Shown here: piece by piece, positions 1 to 64,000 of the stretch | Layout of the letters: each line of letters begins with the position of its first letter | How positions within the stretch are numbered: the stretch's first letter is position 1 | Assembly (NCBI RefSeq): GCF_002494345.1 | Contig: NZ_NXNI01000001.1 | Coordinates: 1,302,001 to 1,366,000, forward strand | Origin: Natrinema ejinorense | GTDB taxonomy: Archaea > Halobacteriota > Halobacteria > Halobacteriales > Natrialbaceae | DNA: 64,000 nt | Reading direction: 5' to 3' | The notes under the pieces: generated by a model | Seen by the model: the letters and a program-made list of their open reading frames with translations, nothing else | Databases searched by the model: none | Told to the model about the DNA's origin: nothing | Made by a program: the position numbers and the translations under genes

Positions 1-748
1 CGTTGCCTCCGCTATCGTGTTCCTCGAGCCACTGGTCGTAGGTTTCCGAGTCGACGGCGACGATCGAAGCCGCCATTCGCGAGTGGCCGGCACCACAGAA
101 CTCGGCACAGACGACGTCGTAGCGGCCGGGGTCGGAGACGATCGTTCGAGCGCGAGTGAAATCGCCGGGGAACGCGTCCTGTTTGATCCCCAGATCCGGT
201 ACGAAAAGCGAATGGACGACGTCGTCACTGGTGAGCCAGATCGTCACGTTTTCGTCGGCGGGGATCACGATTTCGTTCTCGGTCGTCACGTTGGAATCGG
301 GATAGGTCGCCTGCCACTCCCACTGATAGCCACGGACGAAGACCTCCTCGTCGCCGCTGTCGGGAAGGTCGTCGAACGAGTCGAGCTCGTCCCGATCGGG
401 GTCCTCGGTAGCGATGGACTGTGATGGCGACACGTAGGGATTGACGAGGACGCTATAGCCCGAGAGGCCGACGAACAGGAGGATGATCGCCGTTGCGACG
501 GTCCAGGTAATCTCGAGGGCGGGGTCCTCCGTGGTCGGCTCGGGCTCGTCGTTGTCGTGGAACTTGACGGCTGCGTAGACCAGGATGATGAGGACGAAGA
601 CGGTGAGCGGGAGGGCGACGTAGAGGAGTTGGTACTCGAGGCCGTCGATGAGGTCGCGGTTTGCCGACTGTGCGGCGACCGTGCCGGTGAGTGCGACGAG
701 ACTCGCCAGCGCCGCGAGCACGATGAGCGTTCGTTGACGCCGACCCAT
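1..748 (-). CDS. coxB: Cytochrome c oxidase subunit II (partial, 3' end outside window)
   Basis: Subunit II of the terminal heme-copper oxidase carries the CuA centre that accepts electrons outside the membrane. The reading frame starts at the ATG at 748 and is open to the window edge. An N-terminal signal-like hydrophobic stretch is followed by two membrane segments (about residues 30-50 and 75-95) and then a periplasm-side cupredoxin domain. The CuA ligand block VVCAEFCGAGHSRM lies near residue 225, with both Cys, Glu, His and Met present. The gene is divergent from coxA, about 220 bases away. A TATA-like box 25-31 bases upstream of the ATG suggests a leaderless transcript. The C-terminus is not visible. 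Confidence 0.95.
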   Translation of the reverse strand, partial: MGRRQRTLIVLAALASLVALTGTVAAQSANRDLIDGLEYQLLYVALPLTVFVLIILVYAAVKFHDNDEPEPTTEDPALEITWTVATAIILLFVGLSGYSVLVNPYVSPSQSIATEDPDRDELDSFDDLPDSGDEEVFVRGYQWEWQATYPDSNVTTENEIVIPADENVTIWLTSDDVVHSLFVPDLGIKQDAFPGDFTRARTIVSDPGRYDVVCAEFCGAGHSRMAASIVAVDSETYDQWLEEHDSGGN

Positions 749-772
749 TGGCGGGGATTCGACGACCGGTCT

Positions 773-779
773 GATATAC
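773..779 (-). promoter_or_regulatory. TATA-like box of coxB
   Basis: The plus strand reads gatatac, about 28 bases before the coxB ATG. That is the usual archaeal TATA distance for a leaderless haloarchaeal transcript. Assigned from position and AT content only. Confidence 0.5.
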
Positions 780-968
780 GGCCTTCATTGAAATGGTGAA
801 TGTCAGTGTTCCGGACCGGTCGGCGGCGGTGTGGGCGTCTCGGGAAACGTATCATGGGTGGAGATACTCACGGAACTGTCAGTTCATCTTTATTGGGATC
901 GATGGTGAGTCCACCGCTATGCACGGTGACGAGCCGCGCGATCGGGCCATCGGAGGTGACGGCTGACG

Positions 969-3254
969 ATGAATCGTGCATTCGCGGAGGTCGCATTGTT
1001 TGGGGCTGTCGTCGTCAGTTGTCTGCTGGTCGTCCTGTTCGCACAGCGGTTCCGAGCCGAACCGTCGCCGGATGGTGGCTACGCGACGGGTCGCAGACGG
1101 CAGTTCACTCTCGGCGACGCGAAGGCGGCTGCCGTCCGCTGGACGACGACGACGAATCACCGCGAGATCGGGTTGTTGTACATCGCGTTCGGTACTGTCG
1201 CGGCGATCTGGGGCGGGATCGATGCGATGATGATTCGGACGCATCTGCTGACGCCAGAGGCGAATCTCTGGACGGAACAGACGTACAACGAACTGTTCAC
1301 GATGCATGGCCTGACGATGCTGATCTTTTTCGTGACGCCGGTGTTCTTCGGGATCGGGAACTACTTTCTGCCGTTGCTGATCGGAGCCGACGATATGGCG
1401 TTTCCGCGGCTCAATGCGGTCGGGTTCTGGTTGCTGCCGCCCTCGCTGTTGCTCGCCCGGCTGGGGATCGTCGCGGAAGTAACAGGGGCAGTACTGGCCG
1501 TCGTGGTTCCAAACGACTGGCTGTCGGTTCTGCTCGCGTTTCAGGAGCCGGCGATCGGGTGGACGATGTACCCGCCCTTGTCGCTTGCGCCGAACCCGCA
1601 GACGAACTTCCTCCTGTTGGGGCTCCACCTGAGTGGCATCGCGACGACGATCGGTGGGATCAACTTCATGACGACGGTTATCTACGAGCGCGACGAGTCG
1701 ATCGGCTGGGCGAACCTCGACATCTTCTCGTGGAACATGCTCGTTACGAGCGCGGTCATCCTCTTTGCGTTCCCGCTGCTGGGGACGGCACTGCTCATGT
1801 TGCTGTTCGATCGCAATTTCGGGACGACCTTCTTCGCAGTCGAAGGCGGCGGTCCCATTCTCTGGCAGCACCTGCTCTGGTTCTGGGGGCACCCGGAAGT
1901 GTACATCATCTTCCTGCCGGCCACCGGGTTGATGAGCCTGATCCTGCCGAAGTTCGTCGGCCGCAAGCTGTTCGGATTCAAGTTCATCGTCTATTCGACG
2001 ATCGCGATCGGCGTCCTTTCGTTTAGCGTCTGGGCCCACCACATGTTCGTGACCGGGGTCGACCCTCGCGTCCGGGCGAGTTTCATGGCGACCTCGATCG
2101 CGATCGCCGTCCCCAGCGCGATCAAAGTATTCAACTGGATCACCACGATGTGGAACGGCGACATCAGGCTCGCCGCGCCGACGATCCTCTGTGTCGGCTC
2201 GATCGGACTGTTCATCGTCGGCGGCGTCACTGGCATCTTCCTCGCCGTCATCCCGGTCGACGTCATCTACCACGGCACCTACTACGTAGTCGGCCACTTC
2301 CACCTCATTCTCATGGGAATTATTCCACTCATGATGTTCGCCGCGAGCTACTACTGGTATCCCATGCTTACCGGCCGCATGTACGACCGTCGGCTCGCGA
2401 TCTTCCAATCGTCGCTGCTGGTCGTCGGCTCCGCGCTCACGTTCATGACGCTGATGGCGCTTGGCTTCCTCGAGCTTCCCCGACGATACGCTACCTATCC
2501 CCCGGGGTATTCGGGGCTGCAGATCGTCGCGACCGTCGGTGCGTTCATCATCGGTATCAGCGTCCTCATGTGGCTGTACAATATGCTCTGGTCGTATTTT
2601 CGGGGGGCGCCGGTCGAGACCGCCGACCCCTGGGAACTGAAGGCGACGGAGCAGTTCACACCCGAGTGGCAGTGGTTCGAGGACCGTCTCGAGCGCGAGC
2701 GCGGGGTCCCGCCGAGCGAGCCCGAGGAGGTCCGTCCGTCGTACGTGCCCGCACGGGGCGAGCGACCGCTGTCGCTGTACGGTCGGATCAGGCCGGTCGC
2801 CCAAACCGTCGCGAACGACGCCGGTATCGGTGCGGCTGGGGGGTTCGTCGGAACGATGTTGATGACGGGGGTCCTCCTCGTCGCAGTCGCGCTGGGCGTG
2901 TTCGACCTCGAGTCCATCGCGACCCTCGCGACGTTCGTCGGATTGCCGGCGGACCTCGCGCTCGGATACGGGCTTTTCCTCGTCGGTGGGATGACGGTCT
3001 GGCCGCTCTTGTTCCTCTCGCTGGGCGAGTACCTGCCGGGCGAGCTCACGCTCGTCACCGGGTTGTGGTATGCGACGGTCATCGCGACGGGGTTCGCGCT
3101 CGCCTTCTATACTGGCCAGCCCGGGCTCGAGCTGGTGACGTACCTCATCTTCGTAGTGCTGGCCCACTGGATCTACGGCCTGGGGTTGGCCGGGACGATC
3201 ACCTATCTGGGCGGTCGCCAGCGGCGTCCCTCCACGGAGGACGGGAAGGAATGA
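969..3254 (+). CDS. coxA: Cytochrome c oxidase subunit I with extra C-terminal membrane domain
   Basis: Catalytic subunit (761 aa) that reduces O2 to water and pumps protons. Heme and CuB ligands are visible: His113 (TMHGLTM), His308 and the cross-link Tyr312 in WGHPEVY, His357/358 in AHHMF, and His443/445 in VVGHFH. The D-channel Asp (GADDMAFPRLN, about 142) and Glu310 in GHPE are present, which points to an A-type oxidase. The core ends near residue 560. A second membrane module follows (about 615-750, four helices), which looks like the stand-alone haloarchaeal DUF6789-type proteins. A strong ribosome site, ggaggtga at 952-959, decides the start. The stop overlaps the next ATG (ATGA). Confidence 0.96.
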   Translation: MNRAFAEVALFGAVVVSCLLVVLFAQRFRAEPSPDGGYATGRRRQFTLGDAKAAAVRWTTTTNHREIGLLYIAFGTVAAIWGGIDAMMIRTHLLTPEANLWTEQTYNELFTMHGLTMLIFFVTPVFFGIGNYFLPLLIGADDMAFPRLNAVGFWLLPPSLLLARLGIVAEVTGAVLAVVVPNDWLSVLLAFQEPAIGWTMYPPLSLAPNPQTNFLLLGLHLSGIATTIGGINFMTTVIYERDESIGWANLDIFSWNMLVTSAVILFAFPLLGTALLMLLFDRNFGTTFFAVEGGGPILWQHLLWFWGHPEVYIIFLPATGLMSLILPKFVGRKLFGFKFIVYSTIAIGVLSFSVWAHHMFVTGVDPRVRASFMATSIAIAVPSAIKVFNWITTMWNGDIRLAAPTILCVGSIGLFIVGGVTGIFLAVIPVDVIYHGTYYVVGHFHLILMGIIPLMMFAASYYWYPMLTGRMYDRRLAIFQSSLLVVGSALTFMTLMALGFLELPRRYATYPPGYSGLQIVATVGAFIIGISVLMWLYNMLWSYFRGAPVETADPWELKATEQFTPEWQWFEDRLERERGVPPSEPEEVRPSYVPARGERPLSLYGRIRPVAQTVANDAGIGAAGGFVGTMLMTGVLLVAVALGVFDLESIATLATFVGLPADLALGYGLFLVGGMTVWPLLFLSLGEYLPGELTLVTGLWYATVIATGFALAFYTGQPGLELVTYLIFVVLAHWIYGLGLAGTITYLGGRQRRPSTEDGKE

Positions 3255-3835
3255 GCGGCAGTGACGAGACACCTTCCGACGCGACGGAGTCGCCGGCCAC
3301 CGACGAGACGGGGCCGGTCGAACCGACTGCGGGATCGGAATCGCTGCTGTTGACCTACGCCGCACCTTTTCTGGGGGTCCTCCTGATCGCCGCCGGCCTC
3401 CCGCTCGCGATCGTCGGCGGCTACGTCGTCGTGCAGGACAGCGTCGGCCTCTGTGGGACGCCCACGATCACGGCGACGCCGGTCGAGGAAGACGATACAC
3501 CTCCGGAAACCGTCGAGACGATCCCGGCAACGGACCTCACACCGGCCGAGCGGCAGGCTCTCGAGGAGGCGATCGACAGCCCGCTGCGGGAAGGGAGGGT
3601 CGACGGTGACCTCGGGAACCGGGCGGCGCTACTCGAGGGAGCGCTCGTCGAGTACGAGGGCGAGCGGTACTACGTCCAGATCGCGTCCCGGAACTCCTGT
3701 CTCGAGGTCGAACCGCTGTTGTTCCCGATCGGCGCGATCGCGATACTCGTCGGGATCGTGGGCGTACTGACGCCGCCGATCTACCGGCGGATGGCAGGGT
3801 TCGAAGAGCGGATGGACCGTGAACGGAGGGATTGA
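3251..3835 (+). CDS. Small two-helix membrane protein linked to coxA
   Basis: Hypothetical protein of 194 aa, translationally coupled to coxA by a 4-base ATGA overlap. An acidic, Thr-rich N-terminus (1-32) is followed by a membrane helix (about 36-62), an extracytoplasmic stretch rich in Glu and Thr with two Cys (LCGTP near 68 and NSCLEV near 157), a second helix (about 160-182) and a basic tail. The two Cys on the same predicted face could form a disulfide. Its place suggests an accessory or assembly subunit of the oxidase, but I recognise no family and the role is inferred from context only. Confidence 0.8.
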   Translation: MSGSDETPSDATESPATDETGPVEPTAGSESLLLTYAAPFLGVLLIAAGLPLAIVGGYVVVQDSVGLCGTPTITATPVEEDDTPPETVETIPATDLTPAERQALEEAIDSPLREGRVDGDLGNRAALLEGALVEYEGERYYVQIASRNSCLEVEPLLFPIGAIAILVGIVGVLTPPIYRRMAGFEERMDRERRD

Positions 3836-3991
3836 TACGGTCTGCTGTCCCGATGGACCGTCGACCTCGAGTAGCCAATCCGATACGTGGGGCCGAAACA
3901 CTGTCGTCGTCCGCAGACTGGACGCAGTCGATCCGTCACCGGGGTTTTTCCTCGGTAGCTGTGGTACGGATCTCTCCCAGAGGTGACCCTA

Positions 3992-4171
3992 GTGGGCAAC
4001 GACGACAAACGACGAGCGGCGGCCGAATGCGACGAGTGCGGCGAGATCGGTATCGTCCAGATCTGGCCCGACGGCAGTCTACAGCCACTCGGTCAATCGA
4101 ATTTCTGTGACTGCGAGTCACCGTCGCTGGCGGTCCTCGAGACGGATCTCGACCACGACGAGATACCGTGA
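3992..4171 (+). CDS. Small Cys-rich (zinc-finger-like) protein
   Basis: Short protein of about 59 aa starting at GTG 3992, five bases behind a good ribosome site gaggtga (3980-3986). An in-frame GTG at 3983 lies inside that site and is less likely. It has a CDECG pair near residue 13 and a CDC pair near residue 39, a spacing that fits a small zinc-binding fold common in haloarchaea. Function unknown. It sits between the coxA group and the convergent coxC. Confidence 0.6.
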   Translation: MGNDDKRRAAAECDECGEIGIVQIWPDGSLQPLGQSNFCDCESPSLAVLETDLDHDEIP

Positions 4172-4209
4172 TCCTGTCCGCGGCGATCGCGATCGGCCGT
4201 GTGCCCCTC

Positions 4210-5118
4210 TTACACCGACGCACCGACGTAGAGAACGACGACGAGGAAGAGCCAGACGAGGTCGACGAAGTGCCAGTACAGCGAGACGGTCGCGACCGAC
4301 GTATCGCGATTCGGGCCGTAGTGTCCCCGGAGTGCTCGCCAACAGAGGACGGCGATGGCTCCGACGCCGAGTGCGACGTGGAACCCGTGGAGCCCGGTCA
4401 GACCGAAGAAGGCTGTCCCGAAGACCCCGCTCGTGAGGGTAAATCCCTCCGCGGCGACGAACTCGTAGTACTCGTAGGCCTGCCCGGCGAGGAAGACGAG
4501 TCCGAGCACGAGCGTCGTCCCGAGCAGTCCGAGGAATCGTCGCCGGTCGCCGTCCTCGAGCGCCTCGTGTGCGTAGTGAAAGGTGACGCTGCTGGCGACC
4601 AGGATGGTGGTGTTGACGATCACGAGGGAGCCAAGCAGCGGCGGTAACTCCTCGGGCGGCCACGTCCCGATCCTGACGAAAAAGTAGTAGACGAACAGCG
4701 CACCGAACGTCGACACGTCGGTCGCGAGAAAGAGCAGGGTCGTCGAAACGTACGATTCGCGGGACGTGGGGCTGCCGTGGGGGCCTCGAGCGGCCGGCAG
4801 AAACGCCTGATCGATCCAGCCCGCGACGCCGGCCAGCAGGACGATCGTTCCGACGACGGCGAGGGCGATGCCGATCACCGACGGAAGGAGATCGGTGACG
4901 TCCCCGAAGATGGAGATCGCGACGCCGCCGTAGAGTCCGGCGGCTCCGGCGGCGGCGACGAGCGGCCAGCGACTGCGGTGGTCGTGCTCGTCGTGGTCGC
5001 CGCGACCGCGGTGGTCGCCGTACTCCTCGGGTGCCTGCCCCTCGGGAACGCGGTGGCCGGAGCCGTCGGCTCGAGACACGTGCTCGTCGGACGAAGGGGT
5101 GTGTCCACCGGAGCCCAT
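4210..5118 (-). CDS. coxC: Cytochrome c oxidase subunit III
   Basis: Integral subunit III of the heme-copper oxidase (about 302 aa), convergent with the coxA group. A His/Gly/Asp-rich hydrophilic N-terminus of about 50 residues precedes seven predicted membrane helices. The signatures ATDVSTFGALFVYYFFVRIG and LYWHFVDLVWLFL near the C-terminus are diagnostic of the family. I chose ATG 5118. An in-frame ATG at 5154 would add 12 residues and cannot be excluded. The His-rich N-terminal extension is unlike bacterial subunit III and may be a haloarchaeal feature. Confidence 0.93.
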   Translation of the reverse strand: MGSGGHTPSSDEHVSRADGSGHRVPEGQAPEEYGDHRGRGDHDEHDHRSRWPLVAAAGAAGLYGGVAISIFGDVTDLLPSVIGIALAVVGTIVLLAGVAGWIDQAFLPAARGPHGSPTSRESYVSTTLLFLATDVSTFGALFVYYFFVRIGTWPPEELPPLLGSLVIVNTTILVASSVTFHYAHEALEDGDRRRFLGLLGTTLVLGLVFLAGQAYEYYEFVAAEGFTLTSGVFGTAFFGLTGLHGFHVALGVGAIAVLCWRALRGHYGPNRDTSVATVSLYWHFVDLVWLFLVVVLYVGASV

Positions 5119-5355
5119 ACCGCCGCTTCCACGTCGATCCCGAAAAAGGACCACCGCGTACAGGCAGTTAGTCCGTCCTTACATCGGCTGGTTGCGACCG
5201 TATGCGAGCCGGCTCCTTCGAGTCACACCACACAGCCGGGTTATCGGACGCGGGAACCCCGGGAAGTGGCCGATTCATACGGACCGTTGGTAGTCAGTGC
5301 TGGCACCCTCACGACCCGTCCGCGGGGTCGCCGGTCGACGGACGGCCGGTCCGTC

Positions 5356-6747
5356 TCAGTAGAAGTAGTCGGCTTCCGACAGCTGGACGTAGCGACCGTC
5401 GCGGTAGGAGAACTTCTTGTGCTTGTACGTCGCGAGGATCTTTGCGGCGTCGAAGCCGGCGGAGTACTTCTTGGTGACCAGGGCGTTTTCCGTCCCGTTG
5501 CCCTGCATATCGGTGATCGTGTCGAACGCCCAGTCCCAGTCGTCAGGCCCGTAGTCCGCGACGATGTCGGCGAACGAGACGTTGCGCAGGATCTCGTCGC
5601 CGATCGCGTCCTTCCAGATGTCGTTGTAGTTCTCGAGGGAGTCAGTGGCCGCGAGTCGGCCGGCGATCTTGCCGGTGCGGACGGCGACGTGGTACCCTCC
5701 CTCGTGGAACGCCGAGGTCGTGCCCATCGCACCGCCGGCGACGGCGATGTTCGCACCGACGGGCGATTCGATCGGTCGGGTCGAGGAGATCGGGTAGGTT
5801 TCGGTCCCCTTCGACTTGCCGCGATCTTCGACGCGAGGGATGTCTTCCTCGACGTCGTACTCGTCGCCGTACTCCTGTTCCAGGAGGCGGCTGATGTACT
5901 CCGCACCCGAGGGGATCCGATCGTCCTCGGGCCGCAGGAGTTTGTAGCTACCGGGGTTGTCGACGTCCGCGAGGCTCATGCCGATGGGCATCGTCAGCCC
6001 GACGCGGGCGATCGTGCCGTCGTTCGGGAAGATCCAGGGATAGGCGGTCTCGCCGGGCATGTAGCCCCACCAGAACTTCAGGCGATCCTCGAACTCCGCG
6101 AACAGTTCGTCGGGGAACTCCCGATACTCCTGATAGGCGATGTGGTTCGCATCCGGGGGCGAGAGGTAATCGGAGACGCTCCGGCCGGGGGCCGTGAACT
6201 GATCGAGGGCATCGAGCGTGATCCGGCGCTGTGGGCCGTCCGCGAGGACGACGTACTGGGCCTCGAGTTCGTCGCCGGTCGAGAGGGTCAGCGTGTGGGT
6301 CGGGCCCGCCGGGCTCGAGGCCCGGAGATCGGTTTCGAGGTCCTTGACTCCGATTCCGACGCGCAGGTCCGCGCCCGCGTCGGCCGCGCGTTCGTGGAGC
6401 CAGTCGTCCATGCGCGCGCGGTGGAAGGTGTAGCCGAAGTTGGGATAGCTGGCGTCCATCCCCGTCGACGTCAACTCAACGGTGCTGTTCGGACCGACGA
6501 ACTCCGTCCCCTCGAGTTCCCGATGAATGACTTCCTCGGGGATCTCCCGGTAGTCGAAGTCCATGATGTCGATCCAATAATCGAGCATCCCGGCGGCGTC
6601 GGTCGAATCCGGGCCGACCCCGTCCCGATCCTCTCGAGGGACTCCCTGCTCGAAGAGGACCGTCTCTGCGCCGTGGGCAGCGGCCCGTTCGGCTGCGGAC
6701 GCTCCGGCGGGGCCGCCGCCGACGATCGCGACGTCTACGCGTTCCAT
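5356..6747 (-). CDS. Geranylgeranyl-reductase-family FAD oxidoreductase
   Basis: FAD-dependent oxidoreductase of 463 aa. The N-terminus VDVAIVGGGPAGASAAERAA is the Rossmann dinucleotide motif. The substrate-side motif TAYPWIFPNDG (near residue 240) matches the PxxYxWxFP pattern of geranylgeranyl reductases, which saturate isoprenoid chains of archaeal lipids or quinones. GGAMGTTSAFHEGGYHVAV (about 355-373) is the second FAD-binding block. Whether the substrate is digeranylgeranylglycerophospholipid, menaquinone or another prenyl compound cannot be told. It follows coxC on the same strand after 240 bases, so a link to respiratory quinone is possible but unproven. Confidence 0.85.
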   Translation of the reverse strand: MERVDVAIVGGGPAGASAAERAAAHGAETVLFEQGVPREDRDGVGPDSTDAAGMLDYWIDIMDFDYREIPEEVIHRELEGTEFVGPNSTVELTSTGMDASYPNFGYTFHRARMDDWLHERAADAGADLRVGIGVKDLETDLRASSPAGPTHTLTLSTGDELEAQYVVLADGPQRRITLDALDQFTAPGRSVSDYLSPPDANHIAYQEYREFPDELFAEFEDRLKFWWGYMPGETAYPWIFPNDGTIARVGLTMPIGMSLADVDNPGSYKLLRPEDDRIPSGAEYISRLLEQEYGDEYDVEEDIPRVEDRGKSKGTETYPISSTRPIESPVGANIAVAGGAMGTTSAFHEGGYHVAVRTGKIAGRLAATDSLENYNDIWKDAIGDEILRNVSFADIVADYGPDDWDWAFDTITDMQGNGTENALVTKKYSAGFDAAKILATYKHKKFSYRDGRYVQLSEADYFY

Positions 6748-6984
6748 ACGGCGTGGAGACTCATTGAGCCATTATAAAAACTGCGAGGCGAATTTCCCAG
6801 GGCGTCAAGGTGCGTGCGAAGCCGGCCGCTGGGACGAGAACGGCCCCGGCAGCGATCTCCCGGCGGACGCCTGCTGTGGTGACGAAGTCGAATCGAACAG
6901 GACGTGCCCGAGGATATACGCACCGACCCCCGCCCGACGGCACTCGGGCCGGGTCGGCGAGCGCGGCTCGCAGGGGTCGTCTGA

Positions 6985-7119
6985 CGATTCTTCGGCGACG
7001 AGGGCGGTGGTGCCGTCGACGCGGTCGACGTGACACCGACGATCGTCGATCTGCTGGGGCTCGAGGACGCACTCTCGATGGCGGTCGGTGGGATGTCGGT
7101 CCGTGACGACGGGCAGTGA
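6985..7119 (+). pseudogene. Possible decayed alkaline-phosphatase/sulfatase-type gene end
   Basis: The 513 bases between 6748 and 7260 hold no convincing intact gene. One plus-strand frame encodes a 44-residue stretch with VDVTPTIVDLLGL, which resembles the C-terminal part of sulfatase/phosphodiesterase-fold enzymes, and ends at TGA 7117-7119. The same frame is interrupted by a stop at 6982-6984, and further upstream it reads poorly. A relic is the best explanation. The opposite strand also has an open frame over 6805-7245 with fair third-position G+C but no recognisable motif. Confidence 0.3.
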
Positions 7120-7260
7120 GCGGAGAGAACCGATCCCTCGAGAGCGACAGCACGGTTGTTGTTGTCGAGGTAACAGGTCGACGTGCGTGATATCGTGCCA
7201 CTGCCGGACGGGAACGGAACCCTTTTCATTAGCCCTCGGCAACAATCAGTTGCGACCCAC

Positions 7261-7335
7261 GCTCCGTTGGTGTAGTCCGGCCAATCATTTCGGCCTTTCG
7301 AGCCGATGACCTGGGTTCAAATCCCAGACGGAGCA
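7261..7335 (+). tRNA. tRNA-Glu (anticodon TTC)
   Basis: A cloverleaf can be drawn by hand. Acceptor arms are gctccgt (7261-7267) and acggagc (7328-7334) with discriminator A. The anticodon stem tcggc/gccga flanks the loop ctttcga, which contains TTC. The T arm is ctggg-ttcaaat-cccag. The D stem is short with a mismatch at 13-22, which is common in tRNA-Glu. There is no intron and no encoded CCA. An accessory patch starts directly after it, as is frequent for tRNA genes, but I found no direct repeat of its 3' end downstream. Confidence 0.95.
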
Positions 7336-7592
7336 CTTCTACGGTGGTTTTACGGCACTTTAGCTATTGGCCTCTATAGGCCGATGAAGTTAACCGGATC
7401 AATTTTTGCCGGAATAACCCCCAATCCATTTTATCGGTGTCCATTATAAACGCTAGACCGATAGAGGTAGAGCCGTTCAACGGCCGGCTTTTGGATTCAG
7501 GATTTAGGAAGTATTCATCACTGACCAAATGAACCGTATCGAAGATGATCCAATGACCCTGCTCGAAGGCCTTCGATAGAAACCACAGGAGG

Positions 7593-7600
7593 GATCAAAG
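7593..7600. repeat. Left copy of 8-bp target site duplication
   Basis: The sequence gatcaaag directly abuts the left inverted repeat of the insertion sequence and is repeated exactly at 8541-8548 after the right end. Confidence 0.9.
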
Positions 7601-8540
7601 GGCTGCGTTGAATCACTAGATGGCGTCGGGGAAGGTCAGTAAATCGAAGGAGTTGAAGCGGGAAAATTTGGTTGTCCATGACACAAATCTCCCGCTTCAC
7701 CGAGCGTTGCGTCTCGATTGCACAAAGAGTTACGGGTGAACGAGGCGAATCCGCCGCCCCGACTGGTGGCGGCGGATTCGCCGACTATGCCCTCATTTCG
7801 CTGCATTGCCTCCGGATTTACCTCGATACGTCCTACCGGATGACGATCGATCTGTTGAAGGAAATGCCGCAAATAACAGGGGATATCGGCCTTGACGTGG
7901 CCGATCTCCCCGCTCCATCTACGCTGTGTAAGGCGTTTGATCGGATCGAAATGAGTGTCTGTCGAGTGCTACTGCACCAGTCGGCGCAGTTGCACAACCC
8001 CTCTGAACACGCTGCTATCGACGCAACATTCTACGAACGTGATCGTGCGAGCCGCCACTACTGCCACCGAACCAATTACCGCGTTCAAACGCTCAAAGTT
8101 ACAAAACTCGTCGATACAGCAACGCAAGCTGTTCTCGATCTTCACTGCTCAACGACGTTAGAAGGAAGCGACGCAGACCTCGCCGAGCAGATCGCCCGCC
8201 GGAACGCGGGCGATCTGCGATCCCTTGCCGCTGACAAGGGCTACGATAAGCAAGCGCTCCGCGACCAGCTCCGCAAACTCGACATTCGCCCGCTGATCAA
8301 ACACCGGATCTTCGCTCCCTACGATCACGCTCACAACGCTCGTATTGACGAAGATCGGTACGCTCAGCGATCAATGACTGAAACCGTGAACTCCGCCATC
8401 AAGCGCTCGCTCGGCTACGCCGTGCGAGCGCGTACCTGGTATCGAGAGTTCCGTGAAATTACCCTGATGTGTGTCGTCTATAACATCAAGCGGGCTGTCA
8501 AACAGTGAAATCCACCGCTGTATGGCGATTCAACACAGCC
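7601..8540 (+). mobile_element. Complete insertion sequence, IS5 family, ISH1-type
   Basis: A 940-bp element with terminal inverted repeats: ggctgcgttgaatc at 7601 against ggctgtgttgaatc read inward from 8540, one mismatch in 14. It is flanked by perfect 8-bp duplications (gatcaaag). It carries one transposase gene. An 8-bp duplication together with an IS5-type DDE transposase points to the ISH1 group. Intact ends, duplications and reading frame suggest a recent, probably still competent insertion. Confidence 0.93.
7678..8508 (+). CDS. IS5-family DDE transposase
   Basis: Transposase of 276 aa that catalyses cut-and-paste movement of the surrounding element. The three catalytic acids are visible: Asp in AAIDATFYERD (about 116), Asp in SLAADKGYDKQALRD (about 186) and Glu in SMTETVNSAIKRSLGYAVR (about 239), with the YREF block after it as in IS5 proteins. 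I chose ATG 7678. A TTG two codons upstream is in frame but weak. The gene fills the space between the inverted repeats and shows no frameshift. Confidence 0.93.
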   Translation: MTQISRFTERCVSIAQRVTGERGESAAPTGGGGFADYALISLHCLRIYLDTSYRMTIDLLKEMPQITGDIGLDVADLPAPSTLCKAFDRIEMSVCRVLLHQSAQLHNPSEHAAIDATFYERDRASRHYCHRTNYRVQTLKVTKLVDTATQAVLDLHCSTTLEGSDADLAEQIARRNAGDLRSLAADKGYDKQALRDQLRKLDIRPLIKHRIFAPYDHAHNARIDEDRYAQRSMTETVNSAIKRSLGYAVRARTWYREFREITLMCVVYNIKRAVKQ

Positions 8541-8548
8541 GATCAAAG
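8541..8548. repeat. Right copy of 8-bp target site duplication
   Basis: Exact repeat (gatcaaag) of 7593-7600. On the minus strand this copy contains the TGA stop codon of the truncated gene that ends here. Confidence 0.9.
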
Positions 8549-8718
8549 CCAATCGTAGCCTGCTGGTGTTGCGTGGAATACGTTCACATCCGGAAATTCG
8601 GTCGAGATCTTCTGAATAACCGCCTTGCCGATCTTCTGGTTGATATTCGAGGACGGCAGATTATCACGAGCGGGTTTGAACAACCGCAGTGGATCATAGT
8701 TGGCAAATAGAACGACAT
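8543..8718 (-). pseudogene. C-terminal fragment of an unrecognised protein
   Basis: The minus strand reads an open frame ending WL-stop at 8543. It includes VLFANYDPLRLFKPARDN, the segment INQKIGKAVIQKISTEF and the end VFHATPAGYDWL. This looks like genuine protein sequence of about 58 residues, but no start codon precedes it. At 8719 it runs into ggctctgttgaaatcc, which resembles an IS terminus, so the N-terminal part was probably cut off by an older insertion. The younger IS landed exactly at its stop codon. Family unknown. Confidence 0.5.
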
Positions 8719-8889
8719 GGCTCTGTTGAAATCCTATTTTCTCGACACCTTTCTTGCCAGAATAGTCGTTAGGCAGGTGGGGGACTGATAGTTAGAGAAG
8801 TCACCAGTTTCGATGGATATTATGCGAGCGTGCTGCATACACAGCGCAAATACAGCAGATTTAGCATTGAGAAACTAACCCGTAATAGG
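8719..8889. mobile_element. Possible terminal relic of an older insertion sequence
   Basis: Starts with ggctctgttgaaatcc (8719-8734), which shares the gttgaa core with the inverted repeats of the intact IS at 7601-8540 and looks like a haloarchaeal IS end. The following roughly 150 bases are AT-rich, have no open frame of note, and separate the truncated gene at 8543 from the membrane protein at 8890. No partner end was found. Confidence 0.3.
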
Positions 8890-9288
8890 TTAGCTGAGCA
8901 AATTGTGAAGCCTCGTTTTACCGGGCCATACCCATATAATCAGATAGATCACGATGACAGTGATGACTGCGGTGGAACCGATAAAGAGCGCACCCAAGAG
9001 AGCAGGTGAGTAAAGGAACAACCCTGGAGGCGTATCGCCTCCACATTTATTCAATATGTCGAAAATAATGGCTGGAATAGCGAGAACAGTCGTGGGGAAA
9101 ATAATCAATATGCTGAATGTCTCCAATGCCCATACTGGTGTAGACGTGAGAAAAGCGAGACCTACTAAAAACAGCCAACTCATACCCGACAGTGCCGGTA
9201 AATACCACCATTTGTCCGTGTAAGTGGCAATAGATTCGAATGATCGGCGAATCTTAAACGGGTCGCTTTCAATACTCATATTTGACAC
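8890..9288 (-). CDS. Hypothetical membrane protein, accessory region
   Basis: Protein of 132 aa (129 aa if the ATG at 9279 is used) with about 30 hydrophilic N-terminal residues and then three predicted membrane helices (about 28-50, 55-77 and 95-120). Its codons are clearly poorer in G/C at third positions than those of flanking core genes, which fits acquired DNA. No family recognised. It lies alone between IS relics and a divergent non-coding stretch. Confidence 0.6.
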   Translation of the reverse strand: MSNMSIESDPFKIRRSFESIATYTDKWWYLPALSGMSWLFLVGLAFLTSTPVWALETFSILIIFPTTVLAIPAIIFDILNKCGGDTPPGLFLYSPALLGALFIGSTAVITVIVIYLIIWVWPGKTRLHNLLS

Positions 9289-9515
9289 TTGTAATCACCT
9301 ATTGTAACGTTTTTGCTCACAAAGATAGATTCCCTCTATACTAATCCCTCTGTATCGGTCACGGCGCTTCTGACGAAAATCAGGGGATGTTACGACCTGG
9401 TTCGCTCCACCGTCGATCTACACCTACACTGTTCAGAGTGTTTTATCGATATTGTGAGTGAGACAGCCGACAACGAGTTCACGGTTGTGACGCGATAGGC
9501 GAGCGGGAACTCGTC

Positions 9516-9839
9516 TCACTCGAGTTTTCGGAAGCAGTTGTGACAGAACGACGCGAACGAATCGTTTCCGGCGGCGCAGACTCCACACTGGCCGTCACGA
9601 GTCGTCGATGGCCGCGACTCGGACGGGGGCGTAAAGAGGCTTTTCCGCGGGTCGGCGTACGCATCGATGATGTCACCCCACGTGACCGCCGGATCAGTAT
9701 CGGTGTTCCCTGCGCGGGTCCTCGTGCGTGAAAGCAGTGAACTGCGTTGCATGCGGAGAAGTCCGTGCCAGAGTCCGAGGAAGAAGAGCGACGGGAGGAG
9801 GCAGAGCAAAAGAACCGCTCCAACGAGTACGAGGCTCAT
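9516..9839 (-). CDS. Membrane-anchored small zinc-ribbon protein
   Basis: Protein of 107 aa starting at ATG 9839. An N-terminal membrane helix (about 2-25, LVLVGAVLLLCLLPSLFFLG) is followed by a polar linker and a C-terminal zinc-ribbon with CGVC near residue 80 and CHNC near residue 101. A helix plus a C-terminal zinc ribbon is common among small haloarchaeal proteins of unknown role. A longer frame reaches 9974, but the upstream residues look non-coding. Confidence 0.65.
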   Translation of the reverse strand: MSLVLVGAVLLLCLLPSLFFLGLWHGLLRMQRSSLLSRTRTRAGNTDTDPAVTWGDIIDAYADPRKSLFTPPSESRPSTTRDGQCGVCAAGNDSFASFCHNCFRKLE

Positions 9840-10197
9840 AGAGGGCGGTTCGTCTCGCCCACTATAGTCACACTCGTGCAATCGTTCGCGAGTAATATAC
9901 GTCCCAGCGATCACCGCTGGTCGGGTCTCCAGTTCGATCCGATACGATCGGGCGGCGTGTGAACGGCGAGTCACGTAGACTGAGCGCGTGCGACCTGAGA
10001 GCGGAGCCGTTCGTCTATCCTGTACGTAACGTTACGAAACCAGCGTTAAGTAGAATCCATCACTCACGCCCGGTTTCCCGTGAATCGCCGAACAAACCCC
10101 TGATCCACCAGTACTATCCTCAACTGTCATTTTGAAACGAGCTCGATAAATTATCAAATATGGGATAGTTTTATTGCCGTTGCCGGATCGGATCGCA
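9840..10197. other. Intergenic region between divergent genes
   Basis: About 360 bases without a supported gene. The part from 10020 to 10190 is AT-rich and contains the promoter region of the methyltransferase gene. I see no repeat or RNA gene here. Confidence 0.5.
10168..10176 (+). promoter_or_regulatory. TATA-like box for the methyltransferase operon
   Basis: gttttattg is centred about 26 bases before the ATG at 10198. This fits a leaderless transcript and decides that start over the TTG at 10174. Confidence 0.45.
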
Positions 10198-10923
10198 ATG
10201 ACGATACTGGAGACGCGAACTATGCACCCGAGCAATCCCGATACACCACGAGATCAGCCGAATCGGACGAGCAGCGATCGGACCGACCGACCGAAGTCGG
10301 CTCAACCACGCCCCATGTCGGCCGAAGAGATCGCCGATTCGTACGGGGACGTAGCCGACGAACTCGTTCGATGGAGTCGACTCGAGCGACTCTTCGCAGG
10401 TCGATATCGTCGCCGCCAGTTCGAGAACGCGGCCGGACGAGTCCTCGATGTCGCCTGTGGGACGGGCCGGAACTTCCGATATCTCTCCACAGCCACGGAC
10501 GTCGTCGGCATCGACATCAGCGACGAGATGCTCGCTCACGCCCGTGACGAACTCGACGGCCTCGCTCTGGATGGCACGCTCCACCGGATGGACGCACAGG
10601 CACTCGCGTTCCCTGACGACAGCTTCGACACCGTCATTTCGTCGTTTGCCACGTGCACGTTCCCGGACCCGATCACGGCCCTCCGAGAGATGCAGCGAGT
10701 CTGCAAACCGGGCGGTCAGCTACTGTTTCTCGAACACAGTCGCAGCGACGTGGCACCGCTTGCCTGGCTCCAGGACTGGCGCGCCGAGTCCCACTATCAA
10801 ACGGCCGGCTGCCAACTGAATCACGAGCCACTGGAAACCGTTCAGAAAACGGATCTCGCGATCGAGAAGACCAACAAGCAACTCTTCGGACTCGTCGCCG
10901 GGATCGAAGCCACCCCTCCCTGA
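10198..10923 (+). CDS. Class I SAM-dependent methyltransferase
   Basis: Methyltransferase of about 241 aa. Motif I is VLDVACGTGRNFRYL (near residue 83), followed by VVGIDISDEMLAHAR (acidic loop) and FDTVISSFATCTFPDP (motif IV). PGGQLLFLEHSRSD is the late beta-strand block. The set resembles UbiE/phospholipid-type methyltransferases, but the substrate is not determinable. A polar 40-residue N-terminal extension is low-complexity. Seven bases separate it from the serine hydrolase gene, so the three genes 10198-13026 are probably one transcript. Confidence 0.88.
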   Translation: MTILETRTMHPSNPDTPRDQPNRTSSDRTDRPKSAQPRPMSAEEIADSYGDVADELVRWSRLERLFAGRYRRRQFENAAGRVLDVACGTGRNFRYLSTATDVVGIDISDEMLAHARDELDGLALDGTLHRMDAQALAFPDDSFDTVISSFATCTFPDPITALREMQRVCKPGGQLLFLEHSRSDVAPLAWLQDWRAESHYQTAGCQLNHEPLETVQKTDLAIEKTNKQLFGLVAGIEATPP

Positions 10924-10930
10924 CGAATCG

Positions 10931-12625
10931 ATGACTCGAGAACGAACCCACTGGAGAAAACGCGGCAAAGACCGACTCACCAGGCGACGGTTCCTCGGTG
11001 GACTCGGTGGCATCGGTCTCGCCAGTTTCACCGATCCCGCTGGTCGAGCGAGCGCCACTATCGGATCCGCAGCCGATTCCCCACCGGGAGATGACGGCCA
11101 GTTCGCTGCCCCGGACGAACTCGAGGCGTTCGTCGACGATGTACTGACACGCCGAATCGGGAACGTCACTCCTGGCGCGAGCGTTGCCATCGTCGAGGGT
11201 GATACACCCCTCCTCACCAAGGGATACGGCGACGCTGACGTGGACACCGGAGTCCCGGTCACGGCTGACGAGACCCCGTTCCGTGTCGGGTCGGTTGGCA
11301 AACTGGTGACCTACACTGCGGTCATGCAAGGGGTTGAACGAGGAGTCGTTGCTCTCGACGAAGACGTCAACACGTATCTCGAAGGCTCCGAGGTTACGGT
11401 TCCGGAGACGTACGACGTCCCCGTGACGCTCCGGCATCTCGGAACCCACACCGCCGGCTTCGAGTCGGTCCTCGATCCCGAAATCGTCACCGATCGAGAC
11501 GAGCTCGCCCCGTTAGGCAGGCTTCTCGCTGACCACCAGCCGTCCCGTGTACGCCCACCGGGCGAAACCGTGGCATACTCGAACTATGGTGCAGCCCTGG
11601 CCGGGCATATCGTCGCCGAAGTCCACGACACGACGTTCGAGGAGTACGTCCAGTCGGAACTCTTCGAGCCGCTCGAGATGACTCACAGCACGTTCGCTCA
11701 ACCGGTCCCGGACGGCCACCCCGGTGACCTCGCGGCTGGCCACACACGAGACGGAGAGACGTTCACGACCACAGACGAGGTATTCATCAACATGCGCCCC
11801 GCGGGAGCGATGAGCGCGACAGCGAACGATATGGCTGCGTTCATGAGCGCACATCTCGGTACCGGTGCGGTCGGCGACACACGAATCTTGAAGGCGGATA
11901 CGGCGCGGACGATGCACGACCGCCACCACGTGCGCCATCCAGCGGTCACCAACTGGCGATACGGGTTCTACGAGTACGGCGATCCGGAGGGCGACCTTCT
12001 CGGCCACTCGGGCGCGACGATCGATTTCACGAGTCAACTCGTACTCGCACCCGGCCACGATGTCGGGATCTTCGTAACTTACAATAGCAACAGCAGCAAG
12101 CCTCCTGCGGCCGTCGTCGATGAAATCATCGCCGAATACGACCTGCAACCATCACCAACCGCGCCCCCTCGGACGCCCGGCGATCAGGAACGTGCCAAGC
12201 GGGTCGCCGGTGAGTACAGCGTCACGCACCTTCCCCAGAGCGGTCCGCTCCAGGTGGTCGAGTTGTTGGAGCGAGTCTCTGTTGAACCGGCGGGTAACGG
12301 GCGTCTCCTCACTACGACGCTCGATGGAGACGCCAGGCAGTGGGTCGAAACGAAGCCATACGTGTATCGGGAAGACGGTGGCCACGACGTCCTAGCCTTC
12401 GAGGTCGCGGATGGCGACGTGGAGACGATGTACCTGAGCAGCGACCCCACTGGGAGTTACGAGCCGGTCCCGTTCCACGAACGGCAACTCGTCACCGGTA
12501 GCGTCCTCGGCACCGCTCTCACCGGATTTGGACTCTCCCTCGTCGGGTGGAGTGCGGTCGGAGGATGGCGACGATGGGCGGACCGAACCACCGACGGCGA
12601 GACCGACACGGAGGAAACCGGATGA
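10931..12625 (+). CDS. Tat-exported serine hydrolase (beta-lactamase/AmpC-like)
   Basis: Serine hydrolase of 564 aa in the class C beta-lactamase/penicillin-binding-protein fold. A Tat signal (LTRRRFLGGLGGIGL, about 17-31) directs export. The catalytic set is present: Ser121-x-x-Lys124 (SVGK), Tyr216-Ser-Asn (YSNYG) and His359-Ser-Gly in place of KTG. The C-terminus has one membrane helix (about 520-540). Bacterial relatives usually continue with several helices. Here those seem to be encoded by the next gene, which overlaps by ATGA. The substrate is unknown. Archaea lack peptidoglycan, so an esterase or peptidase role is likelier. Confidence 0.9.
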   Translation: MTRERTHWRKRGKDRLTRRRFLGGLGGIGLASFTDPAGRASATIGSAADSPPGDDGQFAAPDELEAFVDDVLTRRIGNVTPGASVAIVEGDTPLLTKGYGDADVDTGVPVTADETPFRVGSVGKLVTYTAVMQGVERGVVALDEDVNTYLEGSEVTVPETYDVPVTLRHLGTHTAGFESVLDPEIVTDRDELAPLGRLLADHQPSRVRPPGETVAYSNYGAALAGHIVAEVHDTTFEEYVQSELFEPLEMTHSTFAQPVPDGHPGDLAAGHTRDGETFTTTDEVFINMRPAGAMSATANDMAAFMSAHLGTGAVGDTRILKADTARTMHDRHHVRHPAVTNWRYGFYEYGDPEGDLLGHSGATIDFTSQLVLAPGHDVGIFVTYNSNSSKPPAAVVDEIIAEYDLQPSPTAPPRTPGDQERAKRVAGEYSVTHLPQSGPLQVVELLERVSVEPAGNGRLLTTTLDGDARQWVETKPYVYREDGGHDVLAFEVADGDVETMYLSSDPTGSYEPVPFHERQLVTGSVLGTALTGFGLSLVGWSAVGGWRRWADRTTDGETDTEETG

Positions 12626-13026
12626 CGGACCACACCTCGAGGAACCCAGCGTCACAGTCGAACGAAGACGACTCCTGGGCCACAGTTACACACGGCCTCC
12701 AACGCCGTCTGACCAACCCCGCGTGGCTCGCCAGAGCAGCGGGGGTCGGACTGAGCAGCGTCTCGGTCGGCTTCGTCTCGATCTTCCTGCTCGTCCTCGA
12801 GCGCGGTGGCGAACTCACACTCATCACACGGCCACTCTCGATGCGAATTGCGCTCGCAGTTCCACCCCTGATCGCGATCCTCGCGCTCGCGACGACTGTT
12901 GGTGCGATACTCGGATGGCGGAACCGCTACTGGTCACTATCCGCCCGCATCCACCAGACGATACTGGCCCTTCTCGGCATCGGCTTCACCTGGCAGCTCC
13001 ACGTACTCGGCTTCACCGTGCTCTAA
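12622..13026 (+). CDS. Small membrane protein, probable detached C-terminal domain of the serine hydrolase
   Basis: Protein of 134 aa starting at ATG 12622 inside the stop of the upstream gene. About 30 polar residues are followed by three helices (about 40-62, 78-100 and 112-132). The end WSLSARIHQTILALLGIG resembles the last helices of serine hydrolases that carry a fused C-terminal membrane region. The neighbour already ends with one helix, so the two products together rebuild that layout. Whether this is a natural split or a fixed frameshift cannot be told. Confidence 0.8.
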   Translation: MTDHTSRNPASQSNEDDSWATVTHGLQRRLTNPAWLARAAGVGLSSVSVGFVSIFLLVLERGGELTLITRPLSMRIALAVPPLIAILALATTVGAILGWRNRYWSLSARIHQTILALLGIGFTWQLHVLGFTVL

Positions 13027-13274
13027 CCGGTCTCTCCAATGGTACTGTTCTTCGACTGGGTTTACTCTCGGCCGGTGGGGTTCGCCGTGAGCGAGACGTG
13101 GGGACGGGGTATGTCGCCAGTGACGAGTCCGAGAACCGCCAGTGTGGCGCTGAAACTACACTAGTTGATGCCTCTGCAAGACTTGCCCGCCAACACCACA
13201 ACACCGACTCACTCGATCCGGGTAGAACTGGATATTCGTAAACCCCTAGTAGCAGGAGTACTTCATACCGAGCA

Positions 13275-13730
13275 ATGACCTACGAACACCTCGATTCGGA
13301 TCTCGTAAACGAACTGCTCAACGACGGTCGGGCGAGCCTCCGCAGCCTCGCCGAAGAACTCGACGTCTCCGTGACCACCGTTTCGAACCACCTCTCGGAT
13401 CTCGAGGAGGAGGGCGTGATCGAGGGCTACACCCCGAAGATCGACTACGATGCGGTCGGTTACGACGTCACCGCCGTCATGCAACTCAAAGCCGAGGGGA
13501 ACGCCCTGCCCGAAATCACGGAGACGCTGAAAGATCACCGCCAGATGATCTCCGTCTACGAGGTCACGGGGGACTACGACGTGATCGCGATCGGGAAGTT
13601 CAAAGACACCGACGACATGAACGATCAGATCAAGATGTTGATCACGGATCCCGACATCAATCAGTCGAATACGAGCATCGTCCTCAACGCGGTCTCGGAA
13701 AACGAGCAGTTCGAACTCGACACGGAGTGA
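13275..13730 (+). CDS. lrp: Lrp/AsnC-family transcription regulator
   Basis: Regulator of 151 aa. The N-terminal winged helix-turn-helix (about 20-50, [20 protein letters not shown]) is followed by the RAM/ligand-binding domain with the [11 protein letters not shown] block (about 98-108). Members bind amino acids and form octamers. This sequence resembles the haloarchaeal Lrp that sits next to glutamine synthetase in other genomes, but glnA is not in this window. It is transcribed alone, with 250 bases of non-coding DNA upstream. Confidence 0.9.
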
Positions 13731-13847
13731 GCCACGGCGGGTCGTACCGTCTCGAGCGGGCGCACTCCGACCGCTGAGTCGGCAGGGGTGATTTCACAGC
13801 CCCGATCGCTCCGTTCGATCGCTCGCTCGAATCCGGTTCGTCTGGCA

Positions 13848-13991
13848 CTACCAATGCCTCATTGTCTGTCTCTCGATCGTACTAACTAGCTGTTGGGACC
13901 GCTCGTCTTCTCCCTGCCATTTGCTGTCGAAATCCAGCCGTTCGACCCGCTCGAAGAAATCCGATCCAAACGCCGAAACTGTGACAACTGC
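13848..13991 (-). pseudogene. Possible orphan C-terminal coding fragment
   Basis: The minus strand carries 47 residues ending FDSKWQGEDERSQQ-LVSTIERQTMRHW-stop, with protein-like composition, in the otherwise empty 290 bases between lrp and 14025. There is no start codon, and the frame then runs antisense into the next gene. It may be a relic. No family recognised. Confidence 0.25.
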
Positions 13992-14024
13992 TAATGGAAG
14001 TGATGCCGTCGGTGCGCAAGAGCC

Positions 14025-14966
14025 ATGGCATACGGTACCAATCCAGAAGATAGATACAGCTACGGGGAGGTAAGCGACGAGGATCGTCGTGAATTCCTGA
14101 AAGCGCTCGGCGTCATCGGGGGTGGCGCCGTCGCCGGAGCGACGTTGCGTGATCTCCGCGCGGAGGTCTCGAGCGGCGCTGCGGGCGGGCTCGCCGAAAT
14201 GGGCGAGGCAGTTCGCGGCGGGTTGACCGGATCCCTCGACGCGGCCCTGTTGAGCGAAGCGGTGACAGCACTCGAGGGGAGCTTCGAACGCCTGCCCCAG
14301 CTCGGGGCGATGGGAGTTCCCGAGCAGGGGGCGTCGGCTTACCAGGAACTGACGACGTCGGCGTGGACGATCAACGATCACCTGTCGGACGCGGGCTTTT
14401 TCGCGAGCGCGGAAGCGAACCTGCCGGCGTTCGAGCCCGCACACATCGAGGAGACGACGCGGCAACTGCTGCACATCGACGCGCTGCCGGCGACGCTTTC
14501 CGAGATCGGGTTCGCGGAGGAAGAACAGACCGCGCTGGTGACCAACATCGTGAACTCGCGCGAGCAGCTCTCGTGGTGGATGGCGACGCCCGACTATCCG
14601 CCCGCTGACGCCGTCGACGACGGTGTCGTCCACGAGTACGTCGCACCGCTCCATCAGCGGGCCGCGGAAGGGTCGCTGCTCTGGATCGACGGACTCGATC
14701 ACTTCCTCTGGCAGCGGGAACCGCTCGTTACCGACGAGATGATCGATCGCGGACTCTGGGACGTCAAGTCGATGCTGGGGGGCTACTACCTGATGGGGTC
14801 GGCCGCTCGTGACCTCGCGGCCGGCGAAATCGCTGACGACCACCTGACGACGCTGACGACCGCCAGTACCGCGGTCATGATCATCGGCCAGGAATTCCTG
14901 ATCAACGACGTCGTCCGGATTACGGACGACAAGCGTGCGCCACGGAACCCGGCGACCACCGACTAA
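14025..14966 (+). CDS. Tat-signal protein paired with the PQQ dehydrogenase
   Basis: Protein of 313 aa whose N-terminus (DRREFLKALGVIGGGAVAG, about 20-39) is a Tat signal. The rest is helical and hydrophilic with no Cys and no recognised domain. The next gene starts 12 bases after its stop and encodes a large quinoprotein without any signal peptide. By analogy with gluconate 2-dehydrogenase subunit 3, a small Tat-bearing partner could carry the quinoprotein across the membrane. This role is inferred from gene order and signal content only. Confidence 0.7.
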   Translation: MAYGTNPEDRYSYGEVSDEDRREFLKALGVIGGGAVAGATLRDLRAEVSSGAAGGLAEMGEAVRGGLTGSLDAALLSEAVTALEGSFERLPQLGAMGVPEQGASAYQELTTSAWTINDHLSDAGFFASAEANLPAFEPAHIEETTRQLLHIDALPATLSEIGFAEEEQTALVTNIVNSREQLSWWMATPDYPPADAVDDGVVHEYVAPLHQRAAEGSLLWIDGLDHFLWQREPLVTDEMIDRGLWDVKSMLGGYYLMGSAARDLAAGEIADDHLTTLTTASTAVMIIGQEFLINDVVRITDDKRAPRNPATTD

Positions 14967-14978
14967 CGGTGATGGCGA

Positions 14979-16856
<1,878 letters not shown>

Positions 16857-16950
16857 CGCGATCGATCCGCCCGACGATTTTTCGGCGACAAAACCGGCCA
16901 GGTGCCAGCCACGGGCAGCCGAGCCGCGACGGAAATCGACCGATCGCGGC

Positions 16951-19098
16951 TTATTCGTCGCTCGTCTCGTTGGCGCTGTCGTCCGCGTCTTGGGCTGCGG
17001 TTTCGTTTTCGACTTCCACGTCCTTCTCCGTCGGTTCGTCGTCCGCTTCCACGTCCTCAGCGGCCGTTTCGTTGTCCGTGTCGGCTTCTGTGTCGTCTTC
17101 GGCTGCCTCGTCGCCGTTCTCCGCCGGGACGAGACGGTGGACAGCCCCCTCGCCCTCGACCGTCGACGTATTGGTCGTCAGGACGTACAGCTCCCCGTCG
17201 GCTCCCTCTCCGAAGCCGTATACGAACCCGGTCGGCCGGCCGTCTGCTGCGGCCTCGCCTTCGACCTGTATCTGCTCGATCGGCCACAGCCCCTCTTGGG
17301 TGGTGCCAGTGGGAGCGTCCGCCGCCTCGTCGGCTTCGGTTTCGTTCCCGCCGTTGCGCTCCTGTTGTTCCTCGTGTAGCTCGTCGCCCCCGTCGTCACT
17401 GATGTTTTCGTCGTCGTCACTGACGTTCTCGCCGTCGTCCTCGGCAGTCGGCGGATCGAGGAACAGGTCCTCGGGACCGCCGTCGCCGTCGTCGGGCCAG
17501 CCCTCCGGGGGCCGGGCGAGAAACAGCGTTCCCGGACTCTCGCCGTCCTGGCTCCAGTCGCCGAAGACGTACGTCCCCTCGAGGTCGTCGATATCGCCGT
17601 CGACGTAGCGGTAGCCGCCGGTGATGGAAACGCCGATCGCCCCGTCACTCTCCTCGGTATCTTCGTCGTCCTCCTCGGCACCGTCGGACTCGAGGATCTC
17701 GAGGTCGTGTGGGTACTCGAGTACCGGATCGAGTAATTCCTCGCCTCCCCTGACGTCGTCGGGCGTGCTGTCGGGACAGTCGTCGGCCGGTTCCGACGGG
17801 GTTTCGGTGCTGAAGCAGTGGGTCCCCTCTTTGACGTTCCAGCTGTAGTTGCCGCCCCGCTGGACGTGATTGACGCTCTCGAAGAGGTTCTGTCCGACGT
17901 CGGCCATCAGGAACTCGCCGTCGTCGGTAAACGACATCCCGCCCCACGGGTTGCGCATCCCCCACGCGTAGTACTCGTCGAGGTGGCCCTCCGCGTCGAC
18001 CAGCGGATTGTCGTCCGGAATCCCGTAGGCGCGTTCGTCGGTCTCGGTATCGACGTCGAGTCGCAGGATGCCACCGAGGAGGTTCTCTTCGGTGTCCTGG
18101 CCGTTTCCGCCCTCGTTTTCGTCGTACCAGTCCTCGACGTGGCCCTCGTCCGCGTCGTTCGCACCGCCACCGTCGCCCGTGGCGACGTAGAGGTAGCCCT
18201 CGGGACCGAACGCGATCGGCCCGGCGTTGTGGTTGAACTGTGGCTCCGGAACCTCGAGGATCGTCCGTTCGGACTCGGGGTCGGCCGTCGAGCGGTCCTC
18301 GTCCGCAGTCGCGAACTCGGAGAGCACGAACGTGTGATCGTACCCCTCGGGCGTTCCCTCCCGCGGCGGCGAGCTATAGCGCACGAAGAACCGGCCGTTG
18401 TCCTCGAACTCGGGGTGGAAGGCGAGCCCGAGCAGTCCCCGTTCGTCGAACTCCTGAAACTCGACGAGCTGGTCCGAGACGTCGAGGAAGGGGTCCTCCT
18501 GCAGGCCGTCCTCGTCGTGCACGTAGATGTATCCGGTCTGATCGACGATGAACCGTCGGTCGGCCTCCTCGTCGGCTACCTGCAACGTTACCGGTGCGGT
18601 CAAGTCGTCGGCGACGGTCTCGAGGCCGACTGTCGGCCCCTCGCCGATGAGCTGGGCGGGTTCCGCGGGTGCCTCGCCGCCGCCGAACTCGATATCGCCG
18701 CGCATCGAGCTGGGATGGGGGCCACAGTAGTATTCGGCCATCGCCTCTTCGGCGGTGAACTCGACCGTCTGGGTATCACCGGTGCTCGAGACGAGCTCCG
18801 TACTCACGAGATCGTTGCCGTCTTCATCCTCGATGTTGAAGTTGTGTGACGCGCCGTCCAGGTTCTCCCAGGTGAGGGTATACTCCTGGCCCGCCTCGAG
18901 CTGGAGGGTCGGGTTCCGTTCGTCGGCGATCGAATCGGGTGACTGACCGATCCAGCCGCTCACTCGGCCGCCGAGTTCGAATTCGCCGGGAAGCGCTTCC
19001 TGTGCGGTCGCCGTCGGTGCGAGACCCGCGATCGCAACTGCTGCGGACGATTGCAGAACGGTCCGCCTCGAAACCCGATTGTCGTCGTTTCGTGTCAT
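16951..19098 (-). CDS. Tat-exported cupredoxin-PQQ sugar dehydrogenase fusion
   Basis: Secreted protein of 715 aa with a Tat signal (VSRRTVLQSSAAVAIAGLA). Residues about 38-140 form a blue-copper domain with ligands His85, Cys125, His128 and Met132 (YYCGPHPSSM). Residues about 155-660 form a soluble PQQ sugar dehydrogenase: GLLGLAFHPEF (His228), GYLYVATGDGG, YAWGMRNPWG, GNYSWNVKEG and YVFGDW. An acidic insertion with NxS/T sites (about 535-600) and an acidic NET-rich tail follow. It should oxidise aldose sugars outside the cell and hand electrons to its own copper. A paralogue is at 49348. It is convergent with the quinoprotein at 14979. Confidence 0.88.
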   Translation of the reverse strand: MTRNDDNRVSRRTVLQSSAAVAIAGLAPTATAQEALPGEFELGGRVSGWIGQSPDSIADERNPTLQLEAGQEYTLTWENLDGASHNFNIEDEDGNDLVSTELVSSTGDTQTVEFTAEEAMAEYYCGPHPSSMRGDIEFGGGEAPAEPAQLIGEGPTVGLETVADDLTAPVTLQVADEEADRRFIVDQTGYIYVHDEDGLQEDPFLDVSDQLVEFQEFDERGLLGLAFHPEFEDNGRFFVRYSSPPREGTPEGYDHTFVLSEFATADEDRSTADPESERTILEVPEPQFNHNAGPIAFGPEGYLYVATGDGGGANDADEGHVEDWYDENEGGNGQDTEENLLGGILRLDVDTETDERAYGIPDDNPLVDAEGHLDEYYAWGMRNPWGGMSFTDDGEFLMADVGQNLFESVNHVQRGGNYSWNVKEGTHCFSTETPSEPADDCPDSTPDDVRGGEELLDPVLEYPHDLEILESDGAEEDDEDTEESDGAIGVSITGGYRYVDGDIDDLEGTYVFGDWSQDGESPGTLFLARPPEGWPDDGDGGPEDLFLDPPTAEDDGENVSDDDENISDDGGDELHEEQQERNGGNETEADEAADAPTGTTQEGLWPIEQIQVEGEAAADGRPTGFVYGFGEGADGELYVLTTNTSTVEGEGAVHRLVPAENGDEAAEDDTEADTDNETAAEDVEADDEPTEKDVEVENETAAQDADDSANETSDE
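17368..17395. repeat. Right arm of the 28-bp inverted repeat
   Basis: Reverse complement of 16400-16427. It lies in the linker of the cupredoxin-PQQ fusion gene, in the same codon phase, and encodes DGGDELHEE again. Confidence 0.9.
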
Positions 19099-19345
19099 AG
19101 TCTCTCAGTACGCTGTGCCCGGTCACGGCAGGATCTCCCCTGCGTTCCCCACGCGCGTACTGCGCACGTAGTGTTGTCAGCTCGCAATAAACCGGCTCCA
19201 TCGTTGCCCGATCAAGATCGACTTGGTCGACCGTCGAGTTGGCAATCCCTACTTGGCGCGCCCTAACGCTGTGTTTCCACGCGGAGTTCGGGCCCCGCCG
19301 TTCGACCGTCCCGAGGGAGGGGGCGGCCGGCCGCGTTTCGTGTTC

Positions 19346-20401
19346 TCACGCATAGTTCGCGATCCAGTACGCGATGTAGAGTGCGATCAGTACACCGCCG
19401 CCGATTCGGGTGACACGGCCCCGTGCGAGCATGGCGGTCACGACGAGGAGAGAGGCGGCGAAAAACGGCCAGTGCACCGTCATGACGTCCCCGCCCGTCC
19501 GGACCGGATGGAGGAGTGCGATGAGCCCGATGTTCGCAGTCATGTAGAAGACCGTGCTCCCGACGACGTTTCCGACGGCGAGGCTCGGTCGATTCTGCCG
19601 GACCGGTTCCACCGTCAGCGCCAGTTCCTCGATCGAGGCGATGAAGCTCAACACCGTCGCGCCGAAGGCCAGCCCCGAAATACCGAACGCGACGAAGAGC
19701 CCCTCGGCACCGACGACCGTAATGCCGGAGCCGATCGTCAACCCGATCGTCGCGAGAACGGCCACGCCCAGATTGAAGCGACCGCTTCGATGCTCGAACG
19801 ACGGGACGAGTTCGTCGAGATCGAAATCCGAGTCCTCCCCTCGTCCCCGTTGCACACGCAGCTCGCCGCCGCCATCGGGCGCTCCGTCAGCCCCCTCGAG
19901 GTCGACGACCTCCGCAACCTCCATCGAGCGTAAATACGCTCTTTCGGAGCGACGCTCGTGCCAGAAGATGAACGCGAGCAGCGGGACGAACAGAGCCAGC
20001 AGCGCCGTGCCCTCGAGCGGATCGATCGCCCCGTCGATCGAGGCCGCGAACGCGGGGATGGCCACGGACGCGAGCATGAGCAGATATACCTGCGGGACGT
20101 CCATCCGGAACGGGACGAGAATCCCCGCGAGCCCGACGGCGACGGCCAGGACGAACAGCGATTCCCCGAACACCGTTCCGAGTGCGAGACCCGGTAGGGC
20201 GGCGGACGCCGCAGTCACGCCGAGGACGGCGTTCTCGAGGTCGACTCCGGCCAGTACGACCGCGAGAACGAACCCGGAGATGCCAAGCGAGACGGCGCTC
20301 TCGGCGACGGCCTCGATGAAGACCTCGACACACCAGATCACCAGGACGATCCCGACGAGAAACAGGGCGAGGAAGGCGACCGGCGAACTCGGAACGACCA
20401 T
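19346..20401 (-). CDS. Sodium/calcium exchanger-family (CaCA) transporter
   Basis: Membrane antiporter of 351 aa with about ten helices in two inverted repeats. The family alpha-repeats are recognisable (GVDLENAVLGVTAASAALPG in repeat 1 and ATVLSFIASIEELAL in repeat 2). The acidic ligand positions are present, although the repeats are divergent. A cytoplasmic acidic loop (about 170-215) separates the halves. I chose ATG 20401. A longer frame to 20473 adds a basic segment unlike a transporter N-terminus. Ion specificity is unknown. Confidence 0.8.
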   Translation of the reverse strand: MVVPSSPVAFLALFLVGIVLVIWCVEVFIEAVAESAVSLGISGFVLAVVLAGVDLENAVLGVTAASAALPGLALGTVFGESLFVLAVAVGLAGILVPFRMDVPQVYLLMLASVAIPAFAASIDGAIDPLEGTALLALFVPLLAFIFWHERRSERAYLRSMEVAEVVDLEGADGAPDGGGELRVQRGRGEDSDFDLDELVPSFEHRSGRFNLGVAVLATIGLTIGSGITVVGAEGLFVAFGISGLAFGATVLSFIASIEELALTVEPVRQNRPSLAVGNVVGSTVFYMTANIGLIALLHPVRTGGDVMTVHWPFFAASLLVVTAMLARGRVTRIGGGVLIALYIAYWIANYA

Positions 20402-20654
20402 GGCCGAGAACTCTACACCGCCGTCGCACTTAATCACCGGCTGCGGTCGCGACCGGGACCGATGGCCGCTCACGGGTCGATCTCTGCACGCGAGCGCGGA
20501 GTCCGCGAGCGTCGGCCGACTGGCCCTGGAAAAGGGACGGCGAGCGCTTCCCGTGTGGGGTCCGTACTGCGGTCAGGTGTGGCGATCGAACACTCGCTAC
20601 CTGTAACTCGCATCATCACAACACGTATGGCCTGGTCGATGCTCTTAGACGCGC

Positions 20655-20930
20655 ATGGGGGATTCCTGCAGCGACTCGGAGTCGATCGACGCGCGATACG
20701 ATTGGTCGCAGACGGCCGCGAGTATGGCAGTTATCAACGCCATCGCAGCTATCGAAAACACTGACCCGGAGAACCGACGGGAAGAACTGGCCATCACGCT
20801 CCACGATCACGTCAACCCCGAAGCGCTCGATACGGTCGTCACCAACGATACCAGCGTCTCGATTTCCTTCCCGATTCGCGACTACGAGATTCGCATCGAT
20901 GGTAACACGCTGACGATCGCCTGCAAGTGA
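20655..20930 (+). CDS. HalOD1 output-domain protein
   Basis: Small protein of 91 aa matching the haloarchaeal output domain HalOD1: a helix (about 20-45), then PEALDTVVTNDTSVSISFPIRDYEIRIDGN, which fits the beta-hairpin part of the domain. Such proteins are common in haloarchaea and are thought to act in signalling, but no partner or ligand is known. It is transcribed alone between the exchanger and the SDR gene. Confidence 0.75.
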   Translation: MGDSCSDSESIDARYDWSQTAASMAVINAIAAIENTDPENRREELAITLHDHVNPEALDTVVTNDTSVSISFPIRDYEIRIDGNTLTIACK

Positions 20931-21041
20931 CCGAGGACCGAACCGGCAGGTGCCCTCCAGTCGACTCCCGCGGAGGCAATCCGTGCCCGATCCCGTTTCG
21001 GAGCCGATCCGCTCGAGTCGGGCGAACGAAACCGGACGGGC

Positions 21042-21818
21042 CTAGACGTCGTGGTCTTCCTCGATCTGGGGGACGCCTTGGGCAGTGATGGTTTCGCCGA
21101 CCACGTACGACGAGGCGGGGCTGGCGAGGAACTGGGTGAGATCGGCGATCTCCTCGACGGTGCCGATCCGGCGGGCGACCTCCTCGCGGTCGATGTTGTC
21201 CGCGGAGACGCCCATCTGACTCTCGACGCCCGGCGTTGCGACGAAGCCGGGCGCGATGCAGTTGACCCGAACGTCGTCGTCGGCCCACTCGTAGGACAGC
21301 GTCGTCGTCAGGTTGATGACCGCGGCCTTGGCCGCGCCGTAGGGGCTCATCAGCGGCGAACCGCGCTGGCCCGCGACGCTGGCGAGGTTGATCACCGAGC
21401 CGCCGCCGTCCTTGAGGTACTCCGCGGCGGCGTGGGTGCAGTGATAGGTGCCGTTGATGTTGATGTCGATGATCGTCTCCCAGCCGTTCGGAGAGATGTC
21501 GTCGAAGTCGGCCATGAACGAGGCGCCGGCGTTGTTGACCAGCACGTCGAGTCCGCCGAACTCCTCGACGGTGGCCTCGACCAGCGCTTCGACCGCCTCG
21601 CGATCGGTCACGTCACACTCGACGGCCAGTGCTCGCCCGGCACTGTCCCCGTCGTTGATCGCCTCGGCGACCGGATCGACGTTGTCCTGCTCGCGCGAGC
21701 AGACGACCACGTCGACGCCGTCATCCGCGAACCGCTCCGCGATCGATCTCCCGATCCCGCTCGAGGAGCCCGTGACGATGGCGACGTCGCCGTCGACGCT
21801 GAACTGGTCGGTACTCAT
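21042..21818 (-). CDS. Short-chain dehydrogenase/reductase (FabG-like)
   Basis: NAD(P)-dependent oxidoreductase of about 258 aa. It has the TGSSSGIG cofactor motif (about 17-24), NNAG (about 92-95), and the catalytic Ser (SVAGQ), Tyr-x-x-x-Lys (YGAAK) and the upstream NING Asn. The acidic residue after the second strand (CDV) is typical. The substrate could be a 3-oxoacyl thioester, a sugar or a hydroxy acid. It is divergent from the FMN hydroxy-acid oxidase gene, with 173 bases between them that could hold shared control sites. ATG 21818 chosen; ATG 21824 is in frame. Confidence 0.88.
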   Translation of the reverse strand: MSTDQFSVDGDVAIVTGSSSGIGRSIAERFADDGVDVVVCSREQDNVDPVAEAINDGDSAGRALAVECDVTDREAVEALVEATVEEFGGLDVLVNNAGASFMADFDDISPNGWETIIDININGTYHCTHAAAEYLKDGGGSVINLASVAGQRGSPLMSPYGAAKAAVINLTTTLSYEWADDDVRVNCIAPGFVATPGVESQMGVSADNIDREEVARRIGTVEEIADLTQFLASPASSYVVGETITAQGVPQIEEDHDV

Positions 21819-21991
21819 GCGCAATCACCCGTCACCGCAATCTCGGTCTGATTCGTTACCATTGTTAGATCCATCCGTACATTTGCAGTAACTGTTAATA
21901 AATATGGGGATGGATACCGTACCGTTAAGTGAGTGGCAATCCCTGACATAGATATTCACATGACGGCGCGGCCGTCACCGACACACCAGCT

Positions 21992-23194
21992 ATGACACCA
22001 GATACTCCCGATTACGGACCGGATCGACAGGCCGAGGTTTACCTCAGCGGGATGCTCGAGGACGACCCTCCCGAGTTTCCCGTCTCCTACGAGGACCTCG
22101 AGGAACACGCCCGCGAGGAGTTGAGCGAGGAGGCGTTCGCCTACGTCGCGGGCGGCGCGGGCTCGGAGTCGACGGTCACGGCGAACGACCGCGCCTTCGA
22201 CGAGTGGCAGATCGTCCCCCGGATCATGCGCGACGTCTCCGATCGGGATCTGTCGGTCGAACTCTTCGATCGCGAGTACCCCTCACCGGTCATGCTCGCG
22301 CCCATCGGCGTCCAGTCGATCATCCACGAGGACGCCGAACTGGCCGTCGCTCGCGCGGCGAGCGACCTCGAGGTCCCGATGATCTGTAGCTCCGTCTCCT
22401 CGTACTCGATCGAGGAGGTCGGCGACGAACTCGGCGAGAGCCCGGGCTGGTTCCAGCTGTATTGGAGCTCCGATCGGTCGGTCGCGGCGAGCTTTCTCGA
22501 GCGCGCGGAGGAAGCGGGCTACGAGGCCGTCGTCGTCACGCTCGACACCCCGAAGATGGGGTGGCGGGAACGCGACATCGAACTCGGCTACCTGCCCTTC
22601 CTCGAGGCCCAGGGTGTGAAGAACTACTTCGAGGATCCGGCCTTCCGCGACCGGCTCGACGGAGCCGATCCGTGGGAGAATCAGGAGGACGCGATCGCGT
22701 CCTGGCAGGCGTGTTTCGGCGACGCCTCGCTGACCTGGGACGACCTCGAGTGGCTCCAGGATCGGACCGATCTCCCGGTCGTTATCAAAGGCGTACTCCA
22801 CCCCGACGACGCCCGCGAGGCGGTCGAGCGCGGCGTCGACGGGCTGATCGTCTCGAACCACGGCGGCCGACAGGTCGACGGCGCGATTCCGGCCCTGGAC
22901 GCGCTGCCGGACGTCGTCGACGCGGTCGACGATGCGACCGACGATCGCGAGGTTCCCATCCTCTTCGACAGCGGCATCCGCCGGGGGAGCGACGTCGTCC
23001 GGGCGGTCGCGCTCGGTGCCGACGCCGTCCTGCTGGGTCGACCGTACGCCTACGGCCTCGGCATCGGCGGCGAAGACGGCGTTCGGGCCGTCCTCGAGAA
23101 CCTGCTCGCCGATCTCGATCTGACGGTGGGACTCTCGGGGTGTGCGAGCCTCGAGGAAATCGATCGGTCGACGATCCGGAGGGCCGACCGATGA
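21992..23194 (+). CDS. FMN-dependent alpha-hydroxy-acid oxidase/dehydrogenase
   Basis: Enzyme of 400 aa in the lactate oxidase/lactate 2-monooxygenase/glycolate oxidase family, a TIM barrel with FMN. FMN and substrate motifs: LAPIGVQSI (about 98-106), QLYWSSDR, VVIKGVLHPDDA (active-site Lys), SNHGGRQVD (catalytic His) and FDSGIRRGSDVVRAVALGADAVLLGRPY. It should oxidise an L-2-hydroxy acid such as lactate. The stop overlaps the HAD gene start by ATGA, so the two are co-translated. Confidence 0.9.
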   Translation: MTPDTPDYGPDRQAEVYLSGMLEDDPPEFPVSYEDLEEHAREELSEEAFAYVAGGAGSESTVTANDRAFDEWQIVPRIMRDVSDRDLSVELFDREYPSPVMLAPIGVQSIIHEDAELAVARAASDLEVPMICSSVSSYSIEEVGDELGESPGWFQLYWSSDRSVAASFLERAEEAGYEAVVVTLDTPKMGWRERDIELGYLPFLEAQGVKNYFEDPAFRDRLDGADPWENQEDAIASWQACFGDASLTWDDLEWLQDRTDLPVVIKGVLHPDDAREAVERGVDGLIVSNHGGRQVDGAIPALDALPDVVDAVDDATDDREVPILFDSGIRRGSDVVRAVALGADAVLLGRPYAYGLGIGGEDGVRAVLENLLADLDLTVGLSGCASLEEIDRSTIRRADR

Positions 23195-23916
23195 GCGAAC
23201 GCGCGGCGACCGACGGGGCGGACGAGCCCGACCCCGAGGAGTGGGAAGCCGTCTTCTGGGACATCGGCGGCGTCATCCTCGCGCTGGACTCCGTTCAGGC
23301 GGCCCACGCCGAGTTCGTCGCGGACCTCTGTGACCGCCACGATGTCGACACGACGCTCGAGGAAGCCGTCGAGACGTGGCGGACGACCGTTGGGGACTAC
23401 TTCCGCGAGCGCGACGGCACGGAATTCCGATCCGCGCGCGAGGGCTACCACCGGGGCATCGAGGCCATCGTCGGCGAGGAGGTGCCACGGGAGGAGTGGA
23501 ACCCGCGATTCGAGGCGGTCGTCCGATCGTCCATCGAGCCGATTCCCGGCGCTCCCGAGGCGATCGAACGCCTGGCCGAACTGGACCTCCACGTCGGCGT
23601 CATCAGCGACGTCGACGACGCGGAGGGGCGACGGATGCTCGAGCGGTTCGACGTTCGCGACCACTTCGACTCGATCACGACCTCCGAGGAGGTCGGGCGC
23701 ACCAAGCCCGATCCGGCGATCTTCGAGACTGCACTCGAGAAGGCCGGCGTCGCGCCCGAACGGTCCCTGATGATCGGCGATCGGTACGACCACGACGTGA
23801 AGGGGGCCGCCGACATGGGAATGCACGGCGTCGCCTTCGGTGCCGACGATGGTCCCGCAGTGGCCTATCGGATCGAGTCACCGGAAGACGTACTCGAGAT
23901 CGTCGACGAGGAGTGA
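23191..23916 (+). CDS. HAD-superfamily hydrolase
   Basis: Hydrolase of 241 aa starting at ATG 23191 within the upstream stop. Motif I is WDIGGVIL: the nucleophile Asp is present, but the second position is Gly rather than Asp, as in the YihX-like subgroup. Motif II is VISDVDDA, motif III is RTKPDPAIF (Lys) and motif IV is MIGDRYDHDVKGA. It may clear a phosphorylated by-product of the hydroxy-acid pathway, for example phosphoglycolate or phospholactate, but this is only context. Confidence 0.85.
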   Translation: MSERAATDGADEPDPEEWEAVFWDIGGVILALDSVQAAHAEFVADLCDRHDVDTTLEEAVETWRTTVGDYFRERDGTEFRSAREGYHRGIEAIVGEEVPREEWNPRFEAVVRSSIEPIPGAPEAIERLAELDLHVGVISDVDDAEGRRMLERFDVRDHFDSITTSEEVGRTKPDPAIFETALEKAGVAPERSLMIGDRYDHDVKGAADMGMHGVAFGADDGPAVAYRIESPEDVLEIVDEE

Positions 23917-24015
23917 TCTCGTGACCGTTCTCGGCCGGCGGCTGCTCACCCTCGGTTCTCTCTCGAGATCCGTTATCGCCCGTCCGTCCCCGTCGCGAAC
24001 GTGGTATTCGATAAC

Positions 24016-24037
24016 TTACAACGGGCAAACATTGTAA
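24016..24037. repeat. Small inverted repeat upstream of the kinase gene
   Basis: Arms ttacaa (24016-24021) and ttgtaa (24032-24037), spaced 10 bases, about 135 bases before the ATG at 24171. It could be an operator, but such short repeats also occur by chance. Confidence 0.2.
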
Positions 24038-24170
24038 AAGAGAATTCGCGGCGTAACTATTTTCGTTAAGGGGTGTGATAGTAGCACACGACAATGCCAA
24101 CCGAGAACCGACCCGGGAGAGACGACACCGTATCGGCCTGCAACGCCGACAGTAGTACCTACTCGTTCCC

Positions 24171-25232
24171 ATGAGCGACGACTATTACGAGCGTCTCGTC
24201 GACGAGGACGCTCTGGTCGCGTATCTGGCGGATCACATCGGCGACGTCGACGACTACGACATCGCTCGCCATCAGGAGGGGCACTCGAACGAAACCCTGT
24301 TCGTCACCTGGGGCGACCGCGAACTCGTCATTCGACGGCCGCCGCCGGGCGAAACCGCCGATACGGCCCACGACGTTCTCCGGGAGTATCGCGTGACGAA
24401 CGCGGTGGCCGACACCGACGTGCCGGTTCCGACGCCGATCCTCGCCTGTGACGACCACGACGTCATCGGGAGCGACTTCTACGTGATGGAACAACTCGAG
24501 GGCGACGTCCTCAGAGAGGACGAACCCGACCGATTCGCGACGCCCGACCACCGCGAGCGGATCGGCGAGGAACTCGTCGACACCCTGGCGACGATTCACG
24601 ACCTCGACTACGAGGAAATCGGGCTCGGCGAGTTCGGCCGGCCCGAGGGCTACACTCAGCGGCAGGTCGATCGCTGGGGGAAACAGCTCTCGTGGGCGTT
24701 CGAGGTCACCGAGGACGAACGGGAGGTACCGATCCTCCACGAGGTCGGGGAGTGGCTCCGGGACAACGTGCCCGAGGACCATCCACACACGCTCGTCCAC
24801 GGGGATTACAAACTCGACAACGTCATGTTCGGCCCCGGAACGCCGCCGGAACTCGTCGGCGTCTTCGACTGGGAGATGGCCACGCTCGGCGACCCGCGTG
24901 CGGACCTGGGCTGGATGCTCTCCTACTGGCGCGACGCGAAAGACCCGGAGCCGACGATCCCCGAACTCACGACCCGGTTCATGGAACGGGAGGGCTACTC
25001 CAGCCGGGTCGAACTGGTCGACCGCTGGGAGTCACGAACCGGCTACGAGTTCGAGCACGAACGGTTCTATCGAACGCTGGCCGTCTACAAACTCGCCGGG
25101 CTCGGCGAGATGTTCTTCCGGCGCTATCTCGAGGGCAACAGCGACGACCCGATGTATCCCAAGATGGAGCGGCGGGTACCCGGACTGGCGAAACGAGCAA
25201 AGCGGATCATCGACGGCGACGAGCCGTTATGA
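24171..25232 (+). CDS. APH-type phosphotransferase (ACAD10-like)
   Basis: Kinase-fold protein of 353 aa. It has LVHGDYKLDNVMF (about 205-217, catalytic Asp) and FDWEMATLGDPRADLGW (metal-binding Asp), with an N-terminal lobe containing the ATP-contacting ELVIRRPPPGE. Relatives are the kinase domains linked to acyl-CoA dehydrogenase ACAD10/11, which phosphorylate 4-hydroxyacyl-CoAs. That role would fit the fatty-acid-type SDR nearby, but is unproven. Its stop codon coincides with the first bases of an IS1341-like terminal sequence. Confidence 0.85.
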   Translation: MSDDYYERLVDEDALVAYLADHIGDVDDYDIARHQEGHSNETLFVTWGDRELVIRRPPPGETADTAHDVLREYRVTNAVADTDVPVPTPILACDDHDVIGSDFYVMEQLEGDVLREDEPDRFATPDHRERIGEELVDTLATIHDLDYEEIGLGEFGRPEGYTQRQVDRWGKQLSWAFEVTEDEREVPILHEVGEWLRDNVPEDHPHTLVHGDYKLDNVMFGPGTPPELVGVFDWEMATLGDPRADLGWMLSYWRDAKDPEPTIPELTTRFMEREGYSSRVELVDRWESRTGYEFEHERFYRTLAVYKLAGLGEMFFRRYLEGNSDDPMYPKMERRVPGLAKRAKRIIDGDEPL

Positions 25233-25330
25233 CATCCTCCCCGTCGTGAACGACGCGGTTCCCTCCGTGGGAGTCTCGGCTATGCTGATTCCCCGGACGC
25301 AACAGTCCCGTCACGGTGGACGGTACTCGG
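25230..25330 (-). mobile_element. Terminal relic of an IS200/IS605 (IS1341-type) element
   Basis: Begins tgacatcctccccgtcgtga, which is very close to the conserved end of haloarchaeal OrfB-only elements read on the minus strand, and includes a small hairpin cgtcg-tgaa-cgacg (25242-25255). The roughly 380 bases that follow up to the promoter at 25662 contain no intact orfB. One minus-strand frame near 25430-25590 is protein-like but not recognised. Confidence 0.45.
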
Positions 25331-25661
25331 GTCTGTGGGCTGTTCGTTGAGACGGCGAGAGCGTGGTGACTCCGATCAGTCGTGGTCGTGGAAGACGGGG
25401 CCGTCGTCGAGTCCGGTAGGGGCGACTACGACAACAACTCGTTCGAGTATACCTCGAGCGGGACCACCACGCCTGCGACGGCAGCGCCTTCGTCGTCGAC
25501 GTGCTCACGGCGTCGCTGGCGTTTCACGCCGGCTTCTAAGCGGTGCTTCGCAGTCAATAGAATCTCGTGAGCGAACGCGTTGATAGCCTCGTAGCATTCA
25601 ATCCGTCCGAATTTCGCGTTCTATCCGTGAGTATTGACTCGCTGCTTCAAATCCAGTGCTA

Positions 25662-25669
25662 CTTATATT
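25662..25669 (+). promoter_or_regulatory. TATA-like box before the flavoprotein gene
   Basis: cttatatt would place transcription start near 25692, about 23 bases before the ATG at 25715. A second AT-rich stretch at 25680-25697 is an alternative. Confidence 0.4.
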
Positions 25670-25714
25670 TGGGCACACCAAATATTCATATATCTAAACG
25701 TTGTTATCCAAGCT

Positions 25715-26305
25715 ATGTCCACAAATACAGCAGTCGTTGTCGTCGGTGGTGGTCCTGCTGGTCTCAGCGCGGCTCTGTTCACCCAGAAAAACGGACTCGA
25801 GACGACCCTCTTTGATACTGATTCGACGTGGATGCACAAGGCACACCTATTCAATTATCTCGGGATAGAGTCGATCGACGGATCGGACTTCATGGAGATC
25901 GCTCGAAGCCAGGTAGACAAATTCGGTGTCGATCGAAGGCAGGGTGAAACGGTCACCGATGTCAGTAACGTCGACACTGGATTCAAAATCGTGACTGATG
26001 AGGGAGAATACACTGCAGACTACGTAGTCCTAGCTACCGGCGCGAATCGCGAGTTGGCGGAATCGCTCGGGTGTGATTTCGATGACGATGTCGTTGATGT
26101 CGATGTAACGATGGAGACGAGCATCGAAAACGCCTACGCAACGGCGGCGATGGTTCGAGTGGAAGAATGGGAAGCGATTATTTCGGCGGGTGATGGCGCT
26201 GCCGCTGCATTGAATATCCTTTCCAAGGAAAAGGGAGATCGTTTCCACGACTTTGACACACCGGCTGACGCTGACGACGTCATCGAAGCCATCATGGACG
26301 GTTGA
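25715..26305 (+). CDS. Short thioredoxin-reductase-like flavoprotein
   Basis: Protein of 196 aa with an FAD-binding start (VVVVGGGPAGLSAALFTQKNG) and YVVLATGAN near residue 108. It lacks the NADPH domain and the CxxC redox pair of real thioredoxin reductases, whose usual length is above 300. The C-terminal part, from METSIENAYATAAMVR onward, normally closes the FAD site. It is closely similar to the complete product of the mini-gene at 39904. It lies in an accessory patch with lower G+C. Activity and partner are unknown. Confidence 0.78.
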   Translation: MSTNTAVVVVGGGPAGLSAALFTQKNGLETTLFDTDSTWMHKAHLFNYLGIESIDGSDFMEIARSQVDKFGVDRRQGETVTDVSNVDTGFKIVTDEGEYTADYVVLATGANRELAESLGCDFDDDVVDVDVTMETSIENAYATAAMVRVEEWEAIISAGDGAAAALNILSKEKGDRFHDFDTPADADDVIEAIMDG

Positions 26306-26310
26306 TATTC

Positions 26311-27591
26311 TTACTCGCGATTATCGTACACTCGATTCGCCTTCGTACCGAGTGTCCGGTCGATTGTTCCTGGTGTAGCGATCGTGATTTCGTCGACAGA
26401 AAGCGATAACTCAGCTAAGAACCGCTCATGAAGCCGATCGGCCAGTTCGGACTGGTCGACGTCGAGACCCTGTTTTCGTTCGATCGTAATGTTAATTGCA
26501 TCGTGCTGGCCTGTACGCTGCAGATCGATTCGATAGTACGGTGCTGTTTCGGGTTCGGTCAAAAAAGTACTCTCGATTTCAGTGGGATACACAGTCGTAT
26601 CGTCTATCGAGATACCGTTTCGCATACGCTCTGTTACTGATATACGAGCGTGCGTCCGACCACACGCACACTCATCAGTCGTCATCGTGGCGATATCGCC
26701 GGTTCGATACCGCAGTAGCGGCATTGCCTCCTTCGAAAGCGATGTGAGGACAAGCTCACCTTCCTCACCGTCGTCGACACGCTCGTCCGTCCGTGGATCG
26801 ATGATTTCCGGGTAAAAATGATCTTCCCAGACATGAGCGCCGTCCTGACATTCTTCACATTCTGTGAAGATACCCGCACCGAATAACTCTGAGAGACCAT
26901 AGTGTTCGGTGACGACGGCGTCGAAGGCTTCTGCGATCTCGGCTCGAAGCTCTTGGCTTGTTGGTTCGCCGCCAACAGTAATCGTCGAAATAGAGAGTTC
27001 TGTTGGGTCTCCGCCCTGTCGTTCGATTATCCCGGCGAGATCAAGCGCGAAAGACGGAAAGCAGATGAGACCGTCAACAGTGAGGTCACGAATGAGTTCG
27101 ATCTGCCGATCCATGTCGGCGGTAGCCGATGGTACCACTGTCGCGCCTAACTGCTCGAGTCCATCGTGCCACCCCAGCCCCCCCGATACCAACCCGTATT
27201 TACAGGGGTTTAGTACCGTGTACTGGGACTCGAATCCGGAAGTTTCCAACGAGCGTGCGATTATTTTCGACCACGTATCGAGGTCGTCTCGAGTATAACC
27301 GAATATTTTCGGTTTGCCAGTAGTACCCGATGAGGTGTGTACCCGTTGGATATCGCCAGTCGGCACGGTAAACAGTCCATCAGGGTACTCGTCGCGTATG
27401 TCTGCGGATGTCGTAAATGGAACCGCTGTGAGAGCAGTCGTATCGATTGTCGATGGTGATAGACCTGCCTCATCCAACCGTTTCCGATACAAGTCAACGT
27501 TTTCGTATACCGCAGTGACACTCTCTTCTAGCCGTTGGTCCTGAATGTCCCGGAGTTCCGCTCGAGATGCTTTTTCTATATCAAATCCCAT
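26311..27591 (-). CDS. PaaK-type acyl/aryl-CoA ligase (phenylacetate-CoA ligase-like)
   Basis: AMP-forming ligase of 426 aa. It has the ATP loop VHTSSGTTGKPKIF (about 85-98), EHYGLSELFG (adenine-binding) and MPLLRYRTGDIA (Asp that contacts ribose). A CxxC...CxC set (CEECQDG and CACGR) near 265 and 330 is typical of PaaK relatives that bind a metal. It is convergent with the flavoprotein gene, six bases apart. Codon third positions are less G/C-rich than in core genes, suggesting transfer. The acid substrate is unknown. Confidence 0.85.
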   Translation of the reverse strand: MGFDIEKASRAELRDIQDQRLEESVTAVYENVDLYRKRLDEAGLSPSTIDTTALTAVPFTTSADIRDEYPDGLFTVPTGDIQRVHTSSGTTGKPKIFGYTRDDLDTWSKIIARSLETSGFESQYTVLNPCKYGLVSGGLGWHDGLEQLGATVVPSATADMDRQIELIRDLTVDGLICFPSFALDLAGIIERQGGDPTELSISTITVGGEPTSQELRAEIAEAFDAVVTEHYGLSELFGAGIFTECEECQDGAHVWEDHFYPEIIDPRTDERVDDGEEGELVLTSLSKEAMPLLRYRTGDIATMTTDECACGRTHARISVTERMRNGISIDDTTVYPTEIESTFLTEPETAPYYRIDLQRTGQHDAINITIERKQGLDVDQSELADRLHERFLAELSLSVDEITIATPGTIDRTLGTKANRVYDNRE

Positions 27592-27734
27592 CTACATTAT
27601 CCGGCGTTCCCGAAGAGTATAATACTGTGGTACCTCACCGATCCACGCGAAATCCGTTCGATGAAACCCCGCGACGGAACGACCAGCTGTCACCGCTACT
27701 GTACGCGTTTGTCCTCGATACCAAGAGCCCACTC

Positions 27735-28139
27735 GCGACAACGCCCGTCACGAGCGACGAGGAGGCGGCCGACTGGGTCGGCTGCGTCCTCGACTGCGTC
27801 GACCAGTTCCCTTTCGAGGTTGAGGCAATTCTCGCCGGTCGCGGCTACTACCAAGAGCGCGTCGGCCGACGCGCTCGGGCCACTGCTCCTGTCGTTCTTC
27901 CAGTCGTGAAAAATGGCGACCAGCTGCACGATCAACTCGACATACACGCCTCCTACTGGATCGAATATTCATGTACAAGGGCAAAAAACGGGAACGTCAG
28001 TTCCCGCACGCGGTCTGTGTCTCCTCCCGGAACGGCGACCGCGGCAAGCACGACGAGGGTGTCCGAAGCTACGTTGCGTGCGATCTGAGTGATCGCACGC
28101 CCAAACAGGTCGAAACCCTCTATCAGAAGCGCTCACCGA
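27735..28139 (+). pseudogene. Broken DDE transposase (IS4-superfamily, ISH-type)
   Basis: Transposase relic in two frames. The first part reads DWVGCVLDCVDQ to DIHASYWIEY, and the second (from 27971, frame shifted by two) reads MYKGKKRERQFPHAVCVSS to DRTPKQVETLYQKRSPI. The position that should hold the catalytic Asp (LADRGYY type) is Gly in ILAGRGYY, and the Glu block is missing because the sequence stops at KRSPI. At that point it meets the remnant of another transposase on the other strand. Clearly inactive. The exact IS group is uncertain. Confidence 0.7.
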
Positions 28140-28287
28140 TCTCTTGCAGGGTATCCTCATCTTCCTCAAGGTAGTTGATCGCCGCTATCAGCCGCTGTGT
28201 TGGCTTCTTCCCCTCGACCTGCGCGAGTACGTCGCGGAGGTCGTCGGTAGATCCGTTGTCGAGAGTGGGTATACCGATACGAGACAC
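28123..28287 (-). pseudogene. N-terminal fragment of an IS630-type transposase
   Basis: A minus-strand frame from GTG 28287 encodes 54 residues including LRDVLAQVEGKKPTQRLIAA and LEEDEDTLQEIGERF. This matches the start of the helix-turn-helix region of haloarchaeal IS630-type proteins, which should continue for about 250 more residues. It ends by a stop created at the junction with the transposase relic on the plus strand (overlap 28123-28139). Confidence 0.6.
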
Positions 28288-28441
28288 TCTTCCTGGAAAA
28301 ACATTCAGTCGACAGAATAACCACTAGAACGGTACTTCGGGTGACCGGTTAGTAGCGTTTTGGCAATCTGACAGTGGTGATATAGTGGATCTTTCCCGCG
28401 TTATGACTGTGAACTAGAGAAGATATTTAATTCATAATATA

Positions 28442-29251
28442 ATGACGAATAGATTTTTATCAGTGGATGTTGATCGGACAATAATGCAAACTCACGAAAT
28501 AAAAAACGGCTGCGAGTACGTTGTAGGGGACGCTTCCGAAGTGCTCGAAGAGTATCGAGAAGCAGCAGCAGTGACCTTCCTCGATGACGCATGGGCGAGT
28601 CCGCAACGAGTCAAGCGACTGGAAGCGATCTACGATACCCATCCGTTTAATGAACGGATTGGCTCACAAAACGACAGTGCCCCCGACGAGTCGACGAGTG
28701 TCGAAATATTAGACGCTTGTTACGATTCACTTACCGAGGGGGGATGGCTCGTTTCGGACGCTCAAGACTGGGTCGCACCCCATCTCTTAAACTACCTCGT
28801 CCGAAAGTGGGGAGACGCATCGCAATCGCACGAGAACTACGAAGGTGGCGGATATCGAAAGCTCGGTGGCGTTACCTTCCTTTGTGAGAATGGCGAACCC
28901 AGCGATCAAACCAAGGGGACGTTTCTCACGCGGGGAGGTTATCTCGTCATATTCGCCCATAAGGGGCCGACCGATCGAAAAACCGACGTTCCGGCTCGAC
29001 AGCTTGTACGCCAAAAGTGTATCCAGAACGACAAATACGACTGGATGAGTATAAAACCGATTGAACCGTATGTTAACTGGATTGAAGGTCTTGTAGACCC
29101 GGGTGAGCTAATTCTCGTCCCGTGTGCAGGCACTGCCCCAGCTGCGTTGGCTGCCGAACGCGTGTTCGGTGATGATGCCCGATACGTCTGTATTGATAAC
29201 AACGAGCAAGCGTTTGAAGCGTTCAAACGTCGGCGGGAGAACGAACTGTAG
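28442..29251 (+). CDS. Divergent DNA-methyltransferase-like protein
   Basis: Protein of 269 aa (255 if the ATG at 28484 is used, which suits the AT-rich promoter at 28420-28440 better). It has the layout of beta-class DNA methyltransferases: a motif IV-like TFLDDAWASP near residue 47 (DDAW in place of D/N-PP-Y/F/W), then a late KPIEPYVNWIEGLVDPGELI with the motif I-like LVPCAGTAPAALAA and YVCIDNNEQAFEAF. The key motifs are altered, so target and activity are open. It sits just after IS relics. No restriction enzyme is adjacent. Confidence 0.6.
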   Translation: MTNRFLSVDVDRTIMQTHEIKNGCEYVVGDASEVLEEYREAAAVTFLDDAWASPQRVKRLEAIYDTHPFNERIGSQNDSAPDESTSVEILDACYDSLTEGGWLVSDAQDWVAPHLLNYLVRKWGDASQSHENYEGGGYRKLGGVTFLCENGEPSDQTKGTFLTRGGYLVIFAHKGPTDRKTDVPARQLVRQKCIQNDKYDWMSIKPIEPYVNWIEGLVDPGELILVPCAGTAPAALAAERVFGDDARYVCIDNNEQAFEAFKRRRENEL

Positions 29252-29433
29252 ATCGCTCGGATTCGCCAGCGGACGCTATCGTCCTCGAGGGGAGCACGTT
29301 CGACCAGTCACGCGTCGAAGACGATGGAGTCCGTCGACGTCGCCGCCGACTTCCCGTTCGCCGTCTCCGATCTCGGCCGGCACCCCGACGGTGGCGACCT
29401 GTTGTTTGATGGTGGCATGCCGCCAACCTATAG
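29252..29433 (+). other. Short region with possible coding remnants
   Basis: Two plus-strand frames look protein-like in succession. One is DRSDSPADAIVLEGSTFDQS from 29251. After a frame change comes a 37-codon frame from ATG 29320 with ESVDVAADFPFAVSDLG, ending at TGA 29433-29435 just before the synthetase start. This may be a decayed small gene or an upstream peptide. No family recognised. Confidence 0.25.
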
Positions 29434-29439
29434 GTGACA

Positions 29440-31464
29440 ATGCCCGGAAACACCAGCCCCAGTCTCGAGGACATCGACGAGATCGGTCACGAACCCAGCC
29501 GTGAGTTCGTCGAATCGACCAACGTGTACGACTTCATGCAAACGTATGGGATCGACGACTACGAAGAACTGATCGAACGGACGACGACGGAACTGGCGGA
29601 CGAACCCGAAAGCGGCGTCGACTGGTTCTGGGACGAACTGGTTGACTACCTCGACATCGAGTTTTACGAGGCGTACGACGAGGTCCGAGACGACAGCGAG
29701 GGGCCGCAGTTCTCCGACTGGTACGTCGATGGCGAACTCAACATCGCCCACAACGTCGTGGACCGGCACGCCGCGGTCGACAACGAACGCCGGAACAACG
29801 TCGCCACCATCTGGGAAGGCGAGGACGGCGAGGTTCGGGAGATAACGTACCACGAACTCCACCGCCAGTCCAATCAGGTCGCGAACGCGCTCGAGGAGCG
29901 CGGTATCGGAACGGGCGACACGGTCGGACTCTACATGCCGATGGTACCCGAGGTCGTCTCGATCCTCTATGGCTGTTTCAAGGTCGGCGCGATCGCGGTC
30001 CCGATCTTCTCGGGCTTCGGCGTCGATGCGGCGGCGACCCGGATCGCGGACGCCGAGTGCTCCGTTCTCTTTACGGGCGACGGCTTCTACCGTCGCGGCG
30101 ACCCGGTCTTCCTCAAATCGGCCGCCGACGAAGCCATCGAGGAGGCGGGCCACGTCACGGAGACGATCGTGTTCGACCGATTGGGTTCGAGTACGACGAC
30201 CAGCGAACACGAGATCCCGTGGACGGACGACCGCGACGAGTGGTGGGCCGACGCCGTCGAACGGCGGGACGACGACTACGAGACGAAGTCGCTCGACTCG
30301 AGCCAGGAGTCGATGCTCCTCTATTCGTCGGGGACGACCGGGAAGCCGAAAGGGATCGTCCACACGCATGCGGGTGTCCAGGTCCAGTGTCCGAAGGAGG
30401 TCTACTTCGGCATGGACCTCAAACCCGGGGACCGGTTTTTTTGGGTCAGCGACATCGGCTGGATGATGGGGCCGTGGTCCCTGATCGGCACCCACACCTT
30501 CGGTGGGACCGTCTTCATGTACGAGGGTGCGCCAGACCACCCCGAGCCCGATCGCTTCTGGGAGATGATCGATCGCCACAAACTCACCCAGTTTGGCATC
30601 TCGCCGACCGCGATCCGCGCGCTGCGAAAGCACGGGGACGACTGGCTGTCCGGTCACGACCTCTCGAGTCTGCGGATTCTGGGCTCGACGGGCGAACCCT
30701 GGGATCCCGAGTCCTGGCACTGGTTCTACGAGAACGTCGGCAACGGTGAGGCCCCGATCATCAACATCTCCGGCGGGACCGAGATCTGTGGCTGCTTCCT
30801 GATGCCGATGCCGACCGAACCGCTGAAACCCTGTACGCTCGGCGGTCCCGGACTCGGGATGGACATCGACGTCGTCGACCGCGATGGCACCTCCGTCAAA
30901 GAGCACAACGAACGCGGTTACCTCGTCGCTCGCGACTCCTGTCCCTCGATGACGAAATCGCTCTGGTCGGGCGACGAGCGCTACCTCGAGGAGTACTGGT
31001 CGACTTTCGAGGACATGTGGAACCACGGCGACTGGGCCCAGAAGGACGCGGACGGCTTCTGGTTCCTCCACGGGCGGGCCGACGACGCGCTCAACGTGGC
31101 CGGCCGCAAGGTCGGTCCGGCGGAGGTCGAAGGCGCGCTCATCGACCACGAGGCCGTCAACCAGGCGGCGGCCATCGGTGCGCCCGACGACACCACCGGA
31201 ACCGCCGTCGTCGCCTACGTCGTCCTCGAGGAGGGCATCGACGAAACGGACGCCCTCCGCGAGGAGTTGCGCGCCCAGGTCGGCGAGGAACTCGGGAAAC
31301 CGTTCCGCCCGCGTGAAGTGCTCTTCGTCGACGAGTTCCCCAAGACCCAGTCGGGCAAGATCATCCGCCGAGCCATCCAGGCGACGTACACGGGTGAGGA
31401 CCTCGGGGACATGAGCAGCATCGAGAACCCCGGCGCACTCGAGGAACTCGAGGACGCGAGATAG
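29440..31464 (+). CDS. AMP-forming acetyl/acyl-CoA synthetase
   Basis: Synthetase of 674 aa in the acetyl/propionyl-CoA synthetase family, which forms acyl-CoA via an acyl-AMP. It has LLYSSGTTGKPKGIVHTHAG (ATP loop, about 288-307), INISGGTEICG (adenine site), DWAQKDADGFWFLHGRADD (hinge Asp and Arg) and the C-terminal PKTQSGKIIRRAI with the catalytic, acetylation-sensitive Lys. The start is ATG 29440 behind aggtgac; a GTG two codons earlier is possible. The exact acid (acetate, propionate or other) cannot be read from the sequence. It is monocistronic and upstream of dnaK by 200 bases. Confidence 0.9.
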   Translation: MPGNTSPSLEDIDEIGHEPSREFVESTNVYDFMQTYGIDDYEELIERTTTELADEPESGVDWFWDELVDYLDIEFYEAYDEVRDDSEGPQFSDWYVDGELNIAHNVVDRHAAVDNERRNNVATIWEGEDGEVREITYHELHRQSNQVANALEERGIGTGDTVGLYMPMVPEVVSILYGCFKVGAIAVPIFSGFGVDAAATRIADAECSVLFTGDGFYRRGDPVFLKSAADEAIEEAGHVTETIVFDRLGSSTTTSEHEIPWTDDRDEWWADAVERRDDDYETKSLDSSQESMLLYSSGTTGKPKGIVHTHAGVQVQCPKEVYFGMDLKPGDRFFWVSDIGWMMGPWSLIGTHTFGGTVFMYEGAPDHPEPDRFWEMIDRHKLTQFGISPTAIRALRKHGDDWLSGHDLSSLRILGSTGEPWDPESWHWFYENVGNGEAPIINISGGTEICGCFLMPMPTEPLKPCTLGGPGLGMDIDVVDRDGTSVKEHNERGYLVARDSCPSMTKSLWSGDERYLEEYWSTFEDMWNHGDWAQKDADGFWFLHGRADDALNVAGRKVGPAEVEGALIDHEAVNQAAAIGAPDDTTGTAVVAYVVLEEGIDETDALREELRAQVGEELGKPFRPREVLFVDEFPKTQSGKIIRRAIQATYTGEDLGDMSSIENPGALEELEDAR

Positions 31465-31630
31465 CACGGGAAGTCGTCCCGGAGTCCGGGAGCCGAACCG
31501 CGAACCACGCGTTACGAGCGGCGAGTTCACCGCCGTTTCGTGGGTCGTTTTACTGGAACGCAAACTGCCGCGAATACGGCCGTGAGCCCCGCGTCCGGAT
31601 TTAATTCGGGTGTGCTCTCTGCCTAGTAAG

Positions 31631-31638
31631 CTTTAAAA
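31631..31638 (+). promoter_or_regulatory. TATA-like box of dnaK
   Basis: ctttaaaa, about 30 bases before the dnaK ATG, would give a very short leader. No separate heat-shock element could be identified. Confidence 0.5.
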
Positions 31639-31664
31639 CAAAGTGCGCACAATACCCGTCCACG

Positions 31665-33608
31665 ATGGCCAGCAACAAGATTCTCGGAATCGACCTCGGG
31701 ACGACGAACAGCGCGTTCGCGGTGATGGAAGGTGGCGATCCGGAAATCATCGTCAACGCCGAAGGCGAACGGACGACGCCCTCCGTCGTCGCCTTTACCG
31801 ACGACGAGCGACTCGTCGGGAAGCCGGCGAAGAACCAGGCGATCCAGAATCCCGAAAAGACGATCGCGTCGATCAAGCGCCACATCGGCGAGGAAGACTA
31901 CACCGTCGAGATCGAGGGCGAGGAGTACACGCCCGAGGAGATCTCGGCGATGATCCTCCAGAAGATCAAACGCGACGCCGAGGACTATCTCGGTGACGAG
32001 GTCGAAAAGGCCGTCATCACGGTTCCCGCGTACTTCTCCGATCGACAGCGCCAGGCGACCAAAGACGCCGGCGAGATCGCCGGCTTCGAGGTCGAGCGCA
32101 TCATCAACGAGCCGACCGCAGCGTCGATGGCCTACGGGCTCGAGGACGATCAGGATCAGACCGTCCTCGTCTACGACCTCGGCGGCGGCACCTTCGACGT
32201 CTCTATTCTCGATCTCGGCGGCGGCGTCTACGAGGTCGTCGCGACCAACGGCGACAACGACCTCGGTGGCGACGACTGGGACGAGGCGATCATCGACTGG
32301 CTCGCCGACGAATTCGAGGCCGAACACGGGATCGACCTCCGCGAGGACCGCCAGGCCCTCCAGCGGCTCAAAGATGCCGCCGAGGAGGCCAAGATCGAAC
32401 TCTCTTCGCGCAAGGAAACCGAGATCAACCTCCCCTTCATTACCGCGACTGACGACGGTCCGATCCACTTGGAGGAGTCGATGACACGAGCGAAGTTCGA
32501 GTCGCTCACGCAGGACCTGATCGATCGCACCGTCGAACCGACCGAGCAGGCGCTCGAGGATGCGGGGTACGACGAGGACGAGATCGACGAAGTCCTCCTG
32601 GTCGGTGGCTCGACCCGGATGCCCCAGGTCGCCGAGAAGGTCGAGGAACTGACGGGCAAGGAGCCCCAGAAGAACGTCAACCCAGACGAGGCCGTCGCGC
32701 TGGGCGCGGCGATCCAGGGTGGCGTGCTGGGCGGCGAGGTCGATGACATCGTTCTGCTCGACGTGACGCCGCTCTCGCTGGGTATCGAGGTCAAGGGCGG
32801 CCTCTTCGAGCGCCTCATCGAGAAGAACACGACGATCCCGACCGAGGAGTCGAAGATCTTCACCACCGCGGCGGACAACCAGACCACCGTGCAGGTCCGG
32901 GTCTTCCAGGGTGAACGCGAACTGGCCGAGGAAAATGAACTGCTCGGCGAGTTCCACCTGACCGGGATCCCGCCGGCACCCGCGGGCACCCCACAGATCG
33001 AGGTCACGTTCTCGATCGACGAGAACGGTATCGTCAACGTCAGCGCCGAAGACAAAGGCAGCGGCACCACCGAGGAGATCACCATCGAAGGCGGTGCCGG
33101 TCTCTCCGACGAGCAGATCGAGCAGATGCAGGAGGAAGCCGAGAAACACGCCGAGGAGGACCAGCAAAAGCGCCAGCGGATCGAGGCCCGCAACGCCGCC
33201 GAGGCAACGATTCAGCGCGCCGAGACGCTCCTCGAGGAGAACGACGAGCAGGTCGACGACGACCTGCGCGGTGACATCGAGGCCGCGATCGAGGACCTGG
33301 AGGAGACGATCGACGACGACGATGCCGACGCCGAGGCCATCGAGTCCGCGACCGAAGCCCTGAGCGAGGAGCTACAGGAGATCGGCAAGCAGATCTATCA
33401 GCAGGAAGCCGGTGCGGGCGGCGCTGCTGGCGGTGCCGCAGGTGCCGGCGCGGCGGGCGCTGGCGGTGCTGCGGGTGCAGGCCCCGGTGGCATGGGCGGC
33501 GGTCCGAACCCCGGTCCCGACGCCGGCGCTGCCGGCGACGAGGGCGAGGAGTTCGTCGATGCCGACTTCGAGGACGTCGACTTCGACGAGGACGAAGACG
33601 AGGAGTAA
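31665..33608 (+). CDS. dnaK: Molecular chaperone DnaK (Hsp70)
   Basis: ATP-dependent Hsp70 chaperone of 647 aa. It has [17 protein letters not shown] (phosphate 1), [17 protein letters not shown] (phosphate 2), and the nucleotide-domain signature [13 protein letters not shown]. The substrate-binding domain (about 365-480) and helical lid follow. The C-terminal tail (about 575-645) is a Gly/Ala-rich stretch plus a strongly acidic end, typical of haloarchaeal DnaK. It works with DnaJ, encoded 335 bases downstream, and GrpE, which is not in this window. Confidence 0.98.
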
Positions 33609-33794
33609 CGGGCCTTCATCAGTCCGTCAGATGCGGCTTTGATTTTCGCCGTCGACGGGATGAGTAACACGAGTTCGGGTTGTCTTCCGGGACCGATAGA
33701 CGAACGCAGCGCATCCGTCGGTCAGGGGGTTGTAAAATAAAAGAATGATCACCGCGAGCGAACGAAGCGAGCGAGCGGGCCAAGGAACCTCGAA

Positions 33795-33813
33795 CCCGCG
33801 CCAACGGCGCGGG
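33795..33813. terminator. Strong hairpin between dnaK and dnaJ
   Basis: Perfect 8-bp stem cccgcgcc-aac-ggcgcggg. It sits about 190 bases after the dnaK stop and could reduce read-through or mark an RNA processing site. It is not followed by a T run. Confidence 0.4.
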
Positions 33814-33839
33814 TGAGGGGGTGAAGCCGTGCTTTTGAT

Positions 33840-33892
33840 CAACCTTTTACTCTGCGCTCACTCCCTCCGGTCGTTCGCTCGGTAAAAGGTTG
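33840..33892. repeat. Inverted repeat just upstream of dnaJ
   Basis: Arms caaccttttac (33840-33850) and gtaaaaggttg (33882-33892) are perfect over 11 bp and enclose a 31-base loop of cgagcg/ctcgct-like haloarchaeal spacer sequence. It ends 51 bases before the dnaJ ATG, so it could be a control site or an RNA structure. Confidence 0.6.
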
Positions 33893-33943
33893 TGTTGGAA
33901 CGTTCGTTTCAAGTGTCTCAACCGAGTAACGGTGGAACAACGA

Positions 33944-35110
33944 ATGAGCGAGGACTTCTACGACGTTCTCGGCGTGAGCCCCGACGCGTCTACCGAGGAG
34001 ATCAAACAGGCGTATCGGTCGAAGGCCACCGAGTACCATCCCGACGTCAGCGACGACCCCGATGCAGAGGAGAAGTTCAAGAAGATACAGAAGGCAAAAC
34101 AGGTCCTGACGGACGAGGAAAAGCGCGAGGCCTACGATCAGATGGGCCACGACCGCTACGAGCAGGCCGAGAAACACGGCTTCGATGCCAGCGATGCCGG
34201 CGGTGCCGGCGGCATGGGCGGCGGCCCGTTCGGTGGCGGCATGGGCGGGGGCGGTATGGGTGGCGGCGGTCTCGGCGACCTCTTCGAGCAGGTCTTCGGC
34301 GGTGGCGGCGGTCGCGGTAGCCGCCGGCCCCGCAAGGGCCGTGATCTGCGGACCGAACTCGAGATCGACCTCGAGGAGGCCTACGAGGGTGCGGAAAAGC
34401 AGTTCACCGTCGAGCGTCCCGAGGAATGCGAGGACTGTGCGGGCGAGGGCCATCCGCCGGAGGCCGACGCCGAAACCTGTCCCCAGTGTCAGGGCCGGGG
34501 CCAGGTGACCCAGGTCCAGCAGACGCCGCTCGGTCGGGTCCAGCAGACGACGGCCTGCCCCCGGTGTGAGGGCGAGGGAACGCTGTACTCCGACACCTGC
34601 GGCGAGTGTCGCGGCGAGGGGTACGTCCGCACCGAGGCGACGCTGACCGTCGAAGTTCCGCCGGGGATTCAGGAAGGGCAGACGCTTCGGATGGAAGGCG
34701 AGGGTGCGCCGAGTCCCGAAGGCGGTCCCCACGGCGACCTGCTGATCGACGTCACCGTCCGCGAGCACGAGGCGTTCGAACGCGACGGGGACGACCTGCG
34801 CTACCGGCTCCCGATCTCGTTCCCGCAAGCGACCTTCGGCGACGCCGTCGAAGTCCCGACGCTCGAGGGGGCCGCCGAGTTCGAGATCCCCACGGGAACT
34901 CAGAGCGGCGAGACGTTCCGCCTCGAGGGGAAGGGCATGCCCCGACTGCGCGGTCGCGGACAGGGTGACCTCTACGTCCAGGTTCAGGTCGTCACCCCCG
35001 AGAGCTTGAACGAGGACCAGCGCGACGCACTCGAGGAGTTCGCCGAAGCGGGCGGCGACGAGATCGAAGTGAAAGAGGGGTTCTTCGAGAAGATCAAGCG
35101 GGCGTTCTAG
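33944..35110 (+). CDS. dnaJ: Co-chaperone DnaJ (Hsp40)
   Basis: Type I Hsp40 of 388 aa that delivers clients to DnaK and stimulates its ATPase. J domain with HPD (YHPDVSDD, about 33-40), a Gly/Met/Phe-rich linker (about 75-125), and four zinc-binding CxxCxGxG repeats (CEDCAGEG, CPQCQGRG, CPRCEGEG and CGECRGEG, about 162-230), then the C-terminal substrate-binding domains. Start at ATG 33944; the frame is open further upstream but without coding character. Confidence 0.97.
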   Translation: MSEDFYDVLGVSPDASTEEIKQAYRSKATEYHPDVSDDPDAEEKFKKIQKAKQVLTDEEKREAYDQMGHDRYEQAEKHGFDASDAGGAGGMGGGPFGGGMGGGGMGGGGLGDLFEQVFGGGGGRGSRRPRKGRDLRTELEIDLEEAYEGAEKQFTVERPEECEDCAGEGHPPEADAETCPQCQGRGQVTQVQQTPLGRVQQTTACPRCEGEGTLYSDTCGECRGEGYVRTEATLTVEVPPGIQEGQTLRMEGEGAPSPEGGPHGDLLIDVTVREHEAFERDGDDLRYRLPISFPQATFGDAVEVPTLEGAAEFEIPTGTQSGETFRLEGKGMPRLRGRGQGDLYVQVQVVTPESLNEDQRDALEEFAEAGGDEIEVKEGFFEKIKRAF

Positions 35111-35197
35111 TGGTGGTCGGTGCCCCCACTGCAGGGTCGGGTCGGCCGTCCGGGGCCCCGGTATCGTTATGATACTCGTATTCGATATGTCGTACTG

Positions 35198-35761
35198 ATG
35201 TCCGATCCGTGGGACCGCGTCGGCGTCGTCGAGACGTATACGGGCGGCCGATTCGATCTCTTCGATCCCGATCCCGACGATATTCGGCTGCAAGATATCG
35301 CGACGGCACTGGCACACACCTGTCGATTCGGGGGACACTGCCAGTGGTTTTACAGCGTCGCCCACCACTCGATTCACGTGAGTCGGGAACTGCCGAGCGA
35401 GGATCCGCGCCTCCAGTTGCTCGGATTGCTCCACGACGCGGGCGAAGCCTACATCGGTGACATTCCTCGCCCCCTCAAAGCCGAGTACGAACAGTTCGAC
35501 CGGGTCGAAGAACGCATCCTCGAGGCCGTCTGGACCGCCGTCGCTCTCGAGCCACCCAGCGACGGGGAGTGGGAGCGGGTGATGGCCGCGGACGATCGGT
35601 TGCTCGCCTACGAGGCCGACACGATCCTCGAGGACGGCTCCTGGGCCGAGAGCGTCGCCGATCTGGGGTACGACTTGCAATCCGATTCCATCGACGCGAT
35701 CCGCGAGCGGTTCCTCTCGCGTGGGGAAACGCTGTTGGACCGACTGTCGGAACCGACCTGA
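35198..35761 (+). CDS. HD-domain phosphohydrolase
   Basis: Metal-dependent hydrolase of 187 aa. The metal ligands of the HD fold are visible: His in FGGHCQW, the pair in SVAHHSIHVS (about 53-62), LLHDAGEAYIGDI (about 76-88) and a later Asp. The family includes nucleotide phosphohydrolases such as YfbR-type 5'-nucleotidases, with the PRPLK block after the HD. The substrate is likely a nucleotide, but this is not proven. Start at ATG 35198, with AT-rich promoter-like sequence (tatcgttatgatac) 25-40 bases upstream. Confidence 0.82.
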   Translation: MSDPWDRVGVVETYTGGRFDLFDPDPDDIRLQDIATALAHTCRFGGHCQWFYSVAHHSIHVSRELPSEDPRLQLLGLLHDAGEAYIGDIPRPLKAEYEQFDRVEERILEAVWTAVALEPPSDGEWERVMAADDRLLAYEADTILEDGSWAESVADLGYDLQSDSIDAIRERFLSRGETLLDRLSEPT

Positions 35762-35945
35762 ACGGACCGTCCCGGCGCTGGTCGTAGTCCCCGCGTCGCT
35801 CGGACCGATATCGACCGGCAGAACCGACGGCCACGACTGACGGTGGCGATGGTTTCCGGACGACCCCGTCGTATGACGGCTCACGACGATTACGCCGGTG
35901 TCCGGAGTCGGCGCGCTTTTTTCGCCTCGCTCCCCAGTCATCGAT

Positions 35946-36677
35946 ATGAACGCTGCCACGGTCGACGACCTGCTCACCCGCGAGCTGCGCGACGATCGAA
36001 TCGCGCTCGTCGACGCGACGGGCCGGGAGTACGACTACCACTGGCTGTGTACGACCGCCTGGAAGGCCGGCAACTTCCTGCGCCACTCGGGCGTTCGCGA
36101 GGGCGTCACGGTCGGCGTCGTCGGCGACGGCCCCCTCGCACTGCTGGCCTGTTTCGGCACGACGCTGCTCGAGGGCCGGACCTGGTTCGAGCCGCCGACG
36201 GACCTCGCCGCGGAGACGGACTTTCGGACCCTCGTGGCACCCGTCGACGACCTCGAGGCCTACGACTTGCCCCCGGGCGCACAGCGGGTCGGCTACGGCG
36301 ACAAACCCGAGACGCCCGACATCCACCACTTCGATGCGGGGCTCTGGAGCGAGAACCCGTCGTTCCCGCCGCTGTCGATCGATCCCGAGACCGACATCCT
36401 GACCGACGGCGACCGGACCGTCACGCACGCGCAGGTGCTCGAGGCCGCACACGCGGTGCTCGAGGAGGCAGCCCTGGAGCCGGACGACCGCGTCGTCGTC
36501 CGCGGGCCGCTGTCGGACCCCCGGACCATCGTCGCGGGTGTAATCGCGCCATTGCTAGCCAAGGGCGTGATCGTGCTTCCGTGCGACGGGGACGGTGACG
36601 AACTGGGGACGTACGCCGTCTCGAGCGGGGCGGTTCCCGAGCCCGATCGGATCGACCTCGACGCGGTCCCGCTCTGA
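35946..36677 (+). CDS. Truncated AMP-ligase-like protein
   Basis: Protein of 243 aa that resembles only the N-terminal part of acyl-CoA synthetases: IALVDATGREYDYHWL, RHSGVREGVTVGVVGDGPLA and LLEGRTWFEPPTDL echo the first Rossmann-like subdomain. A second copy-like segment begins at DILTDGDRTVTHAQVLEAA (about 140). The ATP loop, the adenine site and the C-terminal Lys domain are absent, so classic ligase activity is unlikely. It may be a regulatory or partner protein. The coding pattern is intact, so it is not an obvious pseudogene. Confidence 0.7.
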   Translation: MNAATVDDLLTRELRDDRIALVDATGREYDYHWLCTTAWKAGNFLRHSGVREGVTVGVVGDGPLALLACFGTTLLEGRTWFEPPTDLAAETDFRTLVAPVDDLEAYDLPPGAQRVGYGDKPETPDIHHFDAGLWSENPSFPPLSIDPETDILTDGDRTVTHAQVLEAAHAVLEEAALEPDDRVVVRGPLSDPRTIVAGVIAPLLAKGVIVLPCDGDGDELGTYAVSSGAVPEPDRIDLDAVPL

Positions 36678-36701
36678 GACGATCGAGTCGCACAGTCTCG
36701 G

Positions 36702-38270
36702 TCACAACTGGCGGTAGAGCAGTCCCTCGAGCGCAGGTCCCGACAGCACCTCGCCGTCGTGGGTGAACCGCGAGCCGTGACAGGGGCAATCCCAGGTCCG
36801 CTCGGCGTCGTTCCACCGGACGAGACAGCCCATGTGCGGACAGGTCGCCGAGACGGCGTGCGTCGTCCCCGATTCGTCGCGATAGAGTCCCACCGGCTGG
36901 CTCGCACGGCGGACGACGCGTGCGTCGCCTGGGGGAAGGTCGGCCACACCGTCCGTGCCGAGCGACGAGAGCAGCGACTTGATCCGGTCCCCGACGAAGC
37001 TGCCGCCGACTTTCGCGTTCTCCTCGAGGAAGCGCTTCGCGGACGCGCCGGGTGTGAGCCGCTGGGGGTCGAACACGTCGGCCCAGGGGTTCGATCCCTC
37101 GACGATCAGATCGGCGAGGATCAGTCCCGCGGCAGTACCGTTCGTCATCCCCCAGCCCTTGAATCCGGTACCGACGTAGACGTGCGCCGACAGGGGATCG
37201 ATTCGGCCGATGAAGGGCACTCGGTCGACCGGCGAGTAGTCCATCGTCGACCAGCGATACTCGATCGACTCGACGTCGAAGTGCTCGCGGGCGAACGCCT
37301 CACAGCGCCGGTACCGCTCGGAGGTCGGCGGCCCCTCGAGACCGGGCTTGTGGCTCTGCCCGCCGACGAGCAGGAGTGGGTCGTCCTCGTCGTCCGCGCC
37401 CCCCTCGCTCGTCGGATACCGACGCATCGTCGCCGGCGGCGAGGCAGTGCTGTAGTACATCCCCTCCGGGGGCGTTCCGTCGGTTCGGACCGCGAGCAGG
37501 TACGCGCGATGGGGGTGCATCCGCGCGAAATAGCCGGCGCGGTCGAAGAACGGGAAGTGCGTCGCGACGACCACGTCGTCGGCGACCACGTCCCCGCGGT
37601 CCGTCTCGACGCGACACGGCGAGCCGGGCTCGAGGTCGAGCGCGCGCGTCCCCTCGAACACGTAACTGCCGTCGCCGTGGACCTGCTCGGCGATCGCCAG
37701 CAGGTACTGCCGGGGGTGGAACGCCGCCTGCTCGTCGAACCTGATCGCGCCGGGGACATCGAACGGGAGCGGCGTCTCCTCGACGTACGATGCCGGGAGC
37801 CCGAGCCGCTTGGCCGCGTCGACCTCCTCGCGGATCCGCTCGCGGTCGTCGGACGACGCGGCGTAGGTGTAGGCGTCCGTCCGGCGGAAGTCACAGTCGA
37901 TGTCCCCGTCGTCGATGCGTCGCTCGACTTCTTCGATCGCCGCCTCGTTGGCGTGTGCGTACTGCTTCGCTTTCTCCTCGCCGAACTGGGAGACGAGCGT
38001 GTCGTAGATCAGCCCGTGCTGTGAGGTGAGTTTGGCCGTCGTGTGGCCGGTCGTGCTCTCGACGATCCGATCGGACTCGAGGACCGCGACGCTCCGACCG
38101 GCTTCGGTCAGGTTGATCGCCGCGCTCAATCCGGTAATACCCCCGCCGACGATAGCGACATCCACGTCGAGGCCGCCCTCGAAGGGGTCGTACTCGGTCG
38201 TCGGCGTCGTGGCGAGCCACAGCGACTCCGGTCGCGGAGACTCGGGTTCGGGGTCGATATCTGTCGCCAT
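36702..38270 (-). CDS. FAD oxidoreductase (DadA-type) fused to a Rieske domain
   Basis: Protein of 522 aa. Residues about 35-400 form a DAO/DadA-type flavoprotein (VDVAIVGGGITGLSAAINL, STTGHTTAKLTSQHGLIYD and YVGTGFKGWGMTNGTAAG). Residues about 430-522 form a Rieske [2Fe-2S] domain with Cys-Pro-His-Met-Gly-Cys and Cys-Pro-Cys-His-Gly-Ser, the four ligands. Such fusions oxidise amines or similar substrates and pass electrons directly to the iron-sulfur cluster. No signal peptide is seen, so it should act in the cytoplasm. Substrate unknown. Confidence 0.9.
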   Translation of the reverse strand: MATDIDPEPESPRPESLWLATTPTTEYDPFEGGLDVDVAIVGGGITGLSAAINLTEAGRSVAVLESDRIVESTTGHTTAKLTSQHGLIYDTLVSQFGEEKAKQYAHANEAAIEEVERRIDDGDIDCDFRRTDAYTYAASSDDRERIREEVDAAKRLGLPASYVEETPLPFDVPGAIRFDEQAAFHPRQYLLAIAEQVHGDGSYVFEGTRALDLEPGSPCRVETDRGDVVADDVVVATHFPFFDRAGYFARMHPHRAYLLAVRTDGTPPEGMYYSTASPPATMRRYPTSEGGADDEDDPLLLVGGQSHKPGLEGPPTSERYRRCEAFAREHFDVESIEYRWSTMDYSPVDRVPFIGRIDPLSAHVYVGTGFKGWGMTNGTAAGLILADLIVEGSNPWADVFDPQRLTPGASAKRFLEENAKVGGSFVGDRIKSLLSSLGTDGVADLPPGDARVVRRASQPVGLYRDESGTTHAVSATCPHMGCLVRWNDAERTWDCPCHGSRFTHDGEVLSGPALEGLLYRQL

Positions 38271-38517
38271 TGGAACCAGCGACTCGTGCTATCCACGGTC
38301 GGGGAAAAAGGAGTCGGGGCTGACAGTGCTCGCTCGAGCGACCGACCCCACAGAACTCGGATGCCGTTTCCAACCGCGAACCCGGCGCTTTCCGCCGTCG
38401 AGAGCGATCGGAGCCCGGATCGAACCGTCCGATCTCATACGGACTACTGTCCGTCAGTGACGGTGCAACCCCGACCAGTCTTGCGGTTGCACCGGTTAAT
38501 CGATACAGGAGACCGTA

Positions 38518-39828
38518 TCAGGCCACCGCCCCGCGCAACCGGTGTGCCCCCAGACCGACGGCGGCGACGCCGGCGACGGCACCGCCCGCGGCGAACACGC
38601 CTCCGACGCCCGCGATCGGCACGAGCGCCCCGAACAGTACCGGCGAGAGGAACTGCCCCGTGTAGCCAGCGGAGGCGATGTAGGAGCTGAACTGGCCCTG
38701 CCGATCCGGCGGTGCGAAGGCTTCGACCCACGCGAACGTCGACGGGAAGACCAGTCCGATGCCGAGGCCGAACAGTATCACCGGCAGCGCCGCACCGACG
38801 GCGGTTCCCACTACCGTCGCGAGCCCGAACGCCGCGGTCCAGAGGACGAACGCCGCGCCCACGAGCGTCGATCGACCGGCGTACCGCAACAACCGATCGT
38901 ATGTGATCGCCGAGACGCCGCCCGCAGCGCCGTTCGCGGCCAGATAGAGGCTGATATCCAGGGACGCGGTCACGCCGATGCCGGCGAGAAACTGCGGGTA
39001 AAAGACGACGATCACGTACAGCAACGCGTTCGCACCGAAGTACAACGCGTAGACGACCGGAAGCGTCGGTCGGTCACGGAACACGGCGAGGACCTCGCCG
39101 ATACCGCCGGCGGCCTCCTCGGCGCTCCCGTCCGTGGCCGCGGCGTCGCCCGCGGACTGCGTCTCGGGAATCGTCGCCGCGGCGAGGAGGCCAAGCGGCA
39201 CGGCGACGAGATAGACGCCGAACGGGGCGTTCCACGCGAGGGCGCCGGCAGCGCCGCCGATCAGCGGCCACACTGCGGCCCCGGCGCTGTTCGCGCTGCT
39301 TCGATAGCCCAGCGCACGCTCCATGGCCTGCCCCTCGTAGAGCTCGTAGATCAGCACGGTAACCGACGTGTACACCGCGGCGGTCCCGATCCCGAGGACG
39401 ACTCGAGAGGCCAATAGCGGATAAAACGAGTCGACGACCAGTCCCGCGCCGCCGCCGAGGCCGTAGACGAGCAGGCCGCCGACGAAGGGACGGCGGGGGC
39501 CGATCCGGTCGACGAGCGATCCCACGAGCGGGCTCGCGAGGACGATCACGCCGCCGTGAGTGGTGATGATAAGGCCGGCCGCGGAGCCGGAGACGCCGAG
39601 TTCGCGCTGGATCTGCGGGACGATCGGTCCGAGGATCGCTCCCGCCATGACCGTCAGCGTCGCTGCAGCGACCAGTACCCACAGGGACCGTCGACGCTCC
39701 GTCGCGGTTGCCACTGGGTTCGCTTCGGGCGAGGAGTTGCAACAGGATTGCGATCGCGGCGGATCGGTCCGGCGTCTGCGGAACCGCCGCTCGGTGCGGC
39801 CTCGAGCGGAGACGGACGGTGTCGGCAT
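38518..39828 (-). CDS. Major facilitator superfamily transporter
   Basis: Transporter with 12 predicted helices. Motif A between helices 2 and 3 is GSLVDRIGPRRPFVGG, and the second half repeats the fold after an acidic central loop (about 230-250). Two starts are possible: ATG 39828 (436 aa) or GTG 39714 (398 aa, VATATERRRSLW). A TATA-like gatatac lies only a few bases upstream of the ATG, which would put transcription start inside the longer reading frame and favours the GTG. Cargo unknown; the family is often drug or metabolite efflux. Confidence 0.88.
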   Translation of the reverse strand: MPTPSVSARGRTERRFRRRRTDPPRSQSCCNSSPEANPVATATERRRSLWVLVAAATLTVMAGAILGPIVPQIQRELGVSGSAAGLIITTHGGVIVLASPLVGSLVDRIGPRRPFVGGLLVYGLGGGAGLVVDSFYPLLASRVVLGIGTAAVYTSVTVLIYELYEGQAMERALGYRSSANSAGAAVWPLIGGAAGALAWNAPFGVYLVAVPLGLLAAATIPETQSAGDAAATDGSAEEAAGGIGEVLAVFRDRPTLPVVYALYFGANALLYVIVVFYPQFLAGIGVTASLDISLYLAANGAAGGVSAITYDRLLRYAGRSTLVGAAFVLWTAAFGLATVVGTAVGAALPVILFGLGIGLVFPSTFAWVEAFAPPDRQGQFSSYIASAGYTGQFLSPVLFGALVPIAGVGGVFAAGGAVAGVAAVGLGAHRLRGAVA

Positions 39829-39873
39829 CGGATATACAAACGTCCGTGACAGCCACGTAGACCGGCAAAATCG

Positions 39874-39880
39874 TTTATTT
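39874..39880 (+). promoter_or_regulatory. TATA-like box of the flavoprotein mini-gene
   Basis: tttattt, about 27 bases before the ATG at 39904, is ideal for a leaderless transcript. Confidence 0.5.
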
Positions 39881-39903
39881 CGCCGTTCATAGGCGTTCAG
39901 TCC

Positions 39904-40128
39904 ATGCCAGACGTCGGAGTCGAGTTCGACGAGGACGGCACCGTCGACGGCGACCTCGATACGGAGACGAGTATCGACGACCTGTACGCGACGGGCGCAA
40001 CGGTCCGGGACGAGGAGTGGCAGGCGGTCATCGCCGCGGGTGACGGCGCGTCGGCGGCGCTCGATAGTCTCAGCAAGGAGAAAGGCGAGCACTTCCACGA
40101 TTTCGACGTTCCGAACGACGTGCCATAG
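39904..40128 (+). CDS. Stand-alone C-terminal domain of a thioredoxin-reductase-like flavoprotein
   Basis: Protein of 74 aa matching the last third of the flavoprotein at 25715: both have ETSI..YAT..MVR-type residues, EEW-A-I-AGDGA-AAL and SKEKG..FHDFD. It starts with PDVGVEFDEDGTVDGDLDTE, which in full-length relatives follows the nucleotide-binding domain. A good promoter and clean coding pattern suggest a real gene rather than debris. It cannot bind FAD on its own in the usual way. It could complement a separate N-terminal half encoded elsewhere. Confidence 0.75.
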   Translation: MPDVGVEFDEDGTVDGDLDTETSIDDLYATGATVRDEEWQAVIAAGDGASAALDSLSKEKGEHFHDFDVPNDVP

Positions 40129-40255
40129 TGGGTCGGAGTGAACAGTGGATCCGATGCGGACGAAGTCCACGTTCCACGGTGAAAGCGGCCGACAGCGCCG
40201 CGCCTGCGTGTTCGGGGCATCTGACTAAGCGGCTGGTCGGTGGCAGTTCATCTGC

Positions 40256-40765
40256 ATGGCAATGAACGACCTTCACGAGCTGTTCATCCACAAGCTCGCC
40301 CAGCAGTACTACGTCGAACAGGAACTCGTCGACACGCTAGACGAGATGGCACGCAACACGACCAACGACCGGATGAGTCAGGGCTTTGCGGACCACCGCG
40401 ACGAGACCCGAACGCAGGTGGAACGCCTCGAGGAGGTCTTCGCGGCGCTCGATCGGCCTGCGGAAGCCCGGGACTCTGCCATCTTCGAGGGGCTCGAGGA
40501 GGACCGCCGCGAACTCGAGGCCGAGATCGAGGACGACGAAATGCTGAACATGGTCTACCTGAACGCGGGGATGATGACCGAACGCATCGAGATGACGGCC
40601 TACGAGGGGCTGACGACGATCGCGGAGCAACTCGAACTCGGCAACGACATCCAACGACCCCTCGAGTCGAACTACGACGAGGAGAAATCCGCCTTCCGCG
40701 AACTCGAGACGCTGGCGACGGCGAAGGACATGAAGTCGCTGTGGGATCGGCTGACGCCATCGTGA
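40256..40765 (+). CDS. YciE/YciF-type ferritin-like protein (DUF892)
   Basis: Helical protein of 169 aa of the YciF/DUF892 family, a four-helix bundle related to ferritin with a di-iron site. LHELFIHKLAQQYYVEQELVDTL opens the first helix, and Glu/His ligand positions are recognisable (HRDETRTQVERLEEVF, MMTERIEMTAYE). The family is stress-induced in bacteria and abundant in haloarchaea. Its reaction is unknown. ATG 40262 is an alternative start. Confidence 0.85.
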   Translation: MAMNDLHELFIHKLAQQYYVEQELVDTLDEMARNTTNDRMSQGFADHRDETRTQVERLEEVFAALDRPAEARDSAIFEGLEEDRRELEAEIEDDEMLNMVYLNAGMMTERIEMTAYEGLTTIAEQLELGNDIQRPLESNYDEEKSAFRELETLATAKDMKSLWDRLTPS

Positions 40766-40886
40766 GGCTCCCGTTTCGGAGTGAGCGGTAGGTTCCGCGT
40801 CGTGTGCGCTCGATGAGCGACGAGCAGTTCGCCGTACAGTTCGGTGACCCCGCGATTACAAGACCTGTCGTGTCAAACGTTCGTTC

Positions 40887-41168
40887 GTGCAACTCGAGTG
40901 TGTCTTCTTCGGCCCCTTCCGCGACGTCGTCGGTGAGAAGACCGTTCGCTACGAGACCGACGCCGAAACCGTCGGCGACCTCCTGGTCGAACTCGAAGCG
41001 GCGTATCCGGGCCTCGAGGGCGAACTCGTGGACGACGATGGCGACGGGTTGGCGGGGGATACGGTCGTTACCAAGGACGAAACGAACGTCGTCCACCTCG
41101 AGGGCCTCGAGACGGTCCTCGAGACTGATACCGTACTCCGGCTGGTGCCGTCGGTGTACGGCGGGTGA
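40887..41168 (+). CDS. MoaD/SAMP-type ubiquitin-like protein
   Basis: Beta-grasp protein of 93 aa ending VPSVYGG. The C-terminal Gly-Gly is the site that an E1-like enzyme adenylates for sulfur transfer (molybdopterin/tungstopterin synthesis) or for protein conjugation, as in the SAMPs. It starts at GTG 40887. Its 3' end is 24 bases from the convergent tungsten aldehyde oxidoreductase gene. MoaD-like proteins frequently sit beside such enzymes, which need the pterin cofactor. Confidence 0.85.
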   Translation: MQLECVFFGPFRDVVGEKTVRYETDAETVGDLLVELEAAYPGLEGELVDDDGDGLAGDTVVTKDETNVVHLEGLETVLETDTVLRLVPSVYGG

Positions 41169-41192
41169 GCGCCGCGTCCGATCGGACCGCTC

Positions 41193-42860
41193 TCAGTCGG
41201 CCGAGGGCGCGATCGACTCGACCGCCGCGTCCGGAACGACCCCGTCGTCCGTCAGGCCCCGGGCCTCGTAGTACTCCTCGATCGCGGCCCCGAGGTCGGG
41301 GATCTCGTAGGGCAGTCCGTCGTCGCTCCGGTCGAACCCACGCTGGTTGTTGAAGTGTCGCTCGAGGCGAACGGTCCGGGCCCCGATTTCCATGAGTGTC
41401 TCGTAGTCGGCGTCGAACAGGGTTTCGAGTCGCTCGTCGGTCACATAGTCGCTGCCGAACGCACAGACGATCCCCGTGTCCCGGAATGCCGAGGCGTTCT
41501 CCTCCTGGACGAGTCGCTCGGCCTTGCCGAGGGTGCCGTCTGGATCGAGTTCGCCGCTGTACTCGAGGCTCAGCATGCCGGCGTACATGTGGTCGGCACC
41601 TCGGTTCGCGAGCGCGTAGGAGAGCCCCTGTCCGTGGAGGACGCGCCCGTCGTGGGCGGCGAACTCCATTCCCTTGACGGTGTAGTTGTCGACGCCGAGC
41701 TCGTCGTGACAGCGGTCGACGCCGTCGGCGAGGGTGTCGCCGATCCCCTCGCGGAACGCGATCTGTTCGGTCACCTCCCGTGCGAGCTCGGCGTTGCCGA
41801 ACTCGTCGACGCTGTCGAGATAGGCCGCGACGGTGACACCGGCCGAAATCGTGTCCATCCCGAGACTGTCACAGAGTTCGTTTGCCTTCATCACGTCGAC
41901 GATGTCGCCGACGCCCTGGCTCGAGCCGAACGCGTAGACGGTTTCGAACTCGGGCCCTTCGGTTTCGACACCGCTCTCTTCGTCCCGCGTAGGGAGCTTG
42001 CAGGCGTAGGCACAGGCCGAACACGCGCCCTTTTTGTACTTCTTTTCCTCGACGGCGTTGCCGCCGATCCCGTCGGCGTCTTCGAACTCGTACTCGCGGA
42101 AGTAGCGGGTGGGGAGCGAGAAGTTGTCGTTGATGAACTCGGTGCCGCCGGTCGTCCCCTGCCGTCGCATTCGGTCGTCCGACTGGGCCGCTTCCCGGTG
42201 GACGTCCATCTCCGGCGGGTCCGGAATTTCGACGGGCGGCGCGCTGTCACCCTGGAAGGTGACGCATTTGACGTTCTTCGACCCGAGGACGGCACCTAAT
42301 CCGCCGCGGCCGAACGCCCGCGAGTCGAAGGTCATCACGGAGGCGAACCGTACTCGGTTCTCGCCGGCAGGCCCGATCGCGATGCAGTTGTCCGGACCGA
42401 GATCGTGGTGTTCGGCCGCGTAGTCGGACGTCTCGGGCACGGTCGCCCCCTCGAGTTCCGGCACTTCCTCGAACTCGACGCCCTGGTCGGTGACGTGAAC
42501 TGCCAGTAACTCGTCGCTCTCGCCGGCGAGCTCGAGGACGCTGATCCCCGTCCCGACGAAGTTCCGCGAGAGATAGCCGCCGGCGTTGGTCGAGACCAGG
42601 CCGTCGGTCAGCGGCGAGAGGCCGGTCATGTTCATCCGGCCGGTAAAGGACATGGAGGACTGCTGGAGGGGACCCGCGGCGAGATACGCACGGTTCTCGG
42701 GCCCGAACGGGTCCGCGTCGAACGGGATCCGCTCGTGGGCGAGCGCCGTCGCGACGGCGCGTCCGCCGACGGCCGTCTCGAGCGTTTCGTCGATGGTCGT
42801 TTCGGTCGCAGTTCGGTCACCGACGTCGACGGTGAGTAGCGGCCCTTCCGCGTGGAGCAT
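41193..42860 (-). CDS. Aldehyde:ferredoxin oxidoreductase (tungsten enzyme)
   Basis: Enzyme of 555 aa that oxidises aldehydes to acids and reduces ferredoxin using tungstopterin and one [4Fe-4S] cluster. The cluster ligands are Cys-x-x-Cys-x-x-x-Cys in ACSACAYACK (about 285-294) and a distant Cys in TGIVCAFGSDY (about 470). Pterin-binding blocks RMNMTGLSPLTDGLVSTNAG and FGRGGLGAVLGSKNVK are conserved. It is cytoplasmic, and ferredoxin partners include the korAB system in this window. Which aldehyde it uses is not readable. Confidence 0.92.
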   Translation of the reverse strand: MLHAEGPLLTVDVGDRTATETTIDETLETAVGGRAVATALAHERIPFDADPFGPENRAYLAAGPLQQSSMSFTGRMNMTGLSPLTDGLVSTNAGGYLSRNFVGTGISVLELAGESDELLAVHVTDQGVEFEEVPELEGATVPETSDYAAEHHDLGPDNCIAIGPAGENRVRFASVMTFDSRAFGRGGLGAVLGSKNVKCVTFQGDSAPPVEIPDPPEMDVHREAAQSDDRMRRQGTTGGTEFINDNFSLPTRYFREYEFEDADGIGGNAVEEKKYKKGACSACAYACKLPTRDEESGVETEGPEFETVYAFGSSQGVGDIVDVMKANELCDSLGMDTISAGVTVAAYLDSVDEFGNAELAREVTEQIAFREGIGDTLADGVDRCHDELGVDNYTVKGMEFAAHDGRVLHGQGLSYALANRGADHMYAGMLSLEYSGELDPDGTLGKAERLVQEENASAFRDTGIVCAFGSDYVTDERLETLFDADYETLMEIGARTVRLERHFNNQRGFDRSDDGLPYEIPDLGAAIEEYYEARGLTDDGVVPDAAVESIAPSAD

Positions 42861-42987
42861 GCGGTGTAATAACAGGCGAGGGGTCTTAGCTCTGGGTTGT
42901 TTTCGACGCCACCGAATCCGTTACGGGACTGTGACACACACGCATCAGTCAGAATTATTATCGTAGAGCGGAAACGACCGATCAGCT

Positions 42988-43644
42988 ATGCAATACGATG
43001 CGGTCCTGTTCGACTTCGACGGGGTCGTCGTCGAAACCCCCTCGCCCCAGCGGTTTTGCGAGGCGCTCGGCCGGACATACGAGACGCTTGGCCGATCCGG
43101 GCCGGAGGCCGAGACGGTGCGGGAACTCGCACGCGGCGATTTCGAGTCGATCGCCGACCGGTGTCGCAGCCTCGACATCGACACCGACGCGTTCTGCGCC
43201 CAGGCAGCCCGGGAGATGGTCAGGACCCAGCGAGCGGCGGTCGAAGACGGACTGCGCTCGGCATACGACGACGTAACCGCGGTTCGGTCCCTCGAGCAAC
43301 CGCTCGGGATCGTCAGCGATAACCATCCGACGGTCGTCGCGACGCTGCTCGACCGGGTCGGACTCCGGTCGCCGTTCGAGACGATCTACGGCTGTCCGTT
43401 GACCCCCGACGGGCTGGCCCGGCGCAAGCCGGATCCGACCAACATCGAGGCCGCAATGGAGACGCTCGAGGCCGACGAGGCGATCTACGTCGGTGACCGC
43501 GCCGTCGACGTGCGCGCGGCCGACAACGCGGGTATCGATTCGGTGTTGCTCACCCGGTCGGACGAGGGGGGCCGGCCCGAGGCGGACGTGGATCCGACCT
43601 ACCGGCTCCCGTCGCTTTCCGGCCTTCCGTCGGTGCTCCAGTGA
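42988..43644 (+). CDS. HAD-superfamily phosphatase
   Basis: Hydrolase of 218 aa, phosphoglycolate-phosphatase-like. Motif I VLFDFDGVVVE has both Asp residues (D9 and D11), motif II is LGIVSDNHP, motif III is RRKPDPTNIE and motif IV is YVGDRAVDVRAADNAG. It contains the cap domain between motif I and II (about 17-95). Separate transcription is likely, since its promoter lies between it and the divergent aldehyde oxidoreductase gene. Substrate unknown. Confidence 0.88.
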   Translation: MQYDAVLFDFDGVVVETPSPQRFCEALGRTYETLGRSGPEAETVRELARGDFESIADRCRSLDIDTDAFCAQAAREMVRTQRAAVEDGLRSAYDDVTAVRSLEQPLGIVSDNHPTVVATLLDRVGLRSPFETIYGCPLTPDGLARRKPDPTNIEAAMETLEADEAIYVGDRAVDVRAADNAGIDSVLLTRSDEGGRPEADVDPTYRLPSLSGLPSVLQ

Positions 43645-43671
43645 TCGGACGGTGAGACGCTCGCTCTCCGG

Positions 43672-43763
43672 CCGGTATAGTAGCCACTGAAATGATTTCC
43701 ACACTGATCGGGGCGCTGTCGCGCGATCTGGTGTGCAATGACGTTCAGTGGCTACTATACCGG
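43672..43763. repeat. 92-bp palindromic element (MITE-like)
   Basis: A perfect 20-bp inverted repeat, ccggtatagtagccactgaa at 43672-43691 against 43744-43763, encloses 52 bases. Inside, a second imperfect inverted pair (cacactgatcg with cgatctggtgtg) continues the symmetry. The size, perfect arms and lack of coding fit a miniature inverted-repeat transposable element left by a larger IS. I saw no second copy in this window. Confidence 0.75.
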
Positions 43764-43875
43764 GGTCGAGACGCCGACTCGACCGCACGATGACCAGTGC
43801 AAGGACGGGAGGAAGAAGGGTGACGGTGGCAGATTCGTGGTCCCGGTTTTTCCGCCCGCTCGTCGTAGCCGCCGT

Positions 43876-44802
43876 ATGGACGCCGACGACACCTGGACGA
43901 GCCTTCGCCGGGAGTGTCGCGATCTCGAGCCGGGTGCCCAACTGGTGACGCCGGTCTCCGGACGCCCCTTCGAGATCGAGCGGACCGACGACGACCGGAT
44001 CGTCGTTCGGTTCGGCGACAGCGGCGAGACGCGGCCGCTCTGGCGCGAGCAGTTCGTCGTCTTCCTCGAGCAACTCGACGAGGGGGACGTCTCGATCGAC
44101 CACCTCCAACCGGGGGTCGAACCCTACGCCAGCGTCGTGACGCTTGCCGACGAGTACGCGGCCGACGACGACCGGATCAGGTACGATCCCGCCGGCGTCG
44201 GCGGAGAGAGTCCGTTTCTCGTCCCGGCGGCGGACGCACGGGAGCCGCCCGAGCGGGTTCACGACGACGCGATGTTGCTGGCAGTACTGCTCGAGCACCT
44301 CGAGGGCGACGAGCCGTCGACGCTCGATACTGACTCGCTGACGGATCTCTACGTGCTCGCCTCCGACGTCCAGCACGGTGCCGATCGGTTGCGCCGGTCG
44401 GCGAGGGATCCGTTACTCGAGCGACTCGGCCCCGACCAGGAACTCCACGGACGGTACGGAACCGTCCGGCGGACGACCCGACAGCGACGACAGCCGATGG
44501 ACGCCGAGACGATCTTCGCCGCTCTCGACGAGCGTGGCATCCCACGCGAGTGGGTCACCGGTGTCGACCGCGACAAGTTGGACGTGGTCCTCGCCGTTAC
44601 CGACCTCGAGGAGGGAGAGGTCTACGACGTCGAGGAGGACGTCTACGTCCAGAAGACCGGCGTCGACGAGGACGAGAAGTACTCGCGACTCCAGGGCATC
44701 GCCGATCGGATCGACGACCTCGAGGGTGCCGAGGGCGAGGAGCTGCGCGCGGAACTCGACGCGATCGAGGATCGACTCGAGGAGGCGCTGTCGGCGGGAT
44801 AG
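43876..44802 (+). CDS. Hypothetical acidic protein
   Basis: Protein of 308 aa, strongly acidic, no Cys, no membrane segment and no recognised domain. The N-terminal half (1-160) looks globular with alternating strands. The C-terminal half ends in a helical region that is probably coiled (RIDDLEGAEGEELRAELDAI, about 280-300). Start at ATG 43876. The reading frame is open back into the palindromic element, but that part is not coding-like. Possibly a halobacterial DUF protein; no function can be proposed. Confidence 0.75.
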   Translation: MDADDTWTSLRRECRDLEPGAQLVTPVSGRPFEIERTDDDRIVVRFGDSGETRPLWREQFVVFLEQLDEGDVSIDHLQPGVEPYASVVTLADEYAADDDRIRYDPAGVGGESPFLVPAADAREPPERVHDDAMLLAVLLEHLEGDEPSTLDTDSLTDLYVLASDVQHGADRLRRSARDPLLERLGPDQELHGRYGTVRRTTRQRRQPMDAETIFAALDERGIPREWVTGVDRDKLDVVLAVTDLEEGEVYDVEEDVYVQKTGVDEDEKYSRLQGIADRIDDLEGAEGEELRAELDAIEDRLEEALSAG

Positions 44803-44884
44803 TGTTCGCGGTGCGGACGGAGTACCGGCGCTCACCGGTGTCGCCCGACCGCCAGCACCAACTGGAGCGGCCGACGGCTACGTC

Positions 44885-45082
44885 GTGACCGTCGAACTGG
44901 AGCGCTCGCCGTCGACGAGGGCGACGTATCACTTCTCTCCGGCGCTCGCGGACGATCCCGAACGGGACGACCGGCTCTTCATCGAGGTTCGGCCCGTCCG
45001 ATACCCGTTTTACGCGGCCGTCCCTAGACGCGACCGACAACGATGCGTCCTCCTCGAGCGGGAAGCGGTACCCGGCTCCTGA
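44885..45082 (+). CDS. Possible small hypothetical protein
   Basis: A GTG-started frame of 65 codons with good third-position G+C, encoding VTVELERSPSTRATYHFSPA and a stretch with RLFIEVRPVRYPFYAAVP. It overlaps the first 40 bases of the protease gene, and its last 17 residues look non-coding. It may be a real short gene whose end I misjudge, or chance. Confidence 0.35.
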   Translation: MTVELERSPSTRATYHFSPALADDPERDDRLFIEVRPVRYPFYAAVPRRDRQRCVLLEREAVPGS

Positions 45083-46005
45083 TGGCAGTTGTCGGCTTCG
45101 TACTGCTCGCCTGGTACCTCGCGCTGGCCGCGGTCAGCTACTGGGCGCTGTCGGTACTTCGGGAGACTGCACCGGGACCCGTCGGCACGCTCGCACTGAT
45201 CGTTACCGTCGCCGTTGTGGTCGGCGTGCTGAGCTATCGGTTCGGCACGTCGCAACTGCTCTCGAGCGTCGAGGCGGTCGAACTCCCCCGGTCCCACGCG
45301 CCCGACTTTTTCCGCCGGCTCGATCGCCTCGAGTCGCGGATGAGCGTCGACTCGCCGACGGTGCTGCTCGCACGATTGCCCATGCCCAACGCCTTCGCGC
45401 TGGGCACTGCCCGCAGCGGGACGATCGTCCTCGACCGGTCGCTGTTCCGGCTGCTCTCGCCCGACGAACTCGAGGCGCTGGTGGCCCACGAACTCGCCCA
45501 TCTCGAGGGCTACGACGCGTTCGTCCAGACGCTCGCCTACAGCGTTTTCCGGACGGTCGCCGGGCTGGCCTTTCTCGTCCTGGCCCCGCTGTTGTTGCCG
45601 ATCGCCGGCATCGCTCGAGCGATCGCGTGGGCGCGCGGCGAGCCGGAGTCGTGGTCGCGGACGGTCTTCGGACGGCTTCTGGGGACGATCGAGGCTGGCG
45701 TCGTCGTCTGTTTGCTGGTCGTAACGCTTGCCGTTCGGGCGCACTCGCGACGACGGGAGTACGCCGCCGACGACCGTGCCGTGGCGGTCACCGGCCGACC
45801 GGTCGCGCTCGCTCGCGCGCTCCGGCGGATCCAGCGCGCTGTGGAGCCATCACGGCAGTTGCTCTCCCCACTGTACGTCCATACCGAGGACGAGGACGCG
45901 TGGACCCGACTCCTCTCGACCCATCCCTCGACCGACGACCGCATCGAGCGACTGCTCGAGCGGACACGAACCGACCACGATCGGAGCCGAGAGCCGGTTC
46001 GGTGA
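45043..46005 (+). CDS. M48-family membrane metalloprotease (HtpX-like)
   Basis: Zinc protease of 320 aa. Two N-terminal helices (about 12-65) are followed by the zinc-binding motif VAHELAHLEG (about 148-157, HExxH), two more helices in the middle (about 165-190 and 210-230), and the third ligand in RREYAADDRAV (Glu, about 240). The topology matches HtpX, which degrades misfolded membrane proteins. LPMPNAFALG is the family block before the catalytic site. Confidence 0.88.
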   Translation: MRPPRAGSGTRLLMAVVGFVLLAWYLALAAVSYWALSVLRETAPGPVGTLALIVTVAVVVGVLSYRFGTSQLLSSVEAVELPRSHAPDFFRRLDRLESRMSVDSPTVLLARLPMPNAFALGTARSGTIVLDRSLFRLLSPDELEALVAHELAHLEGYDAFVQTLAYSVFRTVAGLAFLVLAPLLLPIAGIARAIAWARGEPESWSRTVFGRLLGTIEAGVVVCLLVVTLAVRAHSRRREYAADDRAVAVTGRPVALARALRRIQRAVEPSRQLLSPLYVHTEDEDAWTRLLSTHPSTDDRIERLLERTRTDHDRSREPVR

Positions 46006-46153
46006 CGGCTCGTCGAGAGACCGACCGCGAGGGTCGGGGAGGGGAGTCTGTGGGCGCGGAATACCGTCCCCCGTACGCTGGGAGCCGGAGCGACTCGAGC
46101 GAGCGACCGCAGGCCCACAAACCCTTTTGGCTGCACACCACCTACGTCGAATC

Positions 46154-46744
46154 ATGTACGTGCGGGACGCGAAAAACAGGGAAGAGGTCTGGTTGCTGGA
46201 TCACATCGAGTCGATGGGGCTCGACGAGACGGCGTTTCGCTCCCGTGACTACGTCGTCGCTATCGACGAGGCTTCCGGCGAGAAGGCCGGCTTCGGCCGG
46301 ATCCGCGTCCACAAGCCCGACGACGAGTCGGCGGCGGACGTCTGTGAGTTGACCAGTATCGGCGTCCTCGAGGGGTGGCGCGGACAGGGCGTCGGGGCGC
46401 ACATCGTCGAACGACTCGTGGAGTACGCCGGCGACGAGGGGTTCGACACCGTCTACGTCCTGACCGGCGAGGGGGCCTACCTCGCCCAGTTTGGGTTCCA
46501 GCGGATCGAGGAGTCCGACCTGCCGGGCGTCCTCCAGCAGCGACTCGCGGACAAGCGCGACGGCGTCGATCCCGACGCGGTACCGCTGGCGATCGATACC
46601 GAGGAGTTCAGGATGCCCGATCGGCTCCGCGAGGCGTTCAAGCGAGCCCCGGAGGGGCGCGAGGAAACGGGCGACCGGGAGTCCCCGGAGGACTTCGGGA
46701 TCGACCCGGATTCGGCCACGTACAAGTACGATACCGGTCGGTAG
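46154..46744 (+). CDS. GNAT-family N-acetyltransferase
   Basis: Acetyltransferase of 196 aa. The acetyl-CoA binding motif A is TSIGVLEGWRGQGVGAHIVERLV (R/QxxGxG/A, about 75-90), followed by FDTVYVLTGEGAYLAQFGFQRI, the typical GFxxx end. The last 70 residues are a polar extension that ends in KYDTGR and is not part of the fold. Acceptor unknown. Confidence 0.88.
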   Translation: MYVRDAKNREEVWLLDHIESMGLDETAFRSRDYVVAIDEASGEKAGFGRIRVHKPDDESAADVCELTSIGVLEGWRGQGVGAHIVERLVEYAGDEGFDTVYVLTGEGAYLAQFGFQRIEESDLPGVLQQRLADKRDGVDPDAVPLAIDTEEFRMPDRLREAFKRAPEGREETGDRESPEDFGIDPDSATYKYDTGR

Positions 46745-46779
46745 GTGACCGCGGGATGGCAGGGATCGACCGTCGGGTT

Positions 46780-47019
46780 TCAGCCCTCGTACTCGGTATC
46801 GGCGGGTCGCTCACCGATACCGTATCGGAACGCGACCCAGCCGATCCCGGAGAGAAACACCACCGGGGGCACGATCGCAAACGCCCACAGCGGGTCCACC
46901 CCCCAGCCCAACAGGAGCCCGAGGTTCACCAACCCGAGCGCCAGACAGGGAGCGACGTAGCGGGCGGCGCGGCGGCGATCACCGGTTCCGGCGGTCGACG
47001 CTGCCGGGTCCCCTGGCAT
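46780..47019 (-). CDS. Small two-helix membrane protein
   Basis: Protein of 79 aa with two predicted membrane helices (about 22-45 and 48-70) and short polar ends. ATG 47019 chosen because the upstream residues to 47046 are non-coding-like. It is convergent with the acetyltransferase gene. No family recognised, though two-helix proteins of this length are common in haloarchaea. Confidence 0.6.
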   Translation of the reverse strand: MPGDPAASTAGTGDRRRAARYVAPCLALGLVNLGLLLGWGVDPLWAFAIVPPVVFLSGIGWVAFRYGIGERPADTEYEG

Positions 47020-47075
47020 AGGTGGCGGGTCGATACCACGAACCATAAGCGGTTGTGGCGATACGAACGATATTC

Positions 47076-47402
47076 ATGAGTTCCAACGAATCAGATTCGG
47101 CAGTCGACAGCAGCGACTCGGACGACAACGGCGACGAGGTCCGCGTCTGGCTCGTCGAGCGAACGTACGGGGACGACGAACTCAACATCATCATCCTCGT
47201 GTACGCGACGGAAGACGGCAGCCGCTACCATCGTCGCGAGCGGGCGCTGACGAGCTTTACCGGCCCCACTCGAGAGACTAAAGCCAGCCTCCTCGTCTCG
47301 GCCGACGCGCTCGGCACCGTCGACGATCCGGAGACGCGGGACCGCTATGCCGAGGAAGCGTCGCGGATGGCGGATCGACACGACCCGGAAGACGGCGTCT
47401 GA
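47076..47402 (+). CDS. Hypothetical acidic protein
   Basis: Protein of 108 aa with a Ser/Asp-rich disordered start (1-25) and then a compact alpha-beta part: VRVWLVERTYGDDELNIIIL (about 27-46) and a helical end. No Cys, no signal peptide. Start ATG 47076, with possible ATG 47055. It lies 87 bases before the mutase gene on the same strand, so it may share a transcript. Function unknown. Confidence 0.65.
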   Translation: MSSNESDSAVDSSDSDDNGDEVRVWLVERTYGDDELNIIILVYATEDGSRYHRRERALTSFTGPTRETKASLLVSADALGTVDDPETRDRYAEEASRMADRHDPEDGV

Positions 47403-47489
47403 AGCGGTTCAGGACGACGCCGGTGACCGTCCGCGAAAGCTTGACGCGTACATCAAAGTTCAAGCCCCGCCCGGTCCACGGTATTCATA

Positions 47490-49172
47490 ATGTTCGACCC
47501 CGACGAACTCGAGGAGATCCGTGCCAGCAAGGAAGCGTGGCACGAGGAAGAAGTCGAACCGGTTCTCGATCGGTTCGGCGAGCGCAAGGAAACGTTCACG
47601 ACCGATACGGGCGGTCAAGAGGTCGATCGGCTCTATACGCCGGCCGACGTCGACGGCCTCGACTACGAGGAGGATCTGGGCAATCCGGGGGAGCCGCCGT
47701 ACACGCGCGGCGTCTACTCGACGGGCTACCGCGGTCGGCTGTGGACCATGCGCCAGTACGCCGGGTTCTCGACGCCGGAAGACACCAACGAGCGGTATCA
47801 CTACCTGCTCGATCAGGGACAGACGGGGCTCTCGATGGCTTTCGACCTGCCGACGCAGATGGGGTACGACTCCGACGCCGACATGGCCGCCGGCGAGGTC
47901 GGCAAGGCCGGCGTCGCGATCGATTCCCTGGACGACATGGAGACGGTCTTCGATGGCATTCCGCTCGATGAGGTCTCGACGTCGATGACGATCAACGCGC
48001 CGGCGTCGGTGTTGCTGGCCATGTACATCGCGGTGGGCGACCAGCAGGGCGTCGACCGCTCGGAGCTACGGGGGACGATCCAGAACGACCTCCTGAAGGA
48101 GTACATCGCACGGAACACGTACATCTACCCGCCGGAGCCGTCGATGCGGATCATCACGGACATCTTCGAGTTCTGTGCCGAGGAGACGCCGAAGTTCAAC
48201 ACCATCTCGATTTCGGGTTATCACATCCGAGAGGCCGGTTCCACGGCCGCCCAGGAACTCGCCTTCACGCTGGGCGACGGCATCGAGTACGTCGAGACGG
48301 CGATCGAGGCCGGCCTCGACGTCGACGAGTTCGCCCCCCAGCTCTCCTTTTTCTTCAACGGACACAACAACATCTTCGAGGAGGTCGCCAAGTTCCGTGC
48401 GGCCCGCCGGATGTGGCACGACCTCATCGAGGAGCGCTTCGACCCGGACGACCCCAAATCCAAGCAGCTCAAGTTCCACACCCAGACGGCGGGCTCGATG
48501 CTGACCGCCCAGCAGATCGAGAACAACGTCGTCCGCGTCGCCTATCAGGCGCTTGCAGCCGTGCTCGGGGGCACCCAGAGCCTGCACACGAACGGCAAGG
48601 ACGAGGCACTCGCCCTGCCGACCGAGGAATCGGTCCGCACGGCCCTGCGGACCCAGCAGATCCTCGCCCACGAGTCCGGCGCGGCCGACACTATCGACCC
48701 GCTCGCGGGCAGCTACTACGTCGAATCGCTCACCGACGAGGTCGAGGAAGAAGCCTACGACATCTTAGAGGAGGTCGAAGAGCGCGGGGGCATGCTCGAG
48801 GCCGTCGAACAGCAGTGGGTCCAGCGCCAGATCCAGGACACGTCCTTCGACCGCCAGCGAGAGATCGAGGAGAAAGAACGGATCATCGTCGGCGTCAACG
48901 AGTTCGAGGTCGACGAAGACCCCGAGATGGACGTCGAAGAGGTCACCGAGGAGGACCAACAGCGACAGATCGACAACCTCGAGGGTGTTCGCGCCGAGCG
49001 CGACGACGAGGCGGTCGACGCGAGCCTCGAGGCGCTGCGCGATGCGGCACGAAGCGATCGGAACCTGATGCCGTACATCATCGACGCGGTCAAGGCCTAC
49101 GCGACGGTCGGCGAGATCTGTAACGTCATGCGCGACGAGTTCGGGGAGTACCAGCCAGGCGGCGCGATGTGA
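47490..49172 (+). CDS. Methylmalonyl-CoA mutase, catalytic (large) subunit
   Basis: Subunit of 560 aa that interconverts methylmalonyl-CoA and succinyl-CoA with adenosylcobalamin. The TIM-barrel substrate domain is complete: [20 protein letters not shown], the [13 protein letters not shown] block, [20 protein letters not shown] and [20 protein letters not shown]. The cobalamin-binding domain (DxHxxG) is absent and must be a separate small subunit elsewhere, as usual in archaea. The pathway is propionyl-CoA assimilation or the methylaspartate cycle. The epimerase gene lies 2.7 kb downstream. Confidence 0.95.
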
Positions 49173-49347
49173 GCGATCGAACGACGGTCGGGGCCGGGTA
49201 ATATCCCTGCTGTCTCTCGAGTAATACCGTTTTACACCCGATTCGGTCCGGCGGTTCGAAGACAACGTTTTGTTGTGCTGGGAATTCGGAGGAACGGTCT
49301 GGTCCGTTTATCATCACCTCGGGTGACGGCGCTCTCGTGAGCACATC

Positions 49348-51552
49348 ATGAGCGAGCAACCCGCCGAGCGGTCGATCCCGGTCGGGGAATCATCCCGCAA
49401 CTATGCGTCCCGCCGTCGCGTGTTACGGGCCGCCGCCGCTGCGGGCGGGGTCGTCGGGCTGAGCACCGCTGCGTTCGCCCAGGAGGCCGAAACGATCGAA
49501 CTCGGGGGTGAGACGAGCGGCTGGCAAGGCGTCGCACCCGAGGCGATCGCGGACGAGACGAACCCGACGCTGGAACTCGAGGAGGGGACCACGTACGAAC
49601 TCACGTGGGAGAACCTCGACGGTATCGCGCACAATATGGTCATCGTCGACGGCGAGGGCGAAGCACTCGAGCGGACCGAACTCATGAGCGAGCAGGGCGA
49701 GACCCAGACGCTCGAGTTCGAGGCCACGAGCGAGATGGCCGAGTACTACTGTGAGCCCCATCGGGCGACGATGCGCGGAGACGTGTCGGTCGGCGGCGGG
49801 AACGGGGCCCAGGAGCAGCCGGAAGCCGGCGATTCGGAGGGGTTCTTCCAGCCGGGGGCGGAGATCGGCGTCCGGACGATCGCGGAGGGGATGACCGCGC
49901 CGACGGACATGGCAGTTGCCGACGAGGAGCGAGACCGGTACTTCGTCGCGGATCAGACGGGTGAGCTCTGGGTCGTCACCGACGACGGGCTCCGGGACGA
50001 GCCGTTCCTCGACGTCAGCGATCGGCTCGTCGAACTCGGGACGTTCGAGGGAGCGTACGCCGACCCGAATCAGGACTACGACGAACGGGGGTTGCTCGGC
50101 GTCGAGTTCCATCCCGACTTCGCGGAGAACGGACAGTTCTACGTTCACTACAGCGCGCCACCTAACGACGAGACGCCCGACGGGTGGAGTCACGTCGAGG
50201 TCGTCTCGGAGTTCCAGGCCACCGACGAGACGAGTCAGGGCGACCCCGAGTCGGAACGAGTGCTCCTGGAGTTCCAGAAGCCACAGTACAACCACGACGC
50301 CGGGCCGATGGCGTTCGGGCCCGACGGCTACCTCTACGTTCCGATGGGCGACGGCGGCGGTGCGAACGATGATATGGAGGGACACGTCGACGACTGGTAC
50401 GACGGAAACGACGGCGGGAACGGCCAGGACGTCAGCGAGAACCTGCTCGGAAGCATCCTTCGAATCGACGTCGACAGTGAGGGAACGGACCAGCCGTACG
50501 GCATCCCTGAAGATAACCCACTGGTAGACGAGGACGACGCGCTCGACGAACACTACGCGTGGGGCTTTCGGAACCCGTTTGGCATCTCGTTCGACAGCGA
50601 CGGTCGACTGTTCGTCGCCGACGCCGGTCAGGACCTGTTCGAAGAGGCAAACCTCGTCGAGGCGGGGGGCAACTACGGCTGGAACGTCAAAGAGGGGACC
50701 CACTGCTTCAGCACGGACAGTCCGAGCCAGCCGCCGGCGGAGTGCCCGGATTCGGCACCCGAGGACGCGCCGTACAACGGTCAGGAACTCCAGGATCCGA
50801 TCGTCGAGTATCCCCACATCTATCGGGAGGAGATGGTCGGCATCGTGATCGTTGGCGGGCACGTCTACGAAGCCGGGCAAATCGACGGCCTCGAGGGGAA
50901 GTACGTCTTCGGTGATTGGACGTCCGATCCGTCCCGCGAAGAGCCGGCAGGGCGACTCCTCGCCGCCGCCGATCCTGACGGCGGCGGAGCTGAACCAATG
51001 GCTGGTGCGGACGGCGGGAACGAGACAGCAGAGATGAACGAGACTGTCGATGCGAACGAGACGGCAGGAATGAATGAAACTGTCGGCGGGAACGAGACGG
51101 CGGAGATGAACGAGACGGCCGACGGGAACGAAACCGCGACCGAGGCGGGTTCGGACGGCGACCAACAGGTGGTTCCGCGGGACGAACTCTGGGAGATGGA
51201 AGAATTGCAGGTCGCAGGCACCGAGGACGGATCCTTCCCGTACTTCGTCCGCATGTTCGGTCAGGACGACGAGGGGAACGTGTACGTGCTCGCGAACCGG
51301 GAGGGCACTCCGACGGGCGACACCGGTGCGGTCATGCGGATCGTCCCACCGGGCGAGGGTGACTCCCTCTCGATGCCCGAGGGGGCGGCGGGAACCCCAG
51401 CCGAGGAGCAGGAACCCGACGAGAACGCGACGGCGGACACTCAGGACGAACCGATCGCCGACGGCAACGAGACGGCGGCCAACGAAACGGAAACCGAGAC
51501 CGGTACGAACGAGACCGCGGCCGACGACAACCAGACGGCCGACGACGCGTAA
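49348..51552 (+). CDS. Tat-exported cupredoxin-PQQ sugar dehydrogenase fusion (paralogue)
   Basis: Secreted protein of 734 aa, similar throughout to the product of 16951-19098. Tat signal YASRRRVLRAAAAAGGVVGL, then a blue-copper domain with His95, Cys135, His138 and Met142 (YYCEPHRATM), then the PQQ sugar dehydrogenase part (GLLGVEFHPDF, GYLYVPMGDGG, YAWGFRNPFG and YVFGDW). A linker at about 553-600 has seven closely spaced Asn-Glu-Thr sites, and the C-terminal tail has more, so heavy N-glycosylation is likely. It sits between the methylmalonyl-CoA mutase and epimerase genes. Confidence 0.88.
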   Translation: MSEQPAERSIPVGESSRNYASRRRVLRAAAAAGGVVGLSTAAFAQEAETIELGGETSGWQGVAPEAIADETNPTLELEEGTTYELTWENLDGIAHNMVIVDGEGEALERTELMSEQGETQTLEFEATSEMAEYYCEPHRATMRGDVSVGGGNGAQEQPEAGDSEGFFQPGAEIGVRTIAEGMTAPTDMAVADEERDRYFVADQTGELWVVTDDGLRDEPFLDVSDRLVELGTFEGAYADPNQDYDERGLLGVEFHPDFAENGQFYVHYSAPPNDETPDGWSHVEVVSEFQATDETSQGDPESERVLLEFQKPQYNHDAGPMAFGPDGYLYVPMGDGGGANDDMEGHVDDWYDGNDGGNGQDVSENLLGSILRIDVDSEGTDQPYGIPEDNPLVDEDDALDEHYAWGFRNPFGISFDSDGRLFVADAGQDLFEEANLVEAGGNYGWNVKEGTHCFSTDSPSQPPAECPDSAPEDAPYNGQELQDPIVEYPHIYREEMVGIVIVGGHVYEAGQIDGLEGKYVFGDWTSDPSREEPAGRLLAAADPDGGGAEPMAGADGGNETAEMNETVDANETAGMNETVGGNETAEMNETADGNETATEAGSDGDQQVVPRDELWEMEELQVAGTEDGSFPYFVRMFGQDDEGNVYVLANREGTPTGDTGAVMRIVPPGEGDSLSMPEGAAGTPAEEQEPDENATADTQDEPIADGNETAANETETETGTNETAADDNQTADDA

Positions 51553-51835
51553 CGGCTCGAGGCACTGCCCAACGGCTCGTCGAGGTACCACTCTCGAGCG
51601 GGACGTGGGCGACCCGGACACCGAACCGTTGTCCGAACGCGAACGCGAGGTCGGTGTCTTTCGAGGTAGTGGCGACAACTGTTAACGACGACCGATGAAC
51701 CGGACGAGGGATCCACGCGGGCGGCTCTGCGATACCCGCGTCGCGTCCGTCGCGGCGGTTCCGACGGAGCGAGCGGGAACCGAACGCCACGAAAAATCAT
51801 AACAGTAACACGGCCGCTCCGAGGAGTACAATCCG

Positions 51836-52219
51836 ATGCACTTCGATCACGCCGGGATCGCGACCGATGACGCACAGGCACTCGCGGAACTGTACGGCGA
51901 CCTCTTCGGCCTCGAGAGCGCCCACGAAGAGGTGTTCGACGGACTGCGCGTCGTCTTCCTCGAGTGTGGCGACGGCTATTTCGAACTCCTCGAGCCACTC
52001 GAGGAGGGGACGATTGCGCGGTACCTCGAGACCAACGGCGCGGGGATCCACCACCTCGCGCTCGCGACCGACGACATCGAGGCGGCCCTCGAGACGGCCA
52101 GAGAGCACGAGGTGTCGCTGATCGACGAGGAGCCACGACCGGGCGCGTGGGGTCACTCAGTGGCGTTTCTGCACCCGAAAGACACTGGCGGAATTCTGAT
52201 CGAACTCGTCGAACACTGA
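51836..52219 (+). CDS. mce: Methylmalonyl-CoA epimerase
   Basis: Enzyme of 127 aa in the glyoxalase/VOC fold that interconverts the R and S forms of methylmalonyl-CoA for the mutase. Metal ligands fit the family: His at MHFDHAGIA (about 5), Glu in GYFELLEP, His in GIHHLAL (about 80) and Glu in ILIELVEH near the end. Length and order of motifs are normal. It serves the mutase at 47490, although a dehydrogenase gene stands between them. Confidence 0.92.
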   Translation: MHFDHAGIATDDAQALAELYGDLFGLESAHEEVFDGLRVVFLECGDGYFELLEPLEEGTIARYLETNGAGIHHLALATDDIEAALETAREHEVSLIDEEPRPGAWGHSVAFLHPKDTGGILIELVEH

Positions 52220-52283
52220 TCCAATAGCCTGGCGACTGAACCCCAGTCCCGAACTTTCGAGAGCGACCGGCGACTGCTGCTCG

Positions 52284-53228
52284 TCACTCCCCTGGTTGAT
52301 ACTCGACCGCAGTGACCTGCTGTGTTTCGGCAGGGGTCTCGTGGAAGACTTCGACGCGGCCGGGATAGCGCCCCTCGAGATCGATTCGGGCCTCGTAGTC
52401 GGCGACGCCGAGACAATCGACACAGGTACCCGCTTCCTCGTCGTCAACGGCGACGGTGATCGCGAGGGCGTCGCGGCGCTCGTCGTACTCCGTCTCGGCC
52501 AGCGAAAGGTCGTGACAGGGCGTCGGTGTCGTAATATCGCCGTCGACGATCACGACTTCGTCCGCGAATTCGACGACCGCCTGGTGGCCGTCCATTCGAC
52601 CCGCACATGTCCGTTCCCCGATCTCGAGCGACGTGTCCGCGACCGCCGGTACCGGACAGGGAACGGATGACGAGGTCGACTCGGATCGCACGCCGGTCTC
52701 GCTGAGCGTCACCGTCGTGCGAGAACGCACGCAGTCGAACGGGTGTCGATCGACCCCGTCGGTCACTGTCGACTCGCTGTTCCCATCGTCGCTGCTGGTT
52801 CTAACGGTGACCGTGTACGAACGGGGCTCGACGAGGACGAACGCGAGCCGCTCTCCCGCCGGCAAGTCGAACTCACGCTCGAGCGGCGGATCGGTATCGT
52901 CGCTGTCGTCGTCACCGTCGGACTCCGTGCCCTCGTCGGCCGTGATCACTACCGACACGGGTCGCTCGGTATCACCGCTGTTCCGGAGTACGACCTCGTG
53001 TGGCGGGTGCGCGGGGAGGAACGGAACGTCGTCGGGGGTCCCGACTTCGATTGGGGTGTCCGATTCGGAATCGGTACCGTCCCGGCCGAGCCCGTCACTC
53101 GAGTCGTCGGCTGGCTCGTATTCGGCGGTACTGCTCGCTGTCCGGAGCCGGTCGAACTCCGAACCCACGCAACCCGCCAGCCCACAGAGTGGAGCAGTCG
53201 TCCCGATGAGGAAGTCTCGGCGTCGCAT
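52284..53228 (-). CDS. Tat-exported lipoprotein of unknown function
   Basis: Lipoprotein of 314 aa. The N-terminus MRRRDFLIGTTAPLCGLAGC combines a twin-Arg signal with a lipobox (LAGC), so it should be anchored outside the membrane by the Cys near residue 20. An acidic Ser/Asp-rich linker (about 30-65) is followed by beta-rich sequence with five further Cys that may pair (FDCVRS, VPCP, RTCAG, TPCHD, TCVDC). Ligand unknown. Confidence 0.8.
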   Translation of the reverse strand: MRRRDFLIGTTAPLCGLAGCVGSEFDRLRTASSTAEYEPADDSSDGLGRDGTDSESDTPIEVGTPDDVPFLPAHPPHEVVLRNSGDTERPVSVVITADEGTESDGDDDSDDTDPPLEREFDLPAGERLAFVLVEPRSYTVTVRTSSDDGNSESTVTDGVDRHPFDCVRSRTTVTLSETGVRSESTSSSVPCPVPAVADTSLEIGERTCAGRMDGHQAVVEFADEVVIVDGDITTPTPCHDLSLAETEYDERRDALAITVAVDDEEAGTCVDCLGVADYEARIDLEGRYPGRVEVFHETPAETQQVTAVEYQPGE

Positions 53229-53493
53229 ACGCGACCCAACGACAATGAGGCCTAAACACCTTTGTCACGCTCTCCGAGGGTATTCCGAGGAAACAGTCGG
53301 CTCTCCCGAGGCAGGCACACGTCACGGCCCGGCTGAAACCCGTCGCGCGTCTCTTCCAGAGCATGCGTAATCCGATGCAACGCGAGTCGCCGACGAGCGA
53401 GCGCACGCTTCCGTCAGTCGGAGTCGAACGGCGGATCTGTTGCCGAGAGCAGACCGTTTCGCCTCGCGCGTGTCCTGTTCGGTGCTGTTCTCC

Positions 53494-53817
53494 ATGGCGA
53501 CGGACGACCTCCGAAATTTCGAGGAGCGGATCCGGTACGCCGAGTCGAAGAACGCGCCGGCGCCGTCGCTGTCGGTCCCGGCGATAAGCGGCGGGCTCCT
53601 GTTTGGCAGCGTCGGGATCGCGCTATGGCGGGTGCCCGTCGCGTCTGCCGCTGCAGTGGCGGTCTTCTTCGGGAGCGTCACGCCGCTGCTGCACGACTTC
53701 TGGAACGTGGACGGTCCCGCGGAACAAGAGATCATCGAATTTTCCAAAAACGTCGCACTGCTGGGTGCAGCACTCGCTTTCCTCCAGCTGGGACGGTCGC
53801 AGGGTCCTGGGAAGTAG
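53494..53817 (+). CDS. DoxX-like small membrane protein
   Basis: Protein of 107 aa. A polar N-terminus is followed by helices (about 28-48, 50-70 and 85-103). FFGSVTPLLHDFWNVDGPAE and SKNVALLGAALAFLQLG match the last half of the DoxX/SURF4-like family, so it may be a short DoxX protein. The family is linked to thiosulfate oxidation or redox stress. It is convergent with, and directly abuts, the ferredoxin-reductase-type gene. Confidence 0.72.
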   Translation: MATDDLRNFEERIRYAESKNAPAPSLSVPAISGGLLFGSVGIALWRVPVASAAAVAVFFGSVTPLLHDFWNVDGPAEQEIIEFSKNVALLGAALAFLQLGRSQGPGK

Positions 53818-54456
53818 TCACCCGAAGTTCTCGATCAGTGCGTCGTCCGGATCGCCGCCGGCATCCTCGATCGCGTCGGCGACGAACGTGACGAAGTCGT
53901 CGAAGCCGAACGCGTACAGCTGTCCCGCCTCGCGGTGGGTTTCGATGGCGTCCGCCAATTCGTCGTTCGCGCCTTCGTCGACGAAAACGACCGTCGCGCC
54001 CGCGTCCTCGAGGGCCTCGAGACGATCGGTGTGTGCCGGTTCGTCGGCCTGATAGATCACGACGGCGTCGCACCCGGCGTCGTGGGCCGCTTCCGCAACA
54101 GCGACCGAGGGGCCGATTCCCGGCCCGCCGGCGAGCGCGACGACGTCGTCCTCGCCCTCGTAGGTGATCCGACCGAACGGACCGTCGACGTGGACGGTGT
54201 CGCCGCGTTCGAGCGCCGCGAGCCACGGCGAGAGATCGCCGTCAGGATCGACGCCGACGGTGAGTTCGAACGTCTCGCCCACCGAGGGTGACGAGAGCGT
54301 GTAGTGTCGGGAGAGTACTTCGTCGTTGGGCTTGGCCTGGAGCAAGACGAACTGTCCCGGCAGGGCATCGAACCCGTCGGGCGTCTCGAGTTCGAGCGTG
54401 ACGGTCTCGGGGCCGACCTCGCTGACCGATGCGACGGTGACTGGCGTCCCTTCCAT
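53818..54456 (-). CDS. Ferredoxin-NADP reductase-family flavoprotein
   Basis: Reductase of 212 aa in the FNR fold. The FAD-binding motif is LSRHYTLSSPS (RxYS/T, about 48-58), and the nucleotide-binding motif is LAGGPGIGPSVAVAEAA (about 112-128). The first domain is a beta-barrel and the second an alpha-beta domain. A long frame continues upstream to 54621 with CERC and lower coding quality, so ATG 54456 is preferred. Electron partner unknown; ferredoxin or a flavodoxin is likely. Confidence 0.85.
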   Translation of the reverse strand: MEGTPVTVASVSEVGPETVTLELETPDGFDALPGQFVLLQAKPNDEVLSRHYTLSSPSVGETFELTVGVDPDGDLSPWLAALERGDTVHVDGPFGRITYEGEDDVVALAGGPGIGPSVAVAEAAHDAGCDAVVIYQADEPAHTDRLEALEDAGATVVFVDEGANDELADAIETHREAGQLYAFGFDDFVTFVADAIEDAGGDPDDALIENFG

Positions 54457-54732
54457 GTCGAATCCGTTCGGTGGCCGGTTGAAAAGACGTTCCGTTCCGT
54501 CCGCGACGTCGTGCCGACAGCGTTCACAGCTCCACCCGACAAAATCTACCGGACTGCGAGCGGACACGGTCACGCAGTTGTCTGTTTCTTCCGCCGTGTG
54601 AATCTCTTTCGCAGATTCCATAACGATTAATGAATAGTTACCTTCTCTGCCGAACAGATCACCCGCTGTTGCGGTTGTCCGGCTAGGGTTTCAGAAGCCT
54701 TTTCATTTATGGGAGGCAAGGCCCAGCATAAC

Positions 54733-56487
54733 ATGGCTGAGGATCTCAACTGGGCGGTCGGAGGCGAGGCCGGCGACGGTATCGACTCCACGGGAAAAAT
54801 ATTCGCTCAGGCACTTTCCCGAGCCGGACGGCACGTATTCACCTCGAAAGACTTCGCGTCCCGGATCCGTGGCGGTTACACGGCCTACAAGATCCGCACC
54901 TCCGTCGAGCAGGTCCAGAGCGTCGTCGACCGACTGGATATTCTGGTCGCGCTCACCCAGCGAACGATCGACGAGAACCTCGACGAACTCCACGAGGGAA
55001 GCGCCATCATCTACGACGGTGAGCGATCCTGGGAGGCCGAAATCCCCGACGAGATGACCGCAGTCGACGTGCCGCTGAAATCGCTGGCCGAGGAGGCCGG
55101 CGGCGCGATCATGCGCAACATCGTCGCGCTCGGTGCCGCGTGTGAGATCACCGGCTTCGACGTCGAATACCTCGACGAAGCCCTCGAGAAGCGCTTTGGC
55201 GGCAAGGGCTCGAAGATCGTCGAGAACAACAAGGCAGCCGCTCGAGCGGGCCAGGAGTACGTTCAGGAGAACTACGATCTGGATCACCTCGGGTACAACA
55301 TCGAGACGACCGACAACGACTACGTTCTCTTGAACGGCAACGAGGCGATCGGCATGGGTGCGATCGCCGCCGGCTGCCGGTTCTACGCCGGCTATCCGAT
55401 CACGCCGGCGACATCGATCATGGAGTACCTGACGGGTCGAATCGAGGACTACGGCGGCCACGTCGTGCAGGCCGAAGACGAGTTGTCGGCGATCAATATG
55501 TCCCTCGGTGCCGCACGGGCCGGTGCTCGATCGATGACCGCGACGTCGGGAGCCGGGATCGACCTCATGACCGAAACCTTTGGCCTGGTCGCGACCAGCG
55601 AGACGCCACTGGTCATCGCCGACGTCCAGCGGTCCGGTCCCTCGACGGGGATGCCGACGAAACAGGAACAGGGCGACCTGAATATGGCACTGTATGGCGG
55701 CCACGGCGAAGTCCCGCGATTCGTCGTCGCCCCGACGTCGATCACCGAGTGTTTCTGGAAGACCGTCGAAGCGTTCAACCTCGCCGAGAAGTACCAGACG
55801 CCGGTCTTCCTGGTCTCGGACTTGGCGATGTCGGTCACCGAACAGACGTTCCCGCCCGAGGCCTTCGATATGGACGAGGTCGAGATCGACCGCGGCAAGC
55901 TCGTCGACGAGGACGAGGTCGACGAGTGGCTCGACGCACAGGGCCACTTCCGCGCTCACGCCGTCACCGACGACGGCGTCAGCCCGCGTGCCATCCCCGG
56001 CACGACCGACGCCGCCCACATGTCGACCGGCCTCGAGCACGACGAACTCGGCCGCCGGACGGAAGCGGAGGACGAACGCGTCCACCAGGTCGACAAGCGC
56101 AATCGCAAGGTCGAGACTGCCAGGGATGACGAGGACTGGGACTACCGCGAATTCGGCGACCCCGACGCGGACAACCTCATCATCTCGTGGGGTTCGAACG
56201 AGGGTGCGCTCGTCGAAGCGCTCGACTACCTCGAGGAGGACGGCATCGACGTCCACGTTATCTCGGTGCCCTACATCCACCCGCGGCCGGATCTGACCGA
56301 GGAAATCGAGGCCGCCGACGAGACGATCGTCGTGGAGTGTAACGCGACCGGGCAGTTCGCCGACGTGATCGAACACGACGTACTTACCCGCGTAAAGCGC
56401 ATCAACAAGTACACAGGCGTCCGCTTCAAGGCGGACGAACTCGCGGACGACATTACCGAGAAACTCTCCGAGGAGGTACCAGCATAA
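54733..56487 (+). CDS. korA: 2-oxoacid:ferredoxin oxidoreductase, alpha(gamma) subunit
   Basis: Subunit of 584 aa with the fused gamma (about 1-180) and alpha (about 190-580) domains. GEAGDGIDSTGKIFAQALSRAG opens the gamma domain, and YPITPATSIMEYL is the alpha signature. DRGDL-type linker residues are acidic. The enzyme oxidatively decarboxylates 2-oxoglutarate or similar 2-oxoacids to acyl-CoA, reducing ferredoxin. I chose ATG 54733 because a TATA-like ttttcattt 27 bases upstream makes it leaderless; ATG 54709 is in frame. korB overlaps by one base. Confidence 0.93.
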   Translation: MAEDLNWAVGGEAGDGIDSTGKIFAQALSRAGRHVFTSKDFASRIRGGYTAYKIRTSVEQVQSVVDRLDILVALTQRTIDENLDELHEGSAIIYDGERSWEAEIPDEMTAVDVPLKSLAEEAGGAIMRNIVALGAACEITGFDVEYLDEALEKRFGGKGSKIVENNKAAARAGQEYVQENYDLDHLGYNIETTDNDYVLLNGNEAIGMGAIAAGCRFYAGYPITPATSIMEYLTGRIEDYGGHVVQAEDELSAINMSLGAARAGARSMTATSGAGIDLMTETFGLVATSETPLVIADVQRSGPSTGMPTKQEQGDLNMALYGGHGEVPRFVVAPTSITECFWKTVEAFNLAEKYQTPVFLVSDLAMSVTEQTFPPEAFDMDEVEIDRGKLVDEDEVDEWLDAQGHFRAHAVTDDGVSPRAIPGTTDAAHMSTGLEHDELGRRTEAEDERVHQVDKRNRKVETARDDEDWDYREFGDPDADNLIISWGSNEGALVEALDYLEEDGIDVHVISVPYIHPRPDLTEEIEAADETIVVECNATGQFADVIEHDVLTRVKRINKYTGVRFKADELADDITEKLSEEVPA

Positions 56488-57350
56488 TGAGCTCCGACGT
56501 ACGATTCACCGACTTCAAATCCGACAAGCAGCCGACGTGGTGTCCCGGATGCGGCGACTTCGGGACGATGAACGGCATGATGAAAGCCCTCGCGAACACC
56601 GGCAACGACCCCGACAACACCTTCGTGGTGGCGGGCATCGGCTGTTCCGGCAAAATCGGGACCTACATGCACAGCTACGCCCTGCACGGGGTTCACGGTC
56701 GCGCGCTGCCGGTCGGGACCGGCGTCAAGATGGCCCGCCCCGACATCGAGGTCATGGTCGCCGGCGGGGACGGTGACGGCTACTCGATCGGTGCCGGTCA
56801 CTTCGTCCACGCCGTTCGCCGGAACGTCGACATGACCTACGTCGTCATGGACAACCGCATCTACGGGCTGACGAAGGGGCAGGCCTCGCCGACCTCGCGC
56901 TCGGACTTCGAGACCAGCACGACGCCCGAGGGGCCAAAGCAGCCGCCGGTCAACCCGCTCGCACTCGCGCTGGCCTCCGGCGCGAGCTTCATCGCCCAGT
57001 CGTTCAGTTCGGACGCGATGCGCCACGCCGAGATCGTTCAGGAAGCGATCGAACACGACGGCTTCGGCTTCGTCAACGTCTTCAGTCCGTGTGTCACGTT
57101 CAACGACGTCGACACCTACGACTACTTCCGCGACAGTCTCGTCGACCTCGAGGAGGAGGGTCACGACCCGACCGACTACGAGGCCGCCAAGGAGGTCATT
57201 CTCGACAGCGACAAGGAGTATCAGGGCGTCCTGTATCAGGACGAAAACTCCGTGCCGTACCACGAGCAACACGGCGTCACCGAGGACATGTCCGAGATTC
57301 CCGACGGCGCACCCGAGGACGCGATGGATCTCGTCCGCGAGTTCTACTAA
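56487..57350 (+). CDS. korB: 2-oxoacid:ferredoxin oxidoreductase, beta subunit
   Basis: Thiamine-diphosphate-binding subunit of 287 aa. PTWCPGCGDFG (about 13-23) holds Cys ligands of the family. GIGCSGKI and the GDGDGYSIGAGHFVHAVRRN block (ThDP/Mg motif GDG...N), together with MDNRIYGLTKGQASPTS, are diagnostic. No ferredoxin-type domain is fused, so the ferredoxin is separate, typical for haloarchaea. It is co-transcribed with korA. Confidence 0.95.
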   Translation: MSSDVRFTDFKSDKQPTWCPGCGDFGTMNGMMKALANTGNDPDNTFVVAGIGCSGKIGTYMHSYALHGVHGRALPVGTGVKMARPDIEVMVAGGDGDGYSIGAGHFVHAVRRNVDMTYVVMDNRIYGLTKGQASPTSRSDFETSTTPEGPKQPPVNPLALALASGASFIAQSFSSDAMRHAEIVQEAIEHDGFGFVNVFSPCVTFNDVDTYDYFRDSLVDLEEEGHDPTDYEAAKEVILDSDKEYQGVLYQDENSVPYHEQHGVTEDMSEIPDGAPEDAMDLVREFY

Positions 57351-57504
57351 CGCCCGCCGCTGCTCTCCGACCGGTCTTTTCGTGGGCACGACAACACGCT
57401 CGAGAAGCGTCGGGGATGGCTCCGGCCGCGATCGTCGCGCGGAAGGCGAGTCTCGAAACGGTCGAGCGGAGATGGGAGCCGGCCGTCGACGAACGGAGTG
57501 GCAG

Positions 57505-58170
57505 TCAGTTTTCGACCGGATGTTCGGCGGATTCCATCAGTAACTCGACGTTCGCCGACTCTTGGGCGAACGTCTCCGGGAAGACTCCGAGCAGGACGAG
57601 CAGATCGCTCTCGTGATCGAACGACGTAATTTTGATTTCGACGTCGATCGATTCTCCCTCGAGGTCCGTTTCGCCGACGAACGTGTCGACGTCCCGGCTG
57701 TCGTCGAGGATTTCGAGGGAAAACGAGTTCTCGTGTTGGATGTCCCTGATGTCGCCGTGCTCGCCGTCGACCTCACTCAGGAACTCCTCGAGCAGTTCCT
57801 TGTTCGACATCTCGTCGAGCGGGTTGACCGATCGGCCGACGACCTCCATCCCCGGAACCGAGACGGCCGCGAAGGCGCTTCCGTCGCGCGTTTGGCCCCT
57901 GTAGTCGATCGCCTTCAGGTAGGTCGACGTCCAGATCGACGCCTCGAAGTCGCGTTCGACGCCGCCGATTTCCTCCGTTCGCTCGAGCGTTTCCTGGGTG
58001 ACCGTCTCTTCGCTGTAGCCGGTGTTCTCGAGGGTCCCCTCGGCCGGTGCGGCCTGATCGGCATCGAACTCGAGGGGCTCGTTCCCGAGGACGAACCCGA
58101 GACAGCCGGCGGTCAGTGTGAGCGTCCCGGCTGCGCCCGTGGCGAGCACCGATCGTCGCGAGAGAGTCAT
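57505..58170 (-). CDS. Lipoprotein, DUF6517-like
   Basis: Secreted lipoprotein of about 222 aa. Signal MTLSRRSVLATGAAGTLTLT with twin Arg and lipobox TAGC (Cys near 22). The rest is a soluble alpha-beta domain with no Cys and an acidic tone. It resembles the haloarchaeal DUF6517 lipoproteins. Function unknown. A longer frame to 58404 lacks coding character. It is divergent from the aminotransferase gene. Confidence 0.75.
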   Translation of the reverse strand: MTLSRRSVLATGAAGTLTLTAGCLGFVLGNEPLEFDADQAAPAEGTLENTGYSEETVTQETLERTEEIGGVERDFEASIWTSTYLKAIDYRGQTRDGSAFAAVSVPGMEVVGRSVNPLDEMSNKELLEEFLSEVDGEHGDIRDIQHENSFSLEILDDSRDVDTFVGETDLEGESIDVEIKITSFDHESDLLVLLGVFPETFAQESANVELLMESAEHPVEN

Positions 58171-58318
58171 TACCCAGGGATTCGAGACGAGCGTCATATT
58201 TGTTGTGACTCGGTCAGTCTCACGGCCCGAACCCATCGGCGGTCCTGATCGGTCAGTCACCGAAACGAGTCTGCCGAACACATCAAGAGTTATCGGGGTC
58301 GACCGCCCCCATTTAGCC

Positions 58319-59440
58319 ATGACTGACTTCGCAACTCGAGTCGAGAACGTGTCGATCAGCGGTATTCGTGAAGTGTTCGAGGCCGCGGGCGAGGACGCGA
58401 TCAACCTCGGACTCGGACAGCCGGACTTCCCGACCCCCGCCCACGCACGTCGCGGGGCGATCGAGGCGATCGAGGCCGGGCGGGCCGACGCCTACACCTC
58501 GAATAAGGGGATCCGCCAGCTCCGGGAGGCGATTTCGGCGAAGTACGATCGGGACTACGGCCTCGAGATCGATCCGGGGGACATCATCGCGACGTCGGGC
58601 GGGAGCGAGGCGCTGCATCTCGCGCTCGAGGCTCACGTCGATCCGGGCGACGAAGTGATCTTCCCCGACCCGGGCTTCGTTTCCTACGATGCGTTGACTC
58701 ACATCGCGGACGGCACGCCGAAGCCGGTCGGCCTGCGCGACGATCTGACGCTCGACCCCGCGACGGTCGAGGACGCGATCACCGACGAGACGGCGGCGTT
58801 CGTCGTCAACAGCCCCGCGAACCCGACGGGGGCCGTCCAGAGCGAGGCCGACATGCGCGAGTTCGCCCGCATCGCCGACGAACACGACGTGCTCTGCATC
58901 TCCGATGAAGTCTACGAGCACATCGTCTTCGAGGGCGAGCACCACTCGCCGCTGAAATTCGCGGAGACCGACAACGTCGTCGTCGTCAGCGCCTGCTCGA
59001 AGACCTACTCGATGACCGGTTGGCGTCTCGGCTGGGTCGTCGCCTCGAACCGCCGCATCGAACGCATGCTGCGGGTCCACCAGTACGGCCAGGCCTGTGC
59101 CTCCGCGCCCGCACAGTTCGCCGCCGAGGCCGCACTGACCGGACCACAGGAGCCGGTGGCTGAAATGGTCGAGACGTTCGAACGACGGCGCGACCTCGTC
59201 CTCGACGGGCTCACGGACGCCGGCCTCGAGGTGCCGACGCCCGAAGGAGCCTTCTACGCGATGCCGAAGGTGCCCGAGGGCTGGTGTGACGAAGTACTCG
59301 AGCGCGGCGTCGTCGTCGTCCCCGGCGACGCCTTCGGGGCGAACGGCGAGGGATACGCGCGGTTGTCCTACGCGACGGGAACCGAGGAACTGAAAGAAGC
59401 GCTCGAGATCATCGACGACGCGACTCGAGCCGTTCGATAG
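58319..59440 (+). CDS. Class I/II pyridoxal-phosphate aminotransferase
   Basis: Aminotransferase of 373 aa, fold type I. LGLGQPDFPTPAH opens the enzyme, NSPANPTGAV and SDEVYEHIVF hold PLP-contacting residues, and the Schiff-base Lys is in SACSKTYSMTGWRLGWV (about 220-237). The substrate Arg is near the C-terminus in YARLSYATG. It could be an aspartate or broad-specificity aminotransferase. Start ATG 58319. Confidence 0.92.
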   Translation: MTDFATRVENVSISGIREVFEAAGEDAINLGLGQPDFPTPAHARRGAIEAIEAGRADAYTSNKGIRQLREAISAKYDRDYGLEIDPGDIIATSGGSEALHLALEAHVDPGDEVIFPDPGFVSYDALTHIADGTPKPVGLRDDLTLDPATVEDAITDETAAFVVNSPANPTGAVQSEADMREFARIADEHDVLCISDEVYEHIVFEGEHHSPLKFAETDNVVVVSACSKTYSMTGWRLGWVVASNRRIERMLRVHQYGQACASAPAQFAAEAALTGPQEPVAEMVETFERRRDLVLDGLTDAGLEVPTPEGAFYAMPKVPEGWCDEVLERGVVVVPGDAFGANGEGYARLSYATGTEELKEALEIIDDATRAVR

Positions 59441-59573
59441 GGGCTGGACGGCGGATCGATTCCGACGCCTGTCCAATCGGGAGCGGGCGGCAGCGTCGCC
59501 GGGAGTGTCCTCGACGAGCAGGAGCCCCTTCTCGAGTGTCCCTGTCGTCCAAACCGTGGTGGACGGGACGTTC

Positions 59574-60959
59574 TCAGCCCGCCGGTTCGATGTTCTGGTT
59601 CACGGCGAAGAAGTTGTCCGGATCGTATTCCGCTTTCACTTCCTGCAACCGCTCGTAGTTGTCGCCGTAGGTGGCCCGGATTCGATCGTCTCCCTCATCC
59701 ATCATGAAGTTGACGTACGAGCCACCGGCCGTGTGCGGGTGAACTGCCTCCCAGTAGTCGCGGACCCACTCGATGATCGAGTCTCTGTTTGCCGGGTCCG
59801 GGTCGACACCCACGATGACCATCGACCAGGTGGCGTCGCGCATACTCCAGGCCGTCTCGTCTTCGGCGACGTTATGGACGGCGCCGTCGATGGGATAGAG
59901 GTGCATCGACGACTTCGTGGTCGGCACCTCGCTAAACCGCCGGTGTTCGGCGATGGCGTCGTCGGTCAGTTCGTGCACGAAGTCCCCCTTCCAGTAGTGG
60001 TGGTCACCTGGCGGGTACAGATCGTCGAACATGGTCTGGAGCGCGGGATAGGGCATCGGCCCGATGTGCTCGAATAGCGGTTCGGCGACGTCACGGGCCG
60101 GCTGAATCACGTCGTCCACCGCATCCGCTGGCCCGAGATAACACCACATGACTCCACAGACGTTCTCGCCGTGGAGTTCCGGCGGGAAGGGATCGCCCGG
60201 CACCTCGGCAGTCATATAGAAGGCATAGACGTCCTCCGGTGCCTCCGGCAGCCACTCCCGATACCACCGCATCGTGGACTCGAGTTCCTCGATCGGCCAG
60301 AATAGCGGTCCGGCGATAACCGTCTCGACTGGATGCAACTGGAACTCAAAGGAAGTGACCACGCCGAAGTTGCCGCCCCCGCCGCGCAGCGCCCAGAAGA
60401 GGTCCTCGTTTTCGTCTGTGCTCGCATGGACCAGTCGGCCGTCTGCCAGCACGACGTCCGCACTCACCAGATTGTCGATCGTCAGGCCGTACGTGCGGCT
60501 CAGATAGCCGTGCCCACCGCCGAGGGTCAGGCCGCCGACGCCAGTCGTAGAGATGACTCCGCTGACCGTCGCCAGTCCAAACGCGTGGGTCGCGTGATCC
60601 ACGTCTCCCCAGGTACAGCCGGGTTCGACGTGGACAGTCTTCGCCGCCCGATCAACGCGGATGCCGGTCATCTCCGACAGGTCGATGACCAGACCGTTGT
60701 CGACGGTTCCCAAGCCTGGGGTACTGTGACCACCGCTGCAGATCGCCGTGTCGAGGTCGTGTTCGCGGCCGAACTGAACGGCCGACAGAACGTCTGCGAC
60801 GTCGGCACACCGGGCGATCAGCCGCGGGTGCGTGTCGATCATCGCGTTGTAGATCACACGCGCGTCGTCGAACTCCGGGTCATCGGGCTGGACCAACTCT
60901 CCTCGGAGTGTTCCCGCTAACCGTTCGATCTCCGTCTCGTCCGTTGATGTCGTTGCCAT
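59574..60959 (-). CDS. FAD-linked oxidase (berberine-bridge-enzyme-like)
   Basis: Oxidase of 461 aa in the PCMH/BBE family. The FAD domain has AICSGGHSTPG (about 72-82), in which the His is the site of covalent FAD attachment, GVGGLTLGGGHGYLSR and LRGGGGNFGVVTSFEF. The C-terminal BBE region ends YDPDNFFAVNQNI. The Cys that gives a second FAD bond in many family members is replaced (GVISTTG region), so single attachment is predicted. No signal peptide is seen. The substrate may be an alcohol or sugar. ATG 60959 starts the gene. Confidence 0.88.
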   Translation of the reverse strand: MATTSTDETEIERLAGTLRGELVQPDDPEFDDARVIYNAMIDTHPRLIARCADVADVLSAVQFGREHDLDTAICSGGHSTPGLGTVDNGLVIDLSEMTGIRVDRAAKTVHVEPGCTWGDVDHATHAFGLATVSGVISTTGVGGLTLGGGHGYLSRTYGLTIDNLVSADVVLADGRLVHASTDENEDLFWALRGGGGNFGVVTSFEFQLHPVETVIAGPLFWPIEELESTMRWYREWLPEAPEDVYAFYMTAEVPGDPFPPELHGENVCGVMWCYLGPADAVDDVIQPARDVAEPLFEHIGPMPYPALQTMFDDLYPPGDHHYWKGDFVHELTDDAIAEHRRFSEVPTTKSSMHLYPIDGAVHNVAEDETAWSMRDATWSMVIVGVDPDPANRDSIIEWVRDYWEAVHPHTAGGSYVNFMMDEGDDRIRATYGDNYERLQEVKAEYDPDNFFAVNQNIEPAG

Positions 60960-61438
60960 GGTTTTTCCTCCCGCTCTCCGCCCGGAGAGCGGTTCGTGCC
61001 CCAGCTACGTGTGTCTCGGTACCAAGGGTCGAGGTAGCTACTTCCCGACGAGTAAGGTAGCTATCGGGTGACATATCCTCAGCTAGTGATCCGTGTGAAT
61101 ACGCTGCAATCTGGTCAGCTGCTGCAACCGAAGAGTCCGTTTTGTGGATCCCCGCTTCCTGTGTCCCCATCACTCGACCGTAGCGATGCGACGCTCTCCT
61201 GTCGTCCGCTTCTCCGTGCTCGAGGCTCGGTTAGAGTGGGTGGCGAATACAATCGCTCTATTTTGCACGCCCTTCGCGATAAGGGTCTGGCGGATCGAGA
61301 TTTGTGCCAGTTCGTACGCCCCCTGTACTGGGCGATTCGATGAGTCTCGTCCCGCGGAACCGGGAGCAGGTCTCCGTCGTCCCCGAGCTGTCGTTGGAAG
61401 TACCGCACCGCCACTTACCCCGCGACACGCCGCCCTCG
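60960..61438. other. Intergenic region without a supported gene
   Basis: About 480 bases of lower G+C between two genes. One plus-strand frame ends VGGEYNRSILHALRDKGLAD and RPLYWAIR at 61343 and reads like protein, but it has no convincing start. It may be a relic. I saw no IS end, repeat or RNA gene. Confidence 0.35.
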
Positions 61439-62965
61439 CTACCGCTCCACGATCGTCCCACCGGCCAGTCCCTCCCACTCCACGCGATAGCCCAGCCGCG
61501 AGAGGACCGCACTCGAGTCGGTTATCCCGTACTCCTCGAGGATCGCGTTGGCCGCCGCGAGATCGGTTCCGGGATCGATCTCGTCGGCGAGCGTCTCGAG
61601 GACGGCGGGTCGAATCAGGGTCCGACCGACCTGGTCGTGCTCGGGAAACGAGACGTCCGCAAGCGCGTCCGTACTCACGTCGTGGCGAGCAGCTACCGTC
61701 TCAAGGCCGATCACGTCCGCGTCGGGGCAGAGCTCGGCGGGGAGTGTGGCGGCGCTCTCGGCGACGAGTTGGCGCTCGTACTCCCGGAGGACGTCGGCAA
61801 CGTCTTTGACTCGTACCGTTCCCGAGTAGGGGATCGCGCGGTGGTCGCGGGCGGCGATCTCCTCGCCGACGCCCAGCGACTCGTCGACGGCGACCAGCAT
61901 GTCCACGTCCTCGAGGGCTGCGAGCTGTGAGAGCTTCTTTGCGACGTACTCGGGCGTCCAAAAGCCCATGATTTCGAAGTAGAGGCGGAAGTCACCGTAC
62001 TCGTACTCGAAGGCGAAGTCCGGGATCATCACCCGCGTTCCCGTCGCGAGCGGTTCCGGTTCGCGGACGAGCGTCCAGTCGAGATCGAGGTTCGAAAACC
62101 GGGCGGCGAACTCCGCCTCGACGCCGCTGTCGAACGACACCTCCGCGACCGGCTCCGCGTCGGGGACGCGAACGGGGTCCTCGTCGGAGAGCGCGAGCGT
62201 CCGTTCCGTCCCGCGGTCGTCGATCGTCGCCCCGAGTTGCCACCGGTCGGCGTTCGCGACCGTCCGCAGGAGGCGGGCGAAGCGGGTGCCGTACCGCCGG
62301 GTGGCACGAAAGAGGTGTGTCGGTCCCGTGACGACGACTTCCCGTTCCGATAGGTCGCCGTCACCCGCGGCCCCTTCGTCTCGGCGGATCTCGTACATCA
62401 ATCGCAGGCGCTTGATCGCCGAAATCAGCGCCTTCGGGTCGCTCGAGCGGACGCGAACCTCGGTCGCATCGAACAGCGCCGTCTGTGCGAGCGAGAGGTT
62501 GTACTGGGCGATCAGCCCGTCGGGATCCCACCGTGGCTCGACCGCCGAGAGGACCTGTCGATCCTCGAGATCCGCATAGAGTGCCGTCTCGAGGTCGTCG
62601 GCCGAGACGTCGAGCGATTCGCCCGCCCGGATGAGCGCCATCGTGCGCTCGTCCTCGGTGACGACGCCGACGGCTTCGGCGGCTTCGAAGGCGGCCTTGC
62701 GGGCCCGTTCGGGGTCGACGGCCGCGTTCGTCTCGAAGACCGCCTCGCGCTCGAGCAGCGCCGCCAGCCCGCGCACGAGTTTGAAATCATCGGCGTCGCG
62801 CTCGAGTGCGGTCAGTGCGTCCTCGAGAGCCGCACGCGGTTCGCCGACGTGGCCCTGATAGGTGCCGATGACCCTGGCGGCGAGTGGCCGGTGGCTCCGG
62901 ACCGCGAACTGCGGGTGGTAGCCGCCGCCGGCCCGCGAGACGCGAAGCAGGTCCTTCGTCAGCAT
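61439..62965 (-). CDS. bax1: XPB-associated nuclease Bax1 (DUF790)
   Basis: Endonuclease of 508 aa that works with helicase XPB in archaeal nucleotide excision repair. MLTKDLLRVSRAGGGYHPQF is a typical Bax1 start. The C-terminal nuclease core has VMIPDFAFEYEYGDFRLYFEIMGFWT (about 310-335), with PD and E residues in PD-(D/E)xK order, then YVAKKLSQL (Lys). It is the third gene of a minus-strand cluster behind XPB and a uracil-DNA glycosylase. Start ATG 62965. Confidence 0.88.
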   Translation of the reverse strand: MLTKDLLRVSRAGGGYHPQFAVRSHRPLAARVIGTYQGHVGEPRAALEDALTALERDADDFKLVRGLAALLEREAVFETNAAVDPERARKAAFEAAEAVGVVTEDERTMALIRAGESLDVSADDLETALYADLEDRQVLSAVEPRWDPDGLIAQYNLSLAQTALFDATEVRVRSSDPKALISAIKRLRLMYEIRRDEGAAGDGDLSEREVVVTGPTHLFRATRRYGTRFARLLRTVANADRWQLGATIDDRGTERTLALSDEDPVRVPDAEPVAEVSFDSGVEAEFAARFSNLDLDWTLVREPEPLATGTRVMIPDFAFEYEYGDFRLYFEIMGFWTPEYVAKKLSQLAALEDVDMLVAVDESLGVGEEIAARDHRAIPYSGTVRVKDVADVLREYERQLVAESAATLPAELCPDADVIGLETVAARHDVSTDALADVSFPEHDQVGRTLIRPAVLETLADEIDPGTDLAAANAILEEYGITDSSAVLSRLGYRVEWEGLAGGTIVER

Positions 62966-63081
62966 CGGGTTCGACTCGGTGTGGCGTCGCCAAAAGTCGT
63001 CCGGACGACCGGCCCCTCGCCCCCGTCCGCGGCGGCGTCGGACCGGCCGACACGAAGCCCCGATCGGTAGCTCCAGTCCCG

Positions 63082-63642
63082 TCACGTCGACTCGAGGGCC
63101 GTCTCGAGATCCGACTCGACGGCGGCGACTTTGCTGCGATCGTACAGCGCCGCGGCGGGGTGGAACGCCGGGACGACGGTCCGCCCCTCGTGTTCGAACG
63201 CCCGCCCGTGCAGGTCGGTGATCGTCTCGTCGGTATCGAGAATCTCGTCCGTCGCGACGCTCCCCAGGGGGACGAGGACGGCCGGATCGACGCGCTCGAT
63301 CTCGGCCTCGAGAACCGGCCACCAGGCATCGATCTCGGCGACGTAGGGGTCGCGGTTCTCCGGCGGGCGTCCCTTGACGAGGTTGGTGATGTACAGGTCC
63401 CGCCGGTCGAGGCCGATCGACTCGAGCGCTCGCTCCAGTTGCGTGCCGGCCTGCCCGACGAAGGGTTCGCCCTGGGCGACCTCCTGCTCGCCAGGAGCCT
63501 CGCCGACGAGCATCACGTCCGCCGACAGCGGACCGACGCCCGGAACGAACCGCTCGGGCTCGAACTGGTCGGCCGGAACCGCCTCGAGCGCGTCCGCGAA
63601 CGCGACGGCGAACTCCCAGTCGGTCGCGGGCTGGTCGGTCAT
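63082..63642 (-). CDS. Uracil-DNA glycosylase family protein lacking cluster cysteines
   Basis: Glycosylase of 186 aa with the family 4/5 signatures: LVGEAPGEQEVAQGEPFVGQAG (about 44-65) for uracil recognition, TNLVKGRPPENRDP, and AFHPAAALYD near the C-terminus, which gives the catalytic-side His. Family 4 enzymes carry a [4Fe-4S] cluster on four Cys. This protein has no cysteine at all (for example Gly in VKGRPP and Trp in AWWPV). It removes uracil from DNA if active. It lies between XPB and Bax1 on the same strand. Confidence 0.85.
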   Translation of the reverse strand: MTDQPATDWEFAVAFADALEAVPADQFEPERFVPGVGPLSADVMLVGEAPGEQEVAQGEPFVGQAGTQLERALESIGLDRRDLYITNLVKGRPPENRDPYVAEIDAWWPVLEAEIERVDPAVLVPLGSVATDEILDTDETITDLHGRAFEHEGRTVVPAFHPAAALYDRSKVAAVESDLETALEST

Positions 63643-63781
63643 GTCGTGGCGGTACGTTCGTGGCGAGGAAACGGCTTTTTGCTGCGTGTGCTGCCGGTCG
63701 AGCGATCGAGACGACGACCGCGGGCCGATGTCGGCGGTGGGCCCCGTCCGCTCGCCGTCGGAGCGGCGGCCCGAGACCGCG

Positions 63782-64000
63782 CTATCGTCTCCGGCTGGCG
63801 ACGCGCTCCTCACCGGTATCTTCGCTCACGACTTCGTAGAGCAGCGCGCGCTCCCCGTCGGCCGTCGGCCGCAAGATCCGGCCGAGTCGCTGGGTGAACT
63901 CGCGTTCGCTCCCGCTGCCCGACAGCACGACCGCGACGTTGGCATCGGGCACGTCGACGCCCTCGTCGAGGACGTTCGAGGTCGCGATTCGGGTGTAGGT
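63782..64000 (-). CDS. rad25: XPB/Rad25 DNA helicase, C-terminal part (partial)
   Basis: The last 72 codons of a superfamily 2 helicase; the rest lies right of the window. Motif V (ATSNVLDEGVDVPDANVAVV) and motif VI (FTQRLGRILRP) are intact, matching XPB, which opens DNA at lesions. Its stop is 140 bases before the start of the glycosylase gene. The adjacent Bax1 nuclease supports the assignment. Confidence 0.88.
   Translation of the reverse strand, partial: TYTRIATSNVLDEGVDVPDANVAVVLSGSGSEREFTQRLGRILRPTADGERALLYEVVSEDTGEERVASRRR

Follow-up and report, generated by a model that had tools for sequence, protein, structure and literature searches.

A haloarchaeal gene within a window of 64,000 nucleotides (the whole stretch of DNA that was analysed, part of the main contig of a 4.48 Mb genome, G000) encodes a fusion of a type-1 copper domain to a propeller of the GSDH family, and this copper-propeller layout is real and conserved. 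The reading that is tentatively preferred here, at somewhat short of an even chance, is that the fusion is a Tat-exported oxidoreductase that would pass its electrons through the tethered copper site and on to halocyanins or an oxidase. The first-pass annotation had described a blue-copper domain and a PQQ sugar dehydrogenase in one exported chain. Pfam matches and the sequence bear out the pairing of a blue-copper domain with a GSDH-family propeller in a single 715-aa chain with a Tat signal; the second half of the description, a PQQ sugar dehydrogenase of the established type, is not supported, because the residues that clamp PQQ are lost, the C-terminal half of the propeller matches only HHIP, and pqqC was not found in this genome or in 292 genomes of the class.

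Export of the fusion is predicted from its Tat signal. The Pfam match to this signal is weak (residues 9-27 of the 715-aa fusion), cleavage probably falls near ATAQ/E, and neither a lipobox nor a membrane anchor was seen in this region (residues 1-33). The copper domain matches Copper-bind PF00127 over residues 66-137 with 32.3 bits (cut-off 21.2). As the first-pass annotation had stated, it has all four copper ligands, His85, Cys125, His128 and Met132, and it is predicted to bind copper. The His-Cys-His-Met set is found in 49/49 non-redundant copper-bearing homologues, although the scan located the domain by that same pattern. The propeller matches GSDH PF07995 over residues 169-428 with 84.2 bits (cut-off 25). 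A chance or artefact open frame at 16951-19098 has been ruled out: relatives from many genera span the whole chain, at ~40-70% identity over both domains. Positions of these and the other features are collected in the table.

Table. Features of the copper-propeller fusion, its paralogue and their surroundings (window positions, except for sequences with L numbers)
Feature	Position	Strand	Basis
COX2 (CuA), window start	59-289	-	
COX1 fused to DUF6789, window start	969-3254	+	
Transposase gene between oxidase genes and fusion	7672-8508		
Lrp/AsnC regulator, edge of conserved module	13275..13730	+	
313-aa Tat-signal protein, family unassigned, directly upstream of dehydrogenase	14025..14966	+	
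Convergent partner, eight-bladed quinoprotein-type alcohol dehydrogenase	14979..16856	+	Pfam, alignment
Shared segment GGDELHEE[QE]QE, inverted repeat	16400-16468 and 17327-17395	+ and -	
Fusion gene, 715 aa: Tat signal, type-1 copper domain, HHIP-like GSDH propeller, acidic tail	16951..19098	-	ORF from ATG, Pfam
Acidic C-terminal tail with N-x-T sequons	16954..17115	-	sequence
Six-bladed propeller, residues 153-661, HHIP and Asd nearest	17116..18642	-	profile and structure comparison
Phe625-Val626-Tyr627, at sGDH Arg406-x-Arg408 positions	17218..17226	-	alignment to sGDH and E. coli YliI
Acidic low-confidence insert between last blades, residues ~540-603, contains GGDELHEEQQE	17290..17481	-	model, sequence
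Ser516, at position of PQQ-carboxylate ligand Lys377	17551..17553	-	alignment to sGDH and E. coli YliI
Arg382-Asn383-Pro384-Trp385, equivalent to sGDH Arg228, Asn229, Pro230, Gln231	17944..17955	-	alignment
His290, equivalent to sGDH catalytic His144, invariant 56/56	18229..18231	-	alignment
Halocyanin-like cupredoxin domain, residues 37-143	18670..18990	-	PF00127; plastocyanin/amicyanin/NirK matches
Copper ligands Cys125, His128, Met132 (CGPHPSSM)	18703..18726	-	ligand pattern, homologues
Copper ligand His85	18844..18846	-	ligand pattern, homologues
Tat signal, RR motif, residues 1-33	19000..19098	-	sequence; PF10518 weak
Na/Ca exchanger, upstream of fusion, conserved in closer loci	19346..20473	-	
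Paralogue B, second fusion, 734 aa, both Pfam domains, Arg408 equivalent kept	49348..51552	+	sequence comparison
Conserved neighbours of paralogue B: methylmalonyl-CoA-mutase-like gene (named by eye)	47490		
Conserved neighbours of paralogue B: three further genes	52284, 53818, 54709		
Fusion with copper domain inside propeller, L020	5335-7989		
Fusion with copper domain inside propeller, L022	5551-7854		
Fusions with copper domain inside propeller, L068, L071, L083			

The domain pair, which the first-pass annotation had proposed to seek in other taxa, proved widespread in haloarchaea. Propeller matches at E 1e-50 or better were obtained in 96 of the 194 sampled genomes of the class, and matches that include the copper part come from at least seven family groups (f1, f2, f3, f4, f6, f8, f10); a scan by genome contig gave 16 relatives, nearly all of them Natrialbaceae. 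The fusion is also carried by plasmids of Natrinema, Halobaculum, Halostagnicola and Haladaptatus, annotated as 'plastocyanin' or 'PQQ-dependent sugar dehydrogenase'. (In Haladaptatus halobius the copy on the plasmid, L089 5956-7791, is annotated as two genes but is one fusion interrupted by an in-frame stop.) The layout itself is already present in databases under these existing annotations, and no description of a copper-propeller fusion was found in the literature searched, a search that most subscription journals lay beyond. Bacteria were covered through plasmids, where the propeller alone aligned among the matches listed. A separate open frame of 1039 residues in L057 (1923-5039) has a GSDH propeller at residues 658-923 and no copper domain; Pfam recognises nothing in the part upstream of the propeller, which may be read-through of non-coding sequence.

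The window itself contains a second fusion, paralogue B, which the first-pass annotation did not mention and which is 52% identical to the fusion at 16951-19098; a third propeller in the same genome is without a copper domain. The pairing also occurs in a second layout. In five sequences, which form one clade (100/100) inside the family, the copper domain is not N-terminal but lies within the propeller, after blade 1. In the copper-domain tree the inserted domain groups with free halocyanins (support 85), with too few columns to separate a second capture from a relocation. Because copper domain and propeller are paired in two layouts, it can be argued that the two domains work together.

Among solved structures, HHIP (3ho4, 7pgm) is the best match to the propeller by both sequence and structure, C-terminal blades included. 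HHIP is an animal signalling antagonist that binds Hedgehog, a function specific to animals that one would not look for in archaea; it is not an enzyme and does not use PQQ. In the profile comparison it reached 1.3e-45, ahead of sGDH (2.5e-18) and Asd (1.8e-14), and it was the sole match to the C-terminal half of the propeller (2.4e-11), for which no quinoprotein match appeared up to E = 10. The AlphaFold model of the fusion has moderate confidence values, with a mean pLDDT of 63.8 and a pTM of 0.60, and the copper-to-propeller distance is not readable from it; its propeller fold gives Z 33 with HHIP (range 29-33), Z 31 with Asd, Z 24 with sGDH and Z 21-22 with the AA12 pyranose dehydrogenase. 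The lead of HHIP by sequence, and its tie or lead by structure, speak for an alternative in which the propeller is a non-catalytic, HHIP-like binding domain (for a polymer, a metal or a cell-surface partner protein) and the copper domain a tethered carrier or copper store. The lost clamp, the failure to find PQQ synthesis and a very acidic tail with N-x-T sequons fit this alternative as well. HHIP, however, lacks a copper domain and has GLHDP in place of the Arg/Asn region, which indicates that Arg/Asn are not needed for the fold, yet Arg382/Asn383 are invariant in the haloarchaeal family. A propeller that only binds would leave these conserved catalytic-face residues, and the lasting attachment to a redox domain, seen in two layouts, unexplained, and this explanation is considered unlikely.

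The residues of the cofactor site give a divided answer. The first-pass annotation had seen PQQ dehydrogenase motifs in the chain, a view exposed to any loss of PQQ-contacting residues, and that loss is partial: the catalytic His (His290) and the quinone-facing Arg382/Asn383 are present and invariant, all three in 56/56 homologues, but the clamp Lys377-Arg406-Arg408 has become Ser516-Phe625-Tyr627. Thus the fusion shares with sGDH (1c9u) and Asd (E. coli YliI 2g8s, Pyrobaculum 3a9g) the six-bladed GSDH propeller and the equivalents of His144, Arg228 and Asn229; it differs from them in the loss of Lys377, Arg406 and Arg408, in the changes of Gln231 to Trp and Pro248 to Gln, in its extra copper domain and in being nearer to HHIP. 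Most of these changes extend to the family. Among 56 homologues an equivalent of Lys377 is kept in 0/56, of Arg406 in 1/56 and of Arg408 in 24/56; the last is Tyr627 in the fusion at 16951-19098 and Arg in paralogue B. The Gln231 position holds Trp, Phe or Tyr (Trp385 in the fusion). In the Gly247-Pro248 calcium/PQQ loop the Gly is retained and Pro248 is Gln in 55/56 homologues, but residue identity need not matter at this site because the ligands there are main-chain carbonyls. All three clamp residues are present in E. coli YliI, and the haloarchaeal Asd-type protein L085 retains the R-L-R motif. (The cut-off of NCBIfam TIGR03606, 434.55 bits, was dropped as a test of PQQ use; the fusion scores 66.5 bits, but E. 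coli Asd itself reaches just 109.6.)

In sGDH the C-7 carboxylate of PQQ has Lys377 as its partner, and arginines close to the C-terminus, Arg408 among them, contribute to PQQ binding as well (PMC6881789). The AA12 pyranose dehydrogenase of Coprinopsis cinerea, which joins a cytochrome b to a PQQ propeller, lacks part of this sGDH clamp, as the fusion does; part of the sGDH residue set is replaced, and PQQ is still bound (PMC6881789, PMC4133262). It too combines a PQQ-family propeller with a one-electron carrier, but the carrier is haem b rather than copper, the PQQ residues are Arg273, Arg621 and His560, and sequence similarity to the fusion is low; the AA12 ligands Arg273, Arg621, His539 and His560 are not placeable on the fusion, the sequences being too distant. 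Because AA12 binds PQQ via other residues, and because His290, Arg382 and Asn383 do not vary among the homologues, loss of the clamp weakens the PQQ reading without excluding it.

A second line of evidence concerns the supply of PQQ. The pqqC model gave no match in the fusion's own genome and none above the model cut-off in 292 haloarchaeal genomes; S. meliloti pSymB, the positive control for this search, gave 428 bits. For pqqB the best score in the own genome was 39 bits (cut-off 245), versus 390 in the control, and the pqqE search was uninformative, as radical-SAM relatives match in every control genome. Scavenging of PQQ is common, in that many bacteria use PQQ without making it (PMC12124388), and an exported fusion could therefore still take PQQ from outside. 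These observations bear directly on the alternative of a true PQQ-dependent sugar (aldose) dehydrogenase, joined in one chain to the acceptor of its electrons and supplied with scavenged PQQ. Its membership of the GSDH family, the invariant equivalents of His, Arg228 and Asn229, the Arg408 equivalent retained in paralogue B, and the precedents of AA12 enzymes that bind PQQ without Lys377 (PMC6881789) and of bacteria living on PQQ they cannot make (PMC12124388) are all what this alternative would expect. They are set against the loss of Lys377, Arg406 and, in this copy, Arg408, the Gln at the calcium-site Pro248 position in 55/56, a C-terminal half that resembles HHIP only and the absence of pqqC from 292 haloarchaea, while the one pointer to sugar as the substrate is the family name. 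The label 'PQQ sugar dehydrogenase' is accordingly unproven, because most of the residues that grip PQQ are gone and the sampled members of the class have no pqqC; the alternative built on scavenged PQQ is unlikely.

The surroundings of the gene add a further candidate partner. Convergent to the fusion lies a quinoprotein-type alcohol dehydrogenase (14979-16856) that retains Glu (GEFGVSG), Asn (NPGPW), and Asp and Asp+2 (PHDWWDYD); these three motifs are in all dehydrogenase orthologues read (NPAPW replacing NPGPW in one). An assignment of this dehydrogenase as one without a catalytic Asp was wrong, since RPGDN is not the site and the catalytic Asp in PHDxWD is kept. The DYD motif is typical of lanthanide enzymes. 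An adjacent Cys-Cys pair is absent at the aligned place, as it is in thaumarchaeal DYD enzymes (PMC7300363). The dehydrogenase has no signal peptide of its own, and therefore co-export with the adjacent Tat-signal partner (14025-14966) is a reasonable guess. The module, whole or in its core, is found in Natrinema, Natrialba, Halopiger and Halostagnicola. The fusion type of 16951-19098 is present in 12 genomes of the 194-genome sample, and in 10/12 a close dehydrogenase orthologue (at least 63% over most of its length) adjoins it, one of the ten being split over two frames; of the other two, one has a partner remnant and one none. In these cases (L095 in G096; L036/L096 in G193) the fusion is retained, but the dehydrogenase and the Tat-signal partner are lost or degraded. 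No genome of the sample was found to have an orthologue of the adjacent type without the fusion, and some genomes encode less closely related dehydrogenase homologues (35-66%) at other places.

This association raises the possibility that the fusion serves above all to accept electrons from the DYD-type dehydrogenase, doing the job of cytochrome cL, with the propeller as a docking part. The adjacency in 10/12 genomes with no such orthologue lacking the fusion, the metal-ligand and catalytic Asp motifs kept in the dehydrogenase, and the fact that no haem protein lies within the module would agree with such a role. Yet one genome with the fusion has lost the partner, another has only its remnant, and many other fusions, including paralogue B, are without such a neighbour. 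Because two genomes have the fusion without an intact partner, and because the neighbours of paralogue B differ, the fusion must be capable of functioning by itself, and a role confined mainly to accepting electrons from this dehydrogenase is very unlikely. The CuA oxidase genes lie at the far end of the window, roughly 14-19 kb from the fusion and in another unit, behind a transposase gene; there is therefore no operon link with the fusion, and the window's CuA oxidase is only a possibility as the electron acceptor.

The fusion and the convergent dehydrogenase also share part of their acidic inserts, as near-identical DNA in the same reading frame (35/36 bases). The segment has no further occurrence in the own genome. 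Two Natrialba species (L010, L012) exhibit the same sharing with their own lineage-specific sequence, NGGD[DE]LHAPEED (36/40 and 41/45 bases), whereas fusion-dehydrogenase pairs taken from different loci show mostly background similarity. As the simplest reading, this pattern points to gene conversion between the two neighbours, occurring separately by lineage.

Several known systems resemble parts of what is proposed for the fusion. The pairing of a dehydrogenase-type propeller with an electron carrier is of a kind already known. The type II quinohaemoprotein alcohol dehydrogenase is eight-bladed. Its acceptor is azurin (PMC8348568), which provides a transfer from quinoprotein to blue copper like that proposed for the fusion, but the enzyme carries its own haem c domain, and azurin is not part of the same chain. 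In haloarchaea, halocyanins are predicted to carry electrons to the oxidase, and one is fused to the oxidase subunit CbaD (PMC3403918); this, like the fusion, unites a type-1 copper carrier with a redox partner, but CbaD is an oxidase subunit rather than a dehydrogenase-like propeller. Thaumarchaeal PQQ and glucose/sorbosone dehydrogenases are proposed to feed blue copper without cytochrome c, and dark-ocean thaumarchaea are said to encode PQQ synthase (PMC7300363, PMC6657660). The thaumarchaeal DYD motif without a Cys-Cys pair is as in the partner at 14979-16856, but the thaumarchaeal enzymes and carriers are described as separate proteins. With the thaumarchaeal proposal and the halocyanins as parallels, blue copper is a reasonable idea for the acceptor of a dehydrogenase that has no cytochrome c to pass electrons to.

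For the putative cofactor, substrate, direction of electron flow and final acceptor, the following mechanism may be suggested under the preferred oxidoreductase reading. The fusion would be a soluble, Tat-exported two-domain redox protein of haloarchaea, whose HHIP-like GSDH propeller may oxidise a small organic substrate at the face formed by His290, Arg382 and Asn383. The bound cofactor would most likely be of quinone type, either PQQ acquired from the surroundings or some other compound that the propeller would hold with no carboxylate clamp of the usual kind. The type-1 copper domain tethered to the propeller would take up the electrons and hand them on, either to halocyanins or to a CuA-type oxidase. 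In bacteria, the role of such a copper relay is filled by cytochrome c.

Taken together, the oxidoreductase reading is favoured because both domains are in one chain in many haloarchaeal families, because His-Cys-His-Met is found in 49/49 and the His and Arg/Asn in 56/56 homologues, because the fold matches Asd and HHIP at Z 31-33, because the gene shares a module with a quinoprotein-type dehydrogenase, and because azurin, the thaumarchaeal enzymes and CbaD provide precedents. It is weakened by the family-wide loss of Lys377 and Arg406 and the loss of Arg408 here, by the lack of pqqC, by HHIP as nearest solved relative and by a model of moderate confidence. A more specific proposal, somewhat doubtful as it stands, is that, within an archaeal class that has no known PQQ synthesis, a copper-wired propeller family has kept the His/Arg/Asn triad and dropped the clamp, and would either use another cofactor or bind PQQ by a novel mode, its built-in copper taking the place of cytochrome c as the electron outlet.

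The finding matters beyond this one gene. Haloarchaea have many genes annotated as PQQ enzymes, yet no pqqC in the 292 sampled genomes; either they depend on PQQ from organisms around them, or a large group of the proteins so annotated works with something other than PQQ. The fusion makes this cofactor question testable in a single protein, in which the copper site would be a visible read-out of electron delivery by the propeller, and paralogues that differ in whether they keep the Arg408 equivalent permit a direct comparison. If the oxidoreductase reading is true, the fusion would connect an extracellular dehydrogenase with a respiratory chain by a path free of cytochrome.
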